Shown here: in pieces, positions 1 through 39,435 of the stretch | How the letters are laid out: each line of letters opens with the position of its first letter | Position numbering within the stretch: the first letter of the stretch is position 1 | Source: an uncultured Ectothiorhodospiraceae bacterium | GTDB lineage: Bacteria; Pseudomonadota; Gammaproteobacteria; Nevskiales; Oceanococcaceae | Direction: 5' to 3' | Assembly: GCA_937141935.1 (NCBI GenBank) | Contig: CAKZQS010000035.1 | Span: forward strand, 1-39,435 | DNA length: 39,435 nucleotides | The notes under the pieces: model-generated | Seen by the model: only the letters and a program-made list of their open reading frames with translations | The model's database searches: none | Told to the model about the DNA's origin: nothing | Made by a program: the position numbers and the translations under genes

Positions 1-79
1 CGCCTCCCTCGGTTGGTTAGACACTTGTGTCCACCAAACCGGGGGAAGTCCGAACGTCACCTGCAGCGATTTGTTAGGC
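1..79 (-). other. attC recombination site of an integron cassette (partial, cut by window edge)
   Basis: Read on the minus strand, the sequence just after the stop of the SUKH gene begins with GCCTAAC (79-73), which fits the R'' core RYYYAAC of an attC site. It is followed by an imperfect hairpin: roughly positions 45-27 pair with 24-1 around the tip GACAC-AA-GTGTC near positions 21-30, with about 17 of 22 positions able to pair. The fold centre lies about 54 bases from R'', so a complete site would be about 108 bp and its R' end lies outside the window. That length and layout (gene stop, R'', central palindrome) are normal for attC. Confirmation needs the bases to the left. Confidence 0.7.
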
Positions 80-85
80 GCGCCC

Positions 86-754
86 TCAACTTTGCCCATA
101 TTTTCGCTCCATAAAGATGTACGAAACTACCCCCAACCACTGCTTTATGTTTGCGTATACAGTAGCTTTCGCACCCTCAATCTCGACGATGGTGCCAACA
201 CCAAGTCCAGAGCAAGGCGACCCTACAAAGGTTGCATGACTGCGCCGCGACATTGGACTAAGCGAAACCAGCGAGTCTAATTCACTCAGCGGAATTTTCA
301 GATGAGGCTCGCCCATGGCCATGGCATACCCATCGTTGGGTAGGTATACCTCCAGCGGATCACCCACCGATATTTCGGGATGACGATCCTGAGCTCGTAG
401 CAGCTTGCCGTTTATATCCGGAGCTGACTCAGCACCAGGCCGGATCTCACCGATGGAAAGGATGGGACACGGAAAATCGTGAGAAAGCGCCTCGACACCG
501 TTAGCCGACAAAAAGAAGGACCGGATACTCTCAGGCAATGTGAACCCAAGCCGTTTCTCTGCCGCAATTATTTCTTCCGACGATGCGGGCCCTCTAAGGC
601 GCCCTAACCACTCAATCTGTGGCTTTTCAACAGCGTGAATAAATTGCGCCAACACATTCTCGACGCCATCATTTTCCCAAGAACGAAAAAGGACGGCCAA
701 TTCACGCGACTGTTTCCGAATCGCATCGTCCAAGATGTTTTTGAGCTCAGCCAT
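86..754 (-). CDS. SMI1/KNR4 (SUKH) family protein in an integron cassette
   Basis: The 222-residue protein carries a SUKH-type segment at about residues 57-90, with the pattern SSEEIIAAEKRLGFTLPES followed by IRSFFLSANG, matching the family signature of an acidic helix, LG..LP and a terminal NG. SUKH proteins are cytosolic; many act as immunity proteins against polymorphic or contact-dependent toxins, and others have unknown roles. The gene is visibly AT-richer than its neighbours. It lies in one orientation between two attC-like sites, starting 12 bases after the GTTAGGC core (773-767) and ending 6 bases before the next R'' core, exactly as a cassette gene should. The start ATG at 754 fits that geometry. 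No toxin gene is visible beside it, so the immunity role is inferred from the family alone. Confidence 0.8.
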   Translation of the reverse strand: MAELKNILDDAIRKQSRELAVLFRSWENDGVENVLAQFIHAVEKPQIEWLGRLRGPASSEEIIAAEKRLGFTLPESIRSFFLSANGVEALSHDFPCPILSIGEIRPGAESAPDINGKLLRAQDRHPEISVGDPLEVYLPNDGYAMAMGEPHLKIPLSELDSLVSLSPMSRRSHATFVGSPCSGLGVGTIVEIEGAKATVYANIKQWLGVVSYIFMERKYGQS

Positions 755-766
755 CTAGCACTTAGC

Positions 767-914
767 GCCTAACACCTAATTCTGCGGCAGCTGCGACGCG
801 TAGCTCTGCCGCGTAGCACGCAGGCGGTGTGGCATAGCAACGGCGTGTCTACGGCCGAAGCCCCCTCCACAGCAACGCCCAACCCCGGCGCGTCGGTTCG
901 TTGGAGTGTTATGC
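767..914 (-). other. Probable attC site preceding the SUKH cassette
   Basis: On the minus strand this segment starts with GCATAAC (914-908) and ends with GTTAGGC (773-767), which fit the R'' and R' cores; GTTAGGC lies directly upstream of the SUKH start codon, as at a cassette junction. Both ends share an AACAC extension as inverted copies, and CGACGCG recurs in inverted orientation further inside. The 148-bp length is slightly long for attC and the interior does not fold as cleanly as the site at the left edge. The next 159 bases (915-1073) hold no recognisable gene. GTTGGGT, another possible core, sits just after the stop of the membrane gene that follows. Confidence 0.5.
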
Positions 915-1073
915 GGCGGTTTATGCGTGGGCTTATGCAGCGCATTGGTGTGCCCTCCTGATCCACGGCCAACAGTGTCGGAAAACCGCCGTCAGGACAA
1001 GCCGCTCGCGCTGCGTCGCGGCGGCCATTGCGCGCTGGTGCAATCCATCCCGCTCGCAGGGCAACCCAACCCC

Positions 1074-1748
1074 TTATCCGGTGGGCAGTTGCAGCCGCTC
1101 CTTGCGCCAGGCCCAGGCCAGGGGCAAGTACGCCGCTGCCAACGCCGCGGCAAACCACCACTCAATCACGTTCTCCCAGTAGTCCTTCATCTCGGGGCCG
1201 GCCCAGGCGGTGAGCGGGAGGCTGACCAGGCCCAGCGCGAGCTGCAGCAGCACCAGGCTGCCGAAGGCTCGCCGGGCACCGGCGTCGCCTGCTGGGCCTC
1301 GCTTGCGGGCATGGCGGACCCAGGCGGCGTAGAGCAGTAGCTGGCTGAGGAAGGCGCAGGCGAAGAAGGTGCTGGCGCCCAGCCGGCGGTACACGGCGAA
1401 GTGGGGCCCCTGGCTGCCGAGGTAGGCGCTGTACACGGCCAGTGCGGCGGCGGTGAGCAGGCCCAGCACGAACAGCGCGCCGGCGCTGCGTGGCGCCTGC
1501 CACCGCCTGCGTGCCCAGTGGGAGGCGACGGCCGCCCACACCAGGTACAGGCCGGCGGTGGGGCCCAGCGCAATCTTGAACAGGTAGTAGGCGGTGCCCT
1601 GGCGCCCGGTGCGGCTGATGGTGGTGCAGCCTTCCACGAAGGGGTTGCAGGCCGGCAGGTGGCCCTCGGCGGTGGCCGCAAGCCAAGCGGCGCCAATGCC
1701 CAGGCTGGGCAATAACGCCAGCAGCAGCGGCCAGGGCCAGAGCGGCAT
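1074..1748 (-). CDS. Multi-pass membrane protein of unknown function (Frag1/DRAM/Sfk1-like)
   Basis: The 224-residue protein begins with a hydrophobic stretch (MPLWPWPLLLALLPSLGIG) and has about six predicted membrane segments. After the first comes an extracytoplasmic loop with CNPFVEGCTTISRTG, holding two cysteines, which resembles the first loop of Frag1/DRAM/Sfk1-like proteins. I recognise the resemblance but no defined function. Base composition matches the chromosome rather than the cassette, so this looks like the ancestral flank of the integron array. The ATG at 1748 is chosen because it directly precedes the first membrane segment and has a G-rich stretch upstream. It diverges from the pilin-like gene with a gap of about 100 bases. 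Confidence 0.65.
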   Translation of the reverse strand: MPLWPWPLLLALLPSLGIGAAWLAATAEGHLPACNPFVEGCTTISRTGRQGTAYYLFKIALGPTAGLYLVWAAVASHWARRRWQAPRSAGALFVLGLLTAAALAVYSAYLGSQGPHFAVYRRLGASTFFACAFLSQLLLYAAWVRHARKRGPAGDAGARRAFGSLVLLQLALGLVSLPLTAWAGPEMKDYWENVIEWWFAAALAAAYLPLAWAWRKERLQLPTG

Positions 1749-1850
1749 CAGCGCCCCCGCATCCTTGGCCGGCGTAGCGGTATGGTGTATGCATGTCGGC
1801 GGGCGTGTCGGCAGCCGCCGGCGCGTTTGCCCATCCGCCTTGCGCCTGCC

Positions 1851-2306
1851 ATGACCGAATCCCCCACTCCGCAGCCCGCATCTCGCCACGCCCACAGGCG
1901 CCGGCGGGGGTTCACACTGCTGGAGCTGCTTATCGCCATGTTCATCATCGGGCTGCTCGCGGCCATTGCGATACCGGTGTACCTCAGCCACAGCACCCGG
2001 ACCAAGATCGCCGAGGCCCTGGTGTTGTCCACCTCGGCGCAGCGTACCGTCGAGGAGTACTGGCGGGCCAGCGGTGTGTTCCCGGATAACAACGCCACTG
2101 CGGGCGCCGACCCGGGGCCCAACTACCGCGGGGCCTTCGTGAGCCGCATCGACATCGCCTCGGGCATTGTCACGGCCAGTTTCGACGACCCGGCGCTCAG
2201 CGACGGCGTCATCGTCTTGACCCCAAGCGAGGCGGGGAGCGGGCTGATCTGGAGCTGCAGCTCCCCCAACATCCCCTCCAACCTGCTCCCGCCAGACTGC
2301 CGCTGA
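1851..2306 (+). CDS. Type IV pilin-like protein (prepilin N-terminus)
   Basis: The 151-residue protein has a textbook class III prepilin signal: a basic leader ending RRRRG, then FTLLELLIAMFIIGLLAAIA, with cleavage expected between G20 and F21 and the conserved glutamate at position +5 of the mature protein. The hydrophobic helix is followed by IPVYLSHSTRTKIAEAL, as in PilA/PilE-type pilins. The C-terminal part is short and has two cysteines (ISC-type CSSP and PPDCR) that could close the D-loop. The protein would be inserted in the inner membrane and assembled into a pilus or pseudopilus. No other pilus gene is nearby, so major versus minor pilin cannot be decided. An ATG 69 bases upstream is less likely because it would make the leader far too long. 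Confidence 0.85.
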   Translation: MTESPTPQPASRHAHRRRRGFTLLELLIAMFIIGLLAAIAIPVYLSHSTRTKIAEALVLSTSAQRTVEEYWRASGVFPDNNATAGADPGPNYRGAFVSRIDIASGIVTASFDDPALSDGVIVLTPSEAGSGLIWSCSSPNIPSNLLPPDCR

Positions 2307-2317
2307 GGTTCGCGTCG

Positions 2318-3439
2318 ATGACCTTCCCGAATTCGGCGATGCCCGCCGCCTCCCGCCAGCCCGAGTTCTACCTGCAGGTGCTGTGGGCCGTGTGCCGCGC
2401 CAATTGGCTGGCGCTGCTGCTGGTCACCTGCCTGGTGCTGGCCTTCCGTTTCGCCCCCGGCTACTACTGGCCGCAAACGGGGCCGATGAACGCGCTGTAC
2501 GCCTTTGTGGCGGTGGAGTTCGCGCTGTTCAACCTGGCGCTGTGGGCGCTGCTGCGCTACCGCGGCTGGTACCAGGCCACGCCGCGCAAGAAGGTGAACA
2601 AGCTGCAGCACCTCACCTGGGCGGTGCTGGCCTGGGATGCGGTGCATGTCATCGGGGCCTTTGAGCTCTTCGGCGGTTTCCGCGGCCCCTTTGTGGTGCT
2701 GCTGCCGCTGCTGGTGCTCAGCGCCTTCTTGATCCTGCCGCGGCGCGCGGCGCTGCTGAGCACGGCGGCCATGGTGCTGGCGCTGCTGGGCCTGGCGGGG
2801 CTGCAGTACCAGGGCTGGCTCTACCCCTATGGCGCGCTGGGCGTCAACTTCACGCTGCTGCCGCAAAGCCTGCCGCTGACGGTGGGCGTGGTGGTGGTGG
2901 CGCTGCTGATCGGCGTGAAGCTGGGCGATTACCTGGGCGGGCGCCAGCGCATGGAGCCCTGGGGCCTGGCGGTCAGCGAGCTGTATGACCCCCGCTTTGG
3001 CTGCTTCTCGCGCGAGACGCTTGCGCACCGCTGCGCCGATGAGGTGGAGCGCGCGCGGCGCTATGGCCAGCCTCCCGCCCTGGCTTTGCTGGCGCTGGAG
3101 GGGCTGGACACACTGGTGGCCGAGCGTGGCCCGGATGCCGCCGATGCGGCGCTGGAGGCGCTGTGGCAGCAGATCAGCCTGCACACGCGCCATGACCTGG
3201 ACACCTGCGCCTACCTGGGCGACGGCGTCTTTGGTCTGCTGCTGCCCACGGCGGATACGCGCCAGGCACAGCAGGTGGCCGACCGGGTCAGCGACCGCAT
3301 GCACCAGTTCGCGCCGGAGATCGCGGGCCACCTGGTCAGCAATGTGGTGGCGGTGCCCACGCAAATAGGCGAAGGCACGATGACGGCGCTGCGCGCCCGC
3401 GCCCTGCGTGCGGTGGAAAGCGCGGAGGCGCCGGCCTAG
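2318..3439 (+). CDS. Membrane protein with a degenerate GGDEF-like domain
   Basis: The 373-residue protein has an N-terminal block of about six hydrophobic segments (about residues 23-210) followed by a soluble domain from about 218. The soluble part has the layout of a diguanylate cyclase: YDPRFGCFSRETLAHR near its start, and YLGDGVFGLLLP at about 299-310 where GGDEF-F-L-L-LP would lie. The signature is thus LGDGV rather than GGDEF, so cyclic-di-GMP synthesis is unlikely; a binding or structural role is possible. The gene starts 11 bases after the pilin stop in the same direction, so the two may be co-transcribed. The upstream ribosome site is weak. Domain assignment is from the fold pattern and is less sure than the membrane topology. 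Confidence 0.7.
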   Translation: MTFPNSAMPAASRQPEFYLQVLWAVCRANWLALLLVTCLVLAFRFAPGYYWPQTGPMNALYAFVAVEFALFNLALWALLRYRGWYQATPRKKVNKLQHLTWAVLAWDAVHVIGAFELFGGFRGPFVVLLPLLVLSAFLILPRRAALLSTAAMVLALLGLAGLQYQGWLYPYGALGVNFTLLPQSLPLTVGVVVVALLIGVKLGDYLGGRQRMEPWGLAVSELYDPRFGCFSRETLAHRCADEVERARRYGQPPALALLALEGLDTLVAERGPDAADAALEALWQQISLHTRHDLDTCAYLGDGVFGLLLPTADTRQAQQVADRVSDRMHQFAPEIAGHLVSNVVAVPTQIGEGTMTALRARALRAVESAEAPA

Positions 3440-3589
3440 GGGCTGGAGCCACTGGCTCTGGCCGCTGGCGCTGGTCGCCGGCCCTGGCCGGCGGCCCGCG
3501 AGGCCCAGCATCGGTGGCTTATCATCAAGGGCTGGGCGCACGGCATTCAGGCCGCGCGCCGCCTCTGTGAAGATCGTGAGGAGATCGCC

Positions 3590-4702
3590 ATGAGCACGCC
3601 GCTGCAACCGGGCAACCCGGTCGACCCCCGCCTGCCCTGGATACGCAAGCTGCACCACATGGATGCGGCCTGGGCCACATCGCTGGCCGGCGAGCGCGCC
3701 AGCGCCGTGGAGGCCGCCGGCCGCAAGCTGGGCGATGCGCTGCGCGAGGGGCCCACCGTGCGCAGCGTGCACAGCATCGACGGGCAAATCACGCCCTACC
3801 CCATCCGCTTTGCCTACAACGGCGCCATTGGCGGCAACCTGCTGTTCATGCAGAACCGGGCGCTGCTGGTGCAGGTGGAGCACGCGGGCCGGCTGTACAA
3901 CGTGCTGTTCAACCCCACCGACCCGGTGGCCAGCGCCGAGGCGCCCTACTTCCGCCGCCTGCGCGCCACGTTGCCGGATGCGCTGTACAAGCTGCTGGGC
4001 CCCAAGCCCAGCAAGATCCCGGCGGCGCTGGCCCAATGGGGGCTGCGCTGCGAGGACATCGACGTGGTCTGTTTCGACCACTTCCACGTGCAGGACCTGC
4101 GGCCCATCATTGGCACCGCCGACACCCCCGGCACCTACCCCAACGCGCTGCTGCTGGCGCCCAAGGTGGAGTGGGAGGACTGGGACCACCTGCACCCGCT
4201 GCAACGCGCCTTCTTTATCGACGAGGGCAAGGCCGGGCTGGACCCGCAGCGGGTGGTGCTGACGGAAAACGACCTGCTGCTGGGGCCGGGCGCGGTGCTG
4301 CTGCGCACGCCGGGCCACACCTCGGGCAACCAGACGATTTTCCTGCACACCGACACCGGCGTCTGGGGCAGCTCCGAAAACGGCACCAGCGCCGACTGCT
4401 GGACGCCGCAGGCCTCGCGGCTGAAGGCGCTGCGCAAAACCGCGCACTACTACGGCGCCGACGTCATCCTGAACACCAACACGCCCGAACTCTTTGGCGA
4501 GCAGTACATCTCGATGCTGCTCGAGCGCGCGGTGGTCGACCGCGTGGCCAGCGCGCCGGATTTCGTGCAGATGCTGCCCTCCAGCGAGGTCACCTGGCAT
4601 GTGGCGGCGCCGCACATCCGGCCGTCCATGGTGCATGGCGGGCTGGCCCATGGCCGCGTTGCGGCGCGCGAGCCGGCCGCGGCCACCGCTGCCGCGGCCT
4701 AA
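3590..4702 (+). CDS. MBL-fold metallo-hydrolase with a non-canonical metal motif
   Basis: The 370-residue protein has the metallo-beta-lactamase fold pattern: a strand-rich N-terminus, CFDHFHVQDLR at about 161-171 in place of the usual HxHxDH, and TPGHTSGNQTIF at about 240-251 with the later metal histidine (H243). In the first motif, H164 and H166 are kept, but the next two ligand positions read Q168 and D169 instead of D and H. Related hydrolases with a similar H.H..D pattern probably exist, but I cannot name the substrate. The ATG follows a good ribosome site (GAGGAG). The C-terminus is an alanine-rich tail. No signal peptide is seen, so it is probably cytosolic. Confidence 0.75.
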   Translation: MSTPLQPGNPVDPRLPWIRKLHHMDAAWATSLAGERASAVEAAGRKLGDALREGPTVRSVHSIDGQITPYPIRFAYNGAIGGNLLFMQNRALLVQVEHAGRLYNVLFNPTDPVASAEAPYFRRLRATLPDALYKLLGPKPSKIPAALAQWGLRCEDIDVVCFDHFHVQDLRPIIGTADTPGTYPNALLLAPKVEWEDWDHLHPLQRAFFIDEGKAGLDPQRVVLTENDLLLGPGAVLLRTPGHTSGNQTIFLHTDTGVWGSSENGTSADCWTPQASRLKALRKTAHYYGADVILNTNTPELFGEQYISMLLERAVVDRVASAPDFVQMLPSSEVTWHVAAPHIRPSMVHGGLAHGRVAAREPAAATAAAA

Positions 4703-4744
4703 GGCGCCGGGCCTGAGGCGCCGGACCTGAGGCGCCGGGCCTGA
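4703..4744 (+). repeat. Three tandem copies of a 14-bp GC-rich unit, then a palindrome
   Basis: The unit GGCGCCGGGCCTGA occurs three times head to tail directly after the stop codon of the MBL-fold gene; the middle copy has one change (GGAC for GGGC). Each unit holds the palindrome GGCGCC and a TGA. Just downstream, 4754-4769 is a perfect 16-bp palindrome (CCGCCCGCGCGGGCGG) followed by TTTG, which could act as a weak terminator. Confidence 0.8.
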
Positions 4745-4815
4745 AGCGCGCCGCCGCCCGCGCGGGCGGTTTGCGCTAGAGTTCTGCACCACCATTACCG
4801 GGGAGAATCGGGGCG

Positions 4816-6027
4816 ATGCTGCACACACTGGAAGTCATGTTCCTGCGCGTTTACATGGCGATCTTCAAGCTGGTCACGGCCGTGCTGCCCTTCAAGTGGC
4901 CGCAAACCTTCGAGGGCGCCGATTCCTCGTTGAACCTGATCAACCACATGGCCACGCAGGGCCACAAGCGCGTGCTGATCGTGACCGACGAGATGATCGT
5001 CAAGCTCGGCCTGCTGGAGAAGATGCTGGCCGAGATGGACAAGGCCGGCCTGGAGCACGCCATTTACGACGGCGTGAAGCCCGACCCCACCGTGGCGCAG
5101 ATCGAGGCCGGCCACCGCGTGCTGGCCGATAACGACTGCGACGCCGTGCTGGCCGTCGGCGGTGGCTCCTCCATCGACGCCGCCAAGATGATCAGCGCCC
5201 GGGCCAAGAACCAAAAGCCCATCATCAAGATGACCGGCCTGTTCCGCGTGTGGCGCGGCATGCTGCCGCTGTACGCGGTGCCCACCACCGCCGGCACCGG
5301 CTCCGAGGTCACCATCGCCGCCGTGGTCTCCGACCCCGAGCAGCAGCGCAAGCTGCCGGCCATGGACCTGAAGCTGATGCCCACGGCCGCCGCGCTGGAT
5401 GGCGCGCTGATGACCGGCCTGCCGCCGCACATCACCGCCGCCACGGGCATGGATGCGCTGACCCACGCCGTTGAGGCCTATGTCTCGCGCAATGCCATGA
5501 GCCGCACCGACGAGCGCGCCATCGAGGCCACGCAGCTGATCATGCGCAACCTCGAAACCGCTTTCGACGAGGGCAGCAACATCGAGGCGCGCCAGAACAT
5601 GGCCCGCGCCTCGCACCTGGCCGGCATCGCCTTCACCCAGGCCGGAGTTGGCTACGTGCACGCCATCGCCCACAACTTCGGCGCCCGCTACCACGTGCCG
5701 CACGGCCTGGCCAACGCCATCGTGATGCCGCATGTGCTGGAGTACTCGCTGCCCAATGCCGCCCCGCGGCTGGCCGAGCTGGCCCGCGAATGCGGCATCG
5801 GCCCGGCCGACGGCAGCGAGCAGCAGCTGGCCGAGGCCTTTATCCAGAAGATCCGCGACATGAACACCAAGTTCGGCATCCCCAGCACGCTGGAATCGCT
5901 GCAGGAGCGCGACATCCCGCCCATCGCCTCCGCCGCGCTGGCCGAGGCCCGCTTCACCTACGCGGTGCCGCGCTACATGGACCAGGGCGCCGCCGAAGGC
6001 GTCATCCGGCAGATGCTGCCGGCCTGA
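4816..6027 (+). CDS. Iron-containing (type III) alcohol dehydrogenase
   Basis: The 403-residue protein belongs to the Fe-ADH family, which interconverts alcohols and aldehydes or ketones with NAD(P). The nucleotide-binding GGGSSIDAAK motif lies at about 115-124, followed by the family segment PTTAGTGSEVT at about 156-166. The metal-binding histidines are visible in THAVEAY and in the stretch HAIAHNFGARYHVPHGLAN at about 276-294. The N-terminus carries about 25 extra hydrophobic residues (FLRVYMAIFKLVTAVLPF), which could associate with the membrane. The ATG at 4816 is preceded by GGGGAGAATCGGGGCG. It is monocistronic as far as can be seen, since a strong terminator follows 18 bases after its stop. 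The natural substrate cannot be told from sequence. Confidence 0.9.
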   Translation: MLHTLEVMFLRVYMAIFKLVTAVLPFKWPQTFEGADSSLNLINHMATQGHKRVLIVTDEMIVKLGLLEKMLAEMDKAGLEHAIYDGVKPDPTVAQIEAGHRVLADNDCDAVLAVGGGSSIDAAKMISARAKNQKPIIKMTGLFRVWRGMLPLYAVPTTAGTGSEVTIAAVVSDPEQQRKLPAMDLKLMPTAAALDGALMTGLPPHITAATGMDALTHAVEAYVSRNAMSRTDERAIEATQLIMRNLETAFDEGSNIEARQNMARASHLAGIAFTQAGVGYVHAIAHNFGARYHVPHGLANAIVMPHVLEYSLPNAAPRLAELARECGIGPADGSEQQLAEAFIQKIRDMNTKFGIPSTLESLQERDIPPIASAALAEARFTYAVPRYMDQGAAEGVIRQMLPA

Positions 6028-6044
6028 GCGCGCGCGATGCCCAC

Positions 6045-6072
6045 AACGCCCCCGGTCGGGGGCGTTTTTTTT
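6045..6072 (+). terminator. Intrinsic terminator after the iron alcohol dehydrogenase
   Basis: AACGCCCCC and GGGGGCGTT form a perfect 9-bp stem around the loop GGTC, followed directly by an uninterrupted run of Ts. It lies between the alcohol dehydrogenase stop and the ATG at 6079 and should separate the two transcripts. Confidence 0.92.
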
Positions 6073-6078
6073 GACGCG

Positions 6079-7320
6079 ATGACTCGCCGCAAGCCGCTGC
6101 GCAACACGCTGTTGGCCGCCGTACTCGCCGGCTGCTGCTGGGCGGCCGCGCCCCCTGCCGTACTCGCGGCGGGCACGGCCTCGCAGCCGCTCGCCCAACA
6201 GCTCGGCGACTTGCCGAGTTCGGCGCTCTATTTTGCCACCGCGCAGGGCGAGCCGCTGCAGGCGCTGCGGGCGGATACCCCGCTGGTGCCCGCCTCCACG
6301 CTCAAGCTGCTCACCGCCCATGCGGCGCTGCAGGCCTGGGGCGCGGACCACCGCTTTCACACGGATGTCTTGCTGGGCGCCAACGACGAGCTGATCGTCC
6401 AGGGTTATGGCGACCCGATGCTGGTCTCCGAGGAGATCGAGCTCATCGTGCAGGCGCTGCGCGAGCGGGGCCTTGCATCCATCGCCGGCGTGCGCGGCGA
6501 CGGCGGCTATTTCGCCGCGGATTTGCGCATCAGTGGGCGCTCCACCAGCGACAACCCCTACGATGCGGCGCCCGGGGCCTTGGCCTGCAACTTCAACACG
6601 ATCTATGTGCGCAAGCGCGCATCCGGGGCCGTCAGCAGCGCCGAAAGCCAGACCCCGCTGACCGCCACGGCACGGCGGCTCGCGCAGGACTTGCCGCCCG
6701 GCCGCCACCGCATCAGCCTGGGCTCCGCCGAGACGGGCGCAGGCTATTGCGCCGAGCTGTTCGCGGCCAAGCTGCGTGAGGCCGGCGTACGGGTGGGCGC
6801 GCCTGCCGGCGAGAGGGCGCCGCCCGCGGCCGCGGACCAGCCGCGCCTGCTCTACCGCCACCACAACAGCCGCCGCCTGGCCGACGTCGTGGCGGCCATG
6901 CTGCTGTATTCGAACAACGTCATGGCCAACCAGCTGTTCCTGCTGCTCGGCGCCGCCAGCCACGGCGCGCCCGCGGATATGGCCAAGGCGCGGCAGGCCA
7001 TGGCCGCCTTCGTCGAAGAGCAATTCGACTGGCGCGACCATGCCATCGTGGAAGGCTCGGGCCTGGCACGCGACAACCGGCTCTCCGCCCGGCAGTTGGT
7101 CGATGTGCTCGAAGGCCTGCGGCCCCATGCGGCGTTGCTGCCCAGGGACGAGGCCGGCCTGCTGGCCAAAACCGGCACGCTGCAGGGCGTCAGCAACTAC
7201 GCCGGCTTCGTCCCCACGGCGCAGGGCCTCGCCCCCTTCGCCTTGCTCATCAACCACCGCGTAGACCCCAGCCTGCGCTACCGCCTGGCCAAGTCCCTCG
7301 GCGAGCACACCCCGCCCTAA
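6079..7320 (+). CDS. dacB: D-alanyl-D-alanine carboxypeptidase/endopeptidase, PBP4 (DacB) family
   Basis: The 413-residue protein trims or cleaves peptidoglycan cross-links in the periplasm. All three penicillin-binding motifs are present: the active-site serine in PASTLK (S73..K76), SNN at 278-280, and KTG at 364-366. A signal peptide (MTRRKPLRNTLLAAVLAG then AAPPAVLAA) is visible. The ATG at 6079 is preferred over an in-frame ATG at 6037, because the earlier one lies before the terminator hairpin and would place a hairpin-coded stretch ahead of the signal peptide. At 413 residues it is somewhat shorter than the E. coli enzyme, with a reduced middle insertion. It follows a terminator, so it needs its own promoter, which I cannot pinpoint. 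Confidence 0.92.
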   Translation: MTRRKPLRNTLLAAVLAGCCWAAAPPAVLAAGTASQPLAQQLGDLPSSALYFATAQGEPLQALRADTPLVPASTLKLLTAHAALQAWGADHRFHTDVLLGANDELIVQGYGDPMLVSEEIELIVQALRERGLASIAGVRGDGGYFAADLRISGRSTSDNPYDAAPGALACNFNTIYVRKRASGAVSSAESQTPLTATARRLAQDLPPGRHRISLGSAETGAGYCAELFAAKLREAGVRVGAPAGERAPPAAADQPRLLYRHHNSRRLADVVAAMLLYSNNVMANQLFLLLGAASHGAPADMAKARQAMAAFVEEQFDWRDHAIVEGSGLARDNRLSARQLVDVLEGLRPHAALLPRDEAGLLAKTGTLQGVSNYAGFVPTAQGLAPFALLINHRVDPSLRYRLAKSLGEHTPP

Positions 7321-7401
7321 GCACCGCGCTCAAACGCGGTTCGCAGCGCTGTGTGCGCCTGCCTTGTGGGGTTTCCCGATGTACGGGCCGGGGAGAATCA
7401 G

Positions 7402-7517
7402 CCACAGATTTCGCAGATTTATGGGATTGGCTTGGCCGGCAGCTCGGAGGTTGGCGGGCTGCGTAAACGCCCCAACGCTAAATTCAATCTGCGTCAATCT
7501 GCGTAATCTGCGGATTC
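7402..7517 (+). repeat. Palindromic intergenic repeat, copy 1
   Basis: The left arm reads CCACAGATTTCGCAGATTT (7402-7420) and the right arm, ending near 7517, is a run of AATCTGCG repeats in the opposite sense. Between the arms, GGTTGG and CCCAAC can pair. The stretch 7321-7749 between dacB and the acyl-CoA reductase holds no gene and is made largely of two diverged tandem units of about 190 bp. Similarity extends beyond the arms: GGCCGGGGAGAATCAG precedes the left arm and a C-rich segment follows the right arm. Confidence 0.85.
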
Positions 7518-7595
7518 TCGTCACCCCGCCCGGCCCGAAGCGGCATCGCGCACACCTGTGCCGGCTTCCCGGCGTTCTGACCAGGAAAAAACCAT

Positions 7596-7706
7596 CCACA
7601 GATTTCGCAGATTTTGGGGATTGGGTTGGCCGGCCGAGCCGACGTTGGTGCGCGGAGTGCACGTCCCAACCCGAAATTCAATCTGCGTAATCTGCGAAAT
7701 CTGCGG
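7596..7706 (+). repeat. Palindromic intergenic repeat, copy 2
   Basis: This is the second copy of the same element in the same orientation. The left arm (7596-7614) is identical to copy 1 over CCACAGATTTCGCAGATTT, followed by the near-identical GGGATTGGGTTGGCCGGC. The centre differs in sequence but keeps the TTGG/CCCAAC pairing, and the right arm (AATCTGCGTAATCTGCG, then AAATCTGCGG) ends near 7706. Conservation of pairing over a diverged centre suggests that structure matters. Confidence 0.85.
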
Positions 7707-7749
7707 TTCCTCTTCCCCCGCTCTACCCGCAACGAAACCGCCGCCCCGC

Positions 7750-9735
7750 TTAGAGGTGCGAACCCCGCAGCAGGTAGGCCAGTGCCATCCCTTCGCGGCC
7801 CACCTTCTGGTCCGGCGTGCGCTGGCCCTTGGCGGCCGAGGACGAGGGGAAGAGCTGGAAGGCCCGGCCCAGGATGTTGTCGTTGACCCGCGGCGCCAGC
7901 GCGTAGCTGATCTCGGCCATGCGGCCCACCGCCGTTTTGACCCGCTTGGTGCGGTGCACGGCCGTGTCGATCACCATGTCCGAGGCCGCATCCACCGAAT
8001 AGGCCGGCACATAGTTGTACAGCTTGGTCGGCGCAATCATCGGCGTGCGCACCAGCGGCATGTAGATCGTGCTGATCTCGATGTTGTACATCTTGACCTC
8101 GGCCGCCAGGCAGCGGCAGTAGGCATCCAGCGCCGACTTGCTGCCGATGTAGGCGGCAAAGCGCGGCGCGTTGGACAGCACGCCAATCGAGGAGATGTTG
8201 ATGATCTGCCCGCGGCGGTTCTCGGCCATGCCCGGCAGCAGCCGGTGGATCAGCCGCACCGCGCCCAGGTAGTTGAGCTGCAGCGTGCGCTCCACGTCGT
8301 GGAAGCGGTCCAGCGACTCGATCACCGCGCGGCGGATCGAACGCCCCGCGTTGTTGACCAGCAGGTCCACGCGGCCGTAGTCGGCCAGCACCTTCTCGGC
8401 CATCGCGTCGATGGCCTCCATGTCGTTCAGATCGCAGCTGTAGGCCGCGGCCGAGCCGCCCTTGGCGTGGATCAGCTCCACCGTGGCGTCGAGCTTTTCC
8501 TGGCTGCGGGCCACCAGGATGACGGTGGCGCCATTGGCGGCGAACTTGCGCGCCGACTCGAAGCCGATGCCGCTGGAGGCGCCGGTGACCATCACGATCT
8601 TGCCGGCCAGGCGCGCCGTGGCACGGCGGTCGGGCTCGGGGTAATCGAGCACCGTGGCCCAGTAATCCCACAGCTTGCCGGCGTACTCGCGCAGCGGCGG
8701 GCAGCTGATGCCGGTGCCGGCCAGCGCCTCGCGGGTGCGGCGGTCGTCAAAGCAGGTCTTGTTGGTGATGTAGCCCAGCGCCGAGGACGGGATGCCCAGC
8801 GCCCGCGCCATCTGCCGCATGGCCAGGTTCAGCGGCAGCAGGCGCTGCGTTTCGCGCAGGCCGGTCTGCACGATGGCCGGCAGCTGCGGCAGCTCGAACT
8901 GCTTGGCAAAGCCTGGGCCGTGCGCGGCGTCGAACAGGATCTCCATCATCTGGCCCACGGAGTCCTGCGGCTTCTGGATCAGGTGGAAGGCCTGCCCATC
9001 GCGGCCCTGCTGGTGGGCGATTTCGACAATGGCATCGGCCACGTAGTCCACCGGCGCCAGCGGCACCTTGCCGCCCTCCACGCCCAGCAGCGGCAGCCAC
9101 TTGGGCACGGTGTTGGTGATGCGCTGGATCGTCTTGAAGAAGTAATAAGGGCCGTCGATCTTGTCCATCTCGCCGGTCTGCGAGGAACCGACGACGGCGC
9201 CCGGGCGGTACACGCGCCAGGGCTGCTTGCACTCCTGGCGCACGATCTGCTCGGACTCGAACTTGGTGCGGAAATAGGGGTGGCTGACGTCCTGGCCTTC
9301 ATCGAACATGTCTTCGCTGAAGTTGCCCACCCACTCGCCGCCAGCCACGGCCACCGAGCTCACGTGCTGCAGGCTGGTCTTGCCGCCCAGCTCGTTGACG
9401 AAGCCCACGACGTTGCGGGTGCCTTCGTTGTTGACCGCATCGCCGGTGGCGTCGTCCATGTTCAGGTCATAGACGGCGGCCAGGTGGTACACATGGTCCA
9501 CCTTGCCCTTGAGCGCCTTGCGGGTGGCGGCGTCGGTCAGGCCCGGCTCGGTGATGTCGCCCCACACGGGCTTGAGCTGCGCGTCGCTGGCGCCCAGGCG
9601 CGCCTGCAGCGCGGCGAACTTCTCGCGCGAGGCCTCGCGCACCAGCACGTGCACCACGGCGTCTTCGCGCTCGAGCAGGCGGGCAACGACGAAACGGCCG
9701 ATAAAACCGGTGGCCCCGGTAACGAAGTAGTGCAT
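7750..9735 (-). CDS. Bimodular fatty acyl-CoA reductase (alcohol-forming, Maqu_2220-like)
   Basis: The 661-residue protein has two Rossmann modules. The N-terminal one is an extended SDR of the fatty acyl reductase type, with TGATGFIGRF at residues 6-15 and YFRTK near 150. The C-terminal one is a classical SDR with TGASSGIG at about 385 and the segments VNNAGRSIRR, NISSIGVLSNAPRF and YIGSKSALDAY. Length, layout and many segments closely resemble my memory of Marinobacter fatty acyl-CoA reductase (also 661 residues), which reduces acyl-CoA to fatty alcohol for wax ester synthesis using NADPH. The start is set at the ATG preceded by AGAGAGGATCGG; an in-frame ATG 66 bases upstream is less likely. 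It lies 193 bases downstream of an acyl-CoA dehydrogenase in the same direction. Confidence 0.9.
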   Translation of the reverse strand: MHYFVTGATGFIGRFVVARLLEREDAVVHVLVREASREKFAALQARLGASDAQLKPVWGDITEPGLTDAATRKALKGKVDHVYHLAAVYDLNMDDATGDAVNNEGTRNVVGFVNELGGKTSLQHVSSVAVAGGEWVGNFSEDMFDEGQDVSHPYFRTKFESEQIVRQECKQPWRVYRPGAVVGSSQTGEMDKIDGPYYFFKTIQRITNTVPKWLPLLGVEGGKVPLAPVDYVADAIVEIAHQQGRDGQAFHLIQKPQDSVGQMMEILFDAAHGPGFAKQFELPQLPAIVQTGLRETQRLLPLNLAMRQMARALGIPSSALGYITNKTCFDDRRTREALAGTGISCPPLREYAGKLWDYWATVLDYPEPDRRATARLAGKIVMVTGASSGIGFESARKFAANGATVILVARSQEKLDATVELIHAKGGSAAAYSCDLNDMEAIDAMAEKVLADYGRVDLLVNNAGRSIRRAVIESLDRFHDVERTLQLNYLGAVRLIHRLLPGMAENRRGQIINISSIGVLSNAPRFAAYIGSKSALDAYCRCLAAEVKMYNIEISTIYMPLVRTPMIAPTKLYNYVPAYSVDAASDMVIDTAVHRTKRVKTAVGRMAEISYALAPRVNDNILGRAFQLFPSSSAAKGQRTPDQKVGREGMALAYLLRGSHL

Positions 9736-9928
9736 CCGATCCTCTCTTTGAAGCGCGGCGCATGCCGGCGCGGTGATCCTCCAGCCCGCGCAAAATAACA
9801 CGCCGGCCCCGGTGCTATCGGGGCAGCGCGGCCGGGTTCAAGCCCGCGCGCAGGCGGCCGTGGCCGCCGCGATGGGGGTGCGCCCGGCGTCGTGTGCCGG
9901 CTGTGAGGTCGCCGACCGGCGGCGGGCC

Positions 9929-11080
9929 TCAGGCCACCAGCGCGCGGCCGATGATCAGCTTCATCACCTCGTTGGTGCCGCCGTAGATGCGCTGCACGCG
10001 GGCATCGGCATAGGCGCGCGCCACGGGGTATTCCCACATGAAGCCGTAGCCGCCGTGCAGCTGCACGCATTCATCGCACACCCGGCCCTGCAGGTCGGTG
10101 GTCAGCAGCTTGGCCTTGGCGGCCGTCACGGCGTCGAGCTGGCGGTCCAGGTGCAGCTCCAGGCAGCGGTCGACAAAAACCCGCGCCTGCGTGACCTCGG
10201 CATCGAGTTCGGCCAGCTTGAACTGGGTGTTCTGGAAGGCCAGGATCGGCTTGCCGAAGGCCTTGCGCTCCTGCACGTATTCCACGGTGGTCTTCAGCAC
10301 CGCCTCGCAGGCGGCCACGGCGCCAATGGCAATCGCCAGGCGCTCCTGGGCCAGCTCCTCCATCAGGTAGGCAAAGCCCATGCCCTCCCGGCCCAGCAGG
10401 TTGCTGGCCGGCACGCGGCAGTTGCGGAAGAACAGCTCGGAGGTGTCCTGCGCCTTCAGGCCCACCTTGTCCAGGTTGCGGCCGCGCTCGAAGCCCGGCG
10501 TGCCGCCCTCGACCAGAATCAGGCTGGTGCCCTTGGCGCCGGCGCTGGGGTCGGTCTTGGCCACCACCACCACCAGGTCGGCGTGCTGGCCGTTGGTGAT
10601 GAAGGTCTTGGAGCCGTTCAGCACGTATTCGTCGCCGTCGCGCACCGCGGTGGTGGCCACGCTTTGCAGGTCGGAGCCGGTGCCGGGCTCGGTCATGGCA
10701 ATGGCGGTGACCACCTCGCCGGACACGCAGCCGGGGATGAACTTCTGCTTGATCTCCTCGCTGCCGTAGTTCAGCAGGTAGGGCACGGCGATATCGCTGT
10801 GCAGGCTCCAGCCGATGCCGGACAGGCCCAGGCGCGAGAGCTCCTCGACCACGATGGCGTTGTAGCGAAAATCCACGCCCACGCCGCCGTATTCCTCCGG
10901 CATGGTCGGCGCCAGAAAGCCCTGCTCGCCCGCCTTGCGCCACAGCGCCTTGTCCACCTGGCCCTCTTTCTCCCACTGCGCGTGGTGCGGCACGGCCTCC
11001 GCCTCCAGGAATTTGCGCACGCTGTCGCGGAACATCTCGTGCTCGGCTTCGAACAGGGTGCGGGGGATCGGCTGGGCCAT
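9929..11080 (-). CDS. Acyl-CoA dehydrogenase
   Basis: The 383-residue flavoprotein would introduce the alpha-beta double bond into acyl-CoA in beta-oxidation. Family segments in order are AMTEPGTGSDLQSV at about 125-138, the helix with QERLAIAIGAVAACEAVL, and QLHGGYGFMWEYPVAR leading to IYGGTNEVMK near the C-terminus. The last motif has glycine where medium-chain enzymes carry their catalytic glutamate (IYEGT). As in long-chain and isovaleryl types, the base is probably the glutamate in AACEAVL; this is an inference. The ATG at 11080 follows GGAGACACC. Chain-length preference cannot be read from sequence. It diverges from the ceramidase-like gene. Confidence 0.92.
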   Translation of the reverse strand: MAQPIPRTLFEAEHEMFRDSVRKFLEAEAVPHHAQWEKEGQVDKALWRKAGEQGFLAPTMPEEYGGVGVDFRYNAIVVEELSRLGLSGIGWSLHSDIAVPYLLNYGSEEIKQKFIPGCVSGEVVTAIAMTEPGTGSDLQSVATTAVRDGDEYVLNGSKTFITNGQHADLVVVVAKTDPSAGAKGTSLILVEGGTPGFERGRNLDKVGLKAQDTSELFFRNCRVPASNLLGREGMGFAYLMEELAQERLAIAIGAVAACEAVLKTTVEYVQERKAFGKPILAFQNTQFKLAELDAEVTQARVFVDRCLELHLDRQLDAVTAAKAKLLTTDLQGRVCDECVQLHGGYGFMWEYPVARAYADARVQRIYGGTNEVMKLIIGRALVA

Positions 11081-11170
11081 GGGGTGTCTCCGGTGCGGGT
11101 GCGTGGGTCGGGGTCGCCGCCAGGGCGGCAACAATCCGGTTCAGCCCTCAGGGTGCAGCAATAATTACGC

Positions 11171-11198
11171 TTGCTGCCCGTCAGGGGCCGCCTAGAAT
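11171..11198 (+). promoter_or_regulatory. Candidate sigma-70 promoter for the ceramidase-like gene
   Basis: TTGCTG (11171-11176) and TAGAAT (11193-11198) are separated by 16 bases and lie about 50 bases before the GTG start. Both boxes are near consensus. No operator is recognisable. Confidence 0.45.
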
Positions 11199-11246
11199 AA
11201 TGAAAGCGCGCCGGTGTTGGTGCGCCGACGACCGAGGAGACCTTCA

Positions 11247-14200
11247 GTGCAACGGACCCTGCCTTTGCTGCTCGCCCTGAGCGGCCTGCTGCTGGCCGCC
11301 TGTGGCCAGGGTGGCCGCGAGCTTGGCCCCACCGCGCCCGGCCTGGACACGCCCGCCGCGCCCGCGAACCCGCAAACCCCCGCCCCGCCGCGCGCGGAAG
11401 GTGGCCTGCGTGCCGGTGCCGCGGCCGTCGATGCCAGCTGGCACTTCGGCGCCTCGGCCGGCCAGTTCGCGGCCACCGGCGCCGGCATCGACAACGCCCG
11501 CGGCTTCGACCCCTATGTGCACAGCATCCGCAAGGTGGGCTCGGACATCCTGGGTTCGCGCATCGAGACCCGGGCCATCGTGGTGGAGGGCGACAACGGC
11601 CGCCGCGTGGCCGTGGTGGCCAACGACCTCTACCTGCCCAATGACCTGCTCAAGCGCCGCGTCGCCCAGATCCTGGATGCCGACGCGCCCGAGTCGGGTA
11701 TCAGCGAGGAAAACCTGGCGATGACGGTATCGCACAGCCACACCTCGCCCTTCTATTCCACGCCGGCCTGGGGCACCTGGCTGTTCCAGGATGTGTACGA
11801 CCTGCGCTTTTACGAATACATGGCCCAGCGCATGGCGCAGGCGGTGCGGGAAGCCGCCGCGGCCCTGCGCCCGGCCACCGTGGGCGGCGCCGCGTTTTAT
11901 GCCAATGACATCCGCGGCCACACCTACGGCCCCAAGATCAGCCCGCTGGACAACACCCCGGCCGGGCAGCCGCGCAACTACACCACCCGCCAGGCCTATG
12001 TGCTGAAGTTCGACGACGCGGCCAGCGGCGAGAACTTCGCCAACTGGGTGGTGCTGGGCGTACACCCGGAATGGGTCTGGGGCGAGGAGATCATCAACGG
12101 CGACGTCACCCACGCCATCATGCGCGTGCTCGACCGGGAGACCGGCGCGCTGACGGTGATGAGCCAGTCGGAAACCGGCACCTCGGGCCCGCACAAGGAC
12201 CAGCGCGCGCACGACGGCATCGCCCGGCGCGAATTCCAGGAGTCCAACTTGGCCGGCGCCGACCGCGCCGCGCGGCTGTTTGCCGACAACGTGCTCGACG
12301 CGTTGGCCGGCATCGAATCCGACCGGCCCTGGGATGCCACCCAGTTCGCCGCCGAGACGGCCAGCGCGGCGGTGGATTTTTCCTTCGCGCGCTATGCGCC
12401 GCCGGCCGCCCGGCCCTACCCCGGCGTGTCCAACTGCAACACCGACCAGGTGTACATGCGCGGCAACGTGGGCGTGCCCGTGGCCGGCCTGCCGGACTGC
12501 GAGCGGCCGCTGGAGGACCCGATCATCGAGCCCTTCGAGGCCATGAGCCCGGTGCAGATCGGCGACGTGACCGGCCCGCTGGTGCGCCAGCTGCTGGAGC
12601 TGGGCGTGCCCGTGCCCACCAGCTATTCAGCCACCACGCTGACCGGCGTCGAGGAGCAGGCCACCGTGCCGGTGCAGGCTTTTCGCATCGGCGACATCGC
12701 GCTGGCCTTTTGCCCCTGCGAGCAGTTCACCGACCCGGCGCTGAACGTCATCTCGCGCCTGAACCGCGTCGAAGGCGACATCCACACCGGCTGGGACTGG
12801 CACGAGGGCTACCCCGACGATGTGCGCCGCCCCACCGAGATCGACATCTCGGCCGACGTGGGCTGCGTGCGCGAGGGTGAGGGCTGGAGCTGCCCGCACC
12901 CGGACCGCTTCAACGACAGCCGCCTGCTGGTGAGCGACGAGGCCTTCCGCCGCATGCGCGCGCAGATCCACAACGACGCCACCGGCTACGACGACACCGC
13001 CAACATCCTGCACGCCGAATCCGAGCCGGTGGAACCCGAGGCCATCTGGGGCAACTTCATCCACGAGGAATACCCCGAGTTCGGCTATGGGCTGGTGGTA
13101 CCGGTGGGCATGGCCAATGACTACTGGGGCTACATGCCCGCCTATCGCGAGTACCGCGCGCACGACCATTACCGCAAGGCACTGGCCGGCCTGGGCCCGC
13201 ATGGCGGCGACTTTCTGGCCACGCGGCTGAGCCGCCAGGCCGCCTCGCTGAACGGCCACCCCGGCCAGCCGCTGGGGCCGCTGGACCAGGCCTATGCGGT
13301 GGAATCGGCCCGCGCCGAGGCGCTGGCCCTGGCCCTGGGCACGCTGGCGCAGACCGTGACGCCGGTATACGAGGCCCAGCTGCCCGACGATGGCGGCACG
13401 CCCCAGATCCTGGAGCAGCCCGCCGACATCCCGCGCTTTGCGGCCGCCAGCCTGCGCTTCGTGGGCGGCTCCACCTACGAGGGCATGCCCGATGTGCAGG
13501 TGCAGCGCCGCGACGGGGGCGCCTGGGTCACCGTGGGCGACATGCTGGGCGAGGTACAGCTGCACGTGCAGTTCTTGGGCGCCACCGAGATCTTCGCGCC
13601 GGACGAGGCCGTGGTGGCCCCCGACCCGGCCGACCTCGCCGCCTGGCGCGGCGGCCAGTTTGTCTGGGAATGGACGGCCACCTTCGAGGCCTTCGCCTCC
13701 GAACTGCCGCTGGCCGAGGCGCAGCAGCGCGGCGGCGGCACGCCGGGCGCGGCCTATATCACCCCGGCCGGCGATTACCGCTTCGTGGTGCGCGGCCAGC
13801 ACCGCGGCCAGGGCGACTACGAGCTGATCAGCGACAGCTTTGCCGTGCTGCCCGCCTTCGTGGCCCCGCTCGACGAGCTGGAGCTGGCCGGCAGCACGCT
13901 GCGCGCCCGCGTGGGCACCAACATCGTGTCCACCTTCAAGCGCGGCGCCGGCACCGACGACACCATCGACGTGGAGCCGCCGCGCGTGGTCGGCCCGCTG
14001 GACTATAACGACGTCGCCGAGTCGCCCATCCCCTGGGCCCGCCCCGGCCGCAACATCCACCTTTATGGGGAAGGGCCGCAGGACGACGAGCAGTACTGCC
14101 ACCGCTGCAGTTTCCGCCCCTGGCTGGATACCGGCCGCTTCACGCAGGTCTGCGCCACGTTGCGCCGCGATGGGCAGGCGGCCGAGCAGGCCTGCGCCGT

Positions 14201-14345
14201 CAGCCCGCCGGACGCGCAGGGCTATGTGCGCATCGACTTCGCCACCGCCCCGGTGGCCGGTGACGCCGTGGGCTTTGCCGCGGGCGACTTGCGCGACGCG
14301 CTGGGCCAGAGCAACCTCAACGAGGCCTTCATCGACGTGCCCTAA
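11247..14345 (+). CDS. Large lipoprotein related to neutral/alkaline ceramidase
   Basis: The 1032-residue protein starts with a lipoprotein signal (LLLALSGLLLAAC, lipobox LAAC), so it is probably anchored in the outer membrane or exposed. Its N-terminal 500 residues resemble neutral ceramidases: an initial segment of the type FDPYVHSIRKVGSDILGSRI, the histidine-rich MTVSHSHTSPFYST, then VVLGVHPEWVWGEE and a QSETGTSGPHKD stretch where ceramidases have their serine-containing QTNAGDVSPN. Neutral ceramidases hydrolyse the N-acyl bond of ceramide. Motifs are clearly diverged, so another amide or ester substrate is possible. The C-terminal 500 residues look like beta-rich accessory domains, including a CHRC pair. 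The GTG at 11247 is chosen because GAGGAG precedes it and the lipoprotein signal begins there. Confidence 0.65.
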   Translation: MQRTLPLLLALSGLLLAACGQGGRELGPTAPGLDTPAAPANPQTPAPPRAEGGLRAGAAAVDASWHFGASAGQFAATGAGIDNARGFDPYVHSIRKVGSDILGSRIETRAIVVEGDNGRRVAVVANDLYLPNDLLKRRVAQILDADAPESGISEENLAMTVSHSHTSPFYSTPAWGTWLFQDVYDLRFYEYMAQRMAQAVREAAAALRPATVGGAAFYANDIRGHTYGPKISPLDNTPAGQPRNYTTRQAYVLKFDDAASGENFANWVVLGVHPEWVWGEEIINGDVTHAIMRVLDRETGALTVMSQSETGTSGPHKDQRAHDGIARREFQESNLAGADRAARLFADNVLDALAGIESDRPWDATQFAAETASAAVDFSFARYAPPAARPYPGVSNCNTDQVYMRGNVGVPVAGLPDCERPLEDPIIEPFEAMSPVQIGDVTGPLVRQLLELGVPVPTSYSATTLTGVEEQATVPVQAFRIGDIALAFCPCEQFTDPALNVISRLNRVEGDIHTGWDWHEGYPDDVRRPTEIDISADVGCVREGEGWSCPHPDRFNDSRLLVSDEAFRRMRAQIHNDATGYDDTANILHAESEPVEPEAIWGNFIHEEYPEFGYGLVVPVGMANDYWGYMPAYREYRAHDHYRKALAGLGPHGGDFLATRLSRQAASLNGHPGQPLGPLDQAYAVESARAEALALALGTLAQTVTPVYEAQLPDDGGTPQILEQPADIPRFAAASLRFVGGSTYEGMPDVQVQRRDGGAWVTVGDMLGEVQLHVQFLGATEIFAPDEAVVAPDPADLAAWRGGQFVWEWTATFEAFASELPLAEAQQRGGGTPGAAYITPAGDYRFVVRGQHRGQGDYELISDSFAVLPAFVAPLDELELAGSTLRARVGTNIVSTFKRGAGTDDTIDVEPPRVVGPLDYNDVAESPIPWARPGRNIHLYGEGPQDDEQYCHRCSFRPWLDTGRFTQVCATLRRDGQAAEQACAVSPPDAQGYVRIDFATAPVAGDAVGFAAGDLRDALGQSNLNEAFIDVP

Positions 14346-14355
14346 GGGCCCTGCC

Positions 14356-14769
14356 ATGCCTGCCATCTCCCGCAGCCACCGGCGCCCCGCCGCCGGCGCG
14401 CCCCCAGCGCGAACCACCGCCGCGCCACCCGCGCTGCCGCCCTACCAGCGGCTGCAGCGGGTGGCGCGGATGATCCCGGCGGGCTGCGTCGCCAGCTACG
14501 GCCAGGTGGCGGACCTGGCCGGCCTGCCCGGCCGCGCGCGCATGGTGGGCCGCGCGCTGGGCGCCGACCCCGAGCGCGCCAGCCTGCCCTGGCACCGGGT
14601 GCTGTGCGCGGACGGGCGCATCGCCTTTGGCCCCGACGACGAGGCCTTCGCCACCCAGCGCGCGCGGCTGCTGGCCGAGGGCGTCATCGTGCGCGGCGGC
14701 CGCGTGGACATGGGCCGCTTTCGCTGGCAGCCCAGCCTGGCCGAGCTGGCCTTCGGCCTGGATTTCTAG
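14356..14769 (+). CDS. atl: Alkyltransferase-like protein (ATL, MGMT family without the active cysteine)
   Basis: The 137-residue protein has the helix-turn-helix DNA-binding domain of O6-alkylguanine transferases: IPAGCVASYGQVADLAG at about 40-56, and RMVGRALGADP with the arginine-finger region. The active-site motif PCHR of MGMT reads P78-W79-H80-R81-V82, so the alkyl-acceptor cysteine is tryptophan. This matches the known ATL subfamily (E. coli YbaZ type), which binds O6-alkylguanine and hands it to nucleotide excision repair. The first 28 residues are a basic, alanine/proline-rich extension of uncertain use. The ATG lies 10 bases after the preceding stop, so it may be co-transcribed with the ceramidase-like gene. 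Confidence 0.9.
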   Translation: MPAISRSHRRPAAGAPPARTTAAPPALPPYQRLQRVARMIPAGCVASYGQVADLAGLPGRARMVGRALGADPERASLPWHRVLCADGRIAFGPDDEAFATQRARLLAEGVIVRGGRVDMGRFRWQPSLAELAFGLDF

Positions 14770-14867
14770 CGCCGGCGCCGCGGCTCGCGGGCCACGCGCC
14801 GGCCGCAACCGCCCAGCTCTGGCAGAATCCGCGCCACATTCCCGGCGCGCGCCCCGGCGCTAACCGC

Positions 14868-15413
14868 ATGTCCGCCGACGCCCAGGCCGTCCTCGCATTC
14901 TGGTTCGACGAACTTGGCCCCAAGCAGTGGTGGGGCAAGGACGACGCCGTGGATGCGGCCATCGCCGAGCGCTTTGGCGCGCTGCACGGTCGCGTGGCCG
15001 CCGGCGAGGGCTGGAGCTGGCGCAGCGACGCCCAGGGCCGGCTGGCCGAGGTGCTGGTGCTGGACCAGTTCTCGCGCCACCTGTACCGCGACGACGCGCG
15101 GGCCTACGCCTTCGACGGCATGGCGCTGGCGCTGGCGCAGGAGATCGTGCAGCGCGGCCTGGACCACGAACTGGACACCCTGGCCCGCCCCTTCGCCTAC
15201 ATGCCCTATATGCACAGCGAGTCGCTGGCCATCCACGCGGTGGCCGAGTCGCTGTTCGACCAGCCCGGCCTGGAAAACGCGCTGGATTTCGAACGCCGGC
15301 ACGTGGCCATCCTGCGCCAGTTCGGCCGCTACCCGCACCGCAACGCCGCGCTGGGCCGCGAATCCAGCGCAATTGAACAGGCCTTTCTCGAACAACCCGG
15401 CTCGCGCTTCTAG
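14868..15413 (+). CDS. DUF924 family protein
   Basis: The 181-residue cytosolic protein has the family's hallmarks: AVLAFWFDELGPKQWWGKDD at the start, LDQFSRHLYRDDARAYAFD at about 65-83, MPYMHSESLAIH at about 111-122, and GRYPHRNAALGRESS near the C-terminus. The fold is all-alpha and TPR-like; no biochemical role is established to my knowledge. Length is typical. The ATG at 14868 lies at the start of the conserved domain. It sits in a plus-strand run from the ATL gene to the MAPEG gene with gaps of 30-100 bases. Confidence 0.9.
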   Translation: MSADAQAVLAFWFDELGPKQWWGKDDAVDAAIAERFGALHGRVAAGEGWSWRSDAQGRLAEVLVLDQFSRHLYRDDARAYAFDGMALALAQEIVQRGLDHELDTLARPFAYMPYMHSESLAIHAVAESLFDQPGLENALDFERRHVAILRQFGRYPHRNAALGRESSAIEQAFLEQPGSRF

Positions 15414-15443
15414 GCGCGCCGCTCACCCCTACCGGACCCGCCC

Positions 15444-16169
15444 ATGCCCCGTTTGCTGCCCGCCCTCTGCCTTGGCCTTGTTTGCGCCCTGCCCCTGCCT
15501 ACGCTGGCCGAACCGCTGCGCACGCAGCTGCCGGTCACGCTCGGCGCCGGCCTGGACCACCCCCTGAGCCTGACCGCCGTGCGCGCCGGGGCCTCGCTCT
15601 ACACCGGCGATGCCGAGCTGCTGGCGCTGGAGCTGCAGGGCGAGCAGCCGCTGCGCAAACTGATGCTGGGCGAGCTGCCGGCCATGCTGGGCCTGCAGGG
15701 CAGCGCGCTGGCCGCCGATGTCGACCGCGGCGCCGGCAGCGACACGCTGCTGGGCCTGCGCGGCGGCGCCAAGCTGACGCTCCCCATCCCGCAGGTGCGC
15801 GGGCTGTGGACGGGCGCCGCGCTGCAGGCGCAGTACCTGCGCGCCGAGGACGACAGCGAAACCGACGTCTTCGCCGTGCTCAGCACCCGCTACCAGGCCA
15901 GCGCCGGCGAGCTGGGGCGTGCCGCCGACTTCTACGCCAGCCTGCCCTTCGGCGCCGAAGGCCCGGCCGACACCGGCCTGCTGCTGGGGGCCGCCACGGC
16001 GCTGGCCGGCGGCCGCGTGCTGGGCGCCGAAATCGCCACTGAGAACGACCAGCTCACCGGCTACTTCGGCCTGCCGCTGACCGGCGGCATGCGCCTGACG
16101 CTGAGCCTGGGCGTGGCCGACAACGTCGACCTGCTGGCCCAGGCCCAGCTGCGCATGGCCATCAACTAA
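15444..16169 (+). CDS. Exported protein of unknown function, probably a small beta-barrel or surface protein
   Basis: I do not recognise this 241-residue protein. It begins with a signal peptide (LLPALCLGLVCALPLPTLAEP, cleavage likely after TLA), followed by many short alternating hydrophobic strands separated by glycine and turn residues (for example GLRGGAKLTLPIPQVRG and MRLTLSLGVADNVDLLAQ). It ends with a strand finishing in asparagine. This resembles a small outer-membrane barrel, but the final residue is not the usual phenylalanine. It starts 30 bases after the DUF924 stop. A periplasmic beta-sandwich is the alternative. Confidence 0.6.
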   Translation: MPRLLPALCLGLVCALPLPTLAEPLRTQLPVTLGAGLDHPLSLTAVRAGASLYTGDAELLALELQGEQPLRKLMLGELPAMLGLQGSALAADVDRGAGSDTLLGLRGGAKLTLPIPQVRGLWTGAALQAQYLRAEDDSETDVFAVLSTRYQASAGELGRAADFYASLPFGAEGPADTGLLLGAATALAGGRVLGAEIATENDQLTGYFGLPLTGGMRLTLSLGVADNVDLLAQAQLRMAIN

Positions 16170-16238
16170 AACCGCGCCCGCCGCGCCGCCGCAAGCGCCG
16201 GCCATTGATTAGAATCGGGGCACAACAAGGGGAGAACC

Positions 16239-16625
16239 ATGGAAATCACTGCGCTCTACGCGGGCCTGCTGGGCCTTGTCTACCTGACGCTGACGATGCG
16301 CGTCATTCGCCGCCGGCAGACCAACCGCATCGACCTCGGTAGCGGCGATGACGCCGTGATGGAGCGGCGCATCCGCGGCCACGCCAACTTCGGCGAGTAC
16401 GTGCCCTATGCCCTGCTGCTGATGGCCCTGCTGGAATCCGGCGGCAGCTCGCCGATGCTGCTGCACGGCCTGGGCGGCGTGCTGCTGGTCAGCCGCCTGC
16501 TGCACGGCTACGCCTTCTCCTTCACCGCCCACTGGTTCCCCGGCCGCTTCTACGGCGCCCTGCTGACCCTGGTCGTGCTTGCGCTGGCCAGCCTGGCCGC
16601 AGTGCATATGGGGCTGACGAGCTAG
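16239..16625 (+). CDS. MAPEG family membrane protein
   Basis: The 128-residue protein has four hydrophobic segments and the MAPEG pattern: an N-terminal helix (ITALYAGLLGLVYLTLTMRV), the polar RIRGHANFGEYVPYALLLM segment at about 44-62 with the conserved R..N..E residues, and SRLLHGYAFSF at about 85-95. MAPEG proteins are membrane proteins of eicosanoid and glutathione metabolism in eukaryotes; bacterial members are often glutathione transferases or peroxidases, though few are characterised. A good ribosome site (AAGGGGAGAACC) fixes the start. An inverted repeat (TTCGCGC/GCGCGAA) lies directly after the stop. The following 273 bases (16626-16898) hold no gene I can recognise. Confidence 0.9.
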   Translation: MEITALYAGLLGLVYLTLTMRVIRRRQTNRIDLGSGDDAVMERRIRGHANFGEYVPYALLLMALLESGGSSPMLLHGLGGVLLVSRLLHGYAFSFTAHWFPGRFYGALLTLVVLALASLAAVHMGLTS

Positions 16626-16898
16626 TTCGCGCTGCGCGAAAGTGCCGGGCCGCACTACAGCGCTAGCGGTCGAAACCCGACGATTTTGGCCGCATGAGTT
16701 GTTTCGGCAGGGTATTGCTGCCCTGAAAGGCTATTTTTAGCTTTGCTCTTGACCAGATGTCATTTTCAAGCTGTTTGGCGGCCTAGCAACGCGCGAGCGC
16801 AATAACCACGCCTCCCGGAGCCAGCCCGTCCGCAAGCCATCGGCTGGCTGTCGGCATGCAATAGGCAGACGCGCCCTGATGCTGAGTCGTGGATCGCG

Positions 16899-17891
16899 CT
16901 AGGTTATTTTCTTCGAAAATCGAAGCTCGACTTTTCGTTGAAAGGTCGGCCAGCGAACATCTTCCGGCAGCCATTCACGAATCACTTCGGTGATTCGTTC
17001 AGCAGCTCCAATAAATTGCAGCGCCCTATCAGAATCTACAACTTTACCACCCACTCTCGCCTCACCCTCATGAACAAACCTATTTCGGGCTGTCTGAAGA
17101 TTTTTGAAGCATTCCCACAGCTCCTTATCCTCTTTTAGCGAGTGTCCGCAACACATCTTGAGTAGAGCTGAAAACCCCTCCTCGACGGACGGGTTGTTTA
17201 GCTTGTTCTTTCTGTTATTTATCCACTGCCACAATTCACCAGGAACCGTGTTTTTCGATTGCAAACTCGCGAGAGTTTCGGAGATAAAAACTTCCAAGCT
17301 CGTGAACGTCAGCACTAGCGACGCACCGACGTGGGGAAGCACTCCTTTGGCGTCGGTAAGCAGCGTTCTCCACTGCGGGGGATTGAATTCTTCCGGCAGC
17401 GACAGCACATCTGCCCAGACGTGAGCGTCGCACCAAATCCACCTGAGTTCAAAGGCACGTGAACCCCTGAATCGGAGCTTGCCCTCTTCCTCCTTCAGCT
17501 CCGAACCATCGTCTTCAAGATATCTCATTTCCCAGCTACATCGCGGCACCTCTACTGACTTGATTGCAGCCGCCTGTGTCACATATTTCAGTCGCTCGAG
17601 GTGTCGCTCAATAGCGAAATTAATTACTGAGTACGGCGGATCAATTTCCGAGCCCGCACCCCGCGAGAAACTATCTTTGTAGAACCGGATCGCTAGGACG
17701 TCGGCAAAGTAAATCTGCTTCCCATTTATCGTTATTTGCTCGTCTTCCGGTCGGGTCTTAGCGCTATCGCTTCGCTGAGGCACACCAACCTGAATGGCGT
17801 ACTCATTAACTTGGTACGTTTCCAGCAGAAATTCTTCACCCTCTGGAACAGCCAGCTCGAAAGGAAGCTGCGCATGCAACTGCGCGATCAT
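16899..17891 (-). CDS. Orphan protein with a C-terminal HEPN-like domain
   Basis: I do not recognise the full-length family of this 330-residue protein. Its base composition is clearly AT-richer than both neighbours, so it looks horizontally acquired. From about residue 190 the protein is helical ([17 protein letters not shown]), and [15 protein letters not shown] contains R269-N270-x-x-x-H274, which fits the R-x4-H motif of HEPN domains, often RNases in toxin and defence systems. The N-terminal 180 residues look like a mixed alpha/beta domain without a recognised motif. The start ATG lies 11 bases after the stop of the alcohol dehydrogenase and lacks a clear ribosome site, so a start further in or read-through expression is possible. 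No antitoxin gene is adjacent. Confidence 0.65.
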
Positions 17892-17902
17892 ATGGCGGCC
17901 CG

Positions 17903-18916
17903 CTACCGGGTCAACACCACCCGGTACCGCGCGTTGCCGTCGCGCACGTGCCGGATGGCCTTGTTGACCTGATCCATGGGGTAAACCTGGGTCTGCGGCG
18001 CGATGGCGTGGCGGGCGCAGAAGTCCAGCATCATCCGCGTGCTGGTGGGCGTGCCCATCGGGGTGCCCGACACGCTTTTTTCGCCGCCAATCAGCGCGAA
18101 GGGCGGCACCGGCACGGGCTCGAGCACCGCACCCACGAAGTGCAGCCGGCCGCGCGGGGCCAGGGCCGCCAGGTAGCGGTTCCAGTCCAGCGGCACGTTT
18201 ACGGTGACCAGCACGAAGTCATGCCGGCCGGCCTCGGCCTTCAGCGCATCTTTATCGCGGCTGTTCACCACCCGGTGCGCGCCCAGCTCGCGGGCCTCGT
18301 CGGCCTTCTCGGGGCTGGAGGAAAAGGCCGTGACCTCGCAGCCCCAGGCGCGGGCGAATTGCAGCGCCAGGTGGCCCAGGCCGCCCACGCCGACCACGGC
18401 GACGCGGTCGGTGGGCCGCACGCCGGCGGTCAGCAGCGGGTGAAAAACGGTGATGCCGCCGCAAAACAGCGGCCCGGCCGCGGCGGCGTCGAGCTCCTCG
18501 GGCAGAGCGATGGCCCACATCCAGTGCGCACGCACGCGCTCGGCAAAGCCGCCGTGGCGGCCCACGATGGTTTCCTGCGAGTTCGGGCACAGGTTCTGCG
18601 CGCCGTCCAGGCAGCTGCCGCAGGCACCGCAGCTATGCGCGAACCAGCCCAGACCCACGCGGGCCCCGACCTGCGGGCCGCGCGCACGCGGGCCCTTGTC
18701 GACAATGCGGCCGATAATTTCGTGGCCGGGCACCAGCGGGTACTGGCTGCGGCCCCATTCGTTGTCGATCATCGACAGGTCCGAGTGGCAGATGCCGCAG
18801 TGCTCGACCTCGATCTCGACCTCGTCGTCGCCGATCGCGCGCAGCTCGACCTCGATGGCCTCCAGCTCGGCGCCGGCCTGGGGCACGGCCCAGGCCTGGG
18901 TGGACTTGCTGCTCAT
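17903..18916 (-). CDS. Zinc-dependent NAD(P) alcohol dehydrogenase, cinnamyl-alcohol type
   Basis: The 337-residue medium-chain dehydrogenase oxidises alcohols or reduces aldehydes. The catalytic zinc site is visible in [11 protein letters not shown] at about 37-47 and GHEIIGRI at about 59-66; the structural zinc cysteines are in [16 protein letters not shown]. The Rossmann motif is [18 protein letters not shown]. This pattern fits the CAD/YahK-like subgroup, which usually prefers NADPH and aldehyde reduction. The ATG at 18916 is the first methionine before the conserved domain. It diverges from the FabH-like gene with 81 bases between starts, so the two probably share a regulatory region. 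Confidence 0.92.
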
Positions 18917-18997
18917 GTCGGCTCCAAAGGGCAATGGGTCGCCGACGCTAGCAAGCCGCTTGCTAGGATGCCAGCGCGCAGCAACGAGCCCGGCGAC

Positions 18998-19957
18998 ATG
19001 TACAGCAGGATTCTCGGCACCGGCAGCGCGCTGCCGCAGCGGCAGGTGCGCAACGCGGAGCTGGCCACGCAGGTGGAGACCTCGGATGAATGGGTCTTCG
19101 AGCGCACGGGCATCCGCGCGCGGCACGTGGCCGCGCCCGAGGAGATGACCTCCGACCTCGCGGCCCAGGCCAGCCGCGCCGCATTGCGCGCCGCGGGGCT
19201 GTGCGCCGACGACATCGACCTGATTGTGGTGGCGACCACCACGCCGGACATGGTCTTCCCCTCCACCGCCTGCATCCTGCAACGCAAGCTGGGCGTGCCC
19301 GAGGGCGCCGCCGCCTTTGATGTGCAGGCCGTGTGCTCGGGCTTTGTGTATGCGCTGGCCATTGCCGACAAGTTCATCGCCAGCGGCCAGCATCGGCACG
19401 CACTGGTGGTGGGCGCCGAGGTCTTCTCACGCCTGCTGGACTGGAGCGACCGCCGCACCTGCGTGCTGTTTGGCGACGGCGGCGGCGCCGTGGTGCTGGG
19501 CGCGGCGGCCGAGCCCGGTATCCGCTCCAGCCACCTGCATGCGGCCGGCGGCCAAGGCGACATCCTGCGCGTGCAGGGCGCGCCCACCAGCGGCCACCTG
19601 GCCGACGCCGTGTTCGTGGAGATGGACGGCCAGGCCGTGTTCCGCTTTGCGGTGCGCGTGCTGGAGCAGGTCTGCAAGGAAACGCTGCAGGCCAACAACA
19701 TCAGCGGCGCCGACATCGACTGGCTGGTGCCGCACCAGGCCAACATCCGCATCATCCAGGCCACCGCCCGCAAGCTGGGCCTGCCGCCCGAGCGCGTGGT
19801 GACGACGCTGGAGGACCAGGGCAATACCTCGGCCGCCTCGGTGCCGCTGGCGCTGGATGCCGCCGTGCGCGATGGCCGCATCCAGCGCGGCCACACCGTG
19901 CTGCTGGAGGCCGTGGGCGGCGGCATGACCTGGGGCAGCGTGCTGCTGACCTACTAG
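18998..19957 (+). CDS. fabH: 3-oxoacyl-ACP synthase III (FabH-type ketoacyl synthase)
   Basis: The 319-residue protein condenses an acyl-CoA primer with malonyl-ACP. The catalytic triad is complete: C113 in [12 protein letters not shown]246 in [10 protein letters not shown] and N276 in QGNTSAAS. Other family signatures are [10 protein letters not shown] at about 36-45, [11 protein letters not shown] at about 157-167 and [11 protein letters not shown] at the C-terminus. Length is typical for FabH. An ATG 30 bases upstream is possible, but the ATG at 18998 aligns with usual FabH N-termini. It is not in a fab cluster, so it may be an accessory FabH for special primers rather than the housekeeping copy. 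Confidence 0.9.
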
Positions 19958-20100
19958 CGCGCAGCCACCGGCGGCCATCTCGGATGCGGCAGCGCCCGCC
20001 CCGCAAGCCTCCCCCACACCGTTTTAGGCGACGGCGGCGAGCGCGTATCCTGTGGGCAGGAGACCGATGAGTCGCCACGCCCGGCGACGAGGAGAGCAAG

Positions 20101-20943
20101 GTGGGCAAAGGCACCAGCTACGAGGCGAAAACGCCCGATGCCGCGGGTCGCATCGCCTATAGCGCGCAGGAAAACGCCACCTGGGCGGCGCTGCATGCGC
20201 GGCAAAGCGATGCGGTGGCCGCTGCGGCCTGCCCGGAGTACCTGCATGGGCTGACGCTGCTGGACCTGCCCGCCGAGCGCATCCCGCAAATCCCCGAGAT
20301 CAACCGCGTGCTGCAACGCGAGACGGGCTGGGCGGTGGAGCCGGTGCCGGCGCTGATCCCCTTTGGCCGCTTTTTCGAACTGCTGGCCAGCCGCCGCTTT
20401 CCGGCCGCCACCTTCATCCGCCGCCCGGAGGAGATGGACTACCTGCAGGAGCCGGACATCTTTCACGAGATCTACGGCCACACGCCGATGCTGACGCACC
20501 CGGCCTTTGCCGCCTTCACCGAGCACTACGGGAAGCTGGGCCTGGCGGCCGGCGACAAGGAGCGGATCACGCTGGCGCGGCTGTACTGGTTCACCGTGGA
20601 GTTTGGCCTGGTGCAAGCGCCGGGCGAGGCGCCGAAGATCTACGGCGGCGGCATTTTGTCCTCGATCGGCGAAACGCAGTACGCGCTGCATGACCCGCGC
20701 GCCGAGCGGCGGCCCTTTGACTTGCTTGAGGCGCTGCGCACGCCCTACCGCATCGACATCCTGCAGCCGCGCTATTTCGTGCTGGAGACGCTGGAGCAGC
20801 TGTACGCACTGACCCAGATGGACCTGATGGCGCAGGTGCGCGAAGCCCGCGCGCAGGGCCTGCTGCCCAAACCCTATGCCGAGGACGCCGCACCCGGCTC
20901 CCGCCCGCAGGCCGGCCACATGGGCCAGGCCGACGTTCACTGA
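20101..20943 (+). CDS. phhA: Phenylalanine 4-monooxygenase
   Basis: The 280-residue enzyme hydroxylates phenylalanine to tyrosine with O2 and a tetrahydropterin cofactor. The iron-binding facial triad is visible: H122 and H127 in FHEIYGHTP, and E167 in YWFTVEFGL. Other family segments are IPQIPEINRVLQ, IPFGRFFELLASRRFPAATFIR and YGGGILSSIGET. Like bacterial enzymes, it has no N-terminal regulatory ACT domain. Translation starts at GTG, supported by GAGGAGAGCAAG directly upstream. It is followed 26 bases later by the dioxygenase gene, so it heads a catabolic cluster. The pterin dehydratase (phhB) that usually accompanies it is absent here. Confidence 0.95.
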   Translation: MGKGTSYEAKTPDAAGRIAYSAQENATWAALHARQSDAVAAAACPEYLHGLTLLDLPAERIPQIPEINRVLQRETGWAVEPVPALIPFGRFFELLASRRFPAATFIRRPEEMDYLQEPDIFHEIYGHTPMLTHPAFAAFTEHYGKLGLAAGDKERITLARLYWFTVEFGLVQAPGEAPKIYGGGILSSIGETQYALHDPRAERRPFDLLEALRTPYRIDILQPRYFVLETLEQLYALTQMDLMAQVREARAQGLLPKPYAEDAAPGSRPQAGHMGQADVH

Positions 20944-20969
20944 TTTCAAACTGCCATGACGAGGCCACG

Positions 20970-22040
<1,071 letters not shown>

Positions 22041-22159
22041 GACGTCGCGTGAAAGTTTCCACAGATGGCCGCAGCTCGGGAAAATGGCTCGGAATGGCGG
22101 AAACACGGTGAGGAAGGCCTGTGAGCGCGGGCCGCGACCGGGTGTTGCGTGGAAAGCAA

Positions 22160-22293
22160 CCGCAGATTTCACAGATTGCGCAGATTGAAGAGAAAGCCAG
22201 GATGACGCTGGCGGATGCGTCCGGCAGCCACCGTGGGCGCCCCCTTGGCCCGATACGTCTGTACTGAATCGGTGAAATCTGCGAAATCTGTGG
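22160..22293 (-). repeat. Palindromic intergenic repeat, copy 3 (opposite orientation)
   Basis: The gap between hpd and hmgA (22041-22402) holds no gene but carries this element. Its arms are CCGCAGATTTCACAGATT plus a third GCGCAGATT (22160-22186), and at 22267-22293 the reverse complement of CCACAGATTTCGCAGATTT and a further unit. Read on the minus strand, it is preceded by GGCCGGGAGAAAAGCAGAA, close to the flank of copy 1, and followed by GGTTGCTTTCC, close to the flank of copy 2. The centre is unrelated in sequence to the other copies. Confidence 0.85.
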
Positions 22294-22402
22294 TTCTGCT
22301 TTTCTCCCGGCCAAGGCCTGTGCCCCGGCGTGATCATCTCGGCATCTGTGGGAAGGGCCGCCCACCGGCCTTATCTTTGGGCCGCTGAAGGAGGAGCTTG
22401 CA

Positions 22403-23533
22403 ATGCGTAACTGGATACGGGTGCCGCAGCGGCACGGGGTGCATTCGCGGCAGGCGCATTGCGACCTGCCGGAAGAGGCGCCCTATGAGCGCGAAATGGG
22501 CAAGGCGGGCTTTTTTGGGCCTACGGCGCATTTCCACCACCGCCACCCGCCCACGAGCTGGAGCCGCTGGGAGGGGCCCTTGCGGCCGCGCGCCTACACG
22601 CTGCCGGGGCTCGATGCGACGCTGCCCATGCCCTGGGAGGCGCCGGAGCTGCTGCACAACGCCGCCTGCCAGATGCGCTGGTGGCGGCTGGAGGCGCCGA
22701 TGCCCGACCTGGCGCGCAATGCCGATGGCGACCAGCTGCTGTTTGTGCATGCCGGCCGCGGCGCGCTGTTTTGCGACTGGGGTCACTTGGACTACCGCGA
22801 TGGCGACTACCTGCTGCTGCCGCGCGGCACGCTGTGGCGGCTGGAGCCCGAGGAGCCCACCACGCTGCTGATGATCGAGGCCCGCGGCGACAGCTTCCAG
22901 CTGCCCGACAAGGGCCTGGCCGGCCCGCAGGCGATCTTTGACCCGGCGGTGCTCGACATCCCCGAGATGAACGAGCGCTTTCGCGCCCAGCAGGGCGACA
23001 CGCCGACCACGGTGCAGATCAAGCGCCACGACATCGTCAGCCGCGTGCACTACCCCTACAACCCGCTGGATGCGCTGGGCTGGCATGGCGATTTGGCCGC
23101 GGTGCGCCTGAACTGGCGCGACATCCGCCCGCTGGCCAGCCACCGCTACCACCTGCCGCCTTCAGTGCACAGCACCTTCGTGGCCGCGCGCTTCGTCGTC
23201 TGTACCTTCGTGCCACGGCCGATCGAAACCGACCCGGGCGCGCTGAAGGTGCCCTTCTTCCACAACAACGACGATTTCGACGAGGTCATCTTCTATCATG
23301 CGGGGGACTTCTTCTCCCGCGACAATATCGACGCCGGCATGCTCAGCTTTCACCCGGCCGGCTTCACCCATGGCCCGCACCCGAAGGCCTTCGCGGCCGG
23401 CGCGCGTGCGGCCAAGACCCATACCGATGAGGTGGCCGTGATGATCGACACCCGCGATGCCCTGAAGGTCGCCCCCGACCTTGCCGGCGTCGAGAACATC
23501 GACTACGTCGACAGCTGGGGCGGCGGCGCATGA
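22403..23533 (+). CDS. hmgA: Homogentisate 1,2-dioxygenase (short type)
   Basis: The 376-residue enzyme opens the ring of homogentisate to maleylacetoacetate with Fe(II) and O2. The cupin metal site is visible as FHNNDDFDEVIFYH at about 286-299 (H287, E294) and FTHGPHP at about 321-327. It is shorter than the 430-residue enzyme of Pseudomonas and matches a shorter subgroup. A strong ribosome site (AAGGAGGAGCTTGCA) fixes the ATG. Its stop overlaps the start of the next gene by four bases (ATGA), so translation is probably coupled. The 362-base gap before it suggests its own promoter or read-through across the repeat element. Confidence 0.93.
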   Translation: MRNWIRVPQRHGVHSRQAHCDLPEEAPYEREMGKAGFFGPTAHFHHRHPPTSWSRWEGPLRPRAYTLPGLDATLPMPWEAPELLHNAACQMRWWRLEAPMPDLARNADGDQLLFVHAGRGALFCDWGHLDYRDGDYLLLPRGTLWRLEPEEPTTLLMIEARGDSFQLPDKGLAGPQAIFDPAVLDIPEMNERFRAQQGDTPTTVQIKRHDIVSRVHYPYNPLDALGWHGDLAAVRLNWRDIRPLASHRYHLPPSVHSTFVAARFVVCTFVPRPIETDPGALKVPFFHNNDDFDEVIFYHAGDFFSRDNIDAGMLSFHPAGFTHGPHPKAFAAGARAAKTHTDEVAVMIDTRDALKVAPDLAGVENIDYVDSWGGGA

Positions 23534-24138
23534 GCCTGCAACTGCTGGGCAGCCGCACTTCGCCCTTTGTGCGCCAAGTGCGCGTCACGGCGCTGGAAAA
23601 GGGCCTGGGCGAGGCCCTGCCGCTGCGCGAGACCAACCCCTTTGAAAACGACCCGGCGCTGCTGGCCGCCAACCCGCTGGGCAAGGTGCCGGCGCTCGTC
23701 GGCACGCCGCTGGGCACGCTGCACGACAGCCGGCTGCTGTGCGAATACATCGACAGCCTGCGCCCCGAGCCGCCGCTGCTGCCGCGCGACGGCGGCGCCC
23801 GCTGGGCCGTGCTGCGCCGGCAGGCCACCGCCGTCGGCATCATGGATGCCGCCGCCGCCCATGTGATGGAGGCCCGCCGCGACGACGGCGCCATCTCCGC
23901 GCATTGGCAGCAGCGGCGCGAGCAGGCCATGGCCCGCGGCGCCGCGGCCCTGGCCGCCGACTTCGCCCAGGATGGCTTCGCGCTGGACCTGGGCAGCATC
24001 GCCACCGCCGTCGCGCTGGCCTATCTCGATTTTCGCCACCCCCAGGTGGAGTGGCGCCGCGCGCACGCCGCGCTGGCCGCCTGGGTCGATGACTTCGCCC
24101 AGCGGCCGTCGATGACGGCCAGCGCCCCGCCCGCCTGA
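23530..24138 (+). CDS. Glutathione S-transferase family protein in the homogentisate operon
   Basis: The 202-residue protein has the GST thioredoxin-like N-domain: SRTSPFVRQVRVTALEKGL at about 8-26, then NPLGKVPALVG at about 55-65 with the cis-proline, and HDSRLLCEYIDSL at about 73-85. The C-domain is helical. The N-terminus resembles the YibF/YfcF-like group rather than maleylacetoacetate isomerase, and a true isomerase is encoded two genes downstream. Its substrate is unknown; it may use a side product of the pathway. It overlaps hmgA by four bases and is followed 22 bases later by fahA. Confidence 0.88.
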   Translation: MSLQLLGSRTSPFVRQVRVTALEKGLGEALPLRETNPFENDPALLAANPLGKVPALVGTPLGTLHDSRLLCEYIDSLRPEPPLLPRDGGARWAVLRRQATAVGIMDAAAAHVMEARRDDGAISAHWQQRREQAMARGAAALAADFAQDGFALDLGSIATAVALAYLDFRHPQVEWRRAHAALAAWVDDFAQRPSMTASAPPA

Positions 24139-24160
24139 ACCCCAACGCAGGAGCTCCACG

Positions 24161-25177
24161 ATGATCCTTGCCACGCTGAGCAACCCCGGTTCACGCGACG
24201 GCCGCCTCGTCGTCGTCACCCGCGACCACCGCAGCTGCGCGCCCGTGGGCAACATCGCCCCCGACCTGCGCACGGCACTGGAAAACTGGGAGGGCGTCAT
24301 CGACGCGCTGGCCGAGCGTGCCGAGCGTCTGGAGCGCAGCCCCGCGCTGGGCGAGGAGTTCGACCCCGCCGAATGCCTGTCGCCCCTGCCCCGCAGCTGG
24401 GCCTGGGCCGACGGCAGCGCCTATGTGAACCACGTGCAGCTGGTGCGCCAGGCGCGCGGCGCGCAGATGCCCGAGAGCTTCTGGGCCGACCCGCTGATGT
24501 ACCAGGGCGGCAGCGACACCTTCCTGGCGCCCACGCAGGACATCCCGCTGCGCGACCCCGAGCACGGGCTGGACCTGGAGGCCGAAATCGCCATCGTTAC
24601 CGGCGACGTGCCCATGGGCGTTGCGGCCGAGGAGGCCGGCCAGTACATCCGCCTGCTGATGCTGTGCAACGACGTCTCGCTGCGTGGCCTGATCCCCGGC
24701 GAGCTGGCCAAGGGCTTCGGCTTTTTCCAGTCCAAGCCCAGCTCGGCCTTCTCGCCGCTGGCGCTGACGCCTGACGAACTGGGCGAGCGCTGGCGCGACG
24801 GCAAGCTGCACGGCGCGCTGCGCAGCAGCGTCAACGGCGTGCTGCTGGGCCACCCGGACGCCGGCGTGGACATGACCTTCGACTTCCCCACGCTGATCGC
24901 CCACGCCGCCCGCACCCGGCCGCTGTCGGCCGGCACCATTATCGGCTCGGGCACGGTCTCCAACCGCGACCCCGACGGCGGCCCCGGCAAGCCGGTCAGC
25001 GAGGGCGGGCTGGGCTATTCCTGCCTGGCCGAACAGCGCATGGTCGAAAAGATTCGCCACGGCGAGATGCGCACGCCCTTTTTGAAGCCCGGCGACGAGG
25101 TGCGCATCGAGATGCTGGGCGACGACGGCCGGGCGCTGTTTGGCACCATTGCGCAAACGGTGCGCGCGCATGACTGA
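24161..25177 (+). CDS. fahA: Fumarylacetoacetase family hydrolase
   Basis: The 338-residue enzyme would split fumarylacetoacetate into fumarate and acetoacetate. The metal-binding acidic residues are seen in LDLEAEIAIVTG at about 139-150 and LLMLCNDVSLRG at about 164-175, with FGFFQSKPSSAFSPLAL following and GSGTVSNRD near 270. It resembles the bacterial FAH form found next to hmgA rather than the longer eukaryotic type. The ATG follows AGGAGCTCCACG. The next gene starts inside its last codons (8-base overlap). Operon position strongly supports the pathway assignment. Confidence 0.93.
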   Translation: MILATLSNPGSRDGRLVVVTRDHRSCAPVGNIAPDLRTALENWEGVIDALAERAERLERSPALGEEFDPAECLSPLPRSWAWADGSAYVNHVQLVRQARGAQMPESFWADPLMYQGGSDTFLAPTQDIPLRDPEHGLDLEAEIAIVTGDVPMGVAAEEAGQYIRLLMLCNDVSLRGLIPGELAKGFGFFQSKPSSAFSPLALTPDELGERWRDGKLHGALRSSVNGVLLGHPDAGVDMTFDFPTLIAHAARTRPLSAGTIIGSGTVSNRDPDGGPGKPVSEGGLGYSCLAEQRMVEKIRHGEMRTPFLKPGDEVRIEMLGDDGRALFGTIAQTVRAHD

Positions 25178-25885
25178 GCCCGCGCCGCCCCAGCCGCAGC
25201 AGGCCCCGGTACAACAGGCGCCGGTACAACGGGCCCAGGCGCCCACACTGCGCCTGTATGGCTATTGGCGCAGCAGTTCCAGCTGGCGCGTGCGCATCGC
25301 GCTGGCACTGAAGGGGCTGGATTACGAGGCCCGCCCGGTGCACCTGGTGCGCGAGGGCGGCGAGCAGCATCGGCCCGAATACCGCGCCCGCAACCCGCAG
25401 GCGCTGGTGCCGCTGCTGGAGCACGGCGAGTTTCGCCTGCAGCAGTCGCTGGCCATCTGCGAATATCTGGACAGCCTGGCGCCCACGCCGGCCCTGGTGC
25501 CCCACGCGCCGCAGGCCGCGGCGCAGGTGCGGGCGCTGGCGCAGCAGATCGCCTGCGAGATCCAGCCGCTGAACAACCTGCGCGTGCTGCAGCAACTGGG
25601 CAGCCGCTTTGGCGCCGGGCGCGAGCAGATCGCCGACTGGTACCGCTACTGGCTGACGCTGGGCTTTGACGCGCTGGAGGCGGCGCTGCCGGCCGTCGAC
25701 GGGCCCTATGCCTGCGGCTCGGACCCCACGTTGGTGGATGTTTGCCTGGTGCCGCAGATGTACAACGCCCGCCGCTACGAGGCCGACCTGTCGCCCTACC
25801 CGCGGCTGCGCGCCATCGAGGCCCACTGCCTGCGTCAGCCGGCTTTCGCCGACACGGCGCCCGAGGCCCAGCCGGATGCCGCCGC

Positions 25886-25889
<4 letters not shown>
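25170..25889 (+). CDS. maiA: Maleylacetoacetate isomerase
   Basis: The 239-residue zeta-class GST isomerises maleylacetoacetate to fumarylacetoacetate with glutathione. The diagnostic SSSSWRVRIALALKG lies at about 35-49, followed by NPQALVPLLEHG and QSLAICEYLD in the thioredoxin domain, and LVDVCLVPQMYNARRY in the C-domain. The first 25 residues are a proline/glutamine-rich extension containing a duplicated APVQ unit that is unusual for the family. The ATG overlaps the end of fahA; a start nearer the domain is possible but no better one is evident. Its stop overlaps the start of the CoA ligase (ATGA). Confidence 0.94.
25200..25229 (+). repeat. Two tandem 15-bp units in the maiA N-terminal coding region
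   Basis: CAGGCCCCGGTACAA and CAGGCGCCGGTACAA follow each other in frame and encode QAPVQ twice, within a proline/glutamine-rich extension. Confidence 0.8.
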
Positions 25890-27814
<1,925 letters not shown>

Positions 27815-27818
27815 GGCC

Positions 27819-27880
27819 CGGCGGCGCGCCGGGTCCGCAGCCCGGGCCGGTGCCCGGGCCACGCCCGCAAGGGCTTGCGG
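27819..27880. terminator. Cluster of stem-loops between convergent genes
   Basis: Three GC-rich inverted repeats lie between the convergent ends of the CoA ligase and the M28 peptidase. The best is GCCCGGGC-CGGT-GCCCGGGC (27840-27859); a third is CCGCAAG-GG-CTTGCGG shaped (27865-27880). They lack a proper T run on the plus strand, so bidirectional termination is an inference. Confidence 0.4.
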
Positions 27881-27881
27881 C

Positions 27882-29563
<1,682 letters not shown>

Positions 29564-29567
<4 letters not shown>

Positions 29568-30070
29568 GGTTCTCTACTCCCCGTGTCCTCCCCGCCCGCC
29601 GGCACCGGTCGCAGCGGACCGCTGCAGCGCCGGCACAAATAGCGCACGCCACGCTGGGCGCGACGGTGACGGGTGGTTGTGATGTCGTGTACGGAACAGT
29701 CGCAAGCGTACCGGAAGCGCCGCTGGCTGCGTAGCGGCGTGACGGCCGCGTTGTGGCAGCGCTGGGGCACGCAGCCCAGCGCGCGCATCAGGGCCTGCCA
29801 CTCCGGCCCATGCGGCCGCGCGCGGCGGCCATGCCGCTCCCACACCGCCAGGTGGCACAGCTCGTGGATCAGCGTGTCGCGGGCAAAGTCGGCGCCCTCG
29901 CGCTCGAGCAGCGCGGCGTTCAGGCGCAGCCGGTTCTCCCCCAGCCGCGCCTGGCCGGCGCTGGCGCCGCGCAGGTCCAGGCGCAGCTCCGGCTCGCGCC
30001 GCAGCGGGTAGCCGGCGGCGGCCAGCGCGGCCAGCACCGCGGGTAACTGGCGGCGCAGCATCGATTCCAT
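29564..30070 (-). CDS. sprT: SprT-like zinc metalloprotease
   Basis: The 168-residue protein has the SprT metalloprotease motif HELCH (H69-E70-x-x-H73) followed by HGPEWQALMRALG, and a C-terminal zinc ribbon with CDC and CRRC pairs. Eukaryotic SPRTN members degrade DNA-protein crosslinks; bacterial SprT is poorly characterised. The start is uncertain between ATG 30070 and ATG 30100 (ten residues longer); neither has a clear ribosome site. I chose the shorter one because the conserved helix starts there. It diverges from the saccharopine-dehydrogenase-like gene with about 70 bases between starts. Confidence 0.87.
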
Positions 30071-30139
30071 GGCGGGGCAGCGGCCAAAGGTCGGGGGCAT
30101 CTGGCAGGATAACGCCCCTTCGCACACAGGGACCGGGAC

Positions 30140-31237
30140 GTGGCTGAACAGGCACAGGAGCACAAGACGGGCTGGATGATTTACGGCGCCTACGGCTACA
30201 GCGGCGAACTGATAGCGCGCGAGGCCGTGCGCCGCGGCCTGCGGCCGGTACTGGCCGGGCGCAACGCCGGCAAGCTCAAGGCGCTGGGCGAGTCGCTGGG
30301 GCTGACCTGGCGGGTCTTTGGCCTGGATGCGCCGGACACCGTGTCGCACGCGCTGGCCGACATGCGGCTGGTGATCCACTGCGCCGGGCCCTTCTCGGCC
30401 ACGGCCAAGCCCATGCTCGAGGGCTGCCTGGAGGCCGGCACGCATTACCTGGACATCACCGGCGAGATTTCGGTCTTCGAGCAGGCCAAGGCGCTGGACG
30501 CCCGCGCCCGCGAGGCCGGCGTCACGCTGTGCCCCGGCACCGGCTTCGATGTCATCCCCACCGACTGCCTGGCGCGCCTGCTGGCCGACAAGATGCCGGA
30601 TGCCACGCACCTGGACCTGGCCTTCGCCGGCGGCGCGGCGCTGTCGCCGGGCACGGCGCAAACCTCGATCGAGGGCATGGCCGAGGGCGTGGCGGTGCGC
30701 GAGGCCGGCCAGATCGTGCGCAAGCGCAGCGGCTACACCACGCGCGACATCGATTTTGGCAAGGGCGCCAAGCAGGCCACGCCGATCCCCTGGGGCGACG
30801 TGTCCACCGCCTATACCAGCACACAGATCCCCAACATCCGTGTCTTCGTGCCGGCCTCGCCGCGCACGCTGAAGGCCATGAAGCGGGCCAACCTGCTGCG
30901 CCCGCTGCTGCGCCTGGGCGTGGTGCAGAACCTGCTGAAGTCCCGCGTGCGCAAGACGGTCAAGGGCCCGGATGCGCAGGCCCGGGCCAAGATGCGCATG
31001 TCGGTGTGGGGCGAGGTGCGCAACGCCCAGGGCCAGCGGCTGAGCGCGAGCGTGGAAACCCCGAACGGCTACGACGTGACTACCTGGGGCCCGCTGCTGA
31101 TCGCCCAGCACCTGCTCGAGGGCGCCGATGCCCCGGGCTACAAGACGCCGAGCCTGCTGATGGGCGGCGACTGGCTGCGCGGCCTGCCCGGCGTGGGCCC
31201 GGTGGACTTTCGCGACGAGGCGGCGGCGCGCGACTAG
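30140..31237 (+). CDS. Saccharopine-dehydrogenase-like NAD(P)-binding reductase
   Basis: The 365-residue protein begins with a Rossmann motif, MIYGAYGYSGELIAREAVRRG (split here at residues 13-33), then VLAGRN at about 37-42 and VIHCAGPFSATAKP at about 79-92. It resembles the trans-acting enoyl reductase/saccharopine-dehydrogenase-like family that mycobacteria use in lipid synthesis. Many members in proteobacteria have unknown substrates. Lysine metabolism is unlikely, since the saccharopine domain is not typical and no lysine gene is near. Translation starts at GTG (30140) preceded by GGGACC. Confidence 0.85.
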   Translation: MAEQAQEHKTGWMIYGAYGYSGELIAREAVRRGLRPVLAGRNAGKLKALGESLGLTWRVFGLDAPDTVSHALADMRLVIHCAGPFSATAKPMLEGCLEAGTHYLDITGEISVFEQAKALDARAREAGVTLCPGTGFDVIPTDCLARLLADKMPDATHLDLAFAGGAALSPGTAQTSIEGMAEGVAVREAGQIVRKRSGYTTRDIDFGKGAKQATPIPWGDVSTAYTSTQIPNIRVFVPASPRTLKAMKRANLLRPLLRLGVVQNLLKSRVRKTVKGPDAQARAKMRMSVWGEVRNAQGQRLSASVETPNGYDVTTWGPLLIAQHLLEGADAPGYKTPSLLMGGDWLRGLPGVGPVDFRDEAAARD

Positions 31238-31247
31238 CGGCGCCGCC

Positions 31248-31973
31248 TCAATCCCAGCTCAGGTGGGTGCGCTCCAGCGCATCCGTGAGCTGGCCGAAGG
31301 CGGTGTCGACGTCGTCGGCATGAATCGCCATGTCCAGGTCGGCCTCGGCAATCAGCCCCTGGCGCACCAGCGCCGGCAGGTTGATGACCTCCTTCCAGTA
31401 ATGCGAACCGAACAGCAGTACCGGCCGGGCCTGGGCCTTGCCGGTCTGCATCAGCGTCAGCACCTCGAACAGTTCGTCCAGCGTGCCAAAGCCGCCGGGG
31501 AACACCACCAGCGCCGCCGACAGGTTCAGAAACCAGAACTTGCGGGTAAAGAAGTAATGGAAGTCGAAGACCTGCTCATCGGGGATGTAGCGGTTGGTGC
31601 CCTGCTCGAAGGGCAGTGAGATATTCAGGCCGACATTGCGCTGGCGGTCGACCTCGGCCGCGCCGGCGTGGGCGGCTTCCATGATGCCCGGGCCGGCGCC
31701 GGTCAGGATGTGGTACTGCTCCTCGGGCGCGTGCTCGGCCAGCGTCCACTCGGCCAGCTTGCGGCCCAGCGCGCGCGCCAGGTCGTAGTAGTCCCGGCCG
31801 TCGCCGACGTTGACCTGCTCGGGGCGGATGCGCGCCGAACCCCAGAAGGTCACGGCGCGGTGAATGCCGCGCGCCTTCAGGCGCCGTCGCGGCTCCAGGT
31901 ACTCGGCCAGGATGCGCAGGGGCCGGGCTTCGGGGGAATCGATGAACGCCGGGTCGTGGTAGGCCTTGGTCAT
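31248..31973 (-). CDS. LOG family protein (TIGR00730-like Rossmann fold)
   Basis: The 241-residue cytosolic protein has the LOG signatures TGAGPGIMEA at 91-100 and PGGFGTLDE at 159-167, which bind nucleotide monophosphate. LOG proteins hydrolyse nucleoside 5'-monophosphates of the cytokinin type to free base and ribose phosphate; in bacteria the substrate is often AMP-like or unknown. The longer N-terminus and the YFFTRKFWFLN segment place it in the long type II group. It ends 10 bases from the convergent reductase gene. Start ATG at 31973 is the natural first methionine of the conserved region. Confidence 0.9.
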   Translation of the reverse strand: MTKAYHDPAFIDSPEARPLRILAEYLEPRRRLKARGIHRAVTFWGSARIRPEQVNVGDGRDYYDLARALGRKLAEWTLAEHAPEEQYHILTGAGPGIMEAAHAGAAEVDRQRNVGLNISLPFEQGTNRYIPDEQVFDFHYFFTRKFWFLNLSAALVVFPGGFGTLDELFEVLTLMQTGKAQARPVLLFGSHYWKEVINLPALVRQGLIAEADLDMAIHADDVDTAFGQLTDALERTHLSWD

Positions 31974-32083
31974 GTTCCGAGACTACCGAATTTTTATGAC
32001 CCAGGAGTGGCAGTTTTTGCGACTGTTTCCGGCGCGGCGCGGTCCTATATTGAGTCCGCGAGAACTTGGGAGGTACACAAACG

Positions 32084-32632
32084 ATGTCCAAATTTGCACA
32101 GGAGATGGCCTTTTACTCGGCCTATCACCAGGAGCCCACCAACGTGTGGATCCACGTCCTGGGCGTGCCGCTGATCACGCTGTCGGCCTTTGCGCCGCTG
32201 GCGATGGTCGAACTGGCGCGCATCCAGGGAATGCCACTGACGATGGCCACGCTGGTGCTGGCCGGCAGCCTGCTCTATTACCTGCGGCTCGACCGGGCCA
32301 TGGGCCTGATTGCCGTGGCCGTGTACGGCAGCCTGTGCTGGCTGGCGCATGAGATCGCGGCGCTGGGCTGGGGCCCGGTGCTGACGGTCTTCGCCGTCGG
32401 CCAGATCGTCGGCTGGGGCGCCCAGATCTGGGGCCACCTGCACTTCGAGCGCAACCGGCCCGCCTTTTTCGAAAGCCTGTTCCACAGCCTGGTGTCGGCG
32501 CCGCTCTTCGTCATTGCCGACGTGCTCTTCCACCTGGGCTTCAAGCGCGACCTGCAGCAGGAGGTCGCCCAGATCCTGGTGGACAAGGGCCAGTACCGAG
32601 AATTCGACCCACGGCAGTCTTCGGCTGCGTAA
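32084..32632 (+). CDS. Mpo1-like (DUF962) membrane protein
   Basis: The 182-residue protein has four to five membrane segments and the DUF962 hallmarks: FYSAYHQEPTNVWIHVLGVP at about 10-29 with its histidines, and AQIWGHLHFERNRPAFF at about 112-128. The yeast homologue Mpo1 is an Fe(II) dioxygenase that alpha-oxidises 2-hydroxypalmitate; the histidines are consistent with that chemistry, but the bacterial role is unproven. The ATG at 32084 follows GGGAGGTACACAAACG. A MITE-like element starts at the base after the stop codon. Confidence 0.88.
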   Translation: MSKFAQEMAFYSAYHQEPTNVWIHVLGVPLITLSAFAPLAMVELARIQGMPLTMATLVLAGSLLYYLRLDRAMGLIAVAVYGSLCWLAHEIAALGWGPVLTVFAVGQIVGWGAQIWGHLHFERNRPAFFESLFHSLVSAPLFVIADVLFHLGFKRDLQQEVAQILVDKGQYREFDPRQSSAA

Positions 32633-32773
32633 GGAAGCGAGGATTTAATCCGCGAGCGAAGTGAGGCGGGCCGCCGCCGGAGCGCAGAAACCGCAGCATA
32701 TGGTCGATATGTGAGGATTTTGAGCACCGCCGGTGGTCCGGATTACGAGCGCAGCGAATAAATCCGCGCTTCC
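32633..32773. repeat. 141-bp MITE-like palindromic element
   Basis: The element begins immediately after the stop codon of the Mpo1-like gene and ends near 32773. Its ends are inverted repeats: GGAAGCGAGGATTTAATC matches the reverse complement of the right end (GGAAGCGCGGATTTATTC) at 16 of 18 positions. Inside are CATAT-GGTCG-ATATG, a small hairpin, and GGATTTTGAGCACCGCCGG. No open frame is convincing and no target duplication is visible (TAA on the left, CTGAG on the right). It looks like a non-autonomous mobile element or structured intergenic repeat. Confidence 0.7.
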
Positions 32774-32829
32774 CTGAGCAAGGGCCCCGCCGGGGCGCGC
32801 AGGGACGCGCTGCCCCGGCATCAACGGGC

Positions 32830-33579
32830 TCAGGACTTGGCGCTGGCCTGGTTGGCGACCGCGGCGGCCTTGGCCGCCACCGCGTCGGCATCGCCCAGGT
32901 AGCCGTAGTCGCGCACGCGCAGCGTGTCGTCCAGCTCCATGCGCAGCGGCACCGCCGTGGGGATGTTGACCCCCATGATGTCCTCCTCGGACACCTCCAG
33001 CAGGTATTTGTACAGCGCCCGCAGGCTGTTGCCGTGCGCGGCGACGATGACGTTTTCGCCACGGCGCAGCTGCGGCGCGATGGCGTCGTGCCAGTACGGC
33101 AGCACCCGCTCCAGCGTCAGCGCCAGCGACTCGGCCGCCGGCAGCGCGCGGGCATCCAGGCCGGCATAGCGCGGGTCACGCGCCGGGTGGCCGGGGTCCT
33201 CCGCCGGCAGCGGCGGCGGCGGCGTGGCGTAGGAGCGGCGCCAGATGTTGACCTGCTCCTCGCCATGCTTCTTCGCCGTTTCGGCCTTGTCCAGCCCTTG
33301 CAGCGCGCCGTAGTGGCGCTCGTTCAAGCGCCAGCTGCGCGCCACCGGCAGCCACATCTGGTCGGTGACATCGAGCACCGTCCACAGCGTGCGGATTGCG
33401 CGCTTGAGCACCGAGGTGTGTGCCGCGTCGAAGCGCAGCCCCGCCTCGGCAATCAGCTTGCCGGCCTCCCGGGCTTCCTGCAGGCCGGTCGGCGAGACGT
33501 CGACATCGACCCAGCCGGTGAAGCGGTTTTCAAGGTTCCACTGGCTCTGGCCGTGGCGCAGCAAGACGAGTGTGGGCAT
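32830..33579 (-). CDS. gpmA: 2,3-bisphosphoglycerate-dependent phosphoglycerate mutase
   Basis: The 249-residue glycolytic enzyme interconverts 2- and 3-phosphoglycerate. The phosphohistidine motif [10 protein letters not shown] has H9; [15 protein letters not shown] follows; the acid/base glutamate lies in [15 protein letters not shown]; and the second catalytic histidine is in [12 protein letters not shown]. Length and the segment [10 protein letters not shown] are typical of dPGM. It ends with an alanine-rich tail. It is transcribed alone, 35 bases after the DUF1499 gene start side. Confidence 0.96.
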
Positions 33580-33614
33580 GGCGGCTTAGGTTGGGAATCC
33601 GGCGCGCATTGTAG

Positions 33615-34064
33615 TCAGCCGCCGGCCTGGCGCGCCGCGAGCTGCTCGCGCAGCGCCTCCAGCCGGGCGCGGTTGACGCCAAAATCGCGGTAGCCGAAGC
33701 GCGACACCGAGCGCCACTGCAGCCCCTGCGGCGTGCGCAGCACCTCGACATCGTCGCGAAAGCGCATGCGCGGCGTGCTGAACACCGCGTGCAGATAATC
33801 CGGCTGGCGGTCGTCGATCCGCCCGCCGGCGTCCACGATGGCCTGGGCCAGCGCCTCCAGCGTGACGCCGGCCGGCGGCGGCGCGATGTAATGCTCGCCG
33901 CCCTCAGGCGCCGCCGAGGACACGCAGCTCGGCCGCGCCGGGCAGCCGGCGAGGCTGCCGGCCTTGACGTAGAGGTGCGCGGGGGGCGTCAGCGTGCGGT
34001 ACAGGCCGAAGGCGATGACCAGGGCCAGCAGCAGGCCCAACACGATAGCGATGGTTTTCAACAT
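33615..34064 (-). CDS. DUF1499 domain protein with an N-terminal membrane anchor
   Basis: The 149-residue protein starts with a single hydrophobic segment (IAIVLGLLLALVIAFGLY). It continues with the DUF1499 pattern: CPARPSCVSSAAPEGGEHYI at about 41-60, DYLHAVFSTPRMRFRDDVEV at about 91-110 and VSRFGYRDFGVNRARLEALR. The function of the family is unknown. Its ATG directly follows the stop of the upstream oxidoreductase (TGAATG), so the two are translationally coupled. Confidence 0.88.
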   Translation of the reverse strand: MLKTIAIVLGLLLALVIAFGLYRTLTPPAHLYVKAGSLAGCPARPSCVSSAAPEGGEHYIAPPPAGVTLEALAQAIVDAGGRIDDRQPDYLHAVFSTPRMRFRDDVEVLRTPQGLQWRSVSRFGYRDFGVNRARLEALREQLAARQAGG

Positions 34065-36188
34065 TCAGCCGCGTCTCCAGGCGTGATATTTCTCGACCCA
34101 GGCCAGCAGCCGCTCGGGCTTGTTGGCCTTCTTGCGCTCGCCCGCCGCGTATTTGTTGGCCTCGGCCAGCGTCGGGTAGATGTGAATCGTACCCAGCAGC
34201 TTGTCCAGGCCCAAGCCATGGCGCATGGCCAGCACGAACTCGGCGAGCAGATCGCCGGCATGGGTGCCAACGATCGTGGCCCCGAGGATGCGGTCCTTGC
34301 CCGGCGGCGTCAAAACCTTGACGAAGCCGCGGGCGTCCTCGTCGGCGATCGCGCGGTCCAGGTCGTCGATGCCAAAGCGCGTGACCTCGACCTCGATGCC
34401 CTGCTCTTCGGCCTCGGCCTCGGACAGCCCCACACGCGCGACCTCGGGGTCGGTGAAGGTGCACCAGGGGATCACCGAATAGTCGGCGCGGAAGGACTTG
34501 AACTGGCCGAACAGCGCGTTCACGGCGGCATACCAGGCCTGGTGGGCCGCGACGTGGGTGAACTGGTACGGCCCGGCCACATCGCCCACCGCGTAGATGT
34601 TGGGGTAGTTGGTGCGCAGGAATTCATCGGTTTCGATGGTGCGCTGGGTGCGCACCCCCAGCTCCTCCAGGCCGTAGCCCTCCAGCCTGGGCTGGCGGCC
34701 CACGGCGCAGATCAGCGCATCGAAGGGCAGCACCACCGCGCCGGCTTCGCCGCGGCAGTGCAGCTCCCAGCCCCCGTCGCCACGGCGCACGGATTCGGCC
34801 TGGGTGCCGGTGAGCACCTCGATGCCCTCGGCGGCGAAGGCGCGCATGACTTCGGCCGCGGCATCGGCGTCCTCGCGGCCCATGATGTGGCTGCCGCGCT
34901 CCACCTGCGTGACCTGGCTGCCCAGGCGCGCGAAGGCCTGGGTCAGCTCGCTGCCGATCGGGCCGCCGCCCAGCACGACCAGGCGCTGGGGCTGCTCGCG
35001 CAGCTGCCAGATCGTGTCGGAGGTGTAATAGGGGCAGCCCTCCAGGCCCTCTATCGGCGGCACGAAGGCGCGCGCGCCCGTGGCCAGCACGATGCTGCGC
35101 GTGGTCAGGCGCTGGCCGTTGACCTCGACCTCCCAGGGCGACACCAGCCGGGCCTCGCCCTGGATGCACTCGACGCCCAGCTCGGTGTAGCGCTCCACCG
35201 AATCATGCGGCTCGATGGCGGTGATCACGCGCTGCACGCGCTCCATCACCGCGGCAAAGTCCACATCCACCTCGATGCGGCGCATGCCCAGCGCCTGCGC
35301 CTGGTGGGCGTAGTGCGCCACCTTGGCCGACTTGATCAGCGCCTTGGAGGGCACGCAGCCGGTGTTCAGGCAATCGCCGCCCATCTCGGCCTTTTCGATC
35401 AGCGTGACCTTGGCCTTGACCGTGGCGGCGATGTAGGAGGTCACCAGCCCGCCGGAGCCGGCGCCGATAACGATCAGGTTGCGGTCAAAGCGCGCCGGCT
35501 TGGTCCAGCCCTGGTACACGCGGCGCGCCTTGTAGGCGTCGAGCAGCTTGCGCGCGATCAGCGGGAACAGGCCCAGCAGCACGAAGGAGCCGATCAGCCC
35601 GGGCGACAGCAAGCCGCCCAGCGAGTCGATTTGGCCGATCTGCGTGCCGGCGTTTACGTAGACGAAGGTGCCCGGCAGCATGCCCACCTGGCTGACCAGG
35701 TAAAAGGTCAGCGTGCGCATGGCCGTCAGGCCCATCACCAGGTTGATGACGAAGAAGGGAAAGGCCGGCACCAGGCGCAGCGCGAAAAGGTAAAAGGCGC
35801 CGTCGCGCTCCACCCCGCGGTCGATGGCCTTGAGCCGTTGCGCGAAGCGCGCCTTGATGGCGTCGCGCAACACGAAGCGCGCCACCAAAAAGGCCAGCGT
35901 GGCGCCGATGCTGGAGGCAAAGCTGACCAGCAGCAAGCCCCAGCCCAGCCCGAAGAGCGCGCCCGCGGCCAGCGTCATGATCGCCGCGCCGGGCAGGCTC
36001 AGCGCCGTGACCGCCACATACAGGGCGAAAAAGGCGCCCGCCGTCAGCCAGGGCTTGGCGTCAAACAGCTCGCGAAACTCGGCCTGGGAGTCCTTCAGAT
36101 AGGACAGGCTCAGGTACTGGCCCAGGTCGAAGACAAAGAATAGCGTGATCGCAATGGCGATCAACGCCAGGATGGCGAGCTTTTTCAT
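34065..36188 (-). CDS. TVP38/DedA-type membrane domain fused to a pyridine nucleotide-disulfide oxidoreductase
   Basis: The 707-residue protein joins two modules. Residues 1-230 form a TVP38/TMEM64 (VTT) membrane domain, with hydrophobic segments and the signature ALRLVPAFPFFVINLVMGL at about 136-154. Residues 235-707 are a flavoprotein disulfide oxidoreductase: FAD-binding GAGSGG at 242-247, redox cysteines C273 and C278 in GGDCLNTGCVPSK, NAD-binding GGGPIGSELTQAFARLG, and the C-terminal IHIYPTLAEANKYA with the active-site histidine. It resembles mercuric reductase and dihydrolipoamide dehydrogenase, but there is no mer gene and no metal-binding N-domain. The fusion recurs in other bacteria from memory; its substrate is unknown. 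Confidence 0.9.
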   Translation of the reverse strand: MKKLAILALIAIAITLFFVFDLGQYLSLSYLKDSQAEFRELFDAKPWLTAGAFFALYVAVTALSLPGAAIMTLAAGALFGLGWGLLLVSFASSIGATLAFLVARFVLRDAIKARFAQRLKAIDRGVERDGAFYLFALRLVPAFPFFVINLVMGLTAMRTLTFYLVSQVGMLPGTFVYVNAGTQIGQIDSLGGLLSPGLIGSFVLLGLFPLIARKLLDAYKARRVYQGWTKPARFDRNLIVIGAGSGGLVTSYIAATVKAKVTLIEKAEMGGDCLNTGCVPSKALIKSAKVAHYAHQAQALGMRRIEVDVDFAAVMERVQRVITAIEPHDSVERYTELGVECIQGEARLVSPWEVEVNGQRLTTRSIVLATGARAFVPPIEGLEGCPYYTSDTIWQLREQPQRLVVLGGGPIGSELTQAFARLGSQVTQVERGSHIMGREDADAAAEVMRAFAAEGIEVLTGTQAESVRRGDGGWELHCRGEAGAVVLPFDALICAVGRQPRLEGYGLEELGVRTQRTIETDEFLRTNYPNIYAVGDVAGPYQFTHVAAHQAWYAAVNALFGQFKSFRADYSVIPWCTFTDPEVARVGLSEAEAEEQGIEVEVTRFGIDDLDRAIADEDARGFVKVLTPPGKDRILGATIVGTHAGDLLAEFVLAMRHGLGLDKLLGTIHIYPTLAEANKYAAGERKKANKPERLLAWVEKYHAWRRG

Positions 36189-36276
36189 GCAGGACGTCCC
36201 CAGTGGCCGCGGGCCATGGTAGCGGGTTTGCGGGCCGCGACTTGCGCCCCGCAGGCAGACGTCCGCGCGCCGGGCT

Positions 36277-36723
36277 TTATTGCGCCGCGAGCAATCGCGC
36301 CCAGTTGTCGTCGGCGCGGCGGATCAGCGCGGCGCGGTCGGCCTCCCATTGCGCCTGCACGTCCGCCGAGTAGTTCAGGTAGAGCTTGCCGTCGACAAAG
36401 CTGAATACTTCCGGGTCCACCCGCACCAGCTTGTCCTTGGCGCCCAGCGCGTAGGCGCAATGGCCGCCGTACTGCGGCACATAGGCCTCGGGGTCGGCGC
36501 GAAAGTCCGCGAGGTTGGCGGCGGAGACGAAGCGCCAGGTGGCGCCGGCATATTCGAGCGTGTGCTCGGCCGAGCCTTCCCGCGCCGCGTTCGCGCGGAA
36601 GTAGGCCACGGGGTCATAGCCTTCGATGGCCGGCCCGCCGCCAAACCAGCCGCCGGTATAGATCGGCCCGGCCCAGCTGCCGACGGCGGCCATCAACAAC
36701 AAACCGGAAAACAAGGCGCGCAT
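36277..36723 (-). CDS. Exported YHS domain protein
   Basis: The 148-residue protein has a signal peptide (RALFSGLLLMAAVGSWAGP) and a YHS-type domain: IEGYDPVAYFR at about 34-44, YAGATWRFVSAANLADF, PQYGGHCAYALGAKD and YLNYSADVQAQWEAD. YHS domains occur in metal-handling and peroxide-related proteins, and no activity is established here. The ATG at 36723 is preferred over 36741, because the latter lies at the T run of the upstream terminator and gives an unlikely leader; GGACGAG precedes the chosen start. It lies beyond the psp operon terminator, so it is probably expressed independently. Confidence 0.85.
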   Translation of the reverse strand: MRALFSGLLLMAAVGSWAGPIYTGGWFGGGPAIEGYDPVAYFRANAAREGSAEHTLEYAGATWRFVSAANLADFRADPEAYVPQYGGHCAYALGAKDKLVRVDPEVFSFVDGKLYLNYSADVQAQWEADRAALIRRADDNWARLLAAQ

Positions 36724-36741
36724 CAGTCTCGTCCGCAGCAT

Positions 36742-36771
36742 AAAAAAATGGCGCAGCAAAAGCCGCGCCAT
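36742..36771 (-). terminator. Intrinsic terminator at the end of the psp operon
   Basis: On the minus strand ATGGCGC and GCGCCAT form a 7-bp stem around GGCTTTTGCT (which extends the stem), followed by seven Ts. It lies about 70 bases after the pspC stop and before the YHS gene. Confidence 0.85.
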
Positions 36772-36842
36772 CATGGCAGGGCCGGCACGCGCCGGCCAGT
36801 GGCCGTGGCCCGTCGCCGTGGCCGGTCGCCGGAGCCGGTCGC

Positions 36843-37241
36843 CTAGGTCTTGCCGGCGCTGTTGCCTTCCAGGTCGGCAAACTCGCGCCGCAGCCGCGCT
36901 TCGGCCGAATGCAGATGCCGCTCGATGGTGTCCAGCCGGGCGCCGATGTCGGCATAGCGCTGGTGCATCGTCGCGTTGCGCCGCTGGGCCTTCTCGGTTT
37001 GCGGCGGCGGGCGATCGTCCTGCACCTCGTCCAGCGTCGGCAGCAGGATCACCGCGGCCAGGTAGGCCACCGCGAGCACGCCGAAGAGCCCGAAAAAAAC
37101 CGCCAGGATGATCAGGATCACCCGCGTCAGCCGCACCCGCCAGCCAAAGGTCTGGCACAGCCCGGCGACGACACCAAAGAGCCAGCCGCGGTCCGGGTCG
37201 CGATAGAGCTGGGAGAGTTTGTTCATAAAGGGGGCGGCCAT
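36843..37241 (-). CDS. pspC: Phage shock protein C (PspC domain)
   Basis: The 132-residue protein has a PspC domain at about 8-75: YRDPDRGWLFGVVAGLCQTFG followed by a hydrophobic helix (VILIILAVFFGLFGVLAVAYLAAVILLP). It then has a charged coiled-coil tail (RYADIGARLDTIERHLHSAEARLR), as in other PspC proteins. PspC senses membrane stress and recruits PspA. The ATG at 37241 is preceded by GGAGG and shares a base with the pspB stop (TGATG). The C-terminal tail is typical in length. Confidence 0.92.
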   Translation of the reverse strand: MAAPFMNKLSQLYRDPDRGWLFGVVAGLCQTFGWRVRLTRVILIILAVFFGLFGVLAVAYLAAVILLPTLDEVQDDRPPPQTEKAQRRNATMHQRYADIGARLDTIERHLHSAEARLRREFADLEGNSAGKT

Positions 37242-37471
37242 CAGCGTTGCCTCCAGCGGGGGTCTTCGGCATCGAGCAATTGCTCGATCACATCCAGGCG
37301 GCGTTCCAGACGGTCGGCCAGCGATTCCAGCTCGGCTTGCGTGCCGGTGATCTTCTGCCGATCCCGCTTCTCCCGGCGCCAGATCGTCACGTAGTGCATC
37401 ACCACCCACAGGGGCAGGACGACGGCGACGAAGACGACGAGTGGAACGAATATCAGTTCAAGCGGTTCCAA
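37241..37471 (-). CDS. pspB: Phage shock protein B
   Basis: The 76-residue protein has an N-terminal membrane helix (LELIFVPLVVFVAVVLPLWVV) followed by a charged coiled coil (WRREKRDRQKITGTQAELES onward) and a C-terminal LLDAEDPRWRQR that matches the PspB end. PspB works with PspC as membrane sensor. It starts 15 bases after the pspA stop and its stop overlaps the pspC start. Confidence 0.93.
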   Translation of the reverse strand: MEPLELIFVPLVVFVAVVLPLWVVMHYVTIWRREKRDRQKITGTQAELESLADRLERRLDVIEQLLDAEDPRWRQR

Positions 37472-37486
37472 GGCGCGGCCCCCTCC

Positions 37487-38185
37487 TTAGGACTTGTCCG
37501 GGTCATTGTGCCCCGCGTCGCCGGCGGGCGCGCGCATGCGTTGCTTGAGCCGCGCCAGTTCGGCCTCGACGCGGTCGGTTTTTTCCAGGTCGGCGAATTC
37601 CTTTTCCAGCACCTCGCCCTGGCCCAGGTCCTGGACCTCGCTTTGCGCCTCCAGGTCGTCCACCTTGCGCTCGAAGGCCTCGAAGCGGGCCACCGCCTCG
37701 GCGATCTTCTTGTCGTTGATCTGGTTCTTGGCGCGCAGCTGCACGCTGGCCGTGCTCTGGCGCAGCAGCAGCGCCTTTTGCCGGGCCTTGGCATCGCGCA
37801 GCTTGTCGTTGAGCCGGCCAATGTCGCCGTCGAGCTTGTCCAGCGATTCGGCCAGGCTCTCCAGCTCGGTGTCGATCTCGGCCAGCCGGCCACGGTATTC
37901 CTCGACCAGCACCAGGGCCTGGCGCGCCAGATCCTCGCGGCTCTTGCCCAGGGCCAGCTCGGCCTTGGCCTGCCATTCGGCGGCCTTGGCCTGCAGGTCC
38001 ACGCGATCCCGCTCGAGCTGCTTGCGCCGGGAAATGCTGGACACCGCATTCGAGCGCAGCTCGATCAGCGTGTCCTCCATCTCGCCGATGGCCAGACGGA
38101 TCATTTTCTCCGGGTCTTCGGCGCGATCCAGCATCGCGTGCAGGTTGGAATTGATGATGTCGGAAAGGCGGGTGTAAATGCCCAT
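37487..38185 (-). CDS. pspA: Phage shock protein A
   Basis: The 232-residue protein is a PspA/IM30 coiled coil that binds stressed inner membrane and, in the resting state, inhibits PspF. The N-terminal amphipathic helix is MGIYTRLSDIINSNLHAML, followed by DRAEDPEKMIRLAIGEMEDTL, the family signature. The rest is heptad-rich helix. The tail after about 215 is short and polar. The ATG at 38185 follows GGAGAACC. It is the second gene after the sigma-54-like promoter. Confidence 0.95.
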   Translation of the reverse strand: MGIYTRLSDIINSNLHAMLDRAEDPEKMIRLAIGEMEDTLIELRSNAVSSISRRKQLERDRVDLQAKAAEWQAKAELALGKSREDLARQALVLVEEYRGRLAEIDTELESLAESLDKLDGDIGRLNDKLRDAKARQKALLLRQSTASVQLRAKNQINDKKIAEAVARFEAFERKVDDLEAQSEVQDLGQGEVLEKEFADLEKTDRVEAELARLKQRMRAPAGDAGHNDPDKS

Positions 38186-38215
38186 CTAAGGTTCTCCAGT
38201 AAACAGGACGGTCCA

Positions 38216-38479
38216 TCAGATCCGGGGGGCGGGATCGGCCGTCGGGGACAGCGGGGCACGGCTCCACATCGGAGCCGGCGTCAGCAGATTCGGCACCTCC
38301 TTGGCGCGGGCATGTTGCTCGCGCTGGATGGCCCGCAGGGCCGCATTGCCCTGCGCCGGAATCGCGGCGTGCCATTCCAGGGCCCGCGGGGGCTCCGGTG
38401 CGGCGATGACGCCCTGGGCCAGGCCCAGCGTCGGGGCAATGGCAAGAAAGGTGGCACTGAGCAGCGGCATCGTCGGCAT
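38216..38479 (-). CDS. Small exported protein at the head of the psp operon
   Basis: I do not recognise this 87-residue protein. It has a signal-peptide-like N-terminus (MPLLSATFLAIAPTLGLAQG, cleavage near VIA-APEPP) and then a soluble, proline- and alanine-rich stretch with NAALRAIQREQHARAKEVPN. GGAGCCGAACG precedes the ATG. It is the first gene downstream of the sigma-54-like promoter and 30 bases before pspA, so it should be induced with pspA. No E. coli Psp protein resembles it. A false gene is possible, but coding-like composition and ribosome site favour a real one. Confidence 0.55.
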   Translation of the reverse strand: MPTMPLLSATFLAIAPTLGLAQGVIAAPEPPRALEWHAAIPAQGNAALRAIQREQHARAKEVPNLLTPAPMWSRAPLSPTADPAPRI

Positions 38480-38522
38480 CGTTCGGCTCCGGTGGGGGAA
38501 AGGCGGTGACGACTGCTCTATT

Positions 38523-38537
38523 CCAAGAGGCGTGCCA
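38523..38537 (-). promoter_or_regulatory. Sigma-54-type promoter for the psp operon
   Basis: On the minus strand TGGCACGCCTCTTGG fits the -24/-12 consensus TGGCACG-N4-TTGC, with GG and the -12 pair correctly spaced; the last base is G instead of C. It points toward the psp operon and lies 44 bases before the small exported gene. PspF, encoded divergently, activates sigma-54 promoters. The AT-rich stretch around 38560-38590 could hold an IHF site. Confidence 0.75.
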
Positions 38538-38647
38538 ACTTTTGCCAGCCTCGCAGGGCTCTGTTTTTATTGGGTTTTCTAAATTCTTGCGTGACGCGGG
38601 ACTCACTGTAGTGGTGTTTTTTACCGCTTTATGGGATATTTTTCGCC

Positions 38648-39435
<788 letters not shown>

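Follow-up and report, generated by a model that had tools for sequence, protein, structure and literature searches.

The closest described systems pair a short repeat with one enzyme. According to the passages that describe them, RAYTs are HuH enzymes whose gene stands between two inverted palindromic repeats, with repeats and enzyme co-evolving; the abundance of the cognate REP repeat goes with the presence of the RAYT gene, and REP doublets (REPINs) form hairpins with a spacer. The heptamer GGGAATC has been described in Xanthomonas, in a paper whose main text does not use the words "four helix". The GxxExxY domain, which features throughout what follows, appears in print in a passage that mentions it beside a reverse transcriptase. 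A search by family names, repeat strings and concepts found no link between GxxExxY and a repeat in the literature covered, which takes in a minority of subscription papers and no bioRxiv preprints.

The window analysed here is the whole stretch of 39,435 nucleotides, and it contains three copies of a palindromic element. They lie where a first-pass annotation, made from the letters alone, had placed them, at 7402-7513 (copy 1, a gene-less palindromic unit element), 7596-7706 (copy 2) and 22160-22293 (copy 3), none being assigned to a strand as a whole. The repeat counts are far above those of shuffled sequence: there are 11 occurrences of CGCAGATT in the window compared to 1.67 (SD 1.29) in shuffles, none of 100 shuffles having 11 or more, and AGATTTCGCAGATT, allowing up to two mismatches, occurs 10 times compared to 0.09, a number reached in 0/100 shuffles. 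In every copy a variable centre is enclosed by two arrays that face inward, each of two to three 9-bp units (CRCAGATTN). In copy 1 the left arm (7403-7419, plus strand) has two intact units and a decayed third, and the right arm (7486-7512, minus strand) has three units. Copy 2 has the same build, with a left arm at 7597-7613 (plus strand; two intact units, the third decayed) and a right arm of three units at 7680-7705 (minus strand). Copy 3 has three units in its left arm (22161-22186, plus strand) and three in its right arm (22267-22292, minus strand), one of them with a mismatch. The centres had been said to differ; those of copies 1 and 2 are in fact alike (74% over 53 bp), and it is the centre of copy 3 that has no similarity to either. 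Copies 1 and 2 were also compared in their outer flanks, by eye. Copy 3 had also been described as inverted with respect to the other two. Its position is correct, but its orientation carries little meaning, because the element is itself an inverted repeat.

Copies 1 and 2 have a PBP4-like carboxypeptidase gene on one side and a convergent SDR gene on the other. For copy 3 the neighbours had been named as hpd and hmgA; the hpd assignment is sound (TIGR01263, 407 bits, cut-off 277), whereas the other gene is only hmgA-like, matching TIGR01015 far below its cut-off (65 bits against 511). At the sites orthologous to copies 1 and 2 in five relatives there is no exact unit in the 600 bp read; since a single flank aligns, these are not clean empty sites.

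The first-pass annotation had named two outcomes that would count against it, the first being a lack of further copies in the genome; the host genome (3.57 Mb in 52 contigs) has many. Matches to the two-unit pattern with up to two mismatches number 31 forward and 27 reverse, and a reversed control pattern gives 0 matches. From these, 16 inward-facing pairs were tabulated, 65 to 433 bp in length and with spacers of 7 to 375 bp, together with a lone, unpaired array at L063:3512. Most host copies have three tandem 9-bp units per arm. Complete copies outside the window have a left arm of CCACAGATT-TCGCAGATT-TCGCAGATT, a right arm that is its near reverse complement, and a variable centre. The arm ends of the host elements are AACCACAG..CTGTGGTT or near variants. 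As many as 15 of the 16 pairs are gene-less. The interiors of these are dissimilar, except in neighbouring pairs, and the gene-less copies are therefore not recent copies of one miniature element. In three places (L062:3472-4013, L062:6635-7407 and L066:2826-3026) pairs of 9-bp and 10-bp period are interleaved in the order left, left, right, right, which is beyond what simple nesting explains. The two L062 blocks lie either side of a peroxidase-domain gene (PF00141); over 366 bp, the interior of one is 89% like that of the other.

The repeat is found far outside this host. A scan for the exact 29-base arm in the species genomes of GTDB gave at least 119 stretches, 80 of them listed; among the matches listed are Prevotella, Planctomycetota, Desulfosporosinus, Brocadiaceae, Chloroflexi and NC10/Methylomirabilota, and further Acidobacteria, Treponema, Asticcacaulis, Solimonas, Nitrospinota and others. 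Where arrays in these at least 119 loci are no more than 600 bp apart, 76 pairs face inward and 7 outward, with a median interior of 42.5 bp. A blastn search of one element against plasmids gave short weak matches only, in 6 records. Two unusual arrangements may be mentioned. In Candidatus Anammoxibacter (L161, L076, L078) there are long runs of unit arrays in the same direction, not the usual inward pairs. Locus L331 (460-1416 and 16325-17272) has two blocks in opposite order, each a tandem array of three elements that recur about every 375 bp, and single elements there have one arm of 9-bp period and the other of 10-bp period.

Some of these elements contain a gene of the GxxExxY family. The one GxxExxY gene (TIGR04256) of the host lies inside an inward-facing pair, the C52 element at locus L065. 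GxxExxY corresponds to TIGR04256 and PF13366 (PDDEXK_3), a PD-(D/E)XK nuclease family. When 15 of the longer interiors were translated, a whole GxxExxY ORF was found in two, namely L065 (TIGR04256 129 bits, PF13366 122 bits) and L085 (145 and 139 bits; the cut-offs are 35 and 22), with a frameshifted ORF in L074 and a remnant in L139. A profile search of the at least 119 arm loci gave GxxExxY matches or fragments at nine, seven of which are between arms or beside one, L124 and L140 having theirs elsewhere. In the other phyla, matches over the TIGR04256 cut-off were present in 30 of 33 genomes picked for the AGAT triple unit; these 30 include two Desulfosporosinus genomes (G089, G109) in which the listed matches are all partial, and the three with none over the cut-off are G093, G107 and G116.

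Among 59 GxxExxY proteins the catalytic residues D, E and K are retained in 58, 59 and 57 respectively, and the E and Y of the motif in all 59. Both proteins with K changed to R come from L240 and L241, the loci which have lost their left arm; the one with D changed to N is from L245, where the arms are retained. A dS value was obtained for 17 of 34 pairs, and in these dN/dS ranged from 0.04 to 0.32, to be read with the fact that dS exceeds 1 in 14 of them, the other three giving 0.19, 0.11 and 0.10. GxxExxY relatives were found in 8 of 72,556 plasmid records and on 3 viral contigs, and in 0 of 50,697 phage records; two other viral scans gave no GxxExxY. Against the PDB there was no phmmer match, and the profile matches were non-significant. 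AlphaFold2, run from a 3-row alignment, gave a mean pLDDT of 42 and no usable structure model.

Inverted arrays flank most of the GxxExxY genes that were tested. In the host's order the gene is present in 28 of 85 genomes, at 38 places over the cut-off, of which 32 could be tested (one is at a contig edge, and for five no locus was fetched). The order is probably Nevskiales, since the gene has identical coordinates in G012 and in G108, the genome of Solimonas marina locus L127. The test compared the inverted repeat across the gene, in 200-bp flanks, with 1000 single-base shuffles per locus, a pass being a score better than every shuffle. Passes were obtained at 29 of the 32 testable loci of the order and at 24 of 30 loci from other phyla, compared to 0 of 300 control segments. 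The other-phyla set takes the one best locus per genome, and is not a random sample because its genomes were selected as carriers of the AGAT triple unit. Among copies detected by protein alone, 3 of 3 on viral contigs and 3 of 8 on plasmids passed, the other 5 plasmid copies having no significant inverted repeat. An earlier form of the test gave 26 of 29 scores above 13.5, a value exceeded by 2 of 1200 control segments. The misses in the order are L240 and L241, where the left arm is gone, and L255, which is near a contig end; those in other phyla are L271 (equalled by 1 of 1000 shuffles), L290, L294, L295 and the decayed copies L298 and L299. The arms are mostly short tandem units whose letters vary (CRCAGAT, CGCAAAT, CGCAAAG, CACAGAG, CACGAAA, CGCGGAT, CAGGAT and others). 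The CRCRRA core appears at least twice in the arms at 28 of the 29 passing order loci and at 20 of the 24 passing loci from other phyla.

The variation in the arms follows that in the protein. A tree was made of 59 GxxExxY proteins, 51 of them with an arm label (some labels being weak); row L285 was left out of the tree and the counts, as it is the same gene as L235. Mapping the fine arm labels on the tree needs 18 changes, compared to 32.4 (SD 1.5) for shuffled labels, and the simple division into cores that end in AG or do not needs 2, compared to 16.5 (SD 1.8); in neither case was any of 1000 shuffles as low. In the 25 labelled rows from other phyla alone there are 2 changes for the AG division against 8.4 (SD 1.3; 0/1000 shuffles as low) and 14 for the fine labels against 17.3 (6/1000 as low). 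One clade of 17 rows (support 100/94) brings together rows from the host's order, Methylomirabilota and Anaerolineales, and its 13 labelled rows comprise 12 AGAT and one AGAA; AGAT arms are also found outside it, in L276, L277 and L278. The residues that discriminate the protein and arm classes are at alignment positions 21, 91, 94 and 95.

The same correspondence is seen in whole genomes. AGAT triple units (up to one mismatch) and AAAG double units (exact) were counted across the 85 genomes of the order, the arms of the gene itself being included in the counts. AGAT repeats are present in 11 of 13 genomes with an AGAT-class gene and in 6 of 72 without (p = 3.9e-8), and AAAG repeats in 12 of 12 genomes with an AAAG-class gene and in 11 of 73 without (p = 1.0e-8), p values which overstate independence because the genomes are related. 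No cross-association of gene class with the other repeat type was seen over the 85 genomes (1/13 and 2/12): AAAG matches are found in 0 of 12 AGAT-only genomes, and a single AGAT match in one of 11 AAAG-only genomes. Both gene classes and both repeats occur together in G005, where the second gene is off the tree and was classed by its arms. For any GxxExxY gene against AGAT repeats the figures are 12/17 and 16/68 (p = 4.5e-4). GxxExxY is missing from 5 of the 17 genomes that carry AGAT repeats and from 10 of the 23 that carry AAAG repeats. We note that the matching of arm and protein classes could stem from the joint descent of gene and arms alone; putative specific recognition of the arms by the nuclease is a stronger claim.

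The first-pass annotation had also suggested that the element is mobile, which is supported by the many copies in the host, by the cognate nuclease gene in the gene-bearing copies, and by orthologous sites in a related genus, g7, that have the element in some genomes and lack it in others. At one site in this genus the ORFs flanking the gene are, judged by eye, presumably the halves of metH. The gene is present there in eight of 14 genomes. G014 has a stretch resembling a decayed copy, with no profile match and an intact right arm; G019 has a remnant of the right arm; G079, G023 and G017 have neither gene nor arm; and G084 has other genes, by eye a toxin-antitoxin-like pair. All gene copies from this site fall in a single clade, whose support is not strong (93/95), so that loss is as likely as gain. 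Throughout L250-L263, from g7, the metH-like gene is split in two ORFs; an element separates them in some cases and not in others. A second site, which we take by eye to be guaB-guaA, could be resolved in eight of the 14 genomes: gene-less elements, some of them decayed, are present in G029, G027, G011 and G083, there is none in G014, G019 and G081, and G084 has a short remnant. In Brocadiaceae the interior of L081 is shared with L140 (86% over 146 bp) and the flanks differ; L130, L140 and L152 have their flanks in common as well.

Desulfosporosinus presents a separate case. Loci L383-L399, L079, L083 and L105 belong to a larger dispersed repeat that carries a decayed GxxExxY element. Its near-identical copies have imperfect terminal repeats and, judged by eye, 6-bp duplications at five copies, the duplication being absent at L393. 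Because the copies ride on this larger repeat, with its 6-bp duplications, their spread is not the doing of the nuclease, and the idea that they are miniature, self-mobile elements was dropped, the flanks being those of the larger carrier repeat.

It is worth adding that another gene family is found in comparable surroundings. Four-helix-bundle genes (TIGR02436) occur at 23 places in 19 of the 85 genomes of the host's order (L300-L322), and 16 of the 22 tested are between inverted repeats: 15 of 22 beat their own 100 shuffles, and in the inverted-repeat retest L313 passes and L300 fails. The arms are mostly tandem units of about 7 bp, for example GGGAATC and GTGAGGC.

Our best explanation is that the window copies are probably the gene-less members of a selfish two-part system, composed of a GxxExxY nuclease and its cognate palindromic element. 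This proposal builds on what is computed directly, namely the arms around the gene, the match of arm class with protein class and of repeat with gene class, the catalytic residues, and the presence or absence of the element at given sites. The element would be a pair of inward-facing arrays, usually of three short units each (cores mostly CRCRRA with a period of 8-10 bp, here CRCAGATTN), with the nuclease gene between the arms in gene-bearing copies and a spacer alone in gene-less ones. The nuclease would bind units of its own class and cut the paired arms, whether these are in duplex form or folded into the hairpin or cruciform open to them. Repair or strand transfer would then copy the arms to new sites, alone or together with the gene and with no target-site duplication. 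We infer that the nuclease binds and cuts the units and itself drives the spread of the repeats. Several results count against the proposal: the lack of a target-site duplication at the host elements, the dissimilar interiors of the gene-less host copies, the larger carrier repeat in Desulfosporosinus, the single clade at the metH-like site, the genomes that have repeats and no GxxExxY gene, and the plasmid copies with no significant inverted repeat.

Several other explanations have to be weighed. The arms might be a mobile feature, or one kept by the host, with another enzyme moving them and GxxExxY as cargo which profits from its place in between. This would fit the excess of gene-less over gene-bearing pairs (15 of 16 in the host), the genomes which have repeats and no gene, and the four-helix-bundle genes in a similar setting with other units. 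However, arm class tracks GxxExxY class across phyla and genomes, which is not required of cargo, and we regard this account as rather unlikely. A conventional inverted-repeat transposon, of which the window copies would be miniature derivatives, is to our minds improbable. It would account for the terminal inverted repeats, the gene-less copies, and the Desulfosporosinus element within a larger repeat that has imperfect terminal repeats and, by eye, 6-bp duplications at five copies; against it, no target-site duplication was found at the 16 host elements (mean longest common flank word 3.56, compared to 4.80 at random places), no gene besides GxxExxY was noticed between the arms in the part of the interiors scanned, and the arms are arrays of units whose class tracks the nuclease.

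The first-pass annotation had offered an RNA-level structured element as the other possibility, and this is not supported. Were the elements structured RNA parts kept for the host (terminators, attenuators or processing sites), one could point to the hairpin folds, since five elements fold better than their shuffles (z -3.0 to -9.3), with z of -3.0, -4.5 and -4.0 for the three window copies; such scores are not evidence for RNA, because inverted arms yield these folds by themselves. One could also point to the direction of the genes: by a crude longest-ORF rule, 29 of the 50 GxxExxY loci that have two neighbours are co-directional with both, 5 are opposite to both and 16 are mixed (29 against 5, p = 3.9e-5). 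On plasmids, all six annotated copies are co-directional with both neighbours, one of them between fabD and fabG. On the other side, the arms show no covariation in a permutation test (other than R-scape) on the small set of 16 elements: complementarity between the arms of the same element is 22.25 of 27, compared to 21.74 across elements (p = 0.13), which is no greater than common sequence gives. This lack of covariation is the second outcome that the first-pass annotation had set against itself. As the arms are no more complementary within than between elements, it is the sequence that is kept and not the pairing, which speaks for the unit sequence being recognised more than for a conserved RNA fold. 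In addition, scanning the window against Rfam at gathering scores gave 0 matches, the element is missing at orthologous sites of relatives, and the spacers vary from 7 to 375 bp, so that we consider a structured RNA very improbable. Finally, the nuclease might act in defence or as an addiction factor, with the arms as operator or self-marking sites for it. Its membership of the PD-(D/E)XK family and the rarity of such proteins in phage records (0/50,697) would agree with this. Dozens of dispersed gene-less pairs, decayed copies and losses are left unexplained by such a role, and we give it hardly any credence.

Returning to the two-part system of nuclease and cognate element, a broader proposal can be framed, on which our own judgement is evenly balanced: that GxxExxY elements are an undescribed, pan-bacterial kind of selfish DNA, in which one PD-(D/E)XK domain of about 125 residues would read short tandem units (mostly CRCRRA, 8-10 bp) and spread the paired arms with no target-site duplication. 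The CACAGATT, CGCAAAGG, CACAGAG, CACGAAA and CAGGAT repeat families would be its footprints, and the four-helix-bundle genes with their units of about 7 bp would form a second, parallel system. A widespread protein family named by its motif alone would thereby gain a partner and a testable activity, as would intergenic repeats of many phyla, and the matched classes of protein and arm make the recognition code directly testable.

Comparison with known systems helps to place the element. It resembles the miniature derivatives (MITEs) of DDE transposons in being short and gene-less with terminal inverted repeats (the 16 inward pairs) and in having gene-bearing relatives; in contrast to these, the host elements have no target-site duplication and their interiors are mostly unrelated. 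The intervening sequences of 23S rRNA (S23p, a four-helix-bundle ORF) are likewise small selfish elements with one small ORF, but the passages on them place them in rRNA, from which they are excised by RNase III, and the protein families differ. The GGGAATC heptamers of Xanthomonas and Nostoc are, in the passages concerned, likewise intergenic units in tandem, and convergent pairs of them are numerous (70 and 75 in two genomes); their units are other ones, and in our data they accompany four-helix-bundle genes. A nuclease that cleaves branched DNA, such as T7 endonuclease I, would suit a palindrome. GxxExxY resembles this junction-resolving PD-(D/E)XK enzyme in a non-significant profile match that covers the D..ExK motif (E = 2.2), with an unrelated ABC protein scoring better (E = 1). 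The closest parallel is with REP/RAYT, since here too the gene is flanked by inverted repeats of the family (29/32 and 24/30), the arm class tracks the protein, and repeat presence tracks gene presence (p = 3.9e-8 and 1.0e-8). The differences are that the gene inside encodes a PF13366 PD-(D/E)XK protein and not an HuH (Y1) tyrosine transposase, that each arm consists of tandem 8-10-bp units where a REP is one palindrome of 20-40 bp, and that the host arm ends do not have the GTAG/CGTC tag which the passages on REPs give for most of them. If the proposal is true, a PD-(D/E)XK nuclease alone would run a repeat-spreading system parallel to REP/RAYT, with an unrelated enzyme.
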